60,820 nt of DNA from Methylocystis sp. (GTDB lineage: Bacteria > Pseudomonadota > Alphaproteobacteria > Rhizobiales > Beijerinckiaceae): the NCBI RefSeq assembly GCF_021731785.1, contig NZ_JAKFWS010000005.1:1-60820 (forward strand), given 5' to 3'. The notes under the pieces are model-generated. The model did not search any database. It saw only the letters and a list, made by a program, of their open reading frames with translations, and had not been told where the DNA came from. Shown piece by piece: positions 1 to 60,820 of the stretch; position 1 is the stretch's first letter; every line of letters begins with the position of its first letter. Position numbers and translations under genes: made by a program.

Positions 1-29
1 AGCGGCAGCGCCTCGCCGTCGCGGCGCAC

Positions 30-680
30 CTAGATCGGGATGCGCGCGCCGTCGCCGCCAAGATCGACGACGCGGGCGCGGATGATCTGATCCTTGCCGA
101 CGATGCCGAAACGCGGCGCCTCGACAAGTTCGATTCGGCGGTCGCGCTCGCCCTGATGCCCGGTCACGAGCGCATGCAAAGGCGCCTTGAAGCCGAGCGC
201 CTCGGCTTTGGCGGGAATATCGTGGACGACGCCGTCGGTGAGTAGAATCGCGCCGCCGACGCGCTCGGGCGGAACATCCTTTAAAGCTTCGGCGAGCGCG
301 CCGAAGAGCTTGGTGCCGTCATTGCCTGAAGCGTCGTTGGCGACGCTGATCGCGCGCGTTTCGACGTCGCCGAATTTGGCGAGCGCCGAGTCGAGCGCCT
401 TGCGCGCCTCCTCCGTTTGCGCGTTTCTCGCGCCGAAATTCTGACTGTCGCTCTTGTCGACAACAACGGCGACGACGCTTTTTTGCGGATCGCGCTTTTC
501 GCGCACCAGCGACGGGTCGGCGAGCGCCGCAACCAGCAATGCGAAGGCGAAGGCGCGGACCGCCGCGCCACGTTGGCGGTTGGCCGCCATCAGCGCCAAC
601 GCGCCGGCGCCGAGAACTGCGAGGACGATCAACGCCGGCCAGGGAATGAGCGGCGAAAAGGCGAGCGCGAGGTCGCTCAT
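30..680 (-). pseudogene. VWA-like membrane protein of the MoxR operon, cut by an in-frame TAG
   Basis: The 216 residues begin with two hydrophobic segments (about 14-33 and 40-56). A von Willebrand A-like region follows, with a DKSDS metal-site-like motif and a later LLTDG strand. It is the last visible gene of the moxR/DUF58/DUF4159 operon. Family members in this position are usually several hundred residues long. The frame is closed by TAG at 32-30, but the same frame continues to the window edge as VRRDGEALP, which reads like ordinary coding sequence. I therefore call it a probable nonsense-interrupted gene rather than a natural C-terminus. A sequencing error, or a genuinely short protein, remains possible. 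The natural 3' end lies outside the window. Confidence 0.6.
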
Positions 681-702
681 GCGCGCACGCCTGACGCCGC
701 CC

Positions 703-780
703 CGTCATGCCCGCGCTTGTCGCGGGCATCCACGCCGCGCCGCCAGCGCGTGGATGGCCGGGTCAAGCCCGGCCATGACG
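703..780. repeat. Alphaproteobacterial palindromic repeat, copy A
   Basis: This imperfect palindrome is bounded by CGTCATG and CATGACG. The inner arms read ...GGGCATCCACG and CGTGGATGGCC.... It sits between two genes of the minus-strand moxR operon. A second copy lies at 7422-7515. Elements of this type (CGTCATGCCCG / CGTGGATGGCCGGG) are scattered through rhizobial-type genomes and probably form stable RNA hairpins. The function is not known from the sequence. Confidence 0.8.
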
Positions 781-813
781 TGACTGAAACGTTTCGAAAA
801 ACGTCGGCGCCGC

Positions 814-3585
814 TCATTGCCCGAGCCTTTCCAGCAAATCGCGCACATGTACCTGATCGGATTTATAGTTTCCGGTCAGCGTATACATCACCAGATTGAT
901 GCCGCCTCTCAGCGCGAATTCGCGCTGGCGCGCGCCGCCGGGCGTCAATGGAAACAGCGGCTGGCCGCGATTGTCATGCGCCCAGGCGCTCGCGAGGTCG
1001 TTGGAGGTGATGACGAGCGCCGACACGCTGTCGGTTGCGCGCACCGGACGCGCCGCATGATCTTTGGGTTCCGGCGGCAACGCCTCGACCCAGGTCTCGC
1101 CGTTGGCGTAGCGGCCGACGAATCCATCGAGCAGGTAAAAGGTCTTGGTGATGACGTGATCGCGAGGCGCGACTTCCAAGGGCGGAATATCGAGGCCTTT
1201 CGTGAGATCGCGCAACCATTGCGTCTCCGGCGTCGGCGCGCCGCCGATGCGTTGCGAGAGAGCGTCGCGCGTGTCGAAGACCACCGTGCCGCCCTGTTTC
1301 ATATAGGCCGCGATGCGCGCCGCCGTCTTGGCGGACGGCTGCGGCGCGCTGGCGACGATCGGCCAGTAGAGCATGGGATAAAACGCGAGTTCGTCCTTCG
1401 CCGGATCGACGCCGACTGGATTGCCCGGTGAGAAGGAGGTGCGCGAATTCAGAGCCTGAGTGAGCGCCTCAAGGCCCAGCCGCGAGACTTCGTCTACGCG
1501 GGCGTCGCCCGAGATCACATAGGCGAGCCGCGTCGTCAGCGCGGCGTCCTTGTCGCGCTGACTCGCTGCTGATTTTGGCGTCGGCTCGGCGCGCGCTTCA
1601 TCAAACATCGGCGCCACAAACGCCAGCGCCAGCAGCGCGGCAGTCGCGACGCGGAAAGGCCGCAGACGCAACTTCCCGGCGAGCGCCAGGGCGATCAGCG
1701 CGTCGGCGATAAAGGCAATCAAAGCGAAGACGAACAGCGGCCCGCGCAGATCGAGCTGCGCTCCCGATCGCAGCGTGCTCGCGCTCAGCCCGGCGCCGGC
1801 GAAATCGAAGGCGGTGATCTCGTCCGTAGGACGCAACGTCTGCACCGCGACGAACGCCTCTCCCGCGCCGTAAAGGCCAGGCGGATGTTCGGCGCTCGCT
1901 GGACCTTGGAAGTCCGGCGGAATGCTTTGCGCGGTCGGACCGGGCGCGCCAAGCGCGCCGAATCCATCAAGAACGCGCATCGGCGCCAGAGCCGACTGAT
2001 CGGTGAAAACGTCGGAGCGTTCGTCGCCGGAAGGCGCCGATTCCCCGGCCATGGCGCTAATTCGCTTCAGCATCTCGACGAAAAGCCCCGAGATCGGCAG
2101 GTTCGACCAGTTGGCATCGGCGTTGACATGAAACAGCACGATCAGCCCCTTGCCGCGCCGCTCCGCCGTGACCAGCGGCGTGCCGTCGGAAAGGCGCGCC
2201 CAGGTCTTGCCCGCAAGTCCGGGATCGGGCTCGGCGAGAACCTGCCGCTGCACCGTGACGTCCTTTGACGCGGGCAGCCCGAAAAAGGGACTCGCAGCCT
2301 CGAACTCGGCCAATGACTTCGGCTCCTCCCAGGACATCGCGCCGCCGAGCACGCGGCCGTTCCTGCGCAGGCGCACCGGCAAGAGATCGTCATCGGCGTT
2401 GGCAAGCCGAGGTCCGGCGAAGCGCACCAGCGTGCCGCCCTCTTCGACGAAGCGCGAAAGGGCGTCGAGGGTCTCGCCGGGCGCCAGGCCGACATCGGCG
2501 AGCCCCATGATATTGGGATGTTCGGCGAGCAGCGCCTGCACCGGATCGACGACGCCAGGACGCGCCGTTCTAACCTGCGCGAAAGGCGCAAGCGCCTTCT
2601 CCAGATAGTAGAGGGGCGAGAGCAGCGGCTGCGCCGCGTCGGCGCTCTCGCCGCCGACGAGGGCTACGCGCTTCACTTTCGAGCGCGCGTCGAGAAGCGC
2701 GACGGCGCCCGCGGAATTCTCGCCTTCGACGCGCAGATGGCTCACCTCGTTGCGCAGTTCGACCGGCAGCTCGATTTTCGCCCGCATGCGCGGCGCGCCG
2801 CCGAAATCTCCGGCGGCGCGGCCGATCGTCCTTCCTTTGGCGTCCAGCGCATCGACAAAGGTCGACTCCTCGGCGCCGGCGCGTAGCACGTCGACGCTGA
2901 GCGCAGCGGCGTCGTTGCTCGGACCGGCGAGCGCCCGCGGCGCGTGATCTTCGACATAAATGTTGACGCCGCCGCTGGTCCCGGACTCCTTCAGCGCGCG
3001 CGCGAAATCCGCCGCGTCGCCCTGCGCGAGGCCGTCGCTGATCCAAACGATTCGCGCTGTTGGATGAGCGCGGGCGAAGACCACAACCTGTTCGCCGATC
3101 GCCTTGCGTTGCGGCAAAAACGGCTTGGGCCGCACTGAGCGCAACTTCTCCAGCGCGCGCCGTCCGTCGCCTGGAATAGGCGCGGCGGTCTCGGACGCGA
3201 GCGCGACGGCGACCGGACCGCCGGCGCGCGCGGCTGAGTCAATGATCGACGCGGCGCCTTCAATTCGTCGTTCCCATGTCGGCGCCGCCGGCCAGCCGTC
3301 ATCGATCACGATCAGCGTCGGCGCGGAGGACGCGACGACGCCGCTCGGCGCCCAGACCGGCCCCGCCATCGCGAAAATCAAGGCTGCGCACAGCGCCAGC
3401 CGCAACGCCGTCAGCCACCAGGGAGTTTTCGCCGGGGTTTCTTCGTCGCGCTTCAGCTCGCGCAGAATCCTAGTGGGCGGAAAGACGATCTCGCGCGGGC
3501 GTGGCGGCGTCACCCGCAACAGCCAATAGATCAGCGGCAGGCCAAGAAGTCCGAACAGCGCCAGCGGCGCGGCGAAGGAAAACAT
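814..3585 (-). CDS. BatA-type N-terminal plus DUF4159 membrane protein
   Basis: This 923-residue protein begins with a BatA-type N-terminus: a hydrophobic segment at about 5-20, a basic PPRPREIVFPP stretch, and a second membrane span near 58-76. A VWA-like region starting VIDDGW follows. Two close hydrophobic segments lie about two thirds along, then a C-terminal DUF4159 domain of roughly 220 residues. Its ATG overlaps the TGA of the upstream DUF58 gene by one base, so the two are translationally coupled. Proteins of this architecture accompany MoxR ATPases and are thought to act with them in envelope or metal-dependent protein maturation. The exact role is unknown. Confidence 0.85.
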   Translation of the reverse strand: MFSFAAPLALFGLLGLPLIYWLLRVTPPRPREIVFPPTRILRELKRDEETPAKTPWWLTALRLALCAALIFAMAGPVWAPSGVVASSAPTLIVIDDGWPAAPTWERRIEGAASIIDSAARAGGPVAVALASETAAPIPGDGRRALEKLRSVRPKPFLPQRKAIGEQVVVFARAHPTARIVWISDGLAQGDAADFARALKESGTSGGVNIYVEDHAPRALAGPSNDAAALSVDVLRAGAEESTFVDALDAKGRTIGRAAGDFGGAPRMRAKIELPVELRNEVSHLRVEGENSAGAVALLDARSKVKRVALVGGESADAAQPLLSPLYYLEKALAPFAQVRTARPGVVDPVQALLAEHPNIMGLADVGLAPGETLDALSRFVEEGGTLVRFAGPRLANADDDLLPVRLRRNGRVLGGAMSWEEPKSLAEFEAASPFFGLPASKDVTVQRQVLAEPDPGLAGKTWARLSDGTPLVTAERRGKGLIVLFHVNADANWSNLPISGLFVEMLKRISAMAGESAPSGDERSDVFTDQSALAPMRVLDGFGALGAPGPTAQSIPPDFQGPASAEHPPGLYGAGEAFVAVQTLRPTDEITAFDFAGAGLSASTLRSGAQLDLRGPLFVFALIAFIADALIALALAGKLRLRPFRVATAALLALAFVAPMFDEARAEPTPKSAASQRDKDAALTTRLAYVISGDARVDEVSRLGLEALTQALNSRTSFSPGNPVGVDPAKDELAFYPMLYWPIVASAPQPSAKTAARIAAYMKQGGTVVFDTRDALSQRIGGAPTPETQWLRDLTKGLDIPPLEVAPRDHVITKTFYLLDGFVGRYANGETWVEALPPEPKDHAARPVRATDSVSALVITSNDLASAWAHDNRGQPLFPLTPGGARQREFALRGGINLVMYTLTGNYKSDQVHVRDLLERLGQ

Positions 3586-4520
3586 CAGCGCCGCTCCTCG
3601 AACCCCTCGCCATCCGGTCCTAGCAATCCCATCGCCAGCGCTAGCGCCGCTTCCGCGGCCGGCTTGTCGGTGCGATGCTGCAGGAAGATGAAGCCGACGC
3701 GTTGCGCGGCGCGTCGCACGGCCTCGCGATGCGCCTCGAACCGCCGCGCATAGGCGGCGCGCAAGCTGCGCGCGTCGCCCGCGTAGAAGGCGGGTCCGCC
3801 GTCAGTGTCGAGAAAAGTGGTTTCGCCGGAGAAGGGCAGCGTCTCTTCGCTGGGATCGGTCAACATCAGGATCGCGCCGGAGGCGCCGGCGTCGGCGAAG
3901 CGCCGCAGACGGGCCGCGAGCGCGTCCGGTTCGATGAGAAAGTCGGAGATCAGCACGACCCGGGCGCGCGGGCGCATCGGCGCCTGCGGCGGTAGATCGT
4001 CGCGAGCCGCGTTCATGGCGTTCTCGGCCAGAGCGCGCGCGAGCCGGTCGATAACGTCGCGGGCCGAGACCGGGGCGGTCAGGCCAAGCGCCGCCGCCCG
4101 CTCGCCACCGCGAACGAGCACATCGGCGAGCGCGAGCCCAAGGGTCACCGCGCGGGACAATTTGTCATCGGCGGCGAGAGAGGAGCCGAAGGCCATGGAC
4201 GGCGAACAATCCATCCATAGGAAGTAGTCGTGCGCAGCCTCCCATTCACGCTCGCGCACATAGAGCTGATCGCCGCGCGCCGAGCGGCGCCAGTCGATGC
4301 GGTGCGCCGCCTCGCCTGAAGCGAACGGCCGATATTGCCAGAACGTCTCGCCGACGCCCGCGCGCTTGCGGCCGTGAACGCCATAGGCGAGGCTCGCCGC
4401 GATCTCGCGGGCGCGGGCCACGAGCCTCGGCATTCGGCTCGCGAGATCGGCCGCCGCGGCGCCTTCAGCAGGCTTGCGCTGGGCAGGATCGTAGGCGCGC
4501 GTCGTGACGTCAGCAAACAT
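3585..4520 (-). CDS. DUF58 domain protein
   Basis: This 311-residue soluble protein has the DUF58 signature around residues 50-110: YGVHGRKR, then FASGEAAHRIDWR and LYVREREWE. A VWA-like DCSPSM motif follows. DUF58 proteins are regularly encoded next to MoxR ATPases and are considered their partners. It lies 65 bases downstream of moxR and overlaps the next gene by one base, so the operon assignment is firm. The biochemical role is unproven. The ATG at 4520 is the first in frame and has no strong Shine-Dalgarno sequence. Confidence 0.9.
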   Translation of the reverse strand: MFADVTTRAYDPAQRKPAEGAAAADLASRMPRLVARAREIAASLAYGVHGRKRAGVGETFWQYRPFASGEAAHRIDWRRSARGDQLYVREREWEAAHDYFLWMDCSPSMAFGSSLAADDKLSRAVTLGLALADVLVRGGERAAALGLTAPVSARDVIDRLARALAENAMNAARDDLPPQAPMRPRARVVLISDFLIEPDALAARLRRFADAGASGAILMLTDPSEETLPFSGETTFLDTDGGPAFYAGDARSLRAAYARRFEAHREAVRRAAQRVGFIFLQHRTDKPAAEAALALAMGLLGPDGEGFEERR

Positions 4521-4585
4521 CGTCAGCCTTCTGGGTCATGGCGCAGGGCCGAGTAATGCGATGAACGAGACGCAAGCAAGTCGCG

Positions 4586-5590
4586 TCACCCGATCCGCGT
4601 CACGAGCGTTTGGATCACGTCGGAAACGGTCATTTCCCGGCGCGCGGCGAAATTGAGCGCCATACGATGACGCAGCACGGGCGCGGCTAGTTTCGCCACG
4701 TCGTCAATCGACGGCGCGAGGCGGCCGGTGACGAGCGCTCTGGCTCGCGTCGCCAGCATCAGCGATTGCGCAGCGCGCGGTCCTGGACCCCAGGCGACAT
4801 GGGAGGCAACCTCCGGATCGCCCTCGTCGGGGCGTGCGGCGCGAACGAGATCGAGAATCGCGTCGACGACCTTCTCCCCGATCGGAAGCCGCCGCACCAA
4901 CCGTTGCGTCGCCATCAGCTCCTCGGCGTCGAGCGCTTGGCTCGCCTGCGCCATCGTCTCGCCGGTCGTTTCCAGCAGGACGCGCCGCTCGCTGGCGCGG
5001 TCGGGATAATGCACGTCGATCTGCATCAAGAAACGGTCGAGCTGCGCCTCAGGCAGCGGATAAGTGCCTTCCTGCTCCAGCGGATTCTGTGTCGCCAGGA
5101 CATGGAAGGGCCGCGGCAGGTCGTGGCGCTTTCCGGCGACGCTGACATGGTGTTCCTGCATCGCCTGCAGCAGCGCCGATTGCGTGCGCGGCGAGGCGCG
5201 GTTGATTTCGTCGGCCATCAGCAGCTGGGTGAAGATCGGCCCCCTGATGAAGCGGAACGAACGCGAGCGGTCCGCGCCTTCTTCCAGCACTTCGGAGCCG
5301 AGAATGTCGGCGGGCAGCAGGTCGGGCGTAAACTGCACGCGCTGCTCGGCGAGGCCGAGCACGCGGCCGAGCGTCTCGACAAGCTTGGTTTTGGCGAGGC
5401 CGGGCACGCCGACGAGCAGTCCGTGGCCGCCGGCCAGTATCGTCACCAGCGCCTGCTCGACGACCTCGTCCTGACCGAAAATGACGGCGCCGATGGCGGC
5501 GCGGGCGCGTCCGATATGGTCCAGCGCGCGTTCGGCGGATTGCACGACGGCTGATTCGATCGAGGTCGTCTTGGTGTCGAGTGAGGTCAT
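4586..5590 (-). CDS. MoxR family AAA+ ATPase
   Basis: This is a 334-residue MoxR-type AAA+ ATPase. Walker A is GVPGLAKT at residues 61-68, Walker B is LLMADEINRASP, and the QNPLEQEGTYPLPEAQLDRF sensor region and a C-terminal lid follow. MoxR ATPases act as chaperones in the maturation of complexes, often metal-dependent or envelope ones, with VWA/DUF58 partners such as those encoded downstream. I moved the start to the ATG at 5590 (MTSLDTK). The frame is open 62 codons further, but that extension is Arg-rich and unlike the family. It is the first gene of a minus-strand operon running to the window edge. Confidence 0.92.
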   Translation of the reverse strand: MTSLDTKTTSIESAVVQSAERALDHIGRARAAIGAVIFGQDEVVEQALVTILAGGHGLLVGVPGLAKTKLVETLGRVLGLAEQRVQFTPDLLPADILGSEVLEEGADRSRSFRFIRGPIFTQLLMADEINRASPRTQSALLQAMQEHHVSVAGKRHDLPRPFHVLATQNPLEQEGTYPLPEAQLDRFLMQIDVHYPDRASERRVLLETTGETMAQASQALDAEELMATQRLVRRLPIGEKVVDAILDLVRAARPDEGDPEVASHVAWGPGPRAAQSLMLATRARALVTGRLAPSIDDVAKLAAPVLRHRMALNFAARREMTVSDVIQTLVTRIG

Positions 5591-5919
5591 TTCAGCGTTG
5601 CTCTGGCAGCCTACAGGTGAGGAGGATCGGACGCGTCGACGGCGGAGCTGCCCAGTTCCGCCGATTGTCGATCCATGCCCCGCGCCATTGGCTTCGCGCG
5701 GATTTTCAAGGGCGAAGCGGCGGGATTGAGGGCCAAGCGCAATCTTCGTCTCTCCGCCGGCGCAATTCAAGCGCAACCGGCGCGGTGGAGAGGCATTTTA
5801 CTGCTAAAAACACAATTTGGACGTGACAGTTTGTTCATGCGTCCGGCATTAAGCCACCCTTTCCCGGAGGCCATGTATAATTCGTCGGACATGCCTCATA
5901 ACGAAAGGCGTTCTCGCCC
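5591..5919. other. Divergent intergenic region moxR / DUF6111
   Basis: These 329 bases separate two divergent genes and should hold both promoters. A perfect TATAAT lies at 5876-5881, about 40 bases before the plus-strand start, but no convincing -35 precedes it. I see no hairpin, repeat or conserved small ORF here. Confidence 0.4.
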
Positions 5920-6177
5920 ATGTGGCGCGCAATCGTCGAAACCGCCCTGCTCTTCTTCACGCCCTTCGTCGCCTATGCGATTTTCTATTTGCTGCAGCGG
6001 CGCTGGCCCTTCGTGCGCGAACTTTGGCATGGCAGGATCGTTTCGCTGCTGACGATCGCGGGCCTCGTCGTCGCGATCGTCGGCGTCGTGACGCTCGGCC
6101 TGACCGGTCTTAATCAGGGCGCTTATGTGCCGGCCCATGTCGAAAACGGAAAATTGAAGCCGGGCCGTTTCGAATGA
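5920..6177 (+). CDS. DUF6111 family small membrane protein
   Basis: This 85-residue protein has two predicted membrane helices (about 6-26 and 42-63). A charged RRWPFVRELWHGR linker and a C-terminal tail ending KLKPGRFE complete it. It matches the small DUF6111 family of alphaproteobacteria, whose function is unknown. The stop overlaps the start of the CCA-adding enzyme by four bases (ATGA), an arrangement that suggests translational coupling. A role in RNA metabolism cannot be inferred from that alone. Confidence 0.8.
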   Translation: MWRAIVETALLFFTPFVAYAIFYLLQRRWPFVRELWHGRIVSLLTIAGLVVAIVGVVTLGLTGLNQGAYVPAHVENGKLKPGRFE

Positions 6178-7412
6178 ACGCGGCGCAAAGACTTCTTGAA
6201 GATCCAAGGTTGGCGACGGTCTTTGCGGCGCTCGCCAAGACCGGCGCCGAGACCCGCGTCGTCGGCGGCGCCGTGCGCGACGCTCTGCTCGGCCTGCCGC
6301 CCCACGAGGTCGATCTTGCGACGACGGCGCTGCCCGAGGACGTCCTTGCGGCTGCGCGAGACGCCGGTCTCAAGGGCGTGCCGACGGGCATCGAGCACGG
6401 CACCGTGACGATCGTCGTCGCGGGCGCGCCCTACGAAGTCACGACGCTACGCGAGGACGTCGAGACCGACGGGCGCTTCGCCAAGGTGCGCTTTGGCGGC
6501 GACTTCGAGCAGGACGCCAAGCGGCGCGACTTCACGATTAACGCGCTGTCGCTGTCCCCCGACGGGAAGATTTACGATTACACCGGCGGACTCGCCGATA
6601 TCGAAGGGCGGCGCATTCGCTTCATCGGCGACGCCGCGACGCGCATTCGCGAGGACTATTTGCGAATCCTGCGCTTCTTTCGATTCAATGCCTCCCATGG
6701 CGAAGGACTGTTCGACCGCGAGGGCCTGCATGAGTCGATCGTCGCGCGGGAAAACCTGTCGCGCCTGTCGCGCGAACGCATCCGCGCCGAACTGATGAAG
6801 CTGCTCCGCGCGCGCCGCGCGCCCGAGATACTGCGCGCCATGTCTCACGCCGGCGTCATCGAGGTGATCCTCGGAATCGGCTATCCCTCTCGTTTGCAGC
6901 GGCTCGCGGAACGCGACGTGGCCATGGGCGGACCGGCGGACGCGGTGTTGCGGCTTGCGGCCTTCTCTGTGCTGACCGTCGAAGACGCCGAGCGGCTGCG
7001 CGACCGCCTGCGTCTCTCCAACGACGAATTCGCCCGGCTTGCGGCTGCGGCGCGAAACCTCGCCCCTTTGCACGGACGCGACGTCCCGCCGCCGGCGTCT
7101 CATCTGCGCGAGATGCTGTTCCTGTGCGGCGCGCGCGCAGCCGCCGACGCGCTGGCGCTGGTCCATGCGGAAAGCGCGGCGGCGGCGAACGATCCGAATT
7201 GGCTCGAGGCCGCGCGCTATCTCGAAGAGACGCCCGCGCCCGCCTTTCCCATTAAGGGCGCGGACCTCATCGCGCGCGGCGTCGCGCCCGGCAAGGCTTT
7301 GGGCGATGCGCTCAAAGCGCTGCAAGCCGAATGGATACGCGCCGGCTTCCCGCGCGATCCGGCAGAGGTGATGCGGCTTGTCGAGGAGGCGGTAGGGAGG
7401 GACGCGAGCTAG
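6174..7412 (+). CDS. cca: CCA tRNA nucleotidyltransferase
   Basis: This 412-residue class II nucleotidyltransferase adds or repairs the 3' CCA end of tRNA. The N-terminus has GGAVRDALLGL, followed by a metal-site motif that reads HEVDLATTA, where the usual pattern is D-x-D. RRDFTINAL and RIREDYLRILRFFRF follow, the latter being the nucleotide-recognition neighbourhood, and then a helical C-terminal region. The length and motif order fit alphaproteobacterial CCA enzymes. The first catalytic Asp appears as Glu (GAG). This may still bind metal but is unusual. The gene is coupled to the DUF6111 gene by a four-base overlap. Confidence 0.9.
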   Translation: MNAAQRLLEDPRLATVFAALAKTGAETRVVGGAVRDALLGLPPHEVDLATTALPEDVLAAARDAGLKGVPTGIEHGTVTIVVAGAPYEVTTLREDVETDGRFAKVRFGGDFEQDAKRRDFTINALSLSPDGKIYDYTGGLADIEGRRIRFIGDAATRIREDYLRILRFFRFNASHGEGLFDREGLHESIVARENLSRLSRERIRAELMKLLRARRAPEILRAMSHAGVIEVILGIGYPSRLQRLAERDVAMGGPADAVLRLAAFSVLTVEDAERLRDRLRLSNDEFARLAAAARNLAPLHGRDVPPPASHLREMLFLCGARAAADALALVHAESAAAANDPNWLEAARYLEETPAPAFPIKGADLIARGVAPGKALGDALKALQAEWIRAGFPRDPAEVMRLVEEAVGRDAS

Positions 7413-7421
7413 CTTCCCTTC

Positions 7422-7515
7422 CGTCATGGCTGACCTTGAGCCGGCCATCCACGCGACAATCCTGCGAGGCGGGAAGACCAAGTCGTGGATGGCCGCGAGA
7501 AGCGCGGCCATGACG
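7422..7515. repeat. Alphaproteobacterial palindromic repeat, copy B
   Basis: This 94-base imperfect palindrome is bounded by CGTCATGG and CCATGACGG. Inner arms GGCCATCCACG and CGTGGATGGCC match copy A at 703-780, while the loop sequence is different. It fills the gap between the convergent cca and holB genes, where it may serve as a bidirectional terminator-like hairpin. That function is inference. Confidence 0.8.
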
Positions 7516-7516
7516 G

Positions 7517-8587
7517 CTAACCGCCCTCTGCCCGCGCCAGCCGCTCGAAAACCCCCAGCACCAGCGCGCGCTTATCGAAATTGAACACCTCGGTTTCGCG
7601 CGCGGCGCTGCGAATCTCCTCCCAGGCGCGGGCGTAGCCGGCCAGTCTGATCGGCGGCGCGCCAGTACCCGCAAGCTCTCGCACGCGCGCGTCGAGATGA
7701 CGCTGCGTCGCGCGCATGAAGGTCTCATAGGCGGCTTCATTGTCGCGGCCGGTGAGCTTGTCGGCGAGCATATGCGCGCCGAGCCAATCGACCTGCGGCA
7801 GCCGATCGAACAGCCGGCGAACGGCGGCGTCGAAGGCGACGCCGTCATCTCCAAGCAGCCGCAGCGCCTCGCGCACCGAGCCATCCGCGCGCGCCGCGGC
7901 GACGATGAGGTCCGCCTCGGGCGCCGTCGACCATGGGGGCCCGACATTCTTTACCGCTGCGATCGTGTCTTCCGGCGACAGGGGGCCGAGCATCAGCTTG
8001 CGGCAGCGCGAGCGGATCGTCGGCAGGATGCGTCCCGGCTGATGCGCAACCAGCAGAAACAGCGCGCGTTCGGGCGGCTCCTCGATGAGCTTCAGGAGCG
8101 CGTTGGCGCTGGCGCGATTGAGATCGTCGGCGCAGTCGACGATGGCGATCCGCCAGCCGCCCGTTCCCGACGCCTGATGGAAGGCCTGGATGACCTTGCG
8201 CACCTCTTCGATGCGAATTTCGGTGAAATGCTTTTTGGTCTTCTCGTTCCAGGCGCGGCGCAGCAGAAAAATATCGGCAAGCGCCATCGAGGCGATCCGA
8301 CGCGCCGCCGGATGGTCTTTGGCGACCCAGAGGGTTTCGGCGGACTGAACCGCCGCCGCGCTCGAATCGGGATGGGCGAGTAGAAATCGCGCCACGCGCC
8401 AGGCGAGCGTCGCCTTGCCGACGCCCTCCGGCCCGCCGATGATCCAGGCCTGCGCCATCCTGTTGCGACGGTAGGCGTCGAGGACCTCCCGCTCCGCCGC
8501 GACGTGACCAAACAGGGCGAGAATCTCCCGCGGGTGCGGGGCGTCGTCGTAGCGGTCGCTTTCGGGGTTCGCTTCGTCGCGGCTCAT
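7517..8587 (-). CDS. holB: DNA polymerase III subunit delta'
   Basis: This 356-residue clamp-loader subunit has a degenerate P-loop (GGPEGVGKAT at about 51-60) and the DCADDLNRASANALLKLIEEPP region typical of DnaX/HolB proteins. It works in the pentameric clamp loader that places the beta sliding clamp on DNA. The gene overlaps tmk by four bases, an arrangement common in proteobacteria. The N-terminal extension (MSRDEANPESDRYDD) is usual for alphaproteobacterial HolB. Confidence 0.92.
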   Translation of the reverse strand: MSRDEANPESDRYDDAPHPREILALFGHVAAEREVLDAYRRNRMAQAWIIGGPEGVGKATLAWRVARFLLAHPDSSAAAVQSAETLWVAKDHPAARRIASMALADIFLLRRAWNEKTKKHFTEIRIEEVRKVIQAFHQASGTGGWRIAIVDCADDLNRASANALLKLIEEPPERALFLLVAHQPGRILPTIRSRCRKLMLGPLSPEDTIAAVKNVGPPWSTAPEADLIVAAARADGSVREALRLLGDDGVAFDAAVRRLFDRLPQVDWLGAHMLADKLTGRDNEAAYETFMRATQRHLDARVRELAGTGAPPIRLAGYARAWEEIRSAARETEVFNFDKRALVLGVFERLARAEGG

Positions 8588-9261
8588 TGCGCCGCTTGCG
8601 CGGCATGCGCAAGAAAGCGGTCGTGAACGAGCGCGCGCACCGCTCGGGCGACGCCGTCGACGGACAGCGATGCGTCAATTACACAGCAGCGTTCCGGTTC
8701 GCTTTCGGCGATGGCGAGGAAGGCTTGCCGAAGCTCCTCGTGGAAGGACGGCGCCTCGTTTTCGAAGCGGTCGGCCGCCTCGCAGCCGTCTCGCCGCGAC
8801 GCCGCCCGCGCCAGGCCTTCTTGCGCAGGCAGGTCGAGCATGATGGTCAGATCCGGTCGGGTTTCGCCCACCGCCGCGCGTTCGAGCAACGCCAAAGTCT
8901 TGGCGTCCACGCCGCCGTTTGCACCCTGATAGGCGCGAGTTGAATCGGCGAAGCGATCGCACAGCACCCATGCGCCGCGCTTTAGCGCCGGCGCGATCAG
9001 CGTCGCGACATGATCGGCGCGCGCCGCAGAAAACAGCGCCGCCTCGGCAAGAGGACCAAGCGGCGCGGCGCGTCCCGAAAGCAAGAATTCGCGCAGCTTC
9101 TCGGCTTTTGAGGTGCCGCCCGGCTCGCGCGTCGTCACCACCTCGACGCCGCAATCGCGCAGGTGCCCCGCGAGGCGCGCAAGCTGCGTCGACTTGCCAA
9201 CGCCCTCGCCGCCCTCGAAGGTGATGAAGCGGCCTTTTTCGGGCGTCGTCTGGAAGGTCAT
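8584..9261 (-). CDS. tmk: Thymidylate kinase
   Basis: This 225-residue dTMP kinase phosphorylates dTMP to dTDP. The P-loop GGEGVGKST is at residues 17-25. The TREPGGT motif, the CDRFADSTRAYQG substrate-binding segment and a lid region near 150-170 are all present, and the length is normal. It sits in a tightly overlapped minus-strand operon, with four-base overlaps to both the D,D-carboxypeptidase gene upstream and holB downstream. Confidence 0.95.
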   Translation of the reverse strand: MTFQTTPEKGRFITFEGGEGVGKSTQLARLAGHLRDCGVEVVTTREPGGTSKAEKLREFLLSGRAAPLGPLAEAALFSAARADHVATLIAPALKRGAWVLCDRFADSTRAYQGANGGVDAKTLALLERAAVGETRPDLTIMLDLPAQEGLARAASRRDGCEAADRFENEAPSFHEELRQAFLAIAESEPERCCVIDASLSVDGVARAVRALVHDRFLAHAAQAAQ

Positions 9262-10445
9262 TTCTTGCCGGACAGTTTCTGGTGGATGGCGGCGGCGGCG
9301 GATTCGTAAATCGCGTCGAAGGCGCGCCGCGGCAGCGATCCCTGCTCGACCGCTGCAGAGGTCTGGAGCGGCTGTTCCAGCACTACGGCGGCGCCACGCT
9401 TGATTTCGAGGCGGCCGACCGGCGTCCCCGCTTCGACAGGGGCCAGCACCGGACCTTCGTAAACGATCTTGCCCATCAGCCTCTCATTCGCGCCGCGCGG
9501 CAAAAGCACCTTGATGTCTTCCTTGGCCGACAGCTCCACGGAGCCTTGCGTGCCGCCATAGACCTGGGCTGGCCCAACCGGCTCACCGGCCTTGAACAGT
9601 TCCTTCTCCTCGAAATTGCGGAATCCCCATTGCAGCAATTTCCGCGCTTCTTCGGCCCGCTCCTTCGCAGATTTAGCGCCATAAATGGCGACGATGAGGC
9701 GTCTGCCGTCCTGCGTCGCGGAACCGACCAATCCGTAGCCGCTTTCCTTGTCGATATTGCCGGTTTTCAGCCCGTCCGCCCCGATGCTCATGGTGAGCAG
9801 CGGATTACGATTCTGCTGGCGTATTTTGTTCCAGGTGAACTCCTTCTCACCGAAATAGCCGTAAAACTGCGGATAGGTCTTGATGATATGCGCGGCGATC
9901 TTCGCCATCTCGCGCGCCGTCACCTTCTGGTCCGGACCGTCCATGCCCCAGGGATTGCCAAAGCGCGATTTGACAAGGCCGAGTTCGGCGGCGCGCTTGT
10001 TCATGCGCGTTACGAAGGCTTCCTCGGAGCCCGCCAGACCTTCCGCAAGGGTTATCGCGGCGTCGTTGCCGGACTGGATCACCAGGCCGCGAAGGAGGTC
10101 TTCGACGCGGGCGCGGCTGTTGAGCGCGAGGAACATCGCCGATCCGCCCGCCGGCGCGCCGCCCGTGCGCCAGGCATGCTCGGAGACGGCGAATTCGTCG
10201 TCGAGATGCAATCTGCCCTCGACAAGCGCCTGAAAGATCAGTTCGGCCGTCAGAATCTTGACGGTCGAGGCGGGCTTGGTGAATTCGTCAGCGCCCTTCT
10301 CGAACAAAACAGTGTTGGTGCCGGCGTCGATCAGAATCGCGCTTGGCACGCTCGTCTGAAAACCCTGGGCGCAGGCGTAATCTGCGCCCGGCCCCGCCAA
10401 AGCAAGAAAGGCCAGGATCAGGCATCGCACCGGAAACTTCGGCAA
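9258..10445 (-). CDS. D-alanyl-D-alanine carboxypeptidase (PBP5/6 type)
   Basis: This 395-residue exported protein has a signal peptide of about 26 residues (MPKFPVRCLILAFLALAG...). The three penicillin-binding motifs are present: STVK (in KPASTVKIL), SGN (QSGNDAAI) and KTG (LKTGN). A C-terminal beta domain (PBP5_C) and a short terminal amphipathic stretch (AFDAIYESAAAAIHQKL) that can anchor it to the membrane follow. It trims the terminal D-Ala of peptidoglycan pentapeptides in the periplasm. It resembles DacC/DacF. The gene starts the dac-tmk-holB operon. Confidence 0.92.
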   Translation of the reverse strand: MPKFPVRCLILAFLALAGPGADYACAQGFQTSVPSAILIDAGTNTVLFEKGADEFTKPASTVKILTAELIFQALVEGRLHLDDEFAVSEHAWRTGGAPAGGSAMFLALNSRARVEDLLRGLVIQSGNDAAITLAEGLAGSEEAFVTRMNKRAAELGLVKSRFGNPWGMDGPDQKVTAREMAKIAAHIIKTYPQFYGYFGEKEFTWNKIRQQNRNPLLTMSIGADGLKTGNIDKESGYGLVGSATQDGRRLIVAIYGAKSAKERAEEARKLLQWGFRNFEEKELFKAGEPVGPAQVYGGTQGSVELSAKEDIKVLLPRGANERLMGKIVYEGPVLAPVEAGTPVGRLEIKRGAAVVLEQPLQTSAAVEQGSLPRRAFDAIYESAAAAIHQKLSGKK

Positions 10446-10537
10446 GGGCGCGCTCTCCCCCTATTGACGCCGCAGCGCGGCCGAGCGCGGAGAAGATGGC
10501 GCGCGGCGTCGAAAATTGCAATCTCGATATGGTCCGG

Positions 10538-11545
10538 TCAGTTGGTCTTGACCGAGGAATTCAGCGCCTGGCGAAAAGCGCCTCGAACTGAAGCCTGACG
10601 GATGCCAAGATGCGCGGGCCGCACCGGCGGCAGCGGCGCGACAACTTCCCTCGCCTTCCGGGTTGAAGCGACTGGCTCCTCGTCGACGCCGGCGTCCTCG
10701 CGGGAGGGAGGCAGCGGCGCTTCGCTCTCCTGCGCGGCATATGCCAGAGTCTGTTCGCGGTCGGCCTGGGCGTTCTCATAGGCGATGCGCGCCGAGAGCT
10801 CCGCAGCCTCGGCTCTTTCGTCAGTGCGGGCGGTTTGCGCCGGCGCCTCATTCGCCGAGGCCAGCATCGTCCAGGGCGTGGCGTCCAGCTGCGCCGGAAC
10901 GCCATCGTCGCGCAGCGTTGCGAGAAGTTTGGCGTCGTCGTCGCCCTCAATATCGGCGCGCCCGATCCAATCCACCTTGACGCGCGTCGTTCCCACGCCG
11001 TGGAAGTCGAGCGCTTGGGCCACCCGCTGCGACACGTCCATCACGCGTCCGCCATGATAGGGCCCGCGATCATTGACGCGCACCACTATTGAACGGTCGT
11101 TGCGCAGATTGGTGACCCGCGCATAGCTCGGGAGCGGCATGGTGGGGTGAGCGGCGGAAATCGACGCCCTGTCGAAGATTTCGCCATTGGCGGTGCGGCG
11201 GCCATGGAAATCCGACCCGTACCAGGACGCGGTTCCGGTGGCCGAATAGGGCTTTTCGCTTGGATAATAGGTCCGGCCGGCGATCTTGTAGGGCTTGCCG
11301 ACCATATAGGCGCCGCCGCCTTTCGGCACCTCTTCCCCGTCCGCGATCAACCGCGGACTTGGACGCACGCCGTAGCGCGGGTCGATCTGGCCGAGGCCGC
11401 CGAGGCTCGCGCTTCTGTGCGATCCAGAGGAAGAGCAACCGGCGAGCGCGCCAAGACAGACAAGAGGCACCAGTCTGGCGAGGAATTTCGGGTTAAATTT
11501 GCGATGCTGCGCACAAATAAAAGTCTTGAAGACGACAGATCGCAT
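10538..11545 (-). CDS. rlpA: RlpA-type septal ring lipoprotein
   Basis: I start this at the ATG at 11545, giving about 335 residues. That places a lipoprotein signal at the N-terminus ending in the lipobox LGALAGC, and an AAGG Shine-Dalgarno lies nine bases upstream. The frame is open 66 codons further without signal-like sequence. A double-psi beta-barrel domain contains TGTASWYG, RTANGEIFD, the catalytic-type SAAHPT histidine and VNDRGPY aspartate. RlpA proteins are lytic transglycosylases acting on denuded glycan strands at the septum. The C-terminal 150 residues are low-complexity and I see no SPOR domain. Confidence 0.88.
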   Translation of the reverse strand: MRSVVFKTFICAQHRKFNPKFLARLVPLVCLGALAGCSSSGSHRSASLGGLGQIDPRYGVRPSPRLIADGEEVPKGGGAYMVGKPYKIAGRTYYPSEKPYSATGTASWYGSDFHGRRTANGEIFDRASISAAHPTMPLPSYARVTNLRNDRSIVVRVNDRGPYHGGRVMDVSQRVAQALDFHGVGTTRVKVDWIGRADIEGDDDAKLLATLRDDGVPAQLDATPWTMLASANEAPAQTARTDERAEAAELSARIAYENAQADREQTLAYAAQESEAPLPPSREDAGVDEEPVASTRKAREVVAPLPPVRPAHLGIRQASVRGAFRQALNSSVKTN

Positions 11546-11824
11546 CTCGACGGTCCTTGCCATCATTTCTTGAACCCGCCGCCGATCCGCAATGAAAGAC
11601 GCGTTGCATGGCCGCGCCTCTCCATTTTTAGGCGCGACGTAGAGCCGTCGCGCGAGTGCGACCCGCGGAGTTTCTCGCTGATTTGTGAAGTTGCCGTTAA
11701 ACGCATTTACGCTCGCGTCAGGAGGCGGTTCAAATGGGACCAAAATGCGACAGTCACGGTTAATATGAGTTCATAAGCCGAGATTGAACAATGCTGTGGC
11801 AGAGGCGCCACAGTCTTCTGACCT

Positions 11825-13621
11825 TCATTGAGTGCGCGCGAGGTCGACGATTCGGGTCTCGACGCGCTCTACGCCGCGATAAACATTGCCGGACAATTTG
11901 GCGGCGACATGGAACTGCGCGCCGTCTCCGCTCAGAAGCGCCATGCCGAGCGGCGACCTTACGGCGCGGAAGGCGATGGCGTCGACCGTCGCGCCGTCGC
12001 GCGAGCGCAAACGAGCGCGCACGTGATCGGCGCCGACAGTTTGAGCGAATGCGACCTGCTGTTCGGCCAGCACAAACAGGGGCTCTGGATTGCATTGGCC
12101 GAAAGGCCCCGCCCGTTCCACCCGTCGCAGCAATTGGAGACTGACTCCTCGCCCGGTCAGGGAGGCGTCGACGACAAGCGCGTCGTCGCGCCGGGCGGCC
12201 TCGACGGCGGCTTCGAGGGCGTCGTTGAGAAAGGCGCGAAAGTCGCCGAGCCGATCGCGCGCCAGCGTCACGCCGGCGGCCATGGCATGCCCGCCGCCTT
12301 TCACCACGACGCCATGATCGACGGCGCGCCGCACCGCCGAACCAAGATCGACGCCATTTAAACTTCTGCCTGAACCTGTTCCATATTCTCCATTGAATGC
12401 AATAACAAATGCAGGAACATTAAAGTGTTCCTTTAAGCGTGACGCGATCAGTCCGACGACGCCAGGATGCCAGTCGCCGCCTTCGAGGACGAGGCATGAC
12501 ACTCGATTTGATCTTGCCAACTGCGCTTCGGCCTGGGCGATCGCCTGCTCCAATGTCGCCCGCTCGACGATCTGCCGCTCGCTATTCAGCCGATCGAGCG
12601 TCACCGCGATGCGATGCGCCTCCGCGCCGTCGACGAGGGTCAAGAGACGCGCGCCGAGACTGGCGTCGCCAATCCGGCCGCCGGCGTTGATGCGCGGGCC
12701 GAGCGCGAAGCCGAGATCGCGGGCGCGCGGCGGCCGGTCGAGCCGGGCGGCGTCCATCAGCGCGGCGAGGCCGGGACGCGACCGCGCGGCCATCACCGAC
12801 AGGCCCTTGGCGACCAGCGCCCTGTTCAGTCGCACAAGCGGCGCCACATCGGCGACCGTCGCCAGCGCGACGAGATCGAGCGCGGCGAGGAGATCAGGCG
12901 CGGGCCGATCCTCGCGCCACCAGCCGCGCGCCCGCAGGGTCCGCGAGAGGCCGACGAGCGTCAGAAAGACGACTCCGGCCGCGCAGAGTCCGCCTTGCCC
13001 CGAAAGGTCGTCGAGCCGGTTGGGATTGACGACAAGCGCCTCGGGCAAAACTTCCGGGGCCTGGTGATGGTCGAGGACCATCACATCGAGGCCGAGCGCG
13101 CGCGCTATGGCGATAGGCTCGTGGCTCGTGGTTCCGCAATCGACGGTGACCAAGAGAGTCGCGCCGCGGGCCGCAAGATCTCGGATCGCCTCGACATTCG
13201 GTCCGTAGCCTTCGGTGATCCGGTCGGGAATATGCAGAAGCGGCGCCGGCGCGCCGGCTGCGCGCCAATAGTCGATGAGCAGCGCTGCGGAACAGGCGCC
13301 GTCGACGTCATAGTCGCCGAAAATGGCGATCTGCTCGCCCGTTTCGATCGCATGCGCAAGCCTGTCGGTCGCAGCGTCCATGTCGCGCAGCGATGACGGG
13401 TCAGGCATGAGGTCGCGCAGCTTGGGATCGAGATAGCCGGCGGCGTCAGCGACCGTGACGCCGCGCCCGGCGATCACCCGCGCAAGAAAATCGTCGATCC
13501 CATGCGCCTGGGTCAGCGCCAGCGCCTGCGCCTCGCCTCTGGCGTCGAGCCTCCCGCGCCACCGTCGACCGAGCACGGAACGCTCGACCCCAAGAAAGGC
13601 CGGAAATACCGAATCGGACAT
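11825..13621 (-). CDS. recJ: Single-stranded-DNA-specific exonuclease RecJ
   Basis: This 598-residue 5'-3' exonuclease is used in recombination and mismatch repair. The DHH domain carries DYDVDGACSAALL (motif I), VDCGT and the LDHHQAPE motif. The DHHA1 domain contains KGGGHAMAAG, and an OB-like C-terminal region contains GPFGQCNPEPLF. All metal-binding aspartates and histidines that I can check are in place, and the length is normal. It is transcribed alone or ahead of rlpA, which starts 279 bases downstream. Confidence 0.94.
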   Translation of the reverse strand: MSDSVFPAFLGVERSVLGRRWRGRLDARGEAQALALTQAHGIDDFLARVIAGRGVTVADAAGYLDPKLRDLMPDPSSLRDMDAATDRLAHAIETGEQIAIFGDYDVDGACSAALLIDYWRAAGAPAPLLHIPDRITEGYGPNVEAIRDLAARGATLLVTVDCGTTSHEPIAIARALGLDVMVLDHHQAPEVLPEALVVNPNRLDDLSGQGGLCAAGVVFLTLVGLSRTLRARGWWREDRPAPDLLAALDLVALATVADVAPLVRLNRALVAKGLSVMAARSRPGLAALMDAARLDRPPRARDLGFALGPRINAGGRIGDASLGARLLTLVDGAEAHRIAVTLDRLNSERQIVERATLEQAIAQAEAQLARSNRVSCLVLEGGDWHPGVVGLIASRLKEHFNVPAFVIAFNGEYGTGSGRSLNGVDLGSAVRRAVDHGVVVKGGGHAMAAGVTLARDRLGDFRAFLNDALEAAVEAARRDDALVVDASLTGRGVSLQLLRRVERAGPFGQCNPEPLFVLAEQQVAFAQTVGADHVRARLRSRDGATVDAIAFRAVRSPLGMALLSGDGAQFHVAAKLSGNVYRGVERVETRIVDLARTQ

Positions 13622-13888
13622 CGCTGCCTCTTAGGCAGTGGCTAAGCACTGCCCGCGACGGACGCAAGCGCCGCCGATCGCTCGCAATTCACTTGTTATC
13701 GCTGTAATTAGTCGCATCATATTGCTCGTGGAAGATTTTTCACATCCCATCTGTTTTGATGAGGCGTTCGGCCAGGGGACATCCGTAGAATTTTCGCGCG
13801 GCGTGACGCCCCTGGAGATGCTCGACGTCAAGGCGACTTACCCGTGCGGCGCGCTTCTTCGAGCGCAGACGCATTTTGATTTTGATTG

Positions 13889-15094
13889 ATGTCGGACCGG
13901 CGAATGGCGCTCAAATCCACTCATATTGTTTTCGTGCATGATTTCTTCGGCTGGGGGCCCAAAGAGTTCGGACTTCCCTATTGGGGCGACGCGCTCGATC
14001 AGATTGGCGAACCTTTCGCGGTCCATGAAGCGAAGGTGGGTCCGGTCAGCTCCTTCCATGACCGCGCCTGCGAGCTTTTCGCGCAGATCGGCGGCGGACG
14101 GGTCGATTATGGCGCGCGGCACAGCAGCGAGGCGCGCCATGCCCGCTATTCACGGGAATATGCGGTTCCTTTCGCGCCCGACTGGTCGGAAAAAAACCCG
14201 GTGATCCTCGTCGGTCATGGCGCCGGCGCCCAGACCGCCATGCAGTTGCAGGCGCTGCTCGCCGACGACTTCTGGGAGCAGGGATCGAGCGCGGACTGGA
14301 TCGAAGGCGTGGTCAGCGTCGCCGGCGCCATTAACGGATCCTTGCTGCCTTACAACTTTGGATGCGACCATGCGGACGGCCGTTTCAGGCGCAGACCGAG
14401 CCAGATGATCGCCGAATCGTTCAAATTCCTCGGCATGGCCGCCGGCGTTCCGAGCGCCATGCGCAGGCCTTTCGATCTCCATCTCGATCAATGGACGGGG
14501 TGCGAGGCGGACTCTTACGAGGCGATGGCGCGTCTGGACGCAGGCGCCTTTGTCGAGGGCGAAGACAATCTCGCCTTCGACCTGACGCTCCAGGGCTGCC
14601 GCAACGCCAACGCCCGGTTCAGATCGCATCCGAATTCTTACTATCTCTCGCTGGTGACCAACGCCACCCATGCCCGACCTTCTGCCTTCTTCGGCAGAAC
14701 CTGGCGGCCCGATCCGACCATCCATCCCGTTCTTTGGCAGACCGCGCTTTATCAGGCGCGAGAGGCGAATTTCGCCAAGGCGCCGATCGTTGGCTGGGGT
14801 GGTGGCGACCTTTCGCTGCCGCAATGGCGCCCCAACGATGGCGCGGTGAGCGTCATCTCGCAGCGCTATCCGTTTACGGCGCAGCAGGAGCCCGTTGGAG
14901 GCGAAGGCGTCTTCAGACGCCAAAGACTCAAGCCGGGGCGGTGGTATTACGAATATCTCGACAAGGCGATCGGCCACCGCTTCGACCACTTCGACGCCGT
15001 CATCGGCGCGCAGCTCAAACCCTGGGTCCCAGGCCTGCGTGACGCGCATCGCGAGATCTATTCGCGGCTCGGCGAGACCTTGCGCAGCCTGTAG
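13889..15094 (+). CDS. Family I.5 lipase-fold protein lacking the catalytic serine
   Basis: This protein of about 400 residues aligns along its length with the zinc-containing Geobacillus lipases. Shared blocks include VGPVSSFHDRACEL, GGGRVDYGARH, ARHARY, FDLHLDQW, LAFDLTL, PNSYYLS, PNDGAVS and FDHFDAVIG. The zinc-ligand positions (Asp in HDRACE, two His, Asp in AFDL) and the triad Asp (NDG) and His (DHFD) are kept. The nucleophile elbow reads GHGAGAQ where active relatives have GHSxG, so Ser is Gly. There is no signal peptide, so it is probably cytoplasmic. The ATG at 13889 is used; ATG 13904 (MALKSTH) after GGACCGG is an equally good start. It is probably a pseudoenzyme. Confidence 0.8.
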   Translation: MSDRRMALKSTHIVFVHDFFGWGPKEFGLPYWGDALDQIGEPFAVHEAKVGPVSSFHDRACELFAQIGGGRVDYGARHSSEARHARYSREYAVPFAPDWSEKNPVILVGHGAGAQTAMQLQALLADDFWEQGSSADWIEGVVSVAGAINGSLLPYNFGCDHADGRFRRRPSQMIAESFKFLGMAAGVPSAMRRPFDLHLDQWTGCEADSYEAMARLDAGAFVEGEDNLAFDLTLQGCRNANARFRSHPNSYYLSLVTNATHARPSAFFGRTWRPDPTIHPVLWQTALYQAREANFAKAPIVGWGGGDLSLPQWRPNDGAVSVISQRYPFTAQQEPVGGEGVFRRQRLKPGRWYYEYLDKAIGHRFDHFDAVIGAQLKPWVPGLRDAHREIYSRLGETLRSL

Positions 15095-15119
15095 CCCATC
15101 AGTCCTGCGGTCTTGCCGG

Positions 15120-15812
15120 CTAATGCAGACCGCTCATGCCGTGCGACTGCAGCGCGTCGACGACGCCACCGAAGACCAGTGACACGCCCATCGCCGACAC
15201 GAAGAAACCGACGATTCTGGTCGCCGCATCGATTCCCAGCGGCCCCATAAATTTCGTCAATGGCGTCGCGAAAGCGAGACAGGCGTAAGTCGCGGCCACC
15301 GCAAGAAAGATCGCGGCGAGGATCGCGCCGAAGGCCAGCGCTTCGTGGGAAGAATGCTCGATGGTGGCCATCATGCCCAGAACCGTCGCGATCGGCCCGG
15401 GTCCAATCATCAGCGGCATCGCCAGCGGCATGAAGGCGATGTTGGCGTTGGCGCCAGCGGGAGCTAAGGAACTTTCTCCATTCGGCGCCGGCAGGAACAG
15501 TTCAAATCCGATTCGCGTCAGCACGATCCCTCCGGCAATCCGCACCATGGCTAGCGAGACGCCGAAGATTTTCAAAATCACCGCGCCAAAGAACAGGAAG
15601 AACAGGATGAGCAGCAGCGCATAGAGACAGGCCATGAACGCCACCTGGCGTCGCTCCTGATTGCTTTTGTCGCGCTGGAGCATCAGGAAGACCGGCAGCG
15701 CCTCAAAAGGATTGATGACCGCCAGCAGCGTGGTGAACGCCGAGAAAAAGAGGGTCAGCTCGGTGCTGAAGACGCCGGAACCGATATTTGCGACCAGACT
15801 GCTAATCGTCAT
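15120..15812 (-). CDS. MarC family integral membrane protein
   Basis: This 230-residue protein has six predicted membrane helices. It shows MarC hallmarks: FFSAFTTLLAVINPFEALPVFL near the N-terminus, RIAGGIVLTRIGFELF mid-protein, and MPLMIGPGPIAT. The substrate of the family is unknown, and its supposed link to multidrug resistance has not been upheld. I chose the ATG at 15812, preceded by GAAGGA five bases away, over the 23-codon upstream extension. It converges on the lipase-like gene. Confidence 0.88.
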   Translation of the reverse strand: MTISSLVANIGSGVFSTELTLFFSAFTTLLAVINPFEALPVFLMLQRDKSNQERRQVAFMACLYALLLILFFLFFGAVILKIFGVSLAMVRIAGGIVLTRIGFELFLPAPNGESSLAPAGANANIAFMPLAMPLMIGPGPIATVLGMMATIEHSSHEALAFGAILAAIFLAVAATYACLAFATPLTKFMGPLGIDAATRIVGFFVSAMGVSLVFGGVVDALQSHGMSGLH

Positions 15813-15978
15813 AAGTCCTTCTCTTTGGCGTTCGACCGCGCCGAACGCATCGCGCATGCATGACGCATGGCGGCGCGACATTATTGCGGCGCGTGCGGCC
15901 GCTCAAGCGGCGCAGGGGCGGATCACTGATTTTGCCTATGCATTCGCTTGGGCCTGCGGCTCACGATAGGATCGATCC

Positions 15979-16863
15979 GTGACCGACGCGATTCAGCTCA
16001 CCCATCTCTGCGGCGACAGCGCGGTGATTTTGCCCTTCGGCGCGGAGCTTGCGGCCTGGCGCGCGCGAGGCGTCGACATGATCTGGGCGAAGGACCCCGA
16101 AATCTGGGATCAGACCGCGCCTGTGCTGTTTCCCGTCGTCGGCTGGACGCGCGACGGTCGCGTACGCGTCGACGGTCGGACCTATCCTCTCGCGCTCCAT
16201 GGCTTCGCCTGGAGAAAGCGCTTCGACGTTGCCGAGCGCCGCGACGACTATCTGCGACTCGCGCTCGTCGACGACGACGAGACCCGCGCGCTCTACCCTT
16301 TCGCCTTCCGCTTCGAAGTGGAATTCCGGCTCCATGCCGGCGCGCTGGAAAACAGTCTCATCGTCGCGAATATCGATTCGCGGCCCCTGCCCTACGCTTG
16401 CGGCCTGCATCCCGCCTTTCGCTGGCCGCTCGCCGGCTCGAATGCGCCGCATGCGATCATTTTCGAGAAAGAGGAGCACGCCGACGTTCCGGTCATCGGA
16501 CCCGGCGGACTCTTCTCGAAGCCGATCCGCAAAACCCCGCTGGACGGCCGGCGGCTGCCGCTGGAACCTCAGATGTTCGCGCGCGACGCGCTGTGCTTTC
16601 TCGATCTTGCGAGCCATAGCCTCGTTTTCGACAATGGCGAAGGCGCAAGTCTTTCAGTGACGATGGAGGATTTTCCGCATGTCGGATTTTGGACGCTTCC
16701 GCCCGCGCCCTACCTGTGTATAGAGCCTTGGACAGGCTACGGCGACCCCGAGGATTTTTGCGGCGATCTCTATGAAAAGCCTTCGATGAGACTCCTGGCG
16801 CCCGGCGAGCGTGCGCGGCATGGCGCGATTTTCGCCTTTGAGAGGAAGGCGCCGGTCGGCTAG
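15979..16863 (+). CDS. Aldose 1-epimerase family protein (LacX-like)
   Basis: This 294-residue galactose-mutarotase fold protein has GAELAAWRARGVDMIW, PVLFPVVGWTRDG, LHGFAWRKRF and CGLHPAFRWPL, the two His blocks being the expected catalytic region. A PWTGYGDPEDFCGDLYEKPS segment lies near the end. LacX-like members convert hexose or hexose-6-phosphate anomers. The substrate cannot be read from the sequence. It lies 30 bases upstream of cysteine synthase on the same strand and may be co-transcribed. Confidence 0.85.
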   Translation: MTDAIQLTHLCGDSAVILPFGAELAAWRARGVDMIWAKDPEIWDQTAPVLFPVVGWTRDGRVRVDGRTYPLALHGFAWRKRFDVAERRDDYLRLALVDDDETRALYPFAFRFEVEFRLHAGALENSLIVANIDSRPLPYACGLHPAFRWPLAGSNAPHAIIFEKEEHADVPVIGPGGLFSKPIRKTPLDGRRLPLEPQMFARDALCFLDLASHSLVFDNGEGASLSVTMEDFPHVGFWTLPPAPYLCIEPWTGYGDPEDFCGDLYEKPSMRLLAPGERARHGAIFAFERKAPVG

Positions 16864-16893
16864 GAACGGTCCGCCTTTCACCGGGAACTCTGA

Positions 16894-17925
16894 ATGACTA
16901 TCGCCTCCAGCGTCATCGAAGCCATCGGACGCACGCCGCTCATCGAATTGCGTGCAGCCTCTAAGGCGACCGCCTGCCGCATCCTCGGCAAGGCCGAATT
17001 CATGAATCCCGGCGGCTCCGTGAAGGACCGCGCCGCGCTGTCGATCGTCGAAGACGCGCGCGCGAAAGGATTGCTAAAGCCAGGAGGAACGATCGTTGAA
17101 GGCACCGCCGGCAATACCGGCATCGGGCTCGCGCTTGTCGCAAACGCGCTCGGCTTTCGCACGGTGATCGTCATTCCCGACACCCAGAGCCAGGAAAAGA
17201 AGGACATGCTGCGCCTGCAAGGCGCGCAGCTCGTCGAAGTGCCGGCGGTTCCCTACGCCAATCCCAATAATTACGTGAAACTTTCCGGACGGCTCGCCGA
17301 GCGTCTCGCCAGGGAAGAGCCGAACGGCGCCGTGTGGGCGAACCAGTTCGACAATGTCGCCAACCGCGTCGCCCATCTCACCACCACCGGCCCCGAAATC
17401 TACGAAGCGCTCGACGGCGCGGTCGACGCCTTCATCTGCGCCTGCGGCACCGGCGGCACGCTCGCCGGCATCGGCATGGCGCTCAAGGAGCGAAATCCCG
17501 AAGTGAAGATCGGGCTCGCCGATCCACATGGGGCGGCGCTCTATTCCTATTACACGACCGGAGAGCTGAAGGCCGAAGGCTCGTCGATCACCGAAGGAAT
17601 CGGCCAAGGCCGGATCACCGCCAATCTCGAAGGCGCCCCGGTCGACGTCGCCTATCGCATACCGGATGACGAGGCGCTGCGGGTGGTCTTCGATCTTGCC
17701 GAGCAGGAAGGCCTGTTGCTTGGCGGCTCGTCCGGAATCAACGTGGCCGGCGCGATCCGCCTCGCCCGCGATTTGGGCCCCGGCAACACGATCGTGACCG
17801 TGCTCTGCGACGGCGGCGCACGCTACGCTTCGAAGCTGTTCAACCCCGAGTTCCTGCGCAGTCAGAAGCTGCCGACCCCGCCCTGGCTCGAAGGCGCGAT
17901 CGAGATCGATCCGGGATACGTCTAG
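16894..17925 (+). CDS. cysK: Cysteine synthase A
   Basis: This 343-residue PLP enzyme makes L-cysteine from O-acetylserine and sulfide. The PLP lysine is in NPGGSVKDRAAL, the phosphate-binding loop is GTAGNTGIGL, and GTGGTLAGIG and GGSSGINVAG follow. The GTAGNTG variant is the form seen in a common alphaproteobacterial subgroup rather than the GTSGNTG of E. coli CysK. The stop codon shares bases with the stop of the convergent membrane-protein gene. Confidence 0.93.
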   Translation: MTIASSVIEAIGRTPLIELRAASKATACRILGKAEFMNPGGSVKDRAALSIVEDARAKGLLKPGGTIVEGTAGNTGIGLALVANALGFRTVIVIPDTQSQEKKDMLRLQGAQLVEVPAVPYANPNNYVKLSGRLAERLAREEPNGAVWANQFDNVANRVAHLTTTGPEIYEALDGAVDAFICACGTGGTLAGIGMALKERNPEVKIGLADPHGAALYSYYTTGELKAEGSSITEGIGQGRITANLEGAPVDVAYRIPDDEALRVVFDLAEQEGLLLGGSSGINVAGAIRLARDLGPGNTIVTVLCDGGARYASKLFNPEFLRSQKLPTPPWLEGAIEIDPGYV

Positions 17926-18491
17926 CGTTCGATGGTTTCGCCTAGCGCCGTCTCCCCCGCCCGCTCGACCTCGCGCTGGGGAACGAACGTCTCGCGACGC
18001 ACGAAGAGAACCTTCTGCAATTCCTTCTCCCCGATCAGCTTTGCGAATTCGCGATAGCCGAAGAAGGGAATGAGCGCCGCGAAGGTCACGAGCCCGACCG
18101 AAAGCAAGATGCGCAGATTATCGAGGTCCACGCCGTCATGATCGGCGTGGGCCGGCCAAAAACGCTCGAGCAGCGCCTGTTCCCCAATGTCCATGCCGAT
18201 GAGCAGCGCGCCGAACAACAGCGACTTGAGCAGAATGGGCGTTATCAGCGGTCTGTTGTCGAAGATGCGCCAGATACCAAAACTGTTGGCGACAAAAAGC
18301 ACCTTGGCGAAAGCAAGCGCCTTCGCGACAGCGAAGCCCTGATGCTGCACGATGTGCGCCTGAGACAGAACGATCGACTTATGCACGCCGAGCACGGCGA
18401 GCAGGAACCAGACGTATAAGAAGACGGGTATGAAAGCCTTGGCTTCCTCCTCCGCTTTCTCCTTGAGGCCTCTCTTCGCTTGCACGCTCAT
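17922..18491 (-). CDS. Conserved membrane protein of unknown function
   Basis: This 189-residue protein has about four hydrophobic segments (near 20-40, 55-74, 80-100 and 128-150). Its N-terminus is highly charged (KRGLKEKAEEEAK) and its C-terminal tail soluble (LFVRRETFVPQREVERAGE). I recognise no domain. Coding potential is good because codon use matches the neighbours and no competing frame exists. It overlaps the end of cysK tail to tail by four bases. Confidence 0.7.
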   Translation of the reverse strand: MSVQAKRGLKEKAEEEAKAFIPVFLYVWFLLAVLGVHKSIVLSQAHIVQHQGFAVAKALAFAKVLFVANSFGIWRIFDNRPLITPILLKSLLFGALLIGMDIGEQALLERFWPAHADHDGVDLDNLRILLSVGLVTFAALIPFFGYREFAKLIGEKELQKVLFVRRETFVPQREVERAGETALGETIER

Positions 18492-18531
18492 GTCTATGCG
18501 TAAGCTCCCGCAAACCTCGCCGCGCGCTAAT

Positions 18532-19143
18532 TTAGCCGCGCGCCGCCTCCTTGGCTATCGCGACGGCGCTCGCCATATCCTCCGGTCTGTTGACGTTGAA
18601 GAACGGGTCATACGGTTCGACCGGCCATTCGACGATGACATTTGCAAAGTGAGCGATGAACGCCGACACCCTGCGCTCGCCTTCTTCCATGAGCGCGCGC
18701 CGCAACTCGTCGCGCAGCGCAACCGGCCAGAGCGCCACGGCGTGATGGGTCCGCGCGTTAGACGCGGCGACCGCGATGCTTGCGCCGGCGCGCTTTCGGG
18801 CGGCTTGCAGACGCGACAGGAGATCGGCGGGCAGGAATGGGGTGTCGCCTGGCGCGCTGAGAACATCGGCCGCTCCCCTCGCGGCGGCAAAGTCCATGCC
18901 CGCCAGGACGCCTGCAAGCGGTCCCGCGAAACCCTCGACGCTGTCGGCGACGACCGGAAGTCCGAAGCGCGCAAAACGCGCCGGATCGCCGTTTGCGTTG
19001 ATCGCCAGCGCGGCGCACTGCGGCTTCAAGCGATCGATCACATGCTCAAGGATAGGTTTGCCTGAAATCTTGACGAGCGGCTTGTCGCCCCCGCCCATGC
19101 GCCGCGCCAGTCCGCCGGCGAGGATCACCCCGATGCTGGTCAT
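18532..19143 (-). CDS. mobA: Molybdenum cofactor guanylyltransferase
   Basis: This 203-residue enzyme links GMP to molybdopterin to form the guanine dinucleotide cofactor. The N-terminal nucleotide-binding motif is LAGGLARRMGGGDKPL at about 9-24. It is followed by GDTPFLPADLL and a C-terminal NVNRPEDMA segment typical of MobA. Other molybdenum-cofactor genes lie elsewhere in the window (moaD/moaE, mogA), so the organism makes Mo-enzymes. Confidence 0.93.
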   Translation of the reverse strand: MTSIGVILAGGLARRMGGGDKPLVKISGKPILEHVIDRLKPQCAALAINANGDPARFARFGLPVVADSVEGFAGPLAGVLAGMDFAAARGAADVLSAPGDTPFLPADLLSRLQAARKRAGASIAVAASNARTHHAVALWPVALRDELRRALMEEGERRVSAFIAHFANVIVEWPVEPYDPFFNVNRPEDMASAVAIAKEAARG

Positions 19144-19512
19144 GCGCTTTCCGAATTCGCCTCAGCCAGGGACGCCGCCATCGTTTACGCGCGTCACGGT
19201 TTCGCCCAAATGGTTGACACAGTTAACGCGGCGTTTTTAGAGCTTTGCGCCATCGATGACGTGGCCGCGCGAATTCCTAGACTTGCCGTACCGGCGTAAC
19301 GCGCGCGATCGAAGCAAAACCCTGCAAAATCGGGCGCCAATGTGGTATTGGCGGTTCAACGGGCGGGGCAGGCAAGTCTACCGCCTGCCGCATCTTCCTA
19401 AAATTTAGTTTATTTTCCATTGCTTATAGAAGCTGTTGGTTTAGGCAATTCTTAAAGCGACGGCTTTATAAGGATCGCTACTAGGCAGCTGTTTGAGTAG
19501 CGAGTAAGTGAG
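19144..19512. promoter_or_regulatory. Divergent regulatory region mobA / sciP with CtrA-like box
   Basis: These 369 bases hold a TTAG-N7-TTAA box at 19441-19455, one mismatch from the CtrA consensus TTAA-N7-TTAA and 57 bases upstream of the sciP ATG. The area around 19400-19470 is AT-richer than the flanks. In Caulobacter, CtrA activates sciP, so the site is in the expected place. No other small ORF looks coding here. Confidence 0.6.
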
Positions 19513-19788
19513 ATGACCGAGACGCACCGTCCCCGTGTCAAATATGTCATCGGCCCCGATGGCAGTCCGCTGACCATTGCCGATTTACCCCCCGCTTCGA
19601 CCAAGCGCTGGGTCATTCGGCGCAAGGCGGAAGTGGTGGCGGCGGTGCGCGGCGGTCTTCTTTCGCTCGACGAGGCCTGCAGTCGCTACACGCTGACGGT
19701 GGACGAATTCCTCAGCTGGCAGATGTCGATCGATCAGCACGGGCTTGCAGGGCTGCGAACGACGCGTCTCCAGCAATATCGCATTTAA
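19513..19788 (+). CDS. sciP: CtrA inhibitor SciP
   Basis: This 91-residue DUF1153 protein is the small helix-turn-helix partner of CtrA. Seen are VKYVIGPDGSPLTIADLPP, TKRWVIRRKAEVVAAVRGGLL, and SLDEACSRYTLTVDEFLSWQ, the last being the HTH. In Caulobacter SciP binds CtrA and blocks its recruitment of RNA polymerase, timing flagellar and chemotaxis gene expression. Length and sequence are highly conserved across Hyphomicrobiales. It is monocistronic. A weak AAGTGAG stretch precedes the ATG. Confidence 0.95.
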   Translation: MTETHRPRVKYVIGPDGSPLTIADLPPASTKRWVIRRKAEVVAAVRGGLLSLDEACSRYTLTVDEFLSWQMSIDQHGLAGLRTTRLQQYRI

Positions 19789-19948
19789 CCTCGACGCAAG
19801 AGCGCGTCCTGGCCGAGAATCGACGGCGACGCACAGATTGGCGTCGCGCGCTCCAAGCCGCGGTCGTAAAAATGGCGCTTCACCCGCGGTGAGACGAAGG
19901 CGCGACTTCCGCGCTGCTTTGAATTTCTGAACGCGATCGCCGGCCGCT

Positions 19949-20932
19949 TCATTTGAGCGGCTGCTCCTCTATCCCGCGCCAGCGCTCGACGAGTTTCCTG
20001 CGCTCAAAAAGCGCAACGACGACGAGCGCGATCAGCAAGGGGATAATGAGGTAGAAGAGTCTCCAAACGAGCAGCGCAGCCAAGACCTTCAGGCGCGGCA
20101 CGTCGGGCATCACCTTGATGAACAGCAGCTCGAAGATGCCGAGACCACCCGGCGCATGTGACACCAAAGCCGCCGAGAAGGACAGGAGAAAGGCGCCGAG
20201 CACGACGAGATAGCCCGGATTGCCCTGCTCCGGCAGCGCGAAATAGATGATGCCGGCCGCGCCGATGAGCTCCAGTGGCGCGGCGAAGAGCTGGCGCACC
20301 ATGATGCCGGGGCGCGGATAGAGAATCTCGAAACGCCCGAACAGGCGGATCGCGCGGAAATGCATGAGCGATCCGAGAATGTAGACAACGACGAAAGCCA
20401 AACAGGCGAGGCCGACGACGAGCGCGGTATGGGGGTTGGTCACGACGTCCGGCAGGAAGCCCGACAGTCGCTGCATGATCGTCGGATCGTAAGTGAGCAA
20501 AAGCCCGGCGAGTAGCACATTGCCAAAGCCGAACGTATAGGAGCACAACACCACCAACGTCGCGACTTGCGTTGCGGTCAGCCCCTTCGTCGAATAGGCG
20601 CGATAGCGCACCATGGCGCCCGAGAAAACGCTCGCGCCGATATTGTGAGACAGGGCGTAGGTCGTAAACGAGCAGACCGAAATAAACAGCCAGTTGATAT
20701 GCTTGACGCCAAGATGGAGCAGCGCGATGCGATCGTACCAGGCGAGCGCCGCGTAGGCGACAAGCGTCGACAGGCCGGCAAGAAGATAATGCGTCGTCGG
20801 TATGGCCTTCAGATTGGCCCAAACCTCGACGCCAACCGATTCTCCTCTGAATTCTCGATAGAGAAGGAAGAAAGAGGCGACGACGGCGACGAGGCCGACC
20901 GTCGGCCAAAAATATTCCAGCAGTTTTCTCAT
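19949..20932 (-). CDS. YbhN/UPF0104 (lysylphosphatidylglycerol synthase TM-type) membrane protein
   Basis: This 327-residue protein has about eight hydrophobic segments. It shows hallmarks of the MprF-type flippase fold without a synthase domain: SVCSFTTYALSHNIGASVFSGAMVRYRAYS, VSHAPGGLGIFE and RLFYLIIPLLIA. Such proteins are thought to move or flip lipids in the inner membrane. The substrate is unknown. The ATG at 20932 is chosen, with an upstream GTG at 20956 also open. Neither has a clear Shine-Dalgarno. Confidence 0.85.
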   Translation of the reverse strand: MRKLLEYFWPTVGLVAVVASFFLLYREFRGESVGVEVWANLKAIPTTHYLLAGLSTLVAYAALAWYDRIALLHLGVKHINWLFISVCSFTTYALSHNIGASVFSGAMVRYRAYSTKGLTATQVATLVVLCSYTFGFGNVLLAGLLLTYDPTIMQRLSGFLPDVVTNPHTALVVGLACLAFVVVYILGSLMHFRAIRLFGRFEILYPRPGIMVRQLFAAPLELIGAAGIIYFALPEQGNPGYLVVLGAFLLSFSAALVSHAPGGLGIFELLFIKVMPDVPRLKVLAALLVWRLFYLIIPLLIALVVVALFERRKLVERWRGIEEQPLK

Positions 20933-21069
20933 GCGGACCGTCGCGTTAAGTTGCACCGTCGATCATCGAACCGGCCGCTGCTGGCCGCATATTCCCTCGC
21001 ATGGAGCGACCAGCGGCCGCAAGCCCGCTGCGATTATTTCAAGCTTGCGGCGAATCAATGGAGACGGGA

Positions 21070-21648
21070 ATGAACTTGCTTTCGCGGATCAAGGGCTTAA
21101 TTCTGACGCCGCAGACTGAGTGGGCGCAGATCTCGCAAGAGGAGACGTCGGTCTTAGATCTCTATCGCAATTATATTGCCGTGCTGGCGCTGCTTCCGCC
21201 CTTCGCGAGCTTCTTCGGCTCGTGGCTTTTCGGCTTTTCCTACGGTTCGCAGGGAACCATGCACCCGACGTTTGCGGGCGGCCTCTATCGCGCTTTCGTT
21301 CAATATCTCCTCAGCCTGCCGGCCCTCTTTCTCGTCGCCTTCGTCATATCGGCCATCGCGCCGCATTTTGAAGGCAAGACCGACGACCGCCGCGCCCTGA
21401 TGCTGACCGCCTATTCCTTCACGCCGGTCTGGCTCGCCTCTCTGTTTGGTCTAGTTCCCGGCCTTCGATGGCTGGACGTGCTCGGGTTCTATGGAATTTA
21501 TGTTTTTTCCGTCGGCCTGCCGCCCATGATGCGTGTGCCAAGGGAAAATCTCGACGTCTTCACCCTCGCGATGCTGTTTCTCGTCGTCGCGACCGTCGCG
21601 CTGCACGGATGGCTGGTGCATCTCATAGCTCCGCAGCAGCTGATCTAG
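21070..21648 (+). CDS. YIP1 family membrane protein
   Basis: This 192-residue protein has a short N-terminal cytoplasmic segment (MNLLSRIKGLILTPQTEW, typical of bacterial Yip1 proteins) followed by five hydrophobic segments. The ATG at 21070 is preceded by GGAGACGGGA, so I prefer it to upstream in-frame starts. The function of bacterial YIP1 proteins is not established. It is divergent from the YbhN-like gene and converges on moaE with a four-base overlap of the ends. Confidence 0.83.
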   Translation: MNLLSRIKGLILTPQTEWAQISQEETSVLDLYRNYIAVLALLPPFASFFGSWLFGFSYGSQGTMHPTFAGGLYRAFVQYLLSLPALFLVAFVISAIAPHFEGKTDDRRALMLTAYSFTPVWLASLFGLVPGLRWLDVLGFYGIYVFSVGLPPMMRVPRENLDVFTLAMLFLVVATVALHGWLVHLIAPQQLI

Positions 21649-22112
21649 CGCCAGCGCGCCATGGCGTCGTCGTCCTCGAATCTCGCCTCAACCCAGTCGT
21701 CAGGAGCGCCGTCCGCGCGGCGCTCCTTTTTCCAGAAGGGCGCCCGGGTCTTCAGGTAGTCCATCAGAAACTCCGCGGCGGCGAAGGCGTCGGCGCGTCG
21801 GCGCGCCGCCGTGAGCACCAGAACGATCTGTTCGCCAGGCCGAATGCGGCCGAAGCGATGAATGACGGTCAGGCCCTGTAAGGGCCATCGCTCGAGCGCC
21901 TGGTCGGCGACACGAGCGATCTCCGCTTCCGCCATCCCCGGATAATGTTCGAGTTCAAGAGATTCGAGCGAACCGTCCTCGTCCCTGCAAAGGCCGACGA
22001 AACTGACAAGCGCGCCGATGTTTCGCCGTCCGTGGGTCAGCAGCGCCTGCTCGCGTCCGGGATCGAAATTTTCTGCCTGCACGCGCACGGACGGCGCCGT
22101 CCGCTGCGTCAT
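21645..22112 (-). CDS. moaE: Molybdopterin synthase catalytic subunit
   Basis: This 155-residue MoaE is the large subunit of molybdopterin synthase. Together with thiocarboxylated MoaD it puts the dithiolene sulfurs into precursor Z. Motifs include NIGALVSFVGLCRDEDG, LELEHYPGMAE, VIHRFGRIRPGEQIVLV and DYLKTRAPFWKKE, the last two holding the active-site lysines. It starts one base after the moaD stop codon, so the two subunits are made together. Confidence 0.95.
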   Translation of the reverse strand: MTQRTAPSVRVQAENFDPGREQALLTHGRRNIGALVSFVGLCRDEDGSLESLELEHYPGMAEAEIARVADQALERWPLQGLTVIHRFGRIRPGEQIVLVLTAARRRADAFAAAEFLMDYLKTRAPFWKKERRADGAPDDWVEARFEDDDAMARWR

Positions 22113-22113
22113 C

Positions 22114-22365
22114 TCAGCCTCCGGTCATCGGGGGGAAGAAGGCGATCTCGCGGGCGGCGACGATCGGCGCGTCCGGCGCCGCATGGATCTTGTCGACCGC
22201 CGCGCGGATCGTCGCCGGATTGGCGAATGCGGCGGCATAGCCTTCGCCGCGCGCGGACAGCCAGTCGATCAGCTGGCGCACCGTGACCACCTCGCCCGGC
22301 GGCGCAATGTCCTCTTCCGCCAGACCGATGCGCTCGCGCACCCATGCGAAATACAGCGCCTTCAT
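22114..22365 (-). CDS. moaD: Molybdopterin synthase sulfur carrier subunit
   Basis: This 83-residue ubiquitin-like MoaD begins MKALYFAWVRERIG and ends in the required TGG (Gly-Gly C-terminus), which is adenylated and thiocarboxylated. The start at 22365 overlaps the pgsA stop by four bases (ATGA), and moaE follows after one base. The three-gene order pgsA-moaD-moaE is common in Hyphomicrobiales. Confidence 0.95.
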   Translation of the reverse strand: MKALYFAWVRERIGLAEEDIAPPGEVVTVRQLIDWLSARGEGYAAAFANPATIRAAVDKIHAAPDAPIVAAREIAFFPPMTGG

Positions 22366-22970
22366 CCCGGCCCGTCTTCCCCGAAATGATCCCATGCCGA
22401 CTGCAGATAGTCGAACCCGGTATAAAGCGTCAGGATCGCCGCCGCCCACAACAGGGACGCGCCGATCTTGATCGTGCCGGGAAGAACCACTTCGCCCGCC
22501 GGCCCGGCGATCAGGAATCCCAGCGCCACGAGCTGCGCCGCCGTTTTCCACTTGGCGATGGCGGAGACCGGCAGTCGAACCTTGAGCTCGGCCAGATGCT
22601 CCCGCAGCCCCGACACGAGGATTTCGCGGCACAGGATGATGATCGCCGCCCATATCGTCCAGCCGGCCACCGTTTTGTCGGCGACGAGCGCCATCAGGGT
22701 GGTCGCCACGAGCAGCTTGTCCGCAATCGGATCGAGCATCCGGCCGAGCGGCGAGTGCTGCTGCCAGATTCTTGCGAAATAGCCGTCGAGAAAATCCGTC
22801 ACGGCGGCGGCGATGAAAATCCCCAGCGCCGTCCATCGCGCCCAATGATCGGTGAAGCTGAGAAGCAAACCCGCGACCACCGGAACGGCGACGACGCGGC
22901 CATAGGTGAGCAGATTGGGCAGCGCCAGCGCTTGGGAACGACGCTTGGCGGTGACAGCCGTCTCGGACAT
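22362..22970 (-). CDS. pgsA: CDP-diacylglycerol-glycerol-3-phosphate 3-phosphatidyltransferase
   Basis: This 202-residue inner-membrane enzyme makes phosphatidylglycerophosphate from CDP-diacylglycerol and glycerol-3-phosphate. The CDP-alcohol phosphotransferase motif is complete: DFLDGYFAR, then GRMLDPIADK. I start at the ATG at 22970 (MSETAVTAKRR). The upstream 37-codon extension runs through a tandem repeat rich in Cys and Ala codons and is not protein-like. It is coupled to moaD by a four-base overlap. Confidence 0.93.
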   Translation of the reverse strand: MSETAVTAKRRSQALALPNLLTYGRVVAVPVVAGLLLSFTDHWARWTALGIFIAAAVTDFLDGYFARIWQQHSPLGRMLDPIADKLLVATTLMALVADKTVAGWTIWAAIIILCREILVSGLREHLAELKVRLPVSAIAKWKTAAQLVALGFLIAGPAGEVVLPGTIKIGASLLWAAAILTLYTGFDYLQSAWDHFGEDGPG

Positions 22971-23026
22971 AGCGCAAGGGAATATGTTCCCGGCGTCCAA
23001 TGTCAATAGACAGAGCGCCCGGACAG

Positions 23027-23066
23027 AAAGCGCGCCACAGCAAAGCGCGCCACAGCAAAGCGCGCC
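23027..23066. repeat. 15-base tandem repeat, about 2.7 copies
   Basis: The unit AAAGCGCGCCACAGC occurs twice without change and then a third time for its first ten bases. It lies between pgsA and the DoxX gene, in the presumed leader of pgsA. Copy number may vary between strains. No function is evident. Confidence 0.75.
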
Positions 23067-23109
23067 GTCCCGTCCGCGCATCGGCTGTTAAATCGCGACG
23101 GTTGCGGCC

Positions 23110-23499
23110 TCACTCGCGGTCGAGCGCGAAGGCGCCGGGTCCGGCCGCCGCAAAAAACAGAAATACGAAGCAGTAGAGCGCGGCGAGCTCGCCCTTGTTG
23201 ACGATCGGCCAGAGATCCTGGCCGGCGTGAAACAGGAAATAGGCGACCGCCATCTGGCCCGAAAGGATAAAGGCGACAGGCCGTGTGAACAGGCCGAGCA
23301 GCATCAATACGCCGCCGACAAGTTCGATGATCCCCGCCGCGCCCCGGAGCGAGATCAGTTGCAGCCCGTCAAACATCGCGACGTGTGGGACGCCGAAGAG
23401 CTTGGCCGTTCCATGCTGCAAAAAAAGCAGAGCGGCGGCGATGCGCAGCAGGCCCTGCGCATGCGGTGCGAAGCGTTGTGGAATGATGCGCAGAGTCAT
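23110..23499 (-). CDS. DoxX family membrane protein
   Basis: This 129-residue protein has four hydrophobic segments and the DoxX pattern LLRIAAALLFLQHGTAKLFG, GGVLMLLGLFTRPVAF, and GQMAVAYFLFH. DoxX proteins are small membrane proteins linked to quinone or redox functions. The role here is unknown. An AGGAGG site lies eight bases before the ATG. It lies 11 bases downstream of the nitroreductase gene and is probably co-transcribed with it. Confidence 0.87.
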   Translation of the reverse strand: MTLRIIPQRFAPHAQGLLRIAAALLFLQHGTAKLFGVPHVAMFDGLQLISLRGAAGIIELVGGVLMLLGLFTRPVAFILSGQMAVAYFLFHAGQDLWPIVNKGELAALYCFVFLFFAAAGPGAFALDRE

Positions 23500-23510
23500 C
23501 GGATGGCCTC

Positions 23511-24119
23511 CTAGAGAATCCTGGCGATCTCCTCAAAATCAAGCCGCGGACCGCGAGGATAGAGCTTTGCCGGATCACCATAACCGATGTTGATCAAGAA
23601 ATTCGATTTTATCCGGGTGCCTTGGAAGAATTCCGCGTCGACCTTGTCCCTGTCGAATCCGCTCATCGGTCCGCAATCGAGACCCACCGCGCGAAGCGCG
23701 AGAAGCAGGTACGCGCCCTGCAGCGAGCCGTTACGAAACGCCGTCTGGTCGATCAGGGTTTCGTTGCCGATGAACCAGGAACGCGCGTCCGTCGCCGGAT
23801 AAAGGCGCGGCAGAATTTCGGGAAAATCCAGATCATAGGCGACGATTGCCGTAGCGGGCGCGGCCATGGTCTTCGGGCGATTGGCGTCCGACATCGCCGG
23901 CGCGAGCCTGGCCTTCGCCTCGGGCGAGCGCACGAAGACGACGCGCATCGGGGAGCAATTGGCGCTTGTCGGACCCCATTTCGCGTAATCTACGGCGCGT
24001 TCGAGCAGGCTGTCAGGCACATCCCTGTCAAGCCAGCCGTTATGAGTCCGCGCGCCGGTAAAGAGCCGCTCCAACGCTTCCGGCGCAATCGGGCCTGCGG
24101 CCTGCCTGTCGGTCATCAT
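23511..24119 (-). CDS. RutE/HadB-like malonic semialdehyde reductase (nitroreductase family)
   Basis: This 202-residue FMN-dependent nitroreductase-fold protein has [21 protein letters not shown] (FMN site), then [25 protein letters not shown] and [10 protein letters not shown]. The overall pattern matches RutE-type 3-hydroxypropionate dehydrogenase/malonic semialdehyde reductases. No other rut genes are nearby, so a general reductase role is as likely as pyrimidine catabolism. It follows the TPR gene by 15 bases. Confidence 0.85.
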
Positions 24120-24134
24120 CGCATCCCTGCAGCG

Positions 24135-24890
24135 CTAGATGTCGCGCCCTTCGACTTCAATATGTAGGCGCTCCTCGATTTTGCGGAGCGATTCCTGCTG
24201 GGGCGAGATCGCGAGCGACTTTCGATAGGCGGCGAGCGCGCCTTTCTTGTCGCCGGACTTTTCCTTGAGCGCGCCGAGGGCGGCGAGCGCGTCGAAACGT
24301 TTCGGCTCAAGCGTCGTCGCAGTCTCGAGGTCAGCGATCGCGCCGCTGTTGTCGCCTTGCTCGGCCCGCGCCTTGGCGCGCATGACATAGGCCTCCGTCC
24401 ACTGGGGAGACAGCGCCACCACATAGTCGAGCAGGCTGAGCGCAAGCGATGGCGCGCCGGCCGCATCCGCCGCAAGCGCGCGCGCCGCCAGCAGATTGAT
24501 CGTGTCTGACTCCGCGCGCGACCAGCGGCTGGCGATCGCCGCGGCGACGCCTTTCGCCTCGCGCTCGTCCTCGGCCTGCTCCAGGCGCAGATAGAGCCGA
24601 GCCATATCCTCGTCCCGTCGTTCGGCAGGGTCTTTAGGCTGCGCCGGCGGCCCGGCCGCTGGCGCGCGCCGCTCGGGCGCTCGTTCGCCTCCTCCCTGCC
24701 CCGGACCAAGCGCTCTGGTTCCGGGCGGCAGAGGAATTCTTCCAATGCCCGGAATGAACAGGAAATTTTCGCCATCCTCCGCAAACGATTCGATCGACGG
24801 CGGTCCCGACTCCTGAGCCGCCGGCCGCCGCATGGGCAAGGCTGCCAAAAAAACGACGATTGTCAGGGGAAGAAGCCGCAGGATGCGCAT
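24135..24890 (-). CDS. Secreted tetratricopeptide repeat protein
   Basis: This 251-residue protein has a signal peptide (MRILRLLPLTIVVFLAALP...) and a Pro/Gly-rich linker. At least three TPR units cover about residues 110-245, for example WTEAYVMRAKARAEQGDNSGAI followed by FDALAALGALKEKSGDKKGAL. It probably acts as a periplasmic scaffold. I prefer the second ATG (24890) because the signal peptide begins there. It is the first gene of a TPR/nitroreductase/DoxX operon. Confidence 0.82.
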   Translation of the reverse strand: MRILRLLPLTIVVFLAALPMRRPAAQESGPPSIESFAEDGENFLFIPGIGRIPLPPGTRALGPGQGGGERAPERRAPAAGPPAQPKDPAERRDEDMARLYLRLEQAEDEREAKGVAAAIASRWSRAESDTINLLAARALAADAAGAPSLALSLLDYVVALSPQWTEAYVMRAKARAEQGDNSGAIADLETATTLEPKRFDALAALGALKEKSGDKKGALAAYRKSLAISPQQESLRKIEERLHIEVEGRDI

Positions 24891-24953
24891 GGCGGCTAAC
24901 ATAGCGCGATTAAACAGAAACGGCCACAGTTGGCGGCGCGGCAGCGTATTGCA

Positions 24954-24968
24954 TTAACCATTCGTTAG
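24954..24968. promoter_or_regulatory. CtrA-like box TTAA-N7-TTAG
   Basis: The site reads TTAACCATTCGTTAG, one mismatch from the gapped CtrA consensus and containing TTAACCAT, the preferred CtrA half-site. It lies between the divergent TPR gene and the carrier-protein-like gene, about 160 bases before the latter's ATG, so it could serve either gene. Confidence 0.5.
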
Positions 24969-25126
24969 CCGAAACCCGACCCTGGCGCTGCGAATTCATC
25001 CTCCGTTCAGGCGAGGCGCCCGAATCCTGTGCGCACTAGTTAGGATTGTTAGGACCCAACCGCGCCTATCGCGCCAACAACGCTGCAGCCCGCGTTTGAG
25101 GCGTCGAACTCCTGGAGTTGGAATCG

Positions 25127-25384
25127 ATGATGGATACCATACGCCGTCTGTTGCAAGAGCACGGCCGTCTGCACATGCCGGTGGCGCAATTGTCGGATTT
25201 CGACGATCTTTACGGCGCAGGACTGACGCCGTTCGCCGCCATCCGCACCATGCTCGCGCTTGAAGAAGCTTTCGACATAGAATTTCCGGTTTCTATGCTG
25301 CGCCGGCAAAGCTTCGCTTCGATCAACGCCGTTCGTAATTGCGTCAACGAGCTGTTGACGGCGGCTGAACGCCGCGCCGCTTAG
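25127..25384 (+). CDS. Acyl-carrier-protein-like protein with Pro at the Ppant position
   Basis: This 85-residue four-helix carrier protein homologue has FDDLYGAGLTPFAAI followed by RTMLALEEAFDIEFP, which aligns well with the helix II region of ACP. The phosphopantetheine serine (DSL in ACP, TS in close relatives) is occupied by Pro in GLTPF, so the protein cannot carry the usual prosthetic group. The ATG at 25127 is nine bases after GGAG. A TTG at 25118 is also open. It is flanked by a CtrA-like box and ilvD, with no fatty-acid or polyketide genes nearby. The function is unknown. Confidence 0.72.
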   Translation: MMDTIRRLLQEHGRLHMPVAQLSDFDDLYGAGLTPFAAIRTMLALEEAFDIEFPVSMLRRQSFASINAVRNCVNELLTAAERRAA

Positions 25385-25565
25385 GCGTCTTAAGCCAAGC
25401 CGCGGGCGCGAGAGTTAAGCTCTCGTCGCGCGCTCGTGCCGCCAAGCTGAGCGCCCCGAGAGTCGCGGACTGAACGGCGCCGCGCACGGTTGCGGCGGCT
25501 CCTTCGCTGCGCTAGTCGTCTCTGGAAAGGTTCGAACCTCGAGCCTTCGCGACGACGAGAATTCG

Positions 25566-27398
25566 ATGCCTCCCTATCGTTCACGCACGACGACCCACGG
25601 CCGCAACATGGCCGGCGCACGCGGCCTGTGGCGCGCGACGGGCATGAAAGAGGAAGACTTCGGCAAGCCGATCATCGCCGTCGCCAATTCCTTCACGCAA
25701 TTCGTGCCGGGCCATGTTCATTTAAAGGATCTTGGCCAGCTCGTCGCCGCCGAGATTGAAAAGGCCGGCGGCGTCGCGAAGGAGTTCAACACCATCGCGA
25801 TCGATGATGGAATCGCCATGGGCCACGACGGGATGCTCTACTCCCTGCCCTCGCGCGATCTCATCGCCGACAGCGTCGAATATATGGTCAATGCGCATTG
25901 CGCCGACGCGCTGGTCTGCATCTCCAATTGCGACAAGATCACGCCGGGCATGCTGATGGCGGCGTTGCGTCTCAATATTCCGACGGTGTTCGTTTCGGGC
26001 GGTCCGATGGAGGCCGGCAAGGTCGTGCTCGCCGGCAAGGAGCATGCGCTCGATCTTGTCGACGCGATTATCGCCGGCGCCGACGACACGGTCAGCGAAG
26101 CGGATGTTGCGACGATCGAGCGCTCCGCCTGTCCAACCTGCGGCTCCTGCTCCGGCATGTTCACCGCGAACAGCATGAACTGTCTGACCGAGGCGCTGGG
26201 CCTTTCACTTCCAGGCAACGGATCGGTTCTCGCGACGCATGCCGATCGTCGACGCCTGTTTGTCGAAGCCGGCCATCTGATCGTCGATCTCGCGCGGCGC
26301 TACTACGAGCAGAACGACGATAGCGTGCTGCCGCGTTCGATCGCGAGCTTCGAAGCGTTTGAGAACGCCATCACGCTCGACATCGCCATGGGCGGCTCCA
26401 CCAACACCGTGCTGCATCTTCTCGCGGCGGCGCATGAGGCGCAGATCGATTTCACCATGGCCGACATCGACCGGCTGTCGCGACGCGTGCCGGTGCTGTG
26501 CAAGGTCGCGCCCTCCGCGGCCGACGTTCATCTCGAAGACGTGCATCGCGCCGGCGGCGTCATCGCCATCCTCGGCGAGCTGCTGCGCGCTGGCTTGCTG
26601 CATGGCGATCTGCCGACCGTCCACAGTCCTTCGGTCAGCGACGCGGTGGCGCGCTGGGACATCGCGGTGACGCAGAGCGAGACCGCGCGCACGTTCTTTC
26701 GCGCCGCGCCCGGCGGCGTGCCGACGCAAGTCGCCTTCAGCCAAGACCGCCGCTACAAAGAGCTCGACGCTGATCGCGAGAAGGGCGCGATACGCGACGC
26801 GGCGCACGCCTTTTCCAGGGATGGCGGCCTCGCTGTCCTCAACGGCAATCTCGCCGTCGACGGCTGCATCGTGAAAACCGCTGGAGTCGACGAGTCGATC
26901 CTGAAATTCGCCGGCCCCGCCAAGATCTTTGAAAGCCAGGACGCCGCGGTTTCCGGCATCCTGACGGGCGGCGTAAAGGCCGGCGACGTCGTCGTCATTC
27001 GCTACGAAGGCCCGCGCGGCGGGCCGGGCATGCAGGAAATGCTCTATCCGACGAGCTATCTGAAGTCGAAGGGGCTCGGCAAAGTCTGCGCGCTGGTCAC
27101 CGACGGACGATTTTCCGGCGGCACCGCCGGTCTTTCGATTGGCCATGTGTCGCCCGAGGCCGCGGAAGGCGGCGCCATCGCTCTGGTCAGAGACGGCGAC
27201 CGGATCGAAATCGACATCCCGTCGCGCACGATCACGCTCGCGGTGAGCAACGAGGAACTCGCGGCGCGGCGCGCCGAACAGGCGGCCAAGGGCTTCGCGC
27301 CGGCACAGCCCCGGCCGCGAAAAATCACGACGGCGCTGCGCGCCTACGCCTCAATGACGACGAGCGCGGCGAAGGGCGCCGTGCGACAGGTTTCCTGA
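25566..27398 (+). CDS. ilvD: Dihydroxy-acid dehydratase
   Basis: This 610-residue iron-sulfur enzyme converts dihydroxyacids to the 2-oxo acids of valine, leucine and isoleucine synthesis. The cluster-ligand motifs are [12 protein letters not shown] and [17 protein letters not shown]. The C-terminal region has [12 protein letters not shown] and TDGRFSGGT, with the catalytic Ser region. Length is normal for the IlvD form. It begins [17 protein letters not shown] as in other alphaproteobacteria. The gene stands alone between the carrier-like gene and a histidine kinase. Confidence 0.96.
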
Positions 27399-27457
27399 CC
27401 TTTCGCAATTTTAGCGGGCGTCGTAGACTGACGCGCGCACTCCGTCGCCGGAACAAA

Positions 27458-29332
27458 ATGTCTCCGTCACGTAAATTCGTCGCTTCCGGACTGTTTGGCA
27501 TCGCTTTGGGATTCGCGGTGCTTGCGCTTGCCAGTTATGTGGCCGTGCACGCCGAATTCCAGCGCCGCACAGCGGGCGCATGGCTGCGCCACACGATCCA
27601 GGTGCAAAGCGACCTCTATCAGCTTTTCGGATTGCTGCAAGCCGCAGAGAGCAATCAACGCGGCTACATGATCACCCAGGACGAACGTTATCTCCAGGCG
27701 TGCGCCGACGCGTCGCGCAAGATGCCCGACATGTTGGACCGAATTTCCGAGGGCGTGAGGGACAATGCTAACCAGCTCCAAGCCGTCGCAGAGATGCGGC
27801 CGCTGCTCGGCGAAAGGATCGAAATTATCGATCAAACGATCGCCGACACACGCGCCGGCCAGCTCGACAAGGCCGTACAACTCGTCAAATCCGGGCGCGG
27901 AAAAGCGCTGATGGACCGGGTCCGCGCCATCGTCGACACGATGATGGAAAATGAGCAAAGTTTGGTTGAGAAGCGCGAGCGCGAGATGAACGCCGCGGGC
28001 GGCAACTTTGACGCCGCCATTTGGGCGCTGGCCGGCATCATCTTCGCGCTTGGCGCATTTTCATTTCTCAATGCCCAAAAACAGATGAACGCCCTGCAAA
28101 TGTCGCGCAACTCACTAAAGGAAGCCTATGATCAGTTGATCGGGGAAACGACGCGCCGCGAAGCGCTCGAGTCGCAGTTGCGGCAGTCGCAAAAACTCGA
28201 ATCGCTCGGGCAGCTGACGGGCGGCATCGCGCACGACTTCAACAATATGCTCGGCGTCATCGTCGCAAGCCTTCATCTGCTGCGACGGAAACTCGCGGGT
28301 TCGGACGGCGAATATACTCAACTCATCGACTCGGCGCTGGACGGCGCCGATCGCGCCGCGGCAATGGTCCGCAGGCTGCTCGCCTTCTCACGACGGCAGC
28401 CGTTGTCGCCGCGGCCGCTCGACCCGAACAAGTTCGTCTCCGGCATTTCCGATATGGTGCGCCACGCGCTTGGCGCGACGATCGAACTTGAGACTGTGCT
28501 TGCCGGCGGACTCTGGACGACGAAAATCGATCAGCACGAACTGGAAAGCGCCATCGTCAATCTCGCGGTCAATGCGCGCGACGCGATGCCTAACGGCGGC
28601 AAGCTGACGATCGAGACGGCGAATTGCTATCTCGACGACGGCTACGCCGCCGAAAACACGGACGTCACGCCCGGCCAATATGTCATGATCGCCGTCACCG
28701 ACACGGGTCATGGAATGCCGCCGGAGGTCTTGGCGCAAGCCTTCGATCCGTTCTTCACCACAAAGCCCGCGGGCAAGGGCACCGGACTGGGCCTTTCGCA
28801 GGTCCATGGATTCGTCAAGCAGTCGGGCGGCCACGTTAAAATCTATTCCGAAACCGAACGTGGAACCTGCATCAAGCTCTATCTGCCACGCTTCAATCAC
28901 GTCGAAGCGCCCGTCCTAGCACCGGCTGCGTCGGTAACGACGCTCGATCTGCCGCTTGGAAAGCCGGACGAGCTGGTGCTGGTCGTCGAGGACGACGACA
29001 CGGCGCGCCGCGTCACCGCCCAAGGCGTGCGCGAACTGGGGTATTCCGTTTTGGAGGCCGAGAACGGACGCGCGGCCGTCGACATCATTCGCCAACGCGC
29101 CGACATCAACTTGCTGCTTACCGACGTGGTCATGCCCGACATGGATGGCGCCCGTCTGGCGCGCGAGGCGGTGTTTCGTCGACATAGTCTGCGCGTCCTG
29201 TTCATCACCGGCTATACGCGGAACGCCATCCTGCACAACGGCGTTCTCGACCCGGGCGTCAAACTGCTGACGAAGCCCTTCACGTTACAGCAGCTCGCCG
29301 TGAAGATGCGGGAGATTCTGGACGCGAAATAG
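27458..29332 (+). CDS. Hybrid sensor histidine kinase (CHASE3-HisKA-HATPase-REC)
   Basis: This 624-residue membrane sensor kinase begins with TM1 at about 9-30. A CHASE3 sensor domain (about 35-180, with the typical AESNQRGYMIT motif) and TM2 at about 186-204 follow. The HisKA domain has phospho-acceptor His259 in GGIAHDFNNML. The HATPase domain has NLAVNARDAM, DTGHGM and GTGLGLSQV. A C-terminal receiver holds Asp556 in LLTDVVMP. No response regulator gene adjoins it, so the output partner is elsewhere. The ligand of CHASE3 domains is generally unknown. Confidence 0.92.
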   Translation: MSPSRKFVASGLFGIALGFAVLALASYVAVHAEFQRRTAGAWLRHTIQVQSDLYQLFGLLQAAESNQRGYMITQDERYLQACADASRKMPDMLDRISEGVRDNANQLQAVAEMRPLLGERIEIIDQTIADTRAGQLDKAVQLVKSGRGKALMDRVRAIVDTMMENEQSLVEKREREMNAAGGNFDAAIWALAGIIFALGAFSFLNAQKQMNALQMSRNSLKEAYDQLIGETTRREALESQLRQSQKLESLGQLTGGIAHDFNNMLGVIVASLHLLRRKLAGSDGEYTQLIDSALDGADRAAAMVRRLLAFSRRQPLSPRPLDPNKFVSGISDMVRHALGATIELETVLAGGLWTTKIDQHELESAIVNLAVNARDAMPNGGKLTIETANCYLDDGYAAENTDVTPGQYVMIAVTDTGHGMPPEVLAQAFDPFFTTKPAGKGTGLGLSQVHGFVKQSGGHVKIYSETERGTCIKLYLPRFNHVEAPVLAPAASVTTLDLPLGKPDELVLVVEDDDTARRVTAQGVRELGYSVLEAENGRAAVDIIRQRADINLLLTDVVMPDMDGARLAREAVFRRHSLRVLFITGYTRNAILHNGVLDPGVKLLTKPFTLQQLAVKMREILDAK

Positions 29333-29342
29333 CCGACGATGA

Positions 29343-30332
29343 TCAGTTTTCGGCTTTGAGCGGACGCATCAGCAGCGCTTCGACAGCCCCGTCGATGCTC
29401 AGGCGCGCTGAAAGAATGGCGTCGACAGCCTCAGCGATCGGCAGCTCGACGTCGTGGGCGCGCGCCATTTCCACCATGACGCGCGCCGTATAGGCGCCCT
29501 CCGCAAGCTTGCCATGCGTGGCGTCTTCCAACGACTCTCCGCGCCCCAGCGCTTCGCCAAGCGCAAAGTTGCGCGACTGCGCAGATCCGCAGGTTAGGAC
29601 GAGGTCGCCCAATCCGGAAAGACCCATCAACGTTTCCTGACGCGCTCCTAGCGCGCGACCGAGCCGCATCAACTCGGCAAACCCGCGCGCGATCAGCGCC
29701 GCCTGCGCGCTCGCGCCGAGCCCACGGCCATGGCTCATGCCCGCAGCGATGGCGAGAACATTCTTTGCCGCGCCGCCAATTTCAACGCCGCGCACGTCGG
29801 TTGAGCGGTAAAGTCGAAACGTCTTCGTCGAAAGCTCTTCACAAAGACGTCGCGCCAGCTGCTCGTCATGCGCCGCGAGCGTGACCGCCGTCGGCAGCCC
29901 TCGGCAGACGTCTGCAGCGAAGCTTGGTCCCGAGAGCACGGCGACGCTCGCCTGGGGCAATTCTTCGCGCACAACTTCGCTCAAGAATTTGCCGCGCTCG
30001 CGCTCAATGCCCTTGGCGCAAATCACGAAGGCGGCGCCCTTCCGTAGATACAGCCGCGCGGCGCGCGCCGTCATGCGGATGGCTTGCGCGGGCGTAACGG
30101 CGAGAATGATTTCCGCTTCGCGCAAAATCGAAATGTCGTCCGTCGGCGCGACGGCGGCGGCAAGCGGCATTCCCGGCAGCCGGCGCTTATTTTCACGGTC
30201 GCGCGCGAGCGCTTGTGCCGTCCGCGGGTCATGCGCCCATAGTGGCGTCCGCGCGCGGCCCTGGGCGGCGACATTGGCGAGCGCAACGCCCCACGCGCCG
30301 GCTCCGAGCACTGCGACCGTCGCTCGCGTCAT
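29343..30332 (-). CDS. gpsA: NAD(P)H-dependent glycerol-3-phosphate dehydrogenase
   Basis: This 329-residue enzyme reduces dihydroxyacetone phosphate to sn-glycerol-3-phosphate for phospholipid synthesis. The Rossmann motif is VAVLGAGAWGVALA. The catalytic lysine region is GGAAKNVLAIAAGM, followed by SGLGDLVLTC. I start at the ATG at 30332 (MTRATVAV), which overlaps the stop of the PLD-like gene by four bases. The order tsaD-(PLD)-gpsA resembles other alphaproteobacteria apart from the extra PLD gene. Confidence 0.94.
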   Translation of the reverse strand: MTRATVAVLGAGAWGVALANVAAQGRARTPLWAHDPRTAQALARDRENKRRLPGMPLAAAVAPTDDISILREAEIILAVTPAQAIRMTARAARLYLRKGAAFVICAKGIERERGKFLSEVVREELPQASVAVLSGPSFAADVCRGLPTAVTLAAHDEQLARRLCEELSTKTFRLYRSTDVRGVEIGGAAKNVLAIAAGMSHGRGLGASAQAALIARGFAELMRLGRALGARQETLMGLSGLGDLVLTCGSAQSRNFALGEALGRGESLEDATHGKLAEGAYTARVMVEMARAHDVELPIAEAVDAILSARLSIDGAVEALLMRPLKAEN

Positions 30333-30880
30333 CTGACGCCAATCCGCTGATTGTCGGCGCGCGACCACAGCCTCTCGAAGGCTTCGCGAAACCGCGCCGC
30401 CATTTGCGGGCTTTCGATCACGATGAGGTCATTGTCCTGATAGATTTCGCCGGAGATCGAGAAATTCGCCGAGCCGCTGCGCAACACGCGTCCGTCCACT
30501 TGATATGATTTGAGATGCATCAGATCGCGCGAACGGCCCTTGCGGCGGACCTCTAAGTTGGGGGCGTCGGCGATCTCCCCGATCGCTGCGGCGCCACGGC
30601 CCATTTCATCGCCGTCCAGATAAATGCGCACCTTGACGCCGCGCATGGCGGCGCGGCCGAGCGCCGTCATCAACGAGCGGTCGGTCAAAACATAGGCCGC
30701 CATATCGATCGAGCGGCGCGCCCCGTCGATGAGACGCGCGTCGACTGAACCGAAGCCTTCGCCGGGCCCGTAAAGCACGCGCACCCCCGCGAAGGTCGGC
30801 TCTTCGGCAAGAAGTCCGGCCGGCTGCGGCATTGGCGCGAGCGTCATGACCCCAAGCGCCGCCAGGAAAAGAAATCGCAT
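30329..30880 (-). CDS. Secreted single-HKD phospholipase D-like nuclease
   Basis: This 183-residue protein has an N-terminal signal sequence and one complete HKD motif, HLKSYQVDG ... SGSANFS. One motif per chain is the layout of Nuc-type endonucleases, which act as dimers. Phosphatidyl-transfer activity is also possible. The ATG at 30880 lies 11 bases after the tsaD stop, and the end overlaps gpsA by four bases, so it is built into the operon. The substrate, nucleic acid or lipid, cannot be told from the sequence. Confidence 0.87.
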   Translation of the reverse strand: MRFLFLAALGVMTLAPMPQPAGLLAEEPTFAGVRVLYGPGEGFGSVDARLIDGARRSIDMAAYVLTDRSLMTALGRAAMRGVKVRIYLDGDEMGRGAAAIGEIADAPNLEVRRKGRSRDLMHLKSYQVDGRVLRSGSANFSISGEIYQDNDLIVIESPQMAARFREAFERLWSRADNQRIGVR

Positions 30881-30891
30881 CGAGGCCCGCC

Positions 30892-31956
30892 TCAAGCCTT
30901 GCCGTGGTGCGATCGACTCGGCTCGGCGTCGAGCGGCCAGCGCGGACGTGGCGCAAAGTCGAGGTCGTCAGTCAGTCCGCACTTCAAACGCTCGAGTCCC
31001 GCCCAAGCGATGATCGCCCCATTGTCGGCGCAGAGCGCCGCCGGCGGCGAAACGAACCGCAGGCCGCTTTCAGCGCAAAGTCGTACCAGCGCGCGGCGAA
31101 TGGCGCCGTTGGCGGCGACTCCGCCGCCGATGACAAGGCCCTGCGGCGGCCGGCCGACACGATCGGCAAAGAGCCGTAAGCCAGAGCGCACCCTGTCGAC
31201 GATCACGTCGACGATCGCGGCCTGGAAGGAGGCCGCAAGATCCCTAACGTCCGTCTTATTCGGCGTTTGCAGCTTGAGAATTTCCTGGCGCACCGCGGTT
31301 TTCAAGCCAGAGAGCGAAAAATCCGCCCCTGGCCGGCCGAGCATGGGGCGTGGGAAATCGAAACGATGCGCGTCGCCCTCAAGCGCCAGCTTTTCAATGT
31401 GCGGGCCGCCCGGGTATGGGAGCTCCAACATTTTGGCGACCTTATCGAAGGCCTCTCCAGCAGCGTCGTCGAGGGTGGACCCGAGCCGCCGATAATCGCC
31501 GACGCCGTTCACCGCAACGAGTTGCGTGTGTCCCCCGGAGATCAGCAGCGCCAGAAAGGGGAAGGCGAGCCGGTCCGTCAGCCGCGCCGTCAGCGCATGG
31601 GCCTCCAGATGATTTACCGCAATGAAGGGTTTGCCCAGCGCCAGCGCCATGGCCTTGCCGGCGGTAAGTCCGACAAGAATGCCGCCGATCAATCCCGGAC
31701 CAGCCGCCGCGGCGATGGCGTCGAGGTCTTTCGCCTCGGTCTCGGCGCGCTCCAGCGCGCGTCTGATCAACCGGTCGAGCACGTCGATATGGGCGCGCGC
31801 CGCAATTTCCGGAACGACGCCGCCATAAGCCGCATGGCGGGCGATCTGGCTCAGCACCTCGTTGGAAAGGATCGCTCCGCCCGCCTCGCCGAGCCGCTCC
31901 GACACGATCGCGACCGCCGTCTCATCGCAAGTGGTTTCAATGCCCAACACGCGCAT
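30892..31956 (-). CDS. tsaD: tRNA threonylcarbamoyladenosine transferase TsaD
   Basis: This 354-residue protein transfers the threonylcarbamoyl group to A37 of ANN-decoding tRNAs, working with TsaB and TsaE. It starts [13 protein letters not shown]. The metal-binding [11 protein letters not shown] and LISGGHTQL, and C-terminal [13 protein letters not shown] with its [10 protein letters not shown] Asp, are all present. The ATG at 31956 has GGGAG five bases upstream, better than the TTG six codons earlier. It leads the tsaD-PLD-gpsA operon. Confidence 0.95.
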
Positions 31957-32316
31957 GCGCACTCCCTGGCGCAAGGAATCGTTCCGCCGATTTTTAGTCG
32001 ACGCATGACGAAGCTTATACCGTCGCGCGACAACAGGTTTAGAAAATTGCGATTGGCGAATGGTTTACAGCAATTATTGCAAGCTACTAGCGGACATCGA
32101 CACTTCCCAATGCAACGCTAAAGATGGGCCCATTAAATTTTTTAGTTTTCTTACAGTCGCCACTTGACATGATCTCGACGGATACAAGTTGGCACAACAG
32201 ATCGTTGCTTCCCAAACGGCGGCTTTATCTTGAGCTGAAATTATTCCGACTAAAGCGAACAGGTAAATAACGTCCCGGTTGAGGTTGCCCGCGGTCTGAA
32301 CTGTATGGAGGTGAAA
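31957..32316. other. AT-richer intergenic region tsaD / Gly-Tyr-rich protein
   Basis: These 360 bases separate divergent genes and are clearly less GC-rich than their surroundings. A TTGACA lies at 32164-32169 but no well-spaced -10 follows, so I do not call a promoter. The end contains a very strong GGAGGTG ribosome-binding site for the next gene. I see no conserved ORF. A small RNA or long leader cannot be excluded. Confidence 0.4.
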
Positions 32317-32655
32317 ATGGCGTCGAACAAGATTAAGGCTTTCGCGCTAACGTCCGCAATTGCAATGGCCGCCGTGATCGGCTCCACAACTCTGGCAGAG
32401 GCGCGTTATTGCCGGGCTCATTACGGCTGGCATCGACACTGCGGAAGCTACTGGGGTTATTCTTATCGTCCAGTGCGTTACTCCCGCTGCTATCGGCCGG
32501 CTTATTATGGCTCCGCCTGGCCTGGCTATGGCTACAACGCCGGATATTACGGGTATGGCGGCGGCGGCCTACTTGGCGCAGGCTTGGGCACGGGTCTCGG
32601 ACTTGGCGCAGGCCTCGGCGCGGGGATCGGAAGCGGCCTGTTTGGCTGGTGGTGA
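32317..32655 (+). CDS. Small secreted Gly/Tyr-rich protein
   Basis: This protein of about 112 residues has a signal peptide (about 28 residues, ending LAEA), then a His/Tyr/Arg-rich middle with four Cys residues (RYCRAHYGWHRHC...). The C-terminus is an almost pure Gly-Leu-Ala glycine-zipper repeat (GLGTGLGLGAGLGAGIG). The ATG at 32317 has a near-perfect GGAGGTG four bases upstream, which decides it over ATG 32305. Proteins of this composition in rhizobial relatives are exported, often abundant, and have no known function. Confidence 0.75.
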   Translation: MASNKIKAFALTSAIAMAAVIGSTTLAEARYCRAHYGWHRHCGSYWGYSYRPVRYSRCYRPAYYGSAWPGYGYNAGYYGYGGGGLLGAGLGTGLGLGAGLGAGIGSGLFGWW

Positions 32656-32667
32656 TCGGTTAGCAAT

Positions 32668-32730
32668 CCGCGAGCCGCGTAGAGTAAGCTCGCGGAGCAA
32701 AAGAGCGTCCGCTTTTGCCAGCGGACGCTC
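32668..32730 (+). terminator. Tandem hairpins after the Gly/Tyr-rich gene
   Basis: Two inverted repeats follow the stop codon: CCGCGAGC/GCTCGCGG (32668-32675 with 32688-32695) and GAGCGTCCGC/GCGGACGCTC (32703-32712 with 32721-32730). Neither ends in a long T-run, so they may slow transcription or protect the 3' end rather than being a textbook terminator. Confidence 0.5.
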
Positions 32731-32803
32731 GATCTATTTGAGCGCCTTTCGCTTGCCCTTAACGCGTTCCCTCCTATAGTCGCGCGCGACAAGGCGCCGG
32801 CTA

Positions 32804-33733
32804 ATGACATCTCCTTTTTTCCTTCGCATTGGGACCCGCGGCAGTCCCCTCGCCCTTGCTCAGGCCCACATGGTCCGAGAAGCGCTGATGCGCGCGCATC
32901 GGGGAAGCGAATCGGATTTCCCCATCGAAATCATCCGCACGACAGGCGACCAGATCCAGGACCGGCCTCTGTCTGAATCAGGCGGCAAGGGACTTTTCAC
33001 CAAGGAGCTGGATTCGGCGCTCATCGCTGGCGCGATCGATCTTGCGGTGCATTCCTCGAAGGACCTGCCAACCCATTTGCCGAGCGAAATCGTGATCGCC
33101 GGCTATCTGCCCCGTGAGGACGCGCGCGACGCCTGGATATCGCGCGGCGGTCTTGCGCTCGACGAGCTTCCTGCCGGCGCCGTGGTCGGAACCGCTTCGC
33201 TGCGCCGCGCCGCCCAGGTCAAGCGCCGGCGACCCGATATCAAGACCACGCTGCTTCGCGGCAATGTCGAGACGCGTCTCAGGAAGGTCGAGGAAGGGGA
33301 TATCGACGCGACCCTCCTGGCTGTCGCCGGCCTAAAACGCCTGGGTCTCGCCCATCGTGCTTCGGCGCTGCTGCCGCTTGAGGCGTTTCCGCCGGCTTGC
33401 GGCCAGGGCGCGATCGGAGTCACGCGGCGCGGGGGAGACAACGCGACGCGCGATCTGCTGGCGCCGTTGTTCGACGAAGCGACCGGCGCTGCGCTCGCCG
33501 CCGAGCGCGCTTTCCTTGCGGCGCTTGACGGTTCCTGCCGCACGCCGATCGCCGGCCATGCGCAGGTTCACGGCGCCGAACTCTCCTTCTTCGGCGAGGT
33601 GCTGAAAGCCGACGGCGCCGAATCCTATGTCGTGCGCCGCCGCGGGCGCGCCATTGACGCTGCGATGATCGGCGCCGACGCCGGCAAGGAAATATTGTTG
33701 CGTCTGCCGCATGGCGTTGCGGGGCTTATGTGA
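32804..33733 (+). CDS. hemC: Hydroxymethylbilane synthase (porphobilinogen deaminase)
   Basis: This 309-residue enzyme polymerises four porphobilinogens to hydroxymethylbilane. Seen are RIGTRGSPLALAQAHMV, the catalytic Asp region DLAVHSSKDLPT, the Arg-rich GTASLRRAAQVKRRRPD, and LDGSCRTPIAGHA with the Cys that carries the dipyrromethane cofactor. Its stop overlaps the hemD start by four bases (GTGA). Confidence 0.96.
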   Translation: MTSPFFLRIGTRGSPLALAQAHMVREALMRAHRGSESDFPIEIIRTTGDQIQDRPLSESGGKGLFTKELDSALIAGAIDLAVHSSKDLPTHLPSEIVIAGYLPREDARDAWISRGGLALDELPAGAVVGTASLRRAAQVKRRRPDIKTTLLRGNVETRLRKVEEGDIDATLLAVAGLKRLGLAHRASALLPLEAFPPACGQGAIGVTRRGGDNATRDLLAPLFDEATGAALAAERAFLAALDGSCRTPIAGHAQVHGAELSFFGEVLKADGAESYVVRRRGRAIDAAMIGADAGKEILLRLPHGVAGLM

Positions 33734-34458
33734 GGCGCGTGCTTTTGTTGCGCGCGGCGGATGACGCCACGCGCACGGCGGAGAAACTACGCGCGATCGG
33801 TTTTATCCCCGTCCTCTCGCCCGTGCTGGAGATCGCCGCCACCGGCGCGCAATTGCCGCAAGGCGCCTATGACGCGCTATTGGCGTCGAGCGCGAAGGGC
33901 GTCGAACTCGCGCGAGGCGCAGAAGCGTTTAAGTCCCTGCCCCTCCACGCCGTCGGCGAAAAAACGGCGCATGCGGCGCGCGCGCATGGCTTTCATCCCC
34001 ACGTCGTCGCGGGAAACGCCGAGGCGATCCTGCCGCGATTGCTCGCTCGTCATCCCGCGCCCACGCATTTCCTCTATCTCGCCGGGCGTGACCGCCAGCA
34101 GACTTTGGAAGCGGGCCTGAAGGCGGCGGGCCATCGGGTCGCCGCCGTGGAAGTTTATGAAGCGCGCGCGGCGAAGGCGCTTTCGCAAGAAGCGGTCGAT
34201 GCGATCGCGGCGGGCGAGATTGATGCGGTTCTTCATTACTCTCGTCGCAGCGTCGAGATTTTTCTCGCGCTCGCGAAGGCAGCTGGTAGTTTGGAGAAGA
34301 TGCGCGCCATCCCGCATTTCGCCCTGTCGCAGGAGGTCGCGCAGCCGCTATTTTACGACAATATTCCAAGTGTCGGCGTCGCCGAACGGCCAGACGAAGA
34401 CCATTTGCTGGATCTGCTCGCGAGCGAGGCTTTTAACGCGCATGGCCCAAGGAAATAA
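33730..34458 (+). CDS. hemD: Uroporphyrinogen-III synthase
   Basis: This 242-residue HemD closes hydroxymethylbilane to uroporphyrinogen III, the branch point to haem and sirohaem. The family is weakly conserved. Seen are RAADDATRTAEKLRAIGF, LLASSAKGVE, FLYLAGRDRQQTLEAGL and VLHYSRRSVEIFLAL. It starts with GTG overlapping the hemC stop. CysG, encoded at 36672-38081, uses its product. Confidence 0.9.
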   Translation: MRRVLLLRAADDATRTAEKLRAIGFIPVLSPVLEIAATGAQLPQGAYDALLASSAKGVELARGAEAFKSLPLHAVGEKTAHAARAHGFHPHVVAGNAEAILPRLLARHPAPTHFLYLAGRDRQQTLEAGLKAAGHRVAAVEVYEARAAKALSQEAVDAIAAGEIDAVLHYSRRSVEIFLALAKAAGSLEKMRAIPHFALSQEVAQPLFYDNIPSVGVAERPDEDHLLDLLASEAFNAHGPRK

Positions 34459-34469
34459 GGGAGGAGCCA

Positions 34470-34937
34470 ATGTTTCGATCGGCGATTTTTTCATTCCTGA
34501 TCTTGATCGTTCTTCCCACCTTCGCTCTGGCGCAGGACGTCGCGGCGCGCTGCGCGAAAGTCGGCGACGACGACAAGACGAAGCCCATTCCCGCCGCGCT
34601 TGTTCCGCAAGCCCGTCAACTTTTCGGCTTTTCGCGGGAGACGCCGAACGCCGTCATTCGCAAGGGGACGAGCTATCGCTGCATGGGCGGCAAGACCTGG
34701 CTCTGCAATGTCGGCGCGAATCTCGTCTGCGGCAAGGCCGACGCCTCACAAAGTCTGCCAGGCGCCGCAGCCTTCTGCAAAGACAATCCCGGCTCCGACA
34801 TGATCCCAATGGCGGCCACCGGTCACGACACGATCTATGAATGGAAATGCGTTGGGCCCAATGCGCAGATCGCGCGCAAGATCGTCAATGTCGATTCTCG
34901 TGGCTTCATCGCTGAGAATTGGAAGCCTCTCGATTGA
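34470..34937 (+). CDS. Periplasmic protein of unknown function
   Basis: This 155-residue protein has a clear signal peptide (MFRSAIFSFLILIVLPTFALAQ). The mature part holds six Cys residues in AARCAKVG, YRCMGGKTWLCNVGANLVCGKA, AFCKDNPG and EWKCVGP, suggesting disulfide bonds. I do not recognise the family. It lies 11 bases after hemD, with GGAGG just before its ATG, so it is probably expressed with hemCD. There is no evidence that it takes part in haem synthesis. Confidence 0.8.
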   Translation: MFRSAIFSFLILIVLPTFALAQDVAARCAKVGDDDKTKPIPAALVPQARQLFGFSRETPNAVIRKGTSYRCMGGKTWLCNVGANLVCGKADASQSLPGAAAFCKDNPGSDMIPMAATGHDTIYEWKCVGPNAQIARKIVNVDSRGFIAENWKPLD

Positions 34938-35072
34938 TTTTCGCCGCTCGCCGAAGCGCGTAAAGCTCGATAGTCCGCTCCTATGAGCGCGTCCTTGGCT
35001 TTCCGGTCCGACCTGAAAGCGACGGCGCTGTGGACGCGCCTCAAAGTGGCCATCGCCCGCTTTTCTCTCGCA

Positions 35073-36629
35073 TCAGCTGCGCATAAAAACGCCCTGACCG
35101 TTGCCATTGAAATAATCGATGACGACGCTCGCCGCTTTCTCGTCGCCGTTTCGGGAAAATCTTACCGGACTGAGCCCGCTGGCGTTTTCTCCCGCGGGCT
35201 GAAAGGTGAAAATGTCGCCCGAATAGTGACGCATCGGATAGGACGTGGGCGCCGGGCCCAGGGTAAGCGAAAGCCCTTCGGCCGTTTCGACGACCCCAAT
35301 GGGTCCGTAAAGCTCGTTGCGATAATAGCCGACATATGTCGAGCGCGGCGCGCGCGCCGGCGCGCTGGCCGGGGGCTTTGCATAATCGGCGTCCCGACCG
35401 TATGTCGAAATCGCCATTTCCGCGAAGGCTCCGCCAAAAAGCGCGAGCCAGTCCCGTTCGATCTTTCCGGTCAGGACCAGATCTAGGAAGCTGCGGCAAA
35501 TCGTTTCCGGCGCGCCGATCGGCGCGGAATTGCTTAGCACGACGATTCCGAACCGTTCAGCCGGCATGACATAGGCGCAGGTCGCGGCGCCGAGGGCGAA
35601 CCCGCCCGAGTGGCTCCAGCGCTGGCGCGCCGGACCGCCATAGTCGATGTCCCAGCCAAGCCCATAGAAGGTCGGCCCGCGCATCGGATCATGCGCCGGG
35701 CCGGTGGCGATTTGGGGGAAATGCGTTTCTGCGAGCGCCTCCGGCTTGACGATTTCGCGGCCGTCGAAGACGCCGTCGCGGAGTTGCAAGCGCACCCATG
35801 TCGCCATGTCGCGCGCCGACGCCGACGCGCCGCCCGCCGGCGCCTGCGCGTCGGCGTTGCGCTGCTCGCGACCGACCACCCAGCGGTCGCCGCGCCGCAC
35901 ATGGCCGAAGGCGCGATTTTTTTGCGCGATGAAATCGACGTGCCGCGAACTGGCGCTCGTCATCCCCAGCGGCCGATAAAGACGCTCGTCGCACACGTCC
36001 TCCCAGGATTTTCGCGCAGCTTTCGCCGCCGCGAAGCCTGCCGCCGAAAACCCCATGTTGTTGTATGCGTAATGCGTGCGAAAACTCGTGTTCGGTTTGA
36101 TGTAGCGCAGGCGTCGAATGATTTCGTCGCGATCGTAGCCGATGTCTTCGACGAGATCGCCGGCATGGTCGGGAAGTCCGCTGCGATGGCAGAACATGTC
36201 GCGTAGCGTGATTTCGCACGTGACCCAGGGATCGCTCATCGCAAAGCCCGGCAAGGTACGCTCGATCGGCTGATCCCATGAGACGACGCCGTCTCCGACA
36301 AGGCCCGCGACGACGGTAGTAGAAAGAGGCTTGGACAGCGAAGCGATCTGGAAGACCGTGTCGGGGTCGACGCGATCCGCCGCGTCCGCTCGGCGCATGC
36401 CAAAGCCCTTCAAGTAGAGCGCGCGGTCCGGAGAGACGACGGCGACCGACATTCCCGGCACGCCGGTTTTCTTCATGACGTCGACGACGAGCGCGTCGAG
36501 ATCGCTCAGATGTTTCTCAGTCGGCTCGCGGATGGGTGATGATGCGGGCTTCGCCTTGCCAAACGCCGGCGCGGGGGCCAGCAACCCCAGTCCCGACGCA
36601 AGCAGAGCGGATCGTCTCGTAAAAGGCAT
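35073..36629 (-). CDS. Exported serine hydrolase of the beta-lactamase/PBP-like family
   Basis: This 518-residue protein has a Tat-like signal (FTRRSALLASGLGLL). The beta-lactamase fold has SLSK as the SxxK motif (IASLSKPLS) and YAYNNMGF as the YxN motif. A C-terminal extension of about 120 residues (YVGYYRNELYGPIGV...) resembles the lipocalin-like tail of EstB/AmpC-related esterases. It is likely a periplasmic esterase, peptidase or D-aminopeptidase. A true beta-lactamase is less likely. It stands alone and is convergent with the preceding gene. Confidence 0.87.
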   Translation of the reverse strand: MPFTRRSALLASGLGLLAPAPAFGKAKPASSPIREPTEKHLSDLDALVVDVMKKTGVPGMSVAVVSPDRALYLKGFGMRRADAADRVDPDTVFQIASLSKPLSTTVVAGLVGDGVVSWDQPIERTLPGFAMSDPWVTCEITLRDMFCHRSGLPDHAGDLVEDIGYDRDEIIRRLRYIKPNTSFRTHYAYNNMGFSAAGFAAAKAARKSWEDVCDERLYRPLGMTSASSRHVDFIAQKNRAFGHVRRGDRWVVGREQRNADAQAPAGGASASARDMATWVRLQLRDGVFDGREIVKPEALAETHFPQIATGPAHDPMRGPTFYGLGWDIDYGGPARQRWSHSGGFALGAATCAYVMPAERFGIVVLSNSAPIGAPETICRSFLDLVLTGKIERDWLALFGGAFAEMAISTYGRDADYAKPPASAPARAPRSTYVGYYRNELYGPIGVVETAEGLSLTLGPAPTSYPMRHYSGDIFTFQPAGENASGLSPVRFSRNGDEKAASVVIDYFNGNGQGVFMRS

Positions 36630-36671
36630 GATGTTTCTCCGCTCGCGCCTTCTTGCAACAATAGTGCTGAA

Positions 36672-38081
36672 TCACTTCTCCGCCAGCGCCCAGCCGATGA
36701 GCACCATCACCGGGCCGACGATGGTCTGCCCGGCGACTCTCGAAGGCAAGTCCGCGATCGTGCCTTTGACGACGCGCTCGTGCGGCGTTGAAGCGCGCTC
36801 AATGAGAAAGGCGGGCGTATCGTGCGACATGCCCTCCTGTAGTAAGCGACGCGACAATTCCGGCAGCGTGCGGTTGCCCATATAGACCGCCGTGGTGGCG
36901 CGCTCGTCGGCGAGCGCGCCCCAATCGAAGTCCTCGGGAAATTCGCCGTCCTTGGTGTGCGCGGTGATGAATTGCAGGCGCCGCGCCATCTCTCGGCTGG
37001 TCAACGATGCGCCGATCGCGGCGGCGCCGGCGCAGGCGGCGGTCACGCCGGGCACGATCTCGATTGAAAAGCCAGCTTCGCGCAGCGCGGCGATCTCCTC
37101 GTTGGCGCGACCGAAGATAAGCGGATCTCCGCCTTTGAGCCGCACGACATTCTTGCCCTCGCGCGCAAGCTCGACGAGCAAGGCGCTAATTTCTTCCTGG
37201 CGCACGGAGGGCGCATAGCCGCGCTTGCCGACATTGATCCGCGTCGCTTCGCGACGGGCGAGATCGAGAATGCTCGCCGGAACGAGATCGTCGAACAGCA
37301 CGACGTCGGCGCCGGCGAGCGCGCGCATGCCTTTCAAGGTGAGGAGTTCGGGATCACCAGGCCCCGCGCCGACGAGCGTCACGCGTCCGCGCGCCGTGGC
37401 CTCGGCGCCGGCGCGCGCCTCTTCGAGCAGGGCCGCGCGATCTTCGTCCTGCGGCGTTCGCTCGATTTCACGGAACGCGAGCCGCGTAAACCGGCGCCAG
37501 AAATCGCGCCGCGCCAAAAAGTCCAGTCCAGACGCGCGCAGAAGCGGCCGCCAGGCGTGCGCCGCCCGCGCCCACGCCTGGAATGTCGCAGGCACCAGCG
37601 TTTCGATCCGGCCGCGCACCGCCTGAGCGAAAACCGGCGACGCGCCGCCGGTCGAGACGCCGATCACCAGCGGCGAGCGATTGACGATGGCGCCCATGGT
37701 GAAATCGCTGAGCGCGGGCCGATCCGCGAGATTGAGCGGCACGCCGGCCACACGGGCTTGCTCATGCGCCTGTCGAGCCAGAGCGTCGTCCTCGATCGCG
37801 CCAAGCGCCATCGCCGCGCCGGCGAAATCGGCCCGCTCGACGGCGCGCGTGTGAATGGCCACATTGTCGCGCGCTCGCGCAATCTCGCGAAGTTTGTCGC
37901 AGGGCGCCGGCGCAAAAACGTCGACCTGGGCGCCGGTCGCGGCCGCCAGATCGACCTTCCAGGCCGCGGCTTCGCTGCCGCCGATGACCACCACGCGTCG
38001 CCCGGCAAGCGCGTAGAACACCGGCAAAGTCGCCAGCGGCTGCATCAGATCGGCGGATACTTCATCGGGTTTGCGGGTCAC
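36672..38081 (-). CDS. cysG: Trifunctional sirohaem synthase CysG
   Basis: This protein of about 469 residues joins an N-terminal precorrin-2 dehydrogenase/ferrochelatase (RRVVVIGGSEAAAWKV, STGGASPVFAQ) to a C-terminal uroporphyrinogen-III methyltransferase. In the latter I see VTLVGAGPGDPELLTLKG, RLKGGDPLIFGRANEE and VPGVTAACAGAAAIGASLTSR. It makes the sirohaem of sulfite and nitrite reductases. I use the GTG at 38081 (VTRKPDE), after GGGAC, because relatives carry a similar short leader. The ATG at 38045 is the alternative. Confidence 0.92.
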   Translation of the reverse strand: MTRKPDEVSADLMQPLATLPVFYALAGRRVVVIGGSEAAAWKVDLAAATGAQVDVFAPAPCDKLREIARARDNVAIHTRAVERADFAGAAMALGAIEDDALARQAHEQARVAGVPLNLADRPALSDFTMGAIVNRSPLVIGVSTGGASPVFAQAVRGRIETLVPATFQAWARAAHAWRPLLRASGLDFLARRDFWRRFTRLAFREIERTPQDEDRAALLEEARAGAEATARGRVTLVGAGPGDPELLTLKGMRALAGADVVLFDDLVPASILDLARREATRINVGKRGYAPSVRQEEISALLVELAREGKNVVRLKGGDPLIFGRANEEIAALREAGFSIEIVPGVTAACAGAAAIGASLTSREMARRLQFITAHTKDGEFPEDFDWGALADERATTAVYMGNRTLPELSRRLLQEGMSHDTPAFLIERASTPHERVVKGTIADLPSRVAGQTIVGPVMVLIGWALAEK

Positions 38082-38211
38082 GGCGTCCCAGATCACGCTG
38101 CATTTGGGCGGAATCGCCCAATGCAATTTACGTGATCGATTTCTAAAACCTAGCGCGCTTTGCACGAAAATCGGCGTCGCGCCCGTCGGCGAGCCTCAAA
38201 ACCGTGCGCAG

Positions 38212-40749
38212 CTAAAATCGCGCGTTCAGCGTCACATAGGCCGAGCGCGGCGCGCCGGGCGTGATGTTGTTGTTGTTATGCGCGAAGACATAATAGCGCG
38301 CCCCCGCCAGATTCTCGACATTGAGCTGTCCCGAGACATTCTCGCTCAACTTGACGAACAAGGCGCCGTCAACCCGGGCGTAACCCGGCACGACGACGAA
38401 ATTGTCGATGGCCGGATAGAATTTGGAATTGTAGACGACGCCTGCGCCGACGCCGAGAACCCCGGGACCGGCGTCGAAGAAGGACGAAATATCGTATTTG
38501 TTCCAGAAGGAGAAGGTGTTTCTGGGCACAAAGGGATTGGTCTTGCCGACGTCAGTGAAGAACGGCGTCCGCAAGGTCGGCGCTCTGTCGGTCTTGACGA
38601 CGCGCGCGTCCTGATAGCCGTAGCCGAGCGAAACCTCCCACCGGTCGGTGACATTGCCGACGAGGCCGAGCTCTCCGCCCTGCGTCCGCGTATTAGCGAG
38701 AATGGCCGTCGTCGCGTCGACCGTGAGCTGCTGGTTCGAACGATTGAGCTGATACAGCGCCCCGGTGAAGAGCAAGGCTGGCAGCAACTGCGCTTTGAAT
38801 CCCACCTCAACATTCTCGAAGCTCTGCGGCGCGAGATTGGCGACGGTTGGAAACAGCACGTTGAACTGGTCTCCCGCCACAGGCACGAAGCTTCGCGAAT
38901 AGGAGCCATAGAGCGAAACAATTTCGTTCGGCTTGAACACAAGGCCGAAGCGCGGCGACCACACATTGTCGACACGGCGCAGCTGGCCTCTAAAGTCGGT
39001 CGGACCGGGATCGAAGCCGGTGAATTTCAGGTCGAACCTGTCGAACCGCACGCCCGCGATCACATCGATGTATCGCGTCACCTCGATCTGATCCTGAACA
39101 TAGCCTGCGGCAAGGTCCAGATTGGTGTGGCGACGACGGTTCGGATTGGCGAAGACCACGGGGAAATACGCCGTCGGCGTCCAAAACGGCGTCGTCACGC
39201 GCCGCATCGCGCAGGAAAAATTGAAGCAAGAAAGATCGCGGTTGTCGTCGCTCCTTTGGTTGCCGACTTCGGCGCCAAACATCACCGTGTGACGGATGTC
39301 CGGCGTCATCTGCCATTTGTAGACGAGGTCGGTCTGGTTGAAGATGTTCTGCCGGGGATTGGAGCTGAGATAGCCGTCGAGGCGCGCAACGCCGGCGGGA
39401 GTGACGCTTGTCGCGACAGGATTGAGCAGCGTCGTGACGACGCCCAGACCCTGATCGGGGAACGTGTTCTGATAGCGCTTCTGATAGTCCGCATAGACCG
39501 TCTGGTTTCGGATGTTGAGGCCGAATTCCGTGGTGTGATCGAAGGCGAGCGCAACGCGATTGAGATCGACTTTGGCGTAATTGACGGCTTCGACCGAAGG
39601 ATTGCCGACGCCGAAGAAAGCGTCGATCGGCGCCGGCGACGGGTATCCCGGATAGATCGCCGAGCCGCCGAAAATGAAGCCGCCCACCGACGGAATGCCG
39701 CGATCGGCGGTGCGGCGATCGCGGAAATGTTCGTAGCTCAGCGTAACGAAGGTCTTTTCGAGCGGATGCCACGTCATCGTCGGATTGACGCCATAGCGCT
39801 CGAGCTTGAAGAAGTCGCGGTAGCCGTATGATTGCTCGTAGAGCCCATTGAGTCGGACGGCGAGCGTATCGTTGATCGCGTCGCCGACGTCGACCGTGAC
39901 CCGCTTTCGAGCGAAGCTGCCCGAACTGACCATGATCGACCGCAGCCGTTCGCCGTCAGCCTTTTTGGTGACGCGATTGACGATGCCGCCGCCGCCGCCG
40001 CGTCCGAAGATCAGCGCGTTGGGGCCCTTGAGAACCTCGACAGCCTCGATGTTGTAAAGGTCGCGATAATATTGCGCGTCGTCGCGGATGCCGTCGGTAT
40101 AGAAGTCGGCGGTCGTGTCCTGGCCGCGGATCGTGATCTGGTCGCGATTGCCTTCGCCCTGCGCGACCGTGACGCCGGGCACATACATCAGCGCCCGATT
40201 GAGATCGATGCTGTTGCGGTCCTGAAGCTGCTGCTTCGTCAGAATCGTGATCGACTGCGGGATATCGATAATCGGCGTGTTGGTTTTCGTCGCCGTCGAC
40301 GTCCTGCCCGCGAAATAGCCGACGACGTCCGTCGGGCCGCGGCCGAGCGCCGTGGCCGGGAACAGCGGACGCTCGCCGGGAGCGCCATCGACGGAGGTAG
40401 CCGCGGTCACGACCGGCGCGCGGGTCGTCGGAATCACCCGAGCGCCGCGTCGTGCGCCGCCAACGTCGATCCGGGGCAAATGTTGGGCTCCGCTCGCGGA
40501 GCGCGCTTGCGAAGCGACATGCTTGGGCTTCGCCTGTGCGACCGGACGGGGCTTTTCCGGCGGCGCGTCGACTCTCACTGCCGGCAACCGCCCGGATTGG
40601 GACTGCGCGAGAGCGGGAAGGCTGGGCGTCAGCGCAGCGACAAGACTGACAGCGGCGGCCGAAGCTGCACCCGTTATTCGATCAAGCGCAATGGAAGAGA
40701 AAGAAAACGAGAAGTGCGCCTGTCGATGTCTGGGTTGTTTCCGAAGCAT
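38212..40749 (-). CDS. TonB-dependent siderophore receptor
   Basis: This outer-membrane receptor has 845 residues from the ATG at 40749. It has a long signal sequence ending ALTPSLPALAQ and a Pro/Lys linker. The plug domain (IDIPQSITILTKQQLQDRN, QITIRGQD, ALIFGRGGGGGIVNRVTKK) is followed by a 22-strand barrel ending in the typical aromatic terminus TLNARF. It fits the FhuA/TIGR01783 group that imports ferric siderophores. No transporter or synthesis genes adjoin it. An Irr-like box and two inverted repeats lie upstream. Confidence 0.94.
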   Translation of the reverse strand: MLRKQPRHRQAHFSFSFSSIALDRITGAASAAAVSLVAALTPSLPALAQSQSGRLPAVRVDAPPEKPRPVAQAKPKHVASQARSASGAQHLPRIDVGGARRGARVIPTTRAPVVTAATSVDGAPGERPLFPATALGRGPTDVVGYFAGRTSTATKTNTPIIDIPQSITILTKQQLQDRNSIDLNRALMYVPGVTVAQGEGNRDQITIRGQDTTADFYTDGIRDDAQYYRDLYNIEAVEVLKGPNALIFGRGGGGGIVNRVTKKADGERLRSIMVSSGSFARKRVTVDVGDAINDTLAVRLNGLYEQSYGYRDFFKLERYGVNPTMTWHPLEKTFVTLSYEHFRDRRTADRGIPSVGGFIFGGSAIYPGYPSPAPIDAFFGVGNPSVEAVNYAKVDLNRVALAFDHTTEFGLNIRNQTVYADYQKRYQNTFPDQGLGVVTTLLNPVATSVTPAGVARLDGYLSSNPRQNIFNQTDLVYKWQMTPDIRHTVMFGAEVGNQRSDDNRDLSCFNFSCAMRRVTTPFWTPTAYFPVVFANPNRRRHTNLDLAAGYVQDQIEVTRYIDVIAGVRFDRFDLKFTGFDPGPTDFRGQLRRVDNVWSPRFGLVFKPNEIVSLYGSYSRSFVPVAGDQFNVLFPTVANLAPQSFENVEVGFKAQLLPALLFTGALYQLNRSNQQLTVDATTAILANTRTQGGELGLVGNVTDRWEVSLGYGYQDARVVKTDRAPTLRTPFFTDVGKTNPFVPRNTFSFWNKYDISSFFDAGPGVLGVGAGVVYNSKFYPAIDNFVVVPGYARVDGALFVKLSENVSGQLNVENLAGARYYVFAHNNNNITPGAPRSAYVTLNARF

Positions 40750-41009
40750 GTCTAGTCCACGCGCAAAGAGAAGGTTATTTAATAAATTTTCTCTTTGAAA
40801 ACGGTCAATTAGCAGACAGGCTAGTTTAGAATCATTCCGACGCAATATTTAGCATTTGTTTCTGACTGTTGCCGAAATACGACATAAAGCGATATAGCTG
40901 AGAAGTATTTCAAGAAGGATATGATCGCCTTTTGTTGACTGTTGTATTTTCGACGCCCCTAGGCGTCGAATCGCGCATGTCGATTCCTTTTCGTACTCGA
41001 TTCGGCGAC
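40750..41009. promoter_or_regulatory. Regulatory region of the siderophore receptor
   Basis: This AT-rich 260-base stretch holds three notable sites. One is an inverted repeat AAAGAGAA/TTCTCTTT (40765-40772 with 40789-40796), 16 bases before the ATG. Another is an Irr-like half-palindrome TTTAGAA-TCA-TTCCGAC at 40825-40841. The third is a perfect nine-base inverted repeat TTCGACGCC/GGCGTCGAA at 40949-40970. Iron control is expected for such a receptor. Which site is the operator is inference. Confidence 0.5.
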
Positions 41010-41040
41010 AAAAAAAGGCGGCCCTTAAAACAGGGCCGCC
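41010..41040 (-). terminator. Rho-independent terminator of the cytochrome c gene
   Basis: A perfect nine-base stem GGCGGCCCT/AGGGCCGCC with a six-base loop is followed, on the minus strand, by seven T residues. It begins 26 bases after the cytochrome c stop codon and is a textbook terminator. Confidence 0.92.
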
Positions 41041-41065
41041 AAAAGCGTATCTTGAGAAGAGTTGC

Positions 41066-41464
41066 TTACTTCTTTTTGCCGTCGGCGCCGAACTGAGCGA
41101 TATAGGCCCACACATTCTCCTCGTCGCCCTCGCTCGGCAGACCCTGGAAAATCATTTTGGTGCCGGGAACCTTTGCCTTCGGGCTCTTGATGAACTCCTT
41201 GAAGCTCGCCTCGTCCCACGTAATGCCGGAACTCTTCATCGGCTCCGAATAGCTGTAGTCCGGCGCCGTGCCGGCCTTGCGGCCATCAACGCCGTTCAAT
41301 TCCGGACCGATGGCGTTTTTCGCCGTTTCTCCGACTTGATGGCAGGCTTTGCATTTGGCGAAGACCTTTTCGCCCGCGGCGGCGTCGCCGGCGGCGTAAG
41401 CCTGGCCGGCGGAAGCGGCGAAAGCGACGCTCGCGGCGAACGTCAGCAGGGAAATCGTCTTCAT
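41066..41464 (-). CDS. Periplasmic class I cytochrome c
   Basis: This 132-residue protein has a signal peptide (about 25 residues, ending QAYAA), one haem motif CKACH and the distal Met ligand in GTKMIFQGL. It resembles small cytochrome c2/c550-type electron carriers. The start at 41464 is preceded by AAGGAACAAGG. The frame is open far upstream, but that part is Arg-rich shadow sequence overlapping alkB. A strong terminator follows, so it is probably monocistronic. Its redox partner is not indicated. Confidence 0.93.
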   Translation of the reverse strand: MKTISLLTFAASVAFAASAGQAYAAGDAAAGEKVFAKCKACHQVGETAKNAIGPELNGVDGRKAGTAPDYSYSEPMKSSGITWDEASFKEFIKSPKAKVPGTKMIFQGLPSEGDEENVWAYIAQFGADGKKK

Positions 41465-41666
41465 CCTTGTTCCTTTCCTCTTCCCGGCGTTCGCGTCGCG
41501 CCCGCCCTTTTTTGAAATGCGACCGGCCATCGTTGGCGCCTCGCGGCGCTCTTTAGACGGTTTTGAAACTACAACGAAGCCGCGGCCAAAGACAATACGC
41601 CAGAGGTTAGGTCTCGCTATCATCGACTTTATGGCGAACGTCGTGAACGCGCGCTGAACCGCAGAC

Positions 41667-42290
41667 TTAAGTGACCCGTCGGAGCGTGAGATTGACGCGA
41701 ACGCCGAACGCTGCGAGCGCCGGCGGCAGCGAGGCGTCGACCGTCGGCAAAATCCGGTCGACGCCGTGATAGCGCATTCTTGCGGGTCCCGAGAGCACGA
41801 GCGCGTCACCTGACGACAGCGCGAAAGCGATCGCGCGATCGCCGCGCCGGGTTCCGCCAAGCCTGAACCGGCAGTCGGCGCCTAGCGACAGCGAGAAGAT
41901 CGGCGCAGCCAAATCCGCTTCGTCCCTGTCCTGGTGGAGGCCCATGCGCGCCTTTTCGTCGTAGACATTTACGAGGCAAGCTTCTGGCGGCCTGTGATAG
42001 CGCGCGAGTTCGTCCCAGAGCTGCAACAGACGCGGCGGCATCGCCGGCCAGGGCTCGCCGGTCTTGGGATGGCGCGCCTCGTAGCGATAGCCCTGCGCCT
42101 TGTCGCTGACCCAGCCGAGCGCGCCGCAATTCGTCATCCGCACCGACATTGGCGCGCCGGTCTTCGGCATCGTCGAGACGTAGAGCGGCGCGGCGGCGAT
42201 GACTTCCACAATCTCATCAGCAAGAGCCGCCTGCGCCGCTTGATCGAGGCAGGCTGGGAAATGAAAAACGCCAGGCGCGATTTCGAGCAT
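41667..42290 (-). CDS. alkB: AlkB family alpha-ketoglutarate-dependent DNA repair dioxygenase
   Basis: This 207-residue Fe(II)/2-oxoglutarate dioxygenase reverses 1-methyladenine and 3-methylcytosine damage. Seen are the iron ligands HQD (in GLHQDRDE) and the distal His in RYHGVDRI, the 2-oxoglutarate Arg near the C-terminus (VRVNLTLRRV), and SLGADCRFRLGG. Length and motif spacing match E. coli AlkB. No ada or other adaptive-response gene is adjacent. Confidence 0.93.
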   Translation of the reverse strand: MLEIAPGVFHFPACLDQAAQAALADEIVEVIAAAPLYVSTMPKTGAPMSVRMTNCGALGWVSDKAQGYRYEARHPKTGEPWPAMPPRLLQLWDELARYHRPPEACLVNVYDEKARMGLHQDRDEADLAAPIFSLSLGADCRFRLGGTRRGDRAIAFALSSGDALVLSGPARMRYHGVDRILPTVDASLPPALAAFGVRVNLTLRRVT

Positions 42291-42355
42291 CTAGACGAAC
42301 CTGGGCGGCTTGCGTCGGCACACGAGGGTCGCCGTTGCGCTGCTATATTTGCGCG

Positions 42356-43441
42356 CTAGGCGACACGATTGGGAAACAGCGCTTTCAGACGGGTGTGAAA
42401 GATGTCCGCGAATTGGTCGAAGCCCGGTTCCGTAGGGTGAAGCTCATTGTGCCACGAACTCGTCTTGCGCGGCAAAGTCCCCTGACCGTTAATAAAGGTC
42501 GCTTTCCTGGCGGGATCGTTGGTGATCTGCGCGAGCATCGCTGCGAAGCCTTTCAGCATCGCGTCGACGACGGCCTGCCTCGCGGCGAGCGTCGGAAAGC
42601 CCTTGAGATCGAAAGTTGGCTTGAGCCAGGGTCCGAAAAACACGCAAACGTTGCGACCATCGGGAATGGCGAAATCGTAGTCGTGGAAAACGAGATGAGT
42701 CGTCGGGCTGAATTTGTCGCGAATGTCGATTAGATCATCATATCCGGCTCGAACGAGCGCCAGCACATTGTCGAAGCGCGCCTGATTGAGATGCGCCGCG
42801 GGAGGGATCGCCGGGTTCCAGTCTTTGACCCAGAGCGCCATCGGGTTGTCAACGACGTCATTGCCGCCGCCGGAAAAGAGCAGCACGTCCCAAGGTCCAC
42901 CCGCCGGCGAACCCCGACGCAACCGGTCGATGAGTTCCGTGCGCTCCTTGACGCCGAGCATATAGCGAACTTCGTCGCCTGCCTTTGCCAGATTGAGGAT
43001 CGGGACGCCCACCCGGCGCTCCAGCCGAGGAACGATTCCGCCGGAAAGGAAAGCCGGATAGTCGAACCATGAGTCGCCTTCGGCGCAGATCTGCAGCGGG
43101 GCGAAGGCTTGCGCGGTCGCTGCAGCACGAGCGCCGCGCCGTTTCATGATCGACATCACAGCTTTATATTCGGTCTCTCGGCGAGCGATCTCAGCGTCCC
43201 GCTCCGTTTCCACCCGTTCCCGTGCACGTCCGATCTTCTCCGGTGAAACGGACGGCGCTACGCCCGCGAGGCGCGCTGCAGTCCGCGCCGGCTGCTGCTT
43301 TGCCTGGGCGAGCGCACGGGCTTCATCAAGCGTAACCGGCCCTCGTTTCGGCGGGACGACCCCCGCGCGCGCGTTGGCGGTCTCGGTTACTGGGGAGCGA
43401 GCCGCCTTCTTTTTCGGCGGCGCCTTGGGATTTTTCGCCAT
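42356..43441 (-). CDS. SGNH/GDSL-like hydrolase with a basic N-terminal region
   Basis: This protein of about 361 residues starts at the ATG at 43441, six bases after GAGGAT. Residues 1-115 are Lys/Arg/Ala-rich and probably partly disordered or helical (KNPKAPPKKKAARS, then ERVETERDAEIARRE). The hydrolase domain has block I EGDSWFDYP, block III GGGNDVV and block V ELHPTEPGF with the catalytic Asp/His equivalents. There is no signal peptide. The substrate is unknown. An esterase or polysaccharide deacetylase-like activity is likely. Confidence 0.83.
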   Translation of the reverse strand: MAKNPKAPPKKKAARSPVTETANARAGVVPPKRGPVTLDEARALAQAKQQPARTAARLAGVAPSVSPEKIGRARERVETERDAEIARRETEYKAVMSIMKRRGARAAATAQAFAPLQICAEGDSWFDYPAFLSGGIVPRLERRVGVPILNLAKAGDEVRYMLGVKERTELIDRLRRGSPAGGPWDVLLFSGGGNDVVDNPMALWVKDWNPAIPPAAHLNQARFDNVLALVRAGYDDLIDIRDKFSPTTHLVFHDYDFAIPDGRNVCVFFGPWLKPTFDLKGFPTLAARQAVVDAMLKGFAAMLAQITNDPARKATFINGQGTLPRKTSSWHNELHPTEPGFDQFADIFHTRLKALFPNRVA

Positions 43442-43547
43442 TCGAATATCCTCGATCAAATAATTTCGCCGCGGACGCGGCAATCAATTGCAGCGAAAGC
43501 AAAACACACAAGTAAGGGAAGTCAATGGGACCGCGCCTGCGACGCCG

Positions 43548-44174
43548 TTACTGCGAGTGGCCCAGCACGGTCTTTGACGCCACCGTCGAATCGGCGTTGA
43601 GCTGATAGATGATCGGGACGCCGGTCGCGAGTTCGAGCGTCGTAACGCTCTCCGGCGTCATCTGCTCCAACACCATGCAGAGCGCGCGCAGCGAATTGCC
43701 ATGCGCCGTGACCAGCACGCGCTCGCCGCGCATCACCGGCGGCAGAATGCGCTGCACATAAAAGGGCACGACGCGGGCCACCGTGTCCTTGAGGCTCTCG
43801 CCGCCGGGCGGCGGCACATCATAGGAGCGCCGCCACAGCCGCACCTGTTCCTCCCCCCATTTGTCGCGCGCCTCATCCTTGTTGAGGCCGGAAAGATCGC
43901 CGTAATGACGCTCGTTCAGCGCGCGGTCCTTGATCGTCGGGACGTTCGTCTGGCCAAGCTCCTCGAAGATCAGATCGAGCGTGTGCTGCGCGCGGATCAA
44001 AGCGGAGGTGAAGCCGACGCTGAACAGAATGTCGAGCTTCTTCAACTCACGGCCGGCGCGGCGCGCCTCTTCAACGCCGAGCGGCGTGAGATCCGGGTTT
44101 TTCCAGCCGGTGAAGAGATTTTTGGCGTTCCATTCGCTTTGGCCATGGCGAACCAGAACGAGAGTGCGATTCAT
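43548..44174 (-). CDS. gpmA: 2,3-bisphosphoglycerate-dependent phosphoglycerate mutase
   Basis: This 208-residue glycolytic and gluconeogenic enzyme interconverts 3- and 2-phosphoglycerate. The phospho-His motif [10 protein letters not shown], the [15 protein letters not shown] block and the second His in [11 protein letters not shown] are intact. It lies 21 bases after dapB, so it is probably co-transcribed, an order seen in several Hyphomicrobiales. Confidence 0.95.
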
Positions 44175-44195
44175 GCTCGTAAACGCTCGTCGGTA

Positions 44196-45002
44196 TCAGG
44201 TGCCGGAAAGGCCAAGCACGTCGGACATGGAGTAGAGCCCGGGAGTCTTTCCGCGGGTCCACAGCGCGGCGGCGAGCGCGCCGCGTGCGAACACGCCACG
44301 ATCCTCGGCGCGATGCGAGAATTCGATTCGCTCGCCGGACCCGGCGAAAATCACGGTGTGATCCCCAACCACCGTGCCGCCGCGAAGGCTGGCGAAGCCA
44401 ATCTCTCCGGTCCGGCGGGGCCCGGTTAGCCCGTCGCGCCCGTGCGCGCTATTCTCCGCGAGGTCGACGCCACGCCCGCGCGCGACCGCGTCGCCGAGCA
44501 GCAACGCCGTTCCCGAGGGCGCGTCGACCTTGAGGCGATGGTGCATCTCGACGATTTCGGCGTCCCATGCCGGTCCGAGCGCCCGGGCGGCGCGCTCGAC
44601 GAGCGCGGCGAGAAGATTGACTCCCAGGCTCATGTTGCCCGAACGAACGATGGCGGTTTTCTGCGCGCACGCCGCGACCGCGGCAAGGTCTTCGGCAGAA
44701 AGCCCCGTCGTGCCGATGACGAGGGCGACCTTGGCTGCCGCCGCCGCCTTCGCCATTTCGACGCTGGAGCCCGGCGACGAAAAGTCGACGATGGCGTCGG
44801 CGTCGGCAAGGGCGGCGCCGATATCGCTCGTGATCGGCACGCCGTTTGGCGTCGCGCCGCCGCTGTCGGCGCCGAGCGCTTGCGCGCCAGGGCGCTCAAG
44901 GGCGGCGGTCAGGCGCACGCCCACCGCGTCGGGGACGATCTGAGTCAGCATCCGGCCCATACGGCCCGCCGCGCCGACCACCACCAAACGCAATTCGTTC
45001 AT
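44196..45002 (-). CDS. dapB: 4-hydroxy-tetrahydrodipicolinate reductase
   Basis: This 268-residue enzyme acts in lysine and diaminopimelate synthesis, feeding peptidoglycan. The Rossmann motif is [12 protein letters not shown], with [12 protein letters not shown] and IGTTGL following. The catalytic His and substrate loop are [17 protein letters not shown] normal-length gene directly upstream of gpmA. Confidence 0.95.
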
Positions 45003-45133
45003 TCGGTCGCTCCCGCCCCCGCGCTAGCGGCTTCGATTCAGTTTCAGTGACGCGCAATCCCTATACAGGCGAGGCGCCCCAATGAGAAGCGCGCAGCTTT
45101 GGCGGGCGGGCGACATACCACCCGAACGAACGG

Positions 45134-45679
45134 TTATTTCGGCTTGGGGCGGAAGCTTTTCACCCGCGCGGGATCGGTTTCGATATAAGCGGCGCCGATG
45201 AGGTCGAGGCAGTAAGGCACTGCGGGCATGACGGCGTCGAGGCAGAGTTCGATCGCCCTTGGCTTGCCGGGCAAATTGATCGCCAGGCATTTGCCGCGAT
45301 GAGCGGCCAATTGTCGCGACAGGATCGCGGTCGGAGTCTGCGCCAGCGAGACCTGTCGCATCAATTCGCCAAAACCGGGCAGTTCCCGAGGGCAGGCGGC
45401 GAGCGTCGCTTCCGGCGTCAGATCGCGCGGACTGGGCCCCGTGCCGCCGGTCGTGACGATGAGGTCGCACCCGACGTTGTCGGCGAGATCGATCAGCGTA
45501 TCGCGCACGCTTTCAAAGCCGTCGGGGATGATGCGCCGCTCGATCCGGAAAGGCGTCGTCAGCGCCGCCCGTAGATAGGCCTCGATCGCCGGACCGCTCT
45601 CGTCTTCATATACGCCGGCGCTCGCGCGGTCGGAGGCGGTGACGATCCCGATGATTGCCGCCTGGTTTTCAGCTGACAT
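45134..45679 (-). CDS. mogA: Molybdopterin adenylyltransferase
   Basis: This 181-residue MogA/MoaB-family protein activates molybdopterin with ATP before molybdenum insertion. It has GIVTASDRASAGVYEDESGP, CDLIVTTGGTGPSPRDLTPEA and INLPGKPRAIELCL. The TGGTG loop and the Asp before it form the catalytic site. It is the third molybdenum-cofactor locus in this window, apart from mobA and moaDE. Confidence 0.92.
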   Translation of the reverse strand: MSAENQAAIIGIVTASDRASAGVYEDESGPAIEAYLRAALTTPFRIERRIIPDGFESVRDTLIDLADNVGCDLIVTTGGTGPSPRDLTPEATLAACPRELPGFGELMRQVSLAQTPTAILSRQLAAHRGKCLAINLPGKPRAIELCLDAVMPAVPYCLDLIGAAYIETDPARVKSFRPKPK

Positions 45680-46017
45680 TGGCGAGTCTCCCGGCGGGCA
45701 TGTTTGCCGCGTCGCCGCGCGCTTGTCACTATCTCACGCCGCAGCGCTTAAGATAGATTATCATGCACAAACACAGGGGATATGGCGATTGCTAAAGCAT
45801 TATCAGACAAAATAGATATACAATTATCGAATATAAATAGCCGTTCAGGATTTATGTTAACGCTTTTATCAAGCGTAGCTTATGAACATATTCTGCCACA
45901 TTTATATATTAACTATTTTGTCTTCACATCCATTCAGACGGATGGAACTTATGCGCTCGACGATGCGCTTGGCTCGTCGGCGTCCCTCCCAATCATGCGA
46001 AAACGGAGCACTGCTGG
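45680..46017. other. AT-rich intergenic region between mogA and the small RlpA gene
   Basis: Of these 338 bases, about 45760-45950 is strikingly AT-rich against a GC-rich background. A 79-codon plus-strand frame starting near 45782 crosses it, but it lacks a ribosome-binding site and resembles nothing I know, so I leave it out. The composition suggests either a strong promoter region or a fragment of foreign origin. Confidence 0.4.
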
Positions 46018-46443
46018 ATGAATCGTGTCTATGGCGTCGTGACAATCCTTGGACTAATGACCGCGCCCGCGCTGGCGCATCACGCCTCCCATCACGCCTT
46101 CCGCCATTCGGGGCGTCATGCTGAGGACTCACAAGCCCAGGAGTTCACCGCCACTGCGTCCTTTTACGGCGGCGGTCCGCGCCGCTACGAGCCCAACGCC
46201 CGGACTGCCAATGGCGAAATCTTCAACATGTGGGATCTGACCGCCGCCCACCGCAGCCTGCCGATGGGCACGCGGCTGCGCCTGACCTATGCCGGACGAA
46301 CGGTGGTGGTGCGCATCAATGACCGCGGGCCGGCGGCCTGGACCGGGCGCAGCCTCGACATGTCGCGCGGCGCGGCCGAGCAGCTCGGCTTCGTCGCACG
46401 TGGTGCCGGACAGGTGCGCGTCGAGGTGCTGGGCAAAAGCTGA
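46018..46443 (+). CDS. Small RlpA-like septal/cell-wall protein
   Basis: This 141-residue exported protein has a signal peptide (MNRVYGVVTILGLMTAPALA) and a His-rich linker. One double-psi beta-barrel domain contains TATASFYGGG, RTANGEIFNMWDLTAAHRSLP and VRINDRGPAAW. The catalytic-type His and Asp are present. Unlike the RlpA at 10538-11545 it has no lipobox, so it should be periplasmic or secreted. It is likely a peptidoglycan-active protein with an unknown target. Confidence 0.87.
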   Translation: MNRVYGVVTILGLMTAPALAHHASHHAFRHSGRHAEDSQAQEFTATASFYGGGPRRYEPNARTANGEIFNMWDLTAAHRSLPMGTRLRLTYAGRTVVVRINDRGPAAWTGRSLDMSRGAAEQLGFVARGAGQVRVEVLGKS

Positions 46444-46458
46444 GAACATCATGCGCGA

Positions 46459-48437
<1,979 letters not shown>

Positions 48438-48539
48438 TCATCGCGCTTCGTCAAGGGAAGCGGACGCTGAGTCATGAAGACGAAGGAGGGACGCGCTACC
48501 ATAGCGTCGACGCGAGGCGCGCCGTTCGCTTCTGTCGCT

Positions 48540-48615
48540 GGCCTTCCCTACGCCGGCATGACCCGGATCAGGTTCGACGGGTGCTTCTCAGCCGCGCTTG
48601 CGGCGCCCCTCGCCA
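48540..48615 (-). promoter_or_regulatory. TPP riboswitch (THI element) upstream of thiC
   Basis: Reading the minus strand, the conserved THI parts appear in order: GGGCGCC...GGCTGAGAAGCACC, then CGAACCTGATCCGGGTCATG, then CCGGCGTAGGGAA. They lie 115 bases before the thiC ATG. The element binds thiamin pyrophosphate and shuts off thiC expression. The remaining bases to the ATG can form the expression platform. Confidence 0.95.
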
Positions 48616-48704
48616 TTATGGAAAAGTTACTGCGTTCACACTCGCGTCGCAAGTTCGCGTGGCGATACCGGCAAATAGCGTATAGCCCCGACGAGCCCAG
48701 ACAT

Positions 48705-51242
48705 ATGAGGAATCTAAATTTCCAGGGTCTGTCTTCAAACGAGGCGGCCCGGCGCCTTGCCCAATACGGCCCCAACGAGCAGCCGAAGGCGCCACCGCCA
48801 GGCGTATTCGCGATCGCGCTGCGCACGCTCAAAGAGCCCATGTTCTTTCTGCTTGCGTCGGCCGCGCTGCTCTATCTTTTCGTCGGCGATCTGGGCGAAG
48901 GCCTGTTCATGGTCGCCGGCGCCGGCGCGTCGATTACGCTTGTCATTCTGCAGGAGCTGCGAACCGAACGCGCGCTCGAAGCGCTCAACCGGCTTGCGGA
49001 GCCGACCGCAACTTGTCTGCGCGACGGGGTCGAGCGTCGCATTCCGGCGCGCGATCTCGTGCCCGGCGACCTTATTCTCGTCGGCGAGGGAGAGCGTGCG
49101 CCTGCCGACGCGGTGCTGGTCGGCGGCGACGCGCTGGTTATCGACGAGTCCCTGCTGACCGGCGAATCGGCTCCAGTGACGAAGACGCTCGCAGGCGAGG
49201 CCCGTTCGGCGGAATTCCCCGATCCTGGCGGAGAGCATACGCCTTTTCTTTTCGCCGGAACCATGATCGCGCGCGGATCGGGGCTGGCCGAGGTCGTGCG
49301 CACCGGCGCGCGCACAGCGATGGGACGTCTTGGCGCCTCGCTCGCCGCGATCGAGGCCGAGCCCAGTCCCCTGCAGCAAAGAACCGGCAGACTGGTCGCG
49401 ACGCTCGGCGCCTTCGCGCTCCTTTTTTGCGTGCTGGTGTTTCTGGCCTATTGGCTCGTGCATGGCGACTGGTTTGAAGGCGCCATCGCCGGCATCACGC
49501 TCGCCATCGGCCTTCTGCCCGAAGAATTTCCGATGGTGCTGGCGATCTTCCTCGCGCTCGGCGCCTTTCGGCTGGCGCGTCGCAACGTGCTCGTGCGTCG
49601 CTCCTCGGTGACCGAGACGCTGGGCTCTACGTCGATACTTTGTGTCGACAAGACCGGAACGCTGACGCAGAACCGCATGCGCGTCGCGTTCGCCATTCCC
49701 GAAAGCGACAAGGCGATCGATGCGCCGCTGGCGGATGCCGTACAGCGCATGCTCATCCGCGCCGCCTTGCGCGCGTCATCGGCAAACCCCGTCGATCCCA
49801 TGGATCGCGCCGTTCACGCCTTCGCGGCGGACGTCGGCGTGGCGCCGGAAGGCGAACCGGTTCGCAGCTTCCCAATCCGCCCAGACCTTCTCGCTTTCAT
49901 TCAGTGCTGGCGCGATGAGTCGGGTGAGAGCTACGCCGCGAAAGGCGCGCCGGAGGCGATCTTCAAACTCACGCGAGTTTCTGACGAAGAACGCGCACGC
50001 CTTCAGACTAAAATCGACGATCTGGCGCGTCGCGGGCTTCGCGTGCTTGGCGTCGCGACGACGGCGCCGCTGCCGCAAGCGCTTCCGCTGGAGACCGCAT
50101 CGTTTGATTCTGTCGGATTGCTCGCCTTTGAGGACCCGCTGCGCGACGACGTCCCGGCCGCCGTCGCAGCGGCGCGCCGCGCGGGAGTCGCCGTGGCGAT
50201 GATCACCGGCGATTACCCTGCGACGGCGCTCGCCATCGCGCGCCAGGCAGGGATCGATTCTGACGCCGGCGTGATCACTGGCGCCGAGATCGGCGGCACG
50301 CCGAGCCGCATGCTTCCCGAGAAGATTCGCAATGTGCGCGTCTTCGCGCGGGTGACGCCGACAAGCAAGCTTGCGCTCGTCGAGGCGTTCAAGGCCGACG
50401 GCCAAATTGTCGCTATGACCGGCGACGGGGTCAACGACGGGCCGGCCCTCGCCGCTGCGCATATCGGCATCGCCATGGGCCAGCGCGGCTCGGACGTCGC
50501 GCGCGAGGCCGCGCATATCGTGTTGCTCGACGACAGCTTCACGTCGATCGTCGCCGGCGTGGCGCTGGGGCGGCGCATCTTCGCCAACCTCCGCCGCGCG
50601 CTCACCTATGTGACGGCAATTCACATTCCGATCGCCGGCGTCGCCCTGGCGCCAATCCTGATGGGGCTGCCGCCGCTGCTGCTGCCGGCGCATGTCGTGC
50701 TGATGGAGCTGATCATCGATCCGACCTGCGCGCTCGTTTTCGAGTCGCAGCCGAATGAGGCTGACGCCATGCTCAAACCGCCGCACCGGCGCGATGAGCC
50801 GCTTTTTGGTCCGCGCGAACTCTTCCTGGGTTTCGTGCAGGGCTTCGTCGTCTTCCTCGCCGTGATGTCGGTCTATGTCATCGACAATGGGTTGGGCGCG
50901 CCCGAGCGGCAAGCGCGCGGGCTCGCCTTCGCAACCCTTGTCGTCGGCAATCTCGTGCTTGCGCTGTCGGATGCGCTTCCGCGCGGCGCGTCGCTGTTTT
51001 CACGCGATAATATGGCGTTCTGGCTCGTCGCCCTCGCGGCCAGCGCAATGGTGGCGGCATGCCTTTACGTTCCGCTGATCGCGGAGCTTCTGCGCTTCGA
51101 GCCGCCGACTTGGCCAAAACTCGCTCTGGCGCTGACGCTCGGCACGATCGCCGGAAGCTGGTACGGCGTCTGGCGTCGGTTGCTCTATCCGGCGCCGCGC
51201 GCGCAGCGGGAAGACGCCGTCCTGACCATTGATTTGCGCTGA
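48705..51242 (+). CDS. P-type cation-transporting ATPase (P2-like, substrate unknown)
   Basis: This 845-residue P-type ATPase starts at the ATG at 48705. Upstream codons overlap the riboswitch of thiC and are not used. It has the N-terminal cation-ATPase domain (LSSNEAARRLAQYGPNE), the actuator motif LTGES, the phosphorylation motif DKTGTLTQN, KGAPEAI in the nucleotide domain, and TGDGVNDGPAL. About eight to ten membrane spans are expected. The membrane motif before the P-site is PEEFP, not the PEGLP of Ca2+ pumps or the CPC of metal pumps. Ca2+, Mg2+ or another cation is possible. Confidence 0.9.
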   Translation: MRNLNFQGLSSNEAARRLAQYGPNEQPKAPPPGVFAIALRTLKEPMFFLLASAALLYLFVGDLGEGLFMVAGAGASITLVILQELRTERALEALNRLAEPTATCLRDGVERRIPARDLVPGDLILVGEGERAPADAVLVGGDALVIDESLLTGESAPVTKTLAGEARSAEFPDPGGEHTPFLFAGTMIARGSGLAEVVRTGARTAMGRLGASLAAIEAEPSPLQQRTGRLVATLGAFALLFCVLVFLAYWLVHGDWFEGAIAGITLAIGLLPEEFPMVLAIFLALGAFRLARRNVLVRRSSVTETLGSTSILCVDKTGTLTQNRMRVAFAIPESDKAIDAPLADAVQRMLIRAALRASSANPVDPMDRAVHAFAADVGVAPEGEPVRSFPIRPDLLAFIQCWRDESGESYAAKGAPEAIFKLTRVSDEERARLQTKIDDLARRGLRVLGVATTAPLPQALPLETASFDSVGLLAFEDPLRDDVPAAVAAARRAGVAVAMITGDYPATALAIARQAGIDSDAGVITGAEIGGTPSRMLPEKIRNVRVFARVTPTSKLALVEAFKADGQIVAMTGDGVNDGPALAAAHIGIAMGQRGSDVAREAAHIVLLDDSFTSIVAGVALGRRIFANLRRALTYVTAIHIPIAGVALAPILMGLPPLLLPAHVVLMELIIDPTCALVFESQPNEADAMLKPPHRRDEPLFGPRELFLGFVQGFVVFLAVMSVYVIDNGLGAPERQARGLAFATLVVGNLVLALSDALPRGASLFSRDNMAFWLVALAASAMVAACLYVPLIAELLRFEPPTWPKLALALTLGTIAGSWYGVWRRLLYPAPRAQREDAVLTIDLR

Positions 51243-51448
51243 GGGGTGCAATACGCAAAAACCACATGTGTTGCAAAGACGTTACACGACGAAGAAATCT
51301 GTGCATGTGAAGGCGAATTTACGCCTCAAGGCGAATGAGTCTTGTAATGTTTACTACAGTGTGAGCCTGCGTCGGCGTTCGGCGCGACAGGCGAGCGCTC
51401 GCTATTGGTGGTGCTTTAAGAGACGGTTCGCCTTGGGATTTGCGGCCA

Positions 51449-52840
51449 ATGAAAAAATTTATTTCGCGCAGCTTCCTCATCACGCTGACGACGGCCGCGG
51501 CGTTCTCGCCCTCTTTGTCCTTTGGCGCCGACGGCTACTTCCTTACAGGTTACGGTCCACGTCAGCGGGCCTTAGGCGGCGCTGGCGTCGCGGACTCGCG
51601 AGACCCGATGGCCATGTCGATCAACCCCGCTGGCATTGTCGGACTCGACCGGACGTTTCAGGTCGGGCTCGCCGCGAGCCTCCCCGAGCGCGGTTACTCG
51701 ACGACAGGTCTGCCGGCGGTCCTGGCGCCCGGCGATGTGAGGAGCGGTCGACCGATCTTTCCGGTGCCTAACGGCGCCTATGTCCAGCCGATCGACGCCG
51801 AATCCGCATGGGGGGTCGCCAATTACGGCAACGGCGGACTCAATACTTCGTACGACTTCCAGCATTTCAAGCCTCCGGTCAAAGCGGGCCCAGGCGGCGC
51901 GATCACAGTTGCTCCTTCCTTCGGCGGCATCCTCGGCGGCGGCTGGGCGGGACTCGACCTTCAACAGTCGTTTATGAGCGTCACCTACGCCAGAAAATTC
52001 GGTCCGATCACGGTGGGCTTCTCGCCCACTTTGGCGATCCAGATGTTCAATGCGCAGGGACTGAAAATCCTCTCTCCCTACTCGTCCAACATGTACAACT
52101 TTTCCGACATGGGCTATGATTGGTCGGCCGGGGGCGGGTTCCGCGTCGGCGTCGAGTGGCGCGCGACGAACGAACTACGCTTTGGCCTCGCCGGCGCGAC
52201 TCCCATGTTCATGTCGAAGCTGGAAAAATATAGGGGACTTATTGCCGACAACGGCAGTTTCGACATTCCGGCGACCTTGATCGCCGGCGTCGCCTATGAC
52301 CTGCTGCCCAGCCTCACGCTGATGGCCGACTGGAGACACATCTTCTACTCGGCGACTACCGCCGGTTACGCGAGTTTTCCCATCTGGTACGGGTCATTCG
52401 GCTCATATGGCGGCAGCGGCTTTGATTGGCGCGACACTGATTCCGCCTCCTTTGGCGTCGAATGGCGCACTGCGTCAAAGCTGACGCTGCGAGTCGGCTA
52501 CCATTACTCAACCTTGCTGATGAGAGAGCGCTCCGCCACGCTTGCGGCGCTGGCGCCGCTTGTCGCCGCGCATGCCGTCACCGGCGGGTTCGGCTATCAG
52601 CTGACGGAGAATTCGTCGATCGATTTCGCCGCCATTCACGACTTCAAGAATTCGGTCAGCTATTTCGAAAACGCGCCCTTCGTCGGCCGCGCGTTTTTTC
52701 CCGCAATTCCAATAAATCTGCTTCCCCATTATAATACAAACGCCGTAATCACCGCTTGGGGACGCGCTACCCAGTTCACGGTCGGCTACAACTACAAGTG
52801 GGATGCAGGCGATACTTCGTGGATCCCCAGTCATTTCTGA
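51449..52840 (+). CDS. OmpP1/FadL-family outer membrane transporter
   Basis: This 463-residue barrel protein has a signal peptide (MKKFISRSFLITLTTAAAFSPSLSFGA). The FadL N-terminal signature YGPRQRALGGAGVADSRDPMAMSINPAG follows, then SVTYARKFGPITVGFS and WRTASKLTLRVGYHYS. Members take up hydrophobic molecules such as long-chain fatty acids or aromatic compounds. The ATG at 51449 is chosen because the signal peptide begins there. A strong terminator follows at 52884, and the gene is monocistronic. Confidence 0.9.
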   Translation: MKKFISRSFLITLTTAAAFSPSLSFGADGYFLTGYGPRQRALGGAGVADSRDPMAMSINPAGIVGLDRTFQVGLAASLPERGYSTTGLPAVLAPGDVRSGRPIFPVPNGAYVQPIDAESAWGVANYGNGGLNTSYDFQHFKPPVKAGPGGAITVAPSFGGILGGGWAGLDLQQSFMSVTYARKFGPITVGFSPTLAIQMFNAQGLKILSPYSSNMYNFSDMGYDWSAGGGFRVGVEWRATNELRFGLAGATPMFMSKLEKYRGLIADNGSFDIPATLIAGVAYDLLPSLTLMADWRHIFYSATTAGYASFPIWYGSFGSYGGSGFDWRDTDSASFGVEWRTASKLTLRVGYHYSTLLMRERSATLAALAPLVAAHAVTGGFGYQLTENSSIDFAAIHDFKNSVSYFENAPFVGRAFFPAIPINLLPHYNTNAVITAWGRATQFTVGYNYKWDAGDTSWIPSHF

Positions 52841-52883
52841 GACATAGCGCTCCCTGACGGCCGGTAGCGATCGGCCCGCCTGG

Positions 52884-52916
52884 CGCGCCTCCCGAACGGG
52901 AGGCGCGTCTTTTTTT
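52884..52916 (+). terminator. Rho-independent terminator of the FadL-like gene
   Basis: A ten-base stem CGCGCCTCCC/GGGAGGCGCG with loop GAAC is followed by TCTTTTTTT. It lies 44 bases after the stop codon, just ahead of the convergent Mrp gene end. Confidence 0.93.
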
Positions 52917-52925
52917 GCGCGCGTC

Positions 52926-54041
52926 TTAGCCGACGACGATCTCCGGCGCTGCGCGGCGCTTCTGCGTTTCGAGCAGCGTCTTCACTTTGGCGGCGAGATT
53001 GAGATAGACGGCGGCCTGCGGGCTGTCTGGCTCGGCGCCCACGACCGGGCGGCCGGCGTCCGAGGTTTCGCGAATTTTGATGTCCAGCGGCGCTTCGCCA
53101 AGGAAGGGCACGCCCATTTGTTCGGCGTCGTGGCGCGCGCCGCCATGGGCGAAGATCTCAGAGCGTCCGCCGCAGTGCGGGCACAGGAAATAGCTCATAT
53201 TCTCGACAATGCCGAGAATCGGCGCCTCGACCTTCTGGAACATCGCCACGGCGCGGCGCGCGTCGATCAGCGCGAGATCCTGCGGCGTCGAGACGATCAC
53301 CGCGCCGGCGAGCGGGACCTGCTGCGCGATGGTGAGCTGGACGTCGCCGGTTCCTGGCGGCATATCGATGACCAGCGCGTCGAGCTCTCCCCAGGCGACT
53401 TCGCCGAGCATTTGCGAGATCGCCTGCGACACCATCGGACCGCGCCAGACCATCGGCACGTTTTCGTCGACAAGAAAGCCCATCGACATGATTTTCAGGC
53501 CGTAGGCTTCGAGCGGCACGAGCTTGCCGGCTTCGATCTTCGGTTTCTCGGCGAGTCCAAAAAGCCGCGGCATCGAGGGGCCATAGACGTCGGCGTCGAG
53601 CAGGCCGACCCGCCAGCCCTGCGCGGCGAGGCCAAGCGCCAGATTGGCCGACGTCGTCGATTTGCCGACGCCGCCCTTTCCGGATGCGACGGCGATAATG
53701 AAACGGATTTTTTCCAGCGCCGGAATGCCGCCCCTGCTCTGAGGCGGCGGCGCGCCGGCCGCGTGCGCATGGGGTTGGCCGCGAGGCGGCGCCGCAGGGC
53801 GCGGCGCGCGCTCGGCGGTCAGGGTTACGACCGCTTGCTCGATGCCGGGCGCCGCCTTGATCGCACGCTCAGCAGCGACACGGGCGGCTTCCCACGCCTG
53901 CGCCTGGCTCGGATCGCCTGCTATAGAGACAAAGGCCTTGGCGCCCGACAGATTGATTCCGCTCACGGCCCCCGCCAGCGGCGCGCCGCCAGGCCCGTAG
54001 AGCCCTTCCAGCGCCTTCAGAATGTCAGCTTCTGTCCCCAC
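52926..54041 (-). CDS. mrp: Mrp/NBP35 family iron-sulfur carrier ATPase
   Basis: This 371-residue protein has an N-terminal MIP18/DUF59-like domain (about 1-90) and a P-loop domain with the deviant Walker A VASGKGGVGKST. DADVYGPSMPRLFG, DMPPGTGDVQLT and the CPHC cluster-binding motif follow. It likely carries and inserts [4Fe-4S] clusters as ApbC does. It lies 52 bases after the GDCCVxC gene on the same strand. Confidence 0.94.
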   Translation of the reverse strand: MGTEADILKALEGLYGPGGAPLAGAVSGINLSGAKAFVSIAGDPSQAQAWEAARVAAERAIKAAPGIEQAVVTLTAERAPRPAAPPRGQPHAHAAGAPPPQSRGGIPALEKIRFIIAVASGKGGVGKSTTSANLALGLAAQGWRVGLLDADVYGPSMPRLFGLAEKPKIEAGKLVPLEAYGLKIMSMGFLVDENVPMVWRGPMVSQAISQMLGEVAWGELDALVIDMPPGTGDVQLTIAQQVPLAGAVIVSTPQDLALIDARRAVAMFQKVEAPILGIVENMSYFLCPHCGGRSEIFAHGGARHDAEQMGVPFLGEAPLDIKIRETSDAGRPVVGAEPDSPQAAVYLNLAAKVKTLLETQKRRAAPEIVVG

Positions 54042-54093
54042 GGGCTCGCTCCCTGCCTGTTTAGAGCTATTCTAGGCAAGGCATATGCCGCGA

Positions 54094-54327
54094 TTAGCGC
54101 CCCTCGTCCATCCGCGCGCCGCAACAATCGCCATCCGCCTGCACGGGCGGGCAGGGAACATCGCCATAGGAGCAGAACACGCAGCAGTCTCCCGTCTTTG
54201 GCGTTAGCCGCGCCCCGCAGCCCGCGCAGACATGCACCACGACGCAGGCGTCCAGCGGCATCTCGAGCGTTTCCGCACGAGCGCAGTGGGGGCAGGTCAG
54301 GGTCGATTGTAGCTCCACATCGCGCAT
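54094..54327 (-). CDS. GDCCVxC domain small zinc-ribbon-like protein
   Basis: This 77-residue protein has three Cys pairs (TCPHCAR, CAGCGAR and GDCCVFCSYG), then VPCPP and DGDCCG. It matches the family named for its GDCCVxC motif, some members of which carry selenocysteine in place of the first motif Cys. Here both motif cysteines are encoded as TGC. A redox or metal-handling role is likely but unproven. It starts one base after the pdhC stop codon and so should be translated from the pdh transcript. Confidence 0.82.
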   Translation of the reverse strand: MRDVELQSTLTCPHCARAETLEMPLDACVVVHVCAGCGARLTPKTGDCCVFCSYGDVPCPPVQADGDCCGARMDEGR

Positions 54328-54328
54328 T

Positions 54329-55264
54329 TTAGACGAACATCATCGCCGGATGTTCGATGACGCACTTGAATTCCGCCAAAAGCTCGGCGCCCAGCGCGCC
54401 GTCGACGGCGCGATGATCGCAGGAGAGCGTCACACTCATCATTGTCGCGACAATCGGCGCGCCGTTCTTGACGATCATCCGCTGCTCGCCCTGCCCGACC
54501 GCCAGTATCGTCGACTGCGGCGGATTGATCACCGCGGTGAAGCTCTGCACGCCATACATGCCGAGATTGGAGACCGCCGACACGCCGCCTTCATATTCAT
54601 GCGGCTTCAGCTTGCGGGCGCGGGCGCGGTCCGCAAGCTCCTTGATCTCGTCGGAAATCTCGCGCACCGATTTCGCCTCGGCATTACGGATGATCGGCGT
54701 CACGAGCCCGCCGGGGATCGACACGGCGACGCCGATATCCGAGGATTTGTGGCGCAGCAAAGCGTCCGGCGTATAGGTGACATTCGCCTCGGGCTTGCGC
54801 TGGAGCGCGAGCGCGAGCGCCTTCACCACGTAATCATTGACGGACGTCTTCCAGGTCGGCTTGCCGTCCGAGCCAAGCGGCGCGGCGGAATTATAATCCT
54901 CGCGCAGGCGCAGGAGCGCCTCGATCTCGCAGTCGATATTGAGATAGAAATGCGGAATGGTCTGGATCGCTTCGGTCAGCCGCCGCGCGATCGCCTTTCG
55001 CACATTGTCGTGCGGGATTTCCTCGAAAGAGCCGGCTTCGAAGAATTTGCGCGTGACGTCCGCCGACGGCGCGGCGGCGAGCGGCGCCGCCTTCGGCGTC
55101 TCGCCGCGCGCGATCGCTGTCTGCACGTCGCGTTCGATGATCCGGCCATGCGGCCCTGAGCCTTGAAGGGCGGAGAGATCGAGTCCGCCCTCCTTCGCTA
55201 GGCGGCGCGCGAGCGGCGAAGCGAAGATGCGGGCGCCGGGGGCGAATTGAGCGGGAGCGTTCAT
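54329..55264 (-). CDS. pdhC: Short dihydrolipoamide acetyltransferase (E2) without a lipoyl domain
   Basis: This 311-residue E2 consists of a peripheral subunit-binding domain (about 13-52, FASPLARRLAKE then GSGPHGRIIERDV) and the catalytic acyltransferase domain (about 75-311). The active-site motif DHRAVDGALG is intact. A usual alphaproteobacterial E2 of about 420-450 residues begins with a lipoyl domain. Here none is encoded, and only 65 bases lie between the start and the opposite-strand DUF29 gene. The lipoyl domain on E1-beta (55880-57349) probably serves the complex. No E3 gene is in the window. Confidence 0.92.
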   Translation of the reverse strand: MNAPAQFAPGARIFASPLARRLAKEGGLDLSALQGSGPHGRIIERDVQTAIARGETPKAAPLAAAPSADVTRKFFEAGSFEEIPHDNVRKAIARRLTEAIQTIPHFYLNIDCEIEALLRLREDYNSAAPLGSDGKPTWKTSVNDYVVKALALALQRKPEANVTYTPDALLRHKSSDIGVAVSIPGGLVTPIIRNAEAKSVREISDEIKELADRARARKLKPHEYEGGVSAVSNLGMYGVQSFTAVINPPQSTILAVGQGEQRMIVKNGAPIVATMMSVTLSCDHRAVDGALGAELLAEFKCVIEHPAMMFV

Positions 55265-55329
55265 CGTGCGAATTCGCCTTTGGCGGCGGAAAGTTCGCTA
55301 TATATTAGAGGCCTTGCGAAGAGCAGTCC

Positions 55330-55812
55330 ATGAACGCGTCGGGCCGAGCCAATAAATCACCCGAGGAGAAAGTGGCCGCGAGTCAGCTTTATGACCGAGA
55401 TTTTTACGCCTGGGCCAATGAGCAGGCGGCGCTGCTGCGCGCCGGAAAGCTCAGCGAGGCGGATATCGAGCATATCGCCGACGCGGTGGAGAGCTTGGGC
55501 AAAACCGAAAAGCGCGAGTTCGTCAGCCGATTGCGGGTCCTGATGCTGCATCTGCTGAAATGGCGCTTTGAGCCCGGCAAACGGACGCCGAGCTGGGAGG
55601 CGTCGATCAAGATTCAGAGACTGGATTTACTTGAGCATCTTCAAGACAATCCGAGCCTGCGCCCGGTGATCGCCACGATTCTTGAAAAGGCCTTCAAGGG
55701 GGCGGTGCTCGAAGCCATCGCCGAGACGGGGTTTCCGGACAAGACCTTTCCTCAGCAATGTCCCTGGACCTTCGAAGAGATGATGGCCGAGGATTTCTGG
55801 CCGGAGGGGTAA
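55330..55812 (+). CDS. DUF29 domain protein
   Basis: This 160-residue protein shows the DUF29 pattern YDRDFYAWANEQAALLRAGKLSEAD, IEHIADAVESLGKTEKREF, MLHLLKWRFEPGKR and the C-terminal CPWTFEEMMAEDFWPE. It is soluble, with no known activity. DUF29 genes occur in many cyanobacteria and alphaproteobacteria, often in several mobile-looking copies. It lies on the opposite strand between pdhB and pdhC, so it splits an otherwise co-directional pdh cluster. Confidence 0.88.
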   Translation: MNASGRANKSPEEKVAASQLYDRDFYAWANEQAALLRAGKLSEADIEHIADAVESLGKTEKREFVSRLRVLMLHLLKWRFEPGKRTPSWEASIKIQRLDLLEHLQDNPSLRPVIATILEKAFKGAVLEAIAETGFPDKTFPQQCPWTFEEMMAEDFWPEG

Positions 55813-55879
55813 GGCGGCGAGGCGCGCTTTGCGCGCGTCGGGAATGACAGTGCAAACGGCTTCCCTCACGCGCATCCAA

Positions 55880-57349
55880 TCAACGATACATCACCGCCTT
55901 CGCCGCGGCGACGACTTCCGCCACGCTCGGCAAAGCGAGCTTTTCGAGATTGGCGGCGTAAGGCATCGGCGTGTCCTTGCCGGTGACGCGCAGCACCGGC
56001 GCGTCGAGATAGTCGAAGGCCTCTAGCTGCACGCGCATCGCGATTTCGGCCGAGACTCCGCACTGCGGCCAGCCTTCCTCGATCGCGACGCAGCGGCCGG
56101 TCTTCTTCACCGAGTCGATGACGGTCGCCATGTCCATCGGCCGCAGCGTGCGCAGATCGATCACCTCGGCTTCGATTCCTTCCCTGGCGAGTTCGTCGGC
56201 GGCGCGCAGCGCATAGGTCATGCCGATCGAAAAGGAAACGAGCGTCACGTCCTTGCCCGGCCGGGCGATGCGGGCCTTGCCGATCGGCAAGACGAAATCC
56301 TCGAGCGCCGGCACTTCCGACGTCTTGCCGTAGAGAATTTCATTTTCGAGGAACACGACCGGATTGTCGTTGCGGATCGCGGCCTTCAGCAGCCCCTTCG
56401 CGTCGCTGGCGTTTGACGGCGCAATCACGATCAGTCCCGGCACCTGCGCATACCAGGCGGTATAATCCTGGCTGTGCTGAGCGGCGACGCGCGCCGCAGC
56501 GCCGTTCGGCCCGCGAAAAACGATCGGACAGTTGATCTGCCCGCCGGACATGTAAAGCGTCTTCGCCGCGGAATTGACGATGTGGTCGATCGCCTGCATC
56601 GAGAAATTGAACGTCATGAATTCAACGATCGGGCGCAGCCCCGCGAATGCCGCGCCGACGCCCACGCCGGCGAAGCCATATTCGGTGATCGGCGTATCGA
56701 CGACGCGCTTGGCGCCGAATTCCTGCAAAAGTCCCTGCGTGACTTTGTAGGCGCCCTGATATTCGGCGACCTCTTCGCCGATCACGAACACCGCCGGGTC
56801 GCGCCGCATTTCCTCGGCCATCGCGTCGCGCAAGGCTTCGCGCATGGTCATGGACACCATCGTGGTTCCTTCCGGGACCTCCGGCGCCACGCTTTTCGAC
56901 GGCTGCTCGGCGACGCTCGTCGCCTTGGGCGCAGGCGTCGCGGCTTCGACCGCGGCTTTGGTCTGCGCTCGATTGGCGTCTCCGGGCTGATCCTGAGGTG
57001 CCGTCTGGCCTGGCGCCGGCGGCACCGCTTCGGCCTGCTTCTGGGATTTGTCCTCTTCGCCGACACGCTTGATCGGCGCATGGTCGGCCGTATCAGCGAC
57101 CGACTCACCCTCCTCAGCGATCACCGCGATCGGCGTATTGACGGCGACATTCTCGGTGCCGCCCGGCACGAGGATGCGCGCCAATACGCCCTCGTCGACC
57201 GCTTCGACCTCCATCGTCGCCTTATCCGTTTCGATCTCGGCGATGACGTCGCCGGCTTTCACTGCGTCGCCTTCGCTTTTCAGCCATTTGGCGAGCTTGC
57301 CCTGCTCCATCGTCGGCGACAGCGCGGGCATGAGGACGTTGACGGTCAT
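55880..57349 (-). CDS. pdhB: Pyruvate dehydrogenase E1 beta with N-terminal lipoyl domain
   Basis: In this 489-residue fusion, residues 1-80 form a lipoyl domain with the lipoyl lysine K43 in [11 protein letters not shown]. Residues about 84-160 are an Ala/Pro/Gln linker. The rest is E1 beta, with [49 protein letters not shown] and [14 protein letters not shown] lipoyl domain on E1 beta is known from several alphaproteobacteria, usually together with a lipoylated E2. It starts 12 bases after the pdhA stop. Confidence 0.95.
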
Positions 57350-57361
57350 TCAATCAATCCC

Positions 57362-58366
57362 TCACGCCAGCACGTCCGTCCACAATTCGGCCGGATCCGG
57401 CTCCTTGTCAGCCATGGCGAAATCGGCGGCGTCCGAGACGATCTTACGCGCATTGGCGTCGATCTTTTTGAGTTCGTCCTCGCTGACGCCGTCGGCGATC
57501 AGCCGCATGCGGACTTGCTCGATCGGATCATGGTCCGCGCGCATCTTCTGCACTTCTTCCTTGGAGCGATATTTCGCCGGATCGGACATCGAGTGGCCGC
57601 GGTAGCGATAGGTCTGCGCCTCTATCAGATAGGGGCCATTGCCGTTGCGGCACCATTCGATCGCCTCATCCGCCGCGGCCTTGACGATGCGCACGTCCAT
57701 GCCGTCGATCTGCTTGCCGGGAATCGCAAAAGCCGCGCCGCGTTTCGAGAGGTCGATCTGCGCGGACGCGCGGGAGATTTCTGTGCCCATCGCATAGCGG
57801 TTGTTCTCGACGATGAACACGACCGGCAGTTTCCACAACGCCGCCATGTTGAAGGCCTCATAAACCTGGCCCTGGTTGGAGGCGCCCTCTCCGAAAAACG
57901 TGAGCGATACGCGGCCGTCGCCCCGATAGGCGTTGGCGAAGGCGACGCCCGCCCCGATCGGCGCCGGCGCGCCGACGATCCCGTGTCCGCCATAGAAATT
58001 GGCGGTGCGCGAGAACATGTGCATCGAGCCGCCCTTGCCCTTGGAATAGCCGCCGCGCTTGCCGGCGAGCTCGGCCATCACGCGCTTGGGCTCCATCCCT
58101 GAGGCGAGCATATGTCCGTGGTCGCGGTAGCTTGTGGTGAACTGGTCGCCGTCGCGCGCCGCCATCTTCACCCCGATGACGACGGCTTCCTGGCCGATGT
58201 AGAGGTGACAGAATCCGCCGATGACGCCCATGCCGTAGAGCTGCCCGGCCTTTTCCTCGAACCGCCGGATGAGCAGCATGTCGCGAAAGGCGGTGAGCTC
58301 CTGGTCGCGCGTAAACGCCGGGATTGTTGGCGCGCCCGTCGTGACGCCGCCGCTTTCCTCGACCAT
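57362..58366 (-). CDS. pdhA: Pyruvate dehydrogenase E1 component subunit alpha
   Basis: This 334-residue thiamin-diphosphate-binding subunit decarboxylates pyruvate with PdhB. Seen are MLLIRRFEEKAGQLYGMG, FCHLYIGQEAV, the TPP motif GDG...NQGQVYEAFNMAALWKLPVVFIVENN, and the RYRGHSMSDPAKYRSKEEV phosphorylation-loop equivalent. It is the first gene of the pdh cluster. TPP made with the help of ThiC (46590-48425) is its cofactor. Confidence 0.96.
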   Translation of the reverse strand: MVEESGGVTTGAPTIPAFTRDQELTAFRDMLLIRRFEEKAGQLYGMGVIGGFCHLYIGQEAVVIGVKMAARDGDQFTTSYRDHGHMLASGMEPKRVMAELAGKRGGYSKGKGGSMHMFSRTANFYGGHGIVGAPAPIGAGVAFANAYRGDGRVSLTFFGEGASNQGQVYEAFNMAALWKLPVVFIVENNRYAMGTEISRASAQIDLSKRGAAFAIPGKQIDGMDVRIVKAAADEAIEWCRNGNGPYLIEAQTYRYRGHSMSDPAKYRSKEEVQKMRADHDPIEQVRMRLIADGVSEDELKKIDANARKIVSDAADFAMADKEPDPAELWTDVLA

Positions 58367-58461
58367 TTTACCGCTCCCGTCGCCAAGCTTTGCCGTGCAG
58401 AATAATCGAAGACGCCGTGAAAAACGAGCGTCTCGCCCTGCAATTCAATTTGGGGAGCGCG

Positions 58462-59238
58462 TCAACGTGTATCGAGCTGCGACTGCAGTTCTTCGGCGAA
58501 GGCAGTGATTCTCTTGGCGTTTGCGCCGAAGTCATGGCGTCCGTAGCGCGACGCCGATCGCAGATCGATGCGAGTCTGGCCCGGTAGCGGCTTGAAGCGA
58601 ACGGTGATGTCGTCGTCAAATCCCATGACCAAAGTCTTGTCGATGAAATCGATATGGCCGTCGCCGCTGCGCCCGCCGGGCGGCCGTTTGTCGACGATTG
58701 TCCAGCCGCGGGCTTTGGCGGTTTTCAGCACCAGCGCGAAAGCCTCGTCGGTATCCAGATCGACGACGATTGGTTCGACGTCCGGATAGGCCGAACGTTG
58801 CGTCTCTCGCGCGCGCGCCGGCGGGCCAGGCGGCTGGAAACCGCTGCGCGCCTCGACTGCCGCTTTGGAGAAGGAAAAATGCGGCGGATTGGCGATGTCC
58901 GTCGAAATGTCGGAAAGCACCGGGAGACGCACCGCCTCGAAAGCGAGATAGGCCGGGTAGCCCAAAGTCAGCGCGGCGATGAAGAGCGCCGCTGCCGCCG
59001 CGCCCGCGCCGCGCCGTCCCTCCCGCCAAATCACCCGGCAAGCGGCGCAGAACAGAAGCACCGCGATCAACGCCAAGGCCATGGCTCCGCCAAGCGACGC
59101 TAGAGCTGAAGCCGGGTCAATGGCGCCAAGTCGCCCCAAAAGAATCGCCAAAATCGCCACAGTCGCGGCGAAAATTGCAAAGCGTCGGCTCCACAGCGCG
59201 ACTTTGGACCAGGGCTCGGGCGGAAGATGACGTCGCAT
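58462..59238 (-). CDS. DUF1499 membrane protein
   Basis: This 258-residue protein has three N-terminal hydrophobic segments (about 20-37, 45-67, 78-100). A DUF1499 domain covers about 112-255 (DISTDIANPPHF, VVDLDTDEAFALVLKTAKARGWTIV, FIDKTLVMGFDDDITVR). The family's function is unknown. The C-terminal domain should be on one face of the inner membrane. The gene stands alone between pdhA and the small CtrA-box ORF, which is divergent. Confidence 0.87.
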   Translation of the reverse strand: MRRHLPPEPWSKVALWSRRFAIFAATVAILAILLGRLGAIDPASALASLGGAMALALIAVLLFCAACRVIWREGRRGAGAAAAALFIAALTLGYPAYLAFEAVRLPVLSDISTDIANPPHFSFSKAAVEARSGFQPPGPPARARETQRSAYPDVEPIVVDLDTDEAFALVLKTAKARGWTIVDKRPPGGRSGDGHIDFIDKTLVMGFDDDITVRFKPLPGQTRIDLRSASRYGRHDFGANAKRITAFAEELQSQLDTR

Positions 59239-59361
59239 CGGATCAAAAGCTCATGTAACCGCCTGCGCGGCTCGGCGGCATTTTTCGCAAAATTGCGGCG
59301 AATGCAACGGCTGTCGAAAATTTAAAAAAAATTGGGCGATCGCCATCCGCGGCTCAATTCC

Positions 59362-59376
59362 TTAGCGGATCGTTAA
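59362..59376. promoter_or_regulatory. CtrA-like box TTAG-N7-TTAA
   Basis: The site reads TTAGCGGATCGTTAA, one mismatch from the CtrA consensus. It lies 62 bases before the ATG of the 70-residue ORF and 123 bases from the divergent DUF1499 gene. It has the same TTAG/TTAA form and nearly the same distance to its gene as the site before sciP. Confidence 0.55.
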
Positions 59377-59438
59377 CTTGATGGAGACAATCGTAGAAAA
59401 CACGGCAATTGAGTCCCCTCCTAGCGTCGAGCGCACCC

Positions 59439-59651
59439 ATGTTGGACAAGTATTCCATCGAGTTCAACGAGCCCCAGTCGGGCGGCCATCCTCACGACCT
59501 TCTCGCGCGTCTTTACCGCGAGATCGGAATTTCCGCCGTCGCCGCGGCGCTGGAGGTTGAGCACTTCGCTCAGCAGTCGGCGGCCGTGATCGAGCATCTG
59601 GAGGATCGCCGCCTGCCAGCCGTGCTTGTGGGCGACGAACTCGCCGCCTGA
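59439..59651 (+). CDS. Small protein of unknown function under a CtrA-like box
   Basis: This 70-residue acidic protein begins MLDKYSIEFNEPQSGGHPHD, is helical in the middle (LARLYREIGISAVAAALEVEH) and ends GDELAA. I recognise no family. Codon use is as in the neighbours, and a CtrA-like box lies 62 bases upstream, which supports a real, possibly cell-cycle-regulated gene. An in-frame start ten codons earlier is possible. Confidence 0.6.
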   Translation: MLDKYSIEFNEPQSGGHPHDLLARLYREIGISAVAAALEVEHFAQQSAAVIEHLEDRRLPAVLVGDELAA

Positions 59652-59717
59652 CCCGCTTCGCGCTAGGCTTGGCGAATGCGCCCTGGCGGCTATATGCTTC
59701 GCCAGGAGGACAAGGCC

Positions 59718-60020
59718 ATGCGCAAGGCTCTCGGTCTAATCCTGCTCGTTGCGATCGCGGGCGCCGGACTGACGCCTGCCGCGGCTGACCCGCGAGTCCG
59801 CGGCTACCGCGCCCAGGTTCATCGCGCGCCGCCGCCGCGATATTCTGACGACGGCTATTTCTCGAACTATGTGACCGGACCGACAGGGGCCCCAACGCCC
59901 ATCATGCAAGTGCCGGGCTCGGCGAGCGTCATCACCCGCAAGATGATGGACGACTTCCAGTCGCGCAGTCTCTGCGACGCTCTGCGGCTCGCGCCTGGAG
60001 TCAGCGCGTCTGGTTGCTGA
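59718..60020 (+). CDS. Free-standing TonB-receptor plug-like secreted peptide
   Basis: This 100-residue protein has a signal peptide (MRKALGLILLVAIAGAGLTPAAA). After a Tyr/Pro/Arg linker comes the start of a TonB-dependent receptor plug (PIMQVPGSASVITRKMMDD, LCDALRLAPGVSASG), ending in Cys and a stop. A real receptor continues for 600 residues or more, and no barrel follows. The ATG at 59718 has GGAGG eight bases upstream. It is either a truncated receptor remnant or a small plug-only protein. Intact frame, signal and ribosome-binding site argue that it is still translated. Confidence 0.65.
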   Translation: MRKALGLILLVAIAGAGLTPAAADPRVRGYRAQVHRAPPPRYSDDGYFSNYVTGPTGAPTPIMQVPGSASVITRKMMDDFQSRSLCDALRLAPGVSASGC

Positions 60021-60048
60021 GAGCAATCCGTTGAAGCTCTACATCTCG

Positions 60049-60615
60049 TCAAAAAAGCTCGGGCCGGCGAAGACGCAGCGCCTGTAACAGAACAAGCGTC
60101 TTCATGTCGACGAAGCCTTCCGCCGCCATCAATGCGGCGAGATCCTTCAGGCTCATTTCGACGACGCGCACTTCTTCATCTTCATGCGCGACGCCGCCGC
60201 CGTCGGCGACGCGATCCTCGGCCCGGTATTCAGCGAGATAAAGCGTCATCCGCTCGGTCGATACGCCCGGCATCGACCAGGCTGAGGCGACATGTTCGAG
60301 CGCGCCGAGCCGCAGTCCGCCTTCTTCAAGCGCCTCGCGTTTCGCCGTCGCGGCGGGGTCGTCCTCGCCCTCGACCAGGCCTGCGATCGCTTCGAGCGAA
60401 TGGGTCGCACCGACCGACACGAGTTGCGCGGCGCGCAGCTGCTCCACGAGCAGCGCGGTTCTGCGCAAAGGGTCGTACGGCAGAACGGCGGCGGCGCAGC
60501 CATGGTCCTCGACGTCGCGCGAGAGGATTCGTCCGTCCGGCATGCGGATGGCCGCGATCGACATGGTCGTCCAGCGCTTGTGCGTGCGTTCGAGTTTGAT
60601 GACGGCGGGTTTCAT
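60049..60615 (-). CDS. Nudix hydrolase (ADP-ribose pyrophosphatase-like)
   Basis: This 188-residue Nudix protein has its box in the order G-LVEGE-D-DPAATAK-REALEEGGL. The usual first Glu (position 7) is Asp, while the catalytic REUxEE part is intact. The upstream PYDPLRRTALLVEQLRAA and downstream SWSMPGVSTERMTLYLAEY-like segments resemble ADP-sugar pyrophosphatases (NudF). It likely hydrolyses ADP-ribose or a nucleotide sugar. The start at 60615 (MKPAVIKL) is chosen, and the frame is open ten codons further. Confidence 0.87.
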   Translation of the reverse strand: MKPAVIKLERTHKRWTTMSIAAIRMPDGRILSRDVEDHGCAAAVLPYDPLRRTALLVEQLRAAQLVSVGATHSLEAIAGLVEGEDDPAATAKREALEEGGLRLGALEHVASAWSMPGVSTERMTLYLAEYRAEDRVADGGGVAHEDEEVRVVEMSLKDLAALMAAEGFVDMKTLVLLQALRLRRPELF

Positions 60616-60638
60616 GGCGCGCGGATCCGAAAAACAAA

Positions 60639-60663
60639 GCGGCAAGAGCGGGGCTCTTGCCGC
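60639..60663 (-). terminator. Terminator of tuf
   Basis: An 11-base perfect stem GCGGCAAGAGC/GCTCTTGCCGC with loop CCC is followed on the minus strand by a T-rich TTTGTTTTT. It lies 28 bases after the tuf stop. Confidence 0.85.
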
Positions 60664-60691
60664 TTTTAGTTTCGCCGCGCCTCAGCGTCGA

Positions 60692-60820
60692 TCACTCGAT
60701 GATGCTGGCGACGACGCCGGCGCCAACCGTCCTGCCGCCTTCGCGAATGGCGAAGCGCAGCTTCTCCTCCATCGCGATCGGCACGATCAGCACCACGTCC
60801 ATCGTCACATTGTCGCCCGG
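60692..60820 (-). CDS. tuf: Elongation factor Tu, C-terminal end (partial)
   Basis: The last 42 codons of EF-Tu run to the window edge: [20 protein letters not shown], then [17 protein letters not shown], ending ASIIE and TGA. This is the nearly invariant domain 3 terminus of bacterial EF-Tu. The remainder of the gene is outside the window. [11 protein letters not shown] replaces the commoner MEVELI/KLI form, a mild variant. Confidence 0.95.

Follow-up and report, generated by a model that had tools for sequence, protein, structure and literature searches.

A pyruvate dehydrogenase locus of Methylocystis with a lipoyl domain on E1-beta and none on E2

Results

The pdh locus

The window, the whole stretch of 60,820 nucleotides of Methylocystis sp. 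DNA that we analysed, exhibits genes for pyruvate dehydrogenase (PDH) E1-alpha, E1-beta and a short E2 (Table 1). For PdhB and E2, the ORFs and coordinates are as given by a first-pass annotation made from the DNA alone. The span 54329..57349 also takes in an unrelated DUF29 gene, absent from that annotation. A promoter scan returned 0 sigma-70-like sites.

Table 1. Features of the pdh locus in the window
Feature	Position	Strand	Basis
PdhA, PDH E1-alpha, 334 aa	57362..58366	-	PF00676 9.8e-101; TIGR03182 484 bits, cut-off 393.85
PdhB, PDH E1-beta with N-terminal lipoyl domain (LD), 489 aa	55880..57349	-	PF00364+PF02779+PF02780
PdhB lipoyl domain, residues 1-80	57110..57349	-	PF00364 at 5-77
Predicted lipoyl-lysine K43 codon of PdhB	57221..57223	-	Alignment of PdhB LDs
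PdhB flexible Ala/Pro-rich linker, about residues 81-163	56861..57109	-	pLDDT; A+P fraction
PdhB E1-beta catalytic part	55883..56860	-	PF02779 166-341, PF02780 357-479
DUF29 gene between pdhB and the E2 gene, opposite strand; not part of the complex	55330..55812	+	PF01724 6.7e-47
Short PDH E2 (dihydrolipoamide acetyltransferase) without LD, 311 aa	54329..55264	-	PF02817+PF00198 only
E2 peripheral subunit-binding domain (PSBD)	55121..55228	-	PF02817 1.5e-17
E2 acetyltransferase catalytic domain	54335..55030	-	PF00198
E2 DHRAVDG motif, residues 283-289	54398..54418	-	Alignment of 25 E2s

PdhB and its lipoyl domain

As first annotated, PdhB begins with a complete LD. Pfam places Biotin_lipoyl at residues 5-77 (1.5e-18), K43 being present, followed by Transket_pyr and Transketolase_C. 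The model of LD-bearing PDH E1-beta (NF008854) is matched from position 1 to 464 of 464 with 821.7 bits, against a cut-off of 454. The AlphaFold model exhibits a folded LD (pLDDT 73-89 by blocks of ten), a disordered linker (pLDDT <50 at residues 82-154) and a mostly confident E1-beta part, of which the best Foldseek match is 6cer_D (target TM score 0.94).

The predicted lipoyl lysine is a lysine in all 36 PdhB LDs paired with a short E2 and in all 47 paired with an LD-bearing E2, both counts being taken from an alignment since some LDs hold a second motif-like site (EGDKV). In the short-E2 clade delineated below, the linker exhibits a mean A+P fraction of 0.49 and a median length of 64 residues (range 49-85), against 57 (45-80) elsewhere; the ranges overlap, so that the case for a longer linker is weak. 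If the PdhB LD were the only arm, its slower evolution would be expected. The LD/core ratio of pairwise distances is clearly lower with a short E2 (0.61 vs 1.19), while the tree-based ratio differs modestly (1.51 vs 2.30, clades without a short E2 spanning 0.93-3.08). These values are suggestive of a slower evolution of the PdhB LD in the short-E2 clade.

The short E2

The E2 product opens directly at the PSBD. Its Pfam content is E3_binding (residues 13-48, 2.8e-17) and 2-oxoacid_dh (79-310, 4.3e-76) and nothing else; Pfam and the upstream DNA agree with the first reading that no LD-coding sequence precedes it. The best model, TIGR01349 (mitochondrial-type PDH E2), is aligned at positions 136-436 of 437. 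Its PSBD and catalytic domain are both present, the N-terminal LD is absent (no PF00364 match), and the score of 391.9 bits misses the cut-off of 445. The best Foldseek match of the catalytic domain is the pig-heart E2p core (9j1w_A, target TM score 0.91). Within DHRAVDG, which we take to be the active-site motif, D283, H284, R285 and G289 are invariant among 25 aligned E2s. The dN/dS values of ten pairs (0.076-0.187) indicate purifying selection. Elsewhere, one convergent short E2 (L129) exhibits DHRVING where others have DHRxxDG, and no DHRxxDG is seen in the contig-end piece L127.

The interval 55265-55879 between pdhB and the E2 gene contains the opposite-strand DUF29 gene, and on the minus strand each of the three frames is interrupted by stop codons; the E2 reading frame stays open for only 11 codons upstream of its ATG. 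When the N-termini of 54 LD-bearing E2s were searched by tblastn against the PdhB-E2 gaps at 34 of the 36 short-E2 loci (the other two gaps being <30 nt), no LD remnant was found (best E = 0.14). Frame reach and this search rule out a hidden start codon or an upstream remnant. Ten of the 36 loci, from nine genomes since L032 and L066 are the same one, have a PSBD that starts 32 nt past the PdhB stop, which leaves no space for an LD. The gap is <=61 nt in 21 of the 36, where the DUF29 gene must therefore be absent; its insertion is thus rejected as an explanation for the short E2.

Conservation and origin of the arrangement

The conservation of the short form in related species, proposed as a check by the first-pass annotation, was borne out. 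Within the genus the short E2 is present in 35 of 39 genomes. The lack of an LD was checked on the DNA for 15 genomes and 12 named loci (overlapping sets) and by frame length only in the remaining genomes, with G164 and G218 being contig-end pieces. In the family sample, all 16 loci of two genera (g1 and g42) combine a PdhB LD with an E2 devoid of one, and an E2 LD is found in all 27 other genera.

A tree of E2 sequences, calculated without L054, L083, L084, L118, L126 and L127 (contig ends, a broken gene, a paralogous complex), places the 35 short E2s of the window's family in one clade (100/95) nested among LD-bearing E2s, with a bootstrap that had not settled and a chosen outgroup that does not form one side of a branch. 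This clade spans two genera, one of them holding Methylocystis. The PdhB LDs of the short clade are nearest to other PdhB LDs, not to E2 LDs, in 31 of 31 loci (compared without L054, L066, L084, L118, L126 and L127). In the first-pass annotation the arm seemed to have moved from E2 to E1. This view is abandoned, since PdhB LDs pre-exist in the LD-bearing relatives and all 31 are nearest to them. Judged from the sequences, the event is the loss of a redundant E2 LD, and the PdhB LD is an ordinary PdhB LD. The ancestor would have had an LD on PdhB and another on E2, of which the latter would have been lost once before the two genera split, with at least one further loss elsewhere in Alphaproteobacteria.

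LDs on both E1-beta and E2 are usual in relatives, as the first-pass annotation stated. Outside the two short-E2 genera, 40 of 44 loci of the family have one on both proteins (L087 was counted as a PdhB without LD, yet its LD sits in a separate short frame), and across the class, alignment or frame length indicates a long E2 in 94 of the 100 genomes whose PdhB has the length to include an LD. A short E2 occurs in six of these 100 and in none of the 21 genomes with a PdhB too short for an LD (by frame length), a difference that looks too small for significance. This class table leaves out 10 of 132 genomes (six with E2 at a contig end, four without a PdhB row), and in one genome PdhB is at the end of its contig; whether PdhB has an LD was read from an alignment for 51 genomes and from frame length for the rest. 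The combination of a PdhB LD and a short E2 is also found in five further alphaproteobacterial families, and across families it seems to have had at least two origins, with up to six E2-LD losses.

Other lipoyl-bearing complexes

The window genome exhibits ten Biotin_lipoyl matches in all. The suggested search for a stand-alone lipoyl protein found none among them. The operon contains no other LD, and neither of the two E3s scoring over the TIGR01350 cut-off (contigs C1 and C55) has a PF00364 match. Stand-alone lipoyl proteins and an LD-bearing E3 are thus rejected as arm sources among the genome's Biotin_lipoyl matches.

Contig C2 encodes a second PDH-type complex with E1-alpha (439.5 vs the TIGR03182 cut-off of 393.85), E1-beta and a full-length LD-bearing E2. 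The first-pass annotation had raised the matter of a full-length pyruvate E2 elsewhere in the genome. One is indeed present here, but of the 39 genomes of the genus just 14 (among the good ones, 12 of 30) yielded the C2 E2 and 25 did not, so that it provides no general explanation; its matches in three genomes contain an internal stop. A third complex is BCKDH-like. Its E1-alpha scores 458.5 (G000) and 458.8 (G190) against the TIGR03181 PDH cut-off of 411.35, whereas its E1-beta, at 317.0 and 315.5, does not reach the PDH subfamily cut-off of 321. Its operon neighbours are genes for HIBADH, methylmalonate-semialdehyde dehydrogenase and homogentisate dioxygenase. Being set among branched-chain and tyrosine breakdown genes, it is probably a branched-chain complex. 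LD-bearing E2s of the SucB-like and BCKDH-like types occur in G000 and in each of 12 near-complete relatives.

Discussion

The genes of the window probably encode a working PDH complex, the only lipoyl arm of which would be on E1-beta. Alternatively, the short E2 might depend on LDs supplied in trans by another 2-oxoacid dehydrogenase E2, be it SucB, the BCKDH-like E2 or that of the C2 complex; the regular presence of the first two makes this conceivable. We nevertheless regard it as unlikely: the PdhB of the same complex has an intact LD, with its lysine kept in every short-E2 locus, and an E1 usually takes only its own LDs. Furthermore, a single additional frame with an LD and the size of an E2 was found in each of three genomes with the convergent layout (G327, G277 and G295, 94-99% complete). 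A precedent is Corynebacterium OdhA, for which PMC10415282 describes an E2 catalytic domain that needs a lipoyl group in trans. OdhA is an E2o-E1o fusion served by E2p arms, whereas the window E2 is a separate chain without such a fusion, and its proposed arm is on its own E1-beta.

Still less probable is that one of the two further complexes (C2 or BCKDH-like) is the working PDH, the window complex being a relic or acting on another substrate. Both candidates have an E1-alpha over a PDH cut-off, and C2 has E1-beta and an LD-bearing E2 as well. However, the C2 E2 is much less widespread in the genus than the short E2 and is interrupted in three genomes, while the BCKDH-like operon lies amid breakdown genes and its E1-beta falls below the PDH subfamily cut-off. 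The window PdhA and PdhB score 90 and 368 bits, respectively, above the cut-offs of PDH equivalog models, and the window E2 is under purifying selection. That a real E2 LD was lost through assembly, frameshift or wrong start has a negligible probability: the window genome is split into 197 contigs, but the conservation of the short gene across relatives, independent isolates and MAGs alike, including G190 (listed as 1 contig), is not that of an assembly error, and the ten tightly spaced loci and the lack of a remnant also argue against it.

In textbook PDH the swinging arms are on the E2 core. The Zymomonas mobilis-type PDH resembles that of the window in its PdhA-PdhB(LD)-E2 order, its protein families and its LD on E1-beta, where a 1999 paper, by its title, reportedly placed it. 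The Zymomonas E2 carries an LD, and the alphaproteobacterial dual-LD relatives keep theirs, whereas the window E2 has none. A part of the Discussion of PMC7873978 places the Zymomonas LD on PdhA, while the title cited there says E1-beta. The same source describes the PDH of Mycoplasma hyopneumoniae as having its LD on E3 (PdhD), lipoylated at K42. The LD is thus on a peripheral enzyme as in the window, but on E3 instead of E1-beta. Two models, NF008815 (PRK11857, 308 positions) and NF011416 (PRK14843, 347 positions), describe short E2s; the window PSBD aligns from their positions 3 and 48, so that neither can accommodate a full LD. Their hosts are presumably Mollicutes and Streptococcus, with the LD on E3. 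The window E2 remains far under both cut-offs (137.7 vs 378 and 178.1 vs 429, respectively).

The nearest solved E2 cores are those of mammalian and fungal mitochondrial E2p, including 60-mers (7uom, 1.8e-79; 9j1w, 8piu). Mitochondrial E2p chains bear LDs, which match the PdhB LD; an LD is absent from the solved E1-beta chains. Among 31 PDB sequences matched at E<=1e-8, not one exhibited an LD plus E1-beta in one best stretch, and in the open-access PMC literature we found no report of an LD borne by E1-beta alone. With the LD on E3 in Mycoplasma and the LD-free OdhA as precedents, an arm only on E1-beta would be a further variation on a known theme.

Lipoylation of PdhB, the function of its LD as the arm, the assembly of the complex and its substrate are what we infer from the genes. 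At the ThDP site of E1, the lipoyl group of K43 would undergo reductive acetylation, and the LD would swing on its disordered Ala/Pro linker of about 80 residues to reach the CoA site in the E2 core, near which it would be kept because E1 is bound to the E2 PSBD. The dihydrolipoyl group would then pass to E3, likewise on PSBDs, and be reoxidised there. In Geobacillus, one E1 heterotetramer is bound per PSBD, according to PMC2663715. With E1 being alpha2beta2, an E1-borne arm would give two LDs for every E1-occupied PSBD; a smaller number of arms does not follow.

We think it likely that the core of such complexes is devoid of any arm and receives all of them via E1-beta, two per PSBD-bound E1, the amount of bound E1 setting both arm number and active-site coupling. 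This organisation would have evolved repeatedly where E1-beta already had an LD, so that the swinging arm need not be the core's.

Because the score of the window E2 stays under the curated threshold of the model that fits it best, E2s of this kind may be labelled truncated. The complex, whose arm would be on E1-beta and whose E2 consists of PSBD and catalytic domain only, appears to be a naturally occurring one that is both conserved and recurrent. An E1-borne arm would separate the two usual roles of E2, scaffold and acetyltransferase on one side and substrate carrier on the other, and would provide a simple system to test whether active-site coupling needs core-borne arms. It may also help to explain why many alphaproteobacteria retain an LD on E1-beta: once present, it can take over. 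PDH feeds pyruvate into central metabolism, and the methane-eater Methylocystis is among the bacteria that have the short E2.

The PDH operon and its short E2

The pyruvate dehydrogenase (PDH) operon of the window encodes, next to PdhA, a PdhB with an N-terminal lipoyl domain (LD) and a short E2, that is, one without LD (see table). The first-pass annotation had the E2 start directly at the peripheral subunit-binding domain (PSBD, Pfam E3_binding). Consistently, Pfam identified no domain in it other than E3_binding and 2-oxoacid_dh, and stop codons close all frames upstream. The model of mitochondrial-type PDH E2 (TIGR01349) is aligned with it from position 136 of 437 and scores below its threshold (391.9, cut-off 445); PdhB matches NF008854 over its full length (821.7 bits, cut-off 454). 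The spot between pdhB and the E2 gene looks insertion-prone: the window has a DUF29 gene there, and relatives have nothing or various ORFs (e.g. loci L038, L069, L078), which by eye are DUF29-like in L031, L073, L074 and L080.

Features of the window and lipoyl-domain or 2-oxoacid dehydrogenase loci of its genome, G000 (C, contig)
Feature	Location	Strand	Remarks
PdhA	window 57362-58366	minus	PDH E1-alpha
PdhB	window 55880-57349 (C15)	minus	Biotin_lipoyl at residues 5-77, then normal E1-beta (Pfam)
DUF29 gene	window 55330-55812	plus (opposite)	between pdhB and E2 gene
Short E2, 311 aa	window 54329-55264	minus	E3_binding 13-48, 2-oxoacid_dh 79-310 (Pfam)
OMPP1/FadL/TodX-type outer-membrane transport protein	window 51440-52840		then Mrp-type NTPase gene on other strand
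P-type cation ATPase gene	window 48474-51242
SucB	C25		Biotin_lipoyl match
PDH-like complex	C2		E1-alpha, E1-beta, full-length E2 with LD
BCKDH-like operon	C53		two Biotin_lipoyl matches, from a duplicated stretch
BCCP	C30		over own cut-off
GcvH	C59		over own cut-off
Biotin-carboxylase-type proteins	C5 and C19		Biotin_lipoyl matches
RND adaptor-like protein	C9		weak Biotin_lipoyl match, under own cut-off

Other lipoyl domains and 2-oxoacid complexes of the genome

Searches of G000 (4.2 Mb, 197 contigs, 99.9% complete) gave ten matches to Biotin_lipoyl and four to the E2 catalytic domain. As all ten matches were assigned, and neither of the two lipoamide dehydrogenases (E3) over the TIGR01350 cut-off carries an LD, the window PDH operon has a single LD, on PdhB. 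The search for a second E2 proposed in the first-pass annotation gave a divided answer: a full-length, LD-bearing E2 of PDH type does exist on C2, but this type was found in 14 of the 39 genomes of the genus (12 of the 30 good ones). With an E1-alpha that exceeds the TIGR03182 cut-off (439.5 versus 393.85), the C2 complex may represent either a further PDH or an enzyme related to it. Its operon (L016, 6785-9950), preceded by two AMP-binding enzyme genes, is unevenly distributed in the genus, and the matches of G204, G220 and G227 contain an internal stop.

In the third complex, on C53, E1-alpha is over the cut-off of the PDH model TIGR03181 (458.5 versus 411.35), and E1-beta is just under that of NF006667 (317.0 versus 321). 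The neighbouring genes over cut-off encode 3-hydroxyisobutyrate dehydrogenase, methylmalonate-semialdehyde dehydrogenase and homogentisate dioxygenase; branched-chain oxoacids are therefore the likelier substrates. An exact 1402-base match at offset 1401 lies inside this operon (L017, about 8562-11364). Adjoining it, the E2 is split into two ORFs (LD-PSBD, 8415-8990; PSBD-catalytic, 7663-8436), while the third E2 of G190 and G078, as read, is one ORF with LD, PSBD and catalytic domain. The repeat may be an assembly artefact.

Conservation in the genus and family

Ten loci named Methylocystis or Methylocystaceae (L031-L040) combine a PdhB with LD and an E2 without; L029 and L030 have the short E2, with no pdhB on the available piece. 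The E2 carries an LD in 13 named outgroups (L041-L050, L052-L054; L054 is broken, and L051 is a contig end). One of these, L041, bears the name uncultured Methylocystaceae; the short E2 is therefore not general to everything so named. As to the check suggested in the first-pass annotation, the short form is conserved: the E2 occurs in 35 of the 39 genus genomes (the lack of an LD was seen on DNA for 15 and by frame length for the others, two of these being contig ends), the four without a match being 59, 77, 90 and 90% complete. Among 60 loci sampled in the family, all 16 of g1, the genus containing Methylocystis, and g42, probably Methylosinus, have an LD on PdhB and none on E2. The expectation that relatives with an LD on PdhB usually keep one on E2 also holds, 40 of the other 44 loci having both. 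L083 and L084 are contig ends; PdhB was read without LD in L087 (LD in a separate frame) and L118 (a paralogous complex). In G199 the E2 gene lies 1.6 Mb from pdhAB and lacks the LD nonetheless.

Loss versus movement of the lipoyl domain

A maximum likelihood tree was built from 93 E2 sequences (counted by row, L032 and L066 being the same genome). The family's short E2s, 35 rows, all fall in a single clade (100/95) that sits within the LD-bearing E2s, pointing to a single E2-LD loss that predates the divergence of g1 and g42. The short-E2 group is likewise monophyletic in a PdhB tree (fast search). The earlier view that the arm had moved from E2 to E1 is not borne out, since in each of the 31 loci compared the PdhB LD of this clade most resembles other PdhB LDs (0.795 mean identity, versus 0.747 to E2 LDs). 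These comparisons identify the event as loss of the E2 LD, not movement. In genomes with both LDs (47 loci), the PdhB LD resembles the E2 LD of the same genome slightly more (0.797) than those of other genomes (0.761), a hint of concerted evolution, possibly gene conversion.

Recurrence in Alphaproteobacteria

A survey of the class (162 genomes, E2 in 132) revealed short E2 frames, clear of contig ends and checked on DNA, in five families outside that of the window (G327, G277, G355, G270, G295). Pfam confirms their domain content, and PdhA, PdhB with LD and short E2 stand in a row in all five (L125, L128, L129, L130 and L131, respectively). G355 has one more LD-bearing E2; G270 has a further E2-sized frame with an LD, as well as a 75-aa frame that gives a match. 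The five rows are long-branched in the E2 tree; the trait needs four changes, of which the starred branches force at least two. Apparently, the E2 LD was lost independently at least once more in these families. All six short E2s of the class table are paired with a PdhB of sufficient length for an LD, and E2 is long in all 21 genomes whose PdhB is too short for one. This is as expected if the E2 LD is dispensable only where E1-beta has its own, the numbers being too small for proof.

Function and source of the lipoyl arm

The lipoyl lysine is kept in all 36 PdhB LDs paired with a short E2. The short E2s read have the DHRxxDG motif (L129 with N for D), which was not found in the contig-end piece L127; E2 dN/dS is 0.076-0.187 (10 pairs). 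The AlphaFold model of PdhB (mean pLDDT 75.0) exhibits a folded LD, a disordered linker (82-154) and E1-beta with two short low-confidence stretches; that of E2 (85.0) exhibits PSBD and catalytic domain. The nearest solved structures are human E1-beta and mammalian E2p cores, respectively.

Could another complex lend its arm? Corynebacterium OdhA depends on lipoyl groups that another protein supplies in trans (PMC10415282), and by sequence it is possible that LDs of the third complex or SucB serve the short E2. Among 12 genomes that are nearly complete, eight from g1 and four from g42, exactly three E2 catalytic domains were found in 11, G146 having a fourth, partial one. By score, position and frame size, the three are the short PDH E2, a SucB-like E2 and a BCKDH-like E2 whose frame also encodes an LD. 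The third-complex E1-alpha of G190 is over the TIGR03181 cut-off (458.8). The remaining lipoyl/biotinyl matches of the 12 genomes are PdhB, BCCP-, biotin-carboxylase- and GcvH-sized frames and a few weak partial ones, with no further PDH-dedicated LD seen among them. The clearest cases come from other families: G327, G277 and G295, in each of which the search turned up one further E2-sized frame with an LD.

The E1-beta LD as sole arm of the PDH is strongly suggested by these sequences. For the Geobacillus complex, PMC2663715 describes one E1 heterotetramer bound per PSBD and an LD that carries acetyl roughly 90 Å, its linker being about 50 residues long. By analogy, an arm on E1-beta would place two LDs at each E1-bound PSBD, on the 49-85-residue linkers exhibited by PdhB in 31 short-clade loci.

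A Zymomonas study reportedly places an LD on E1-beta. In a search of open-access papers, no report of an LD borne by E1-beta alone came up. In Mycoplasma hyopneumoniae the LD of PDH is on E3 (PMC7873978), whereas the window PDH has it on E1-beta and the E3s of the genome have none. Judged from sequence, the short-E2 PDH with its LD on E1-beta is real, conserved and recurrent. LDs on E3 and on E1-beta being already known, this arrangement is best filed as a new form of the PDH complex.
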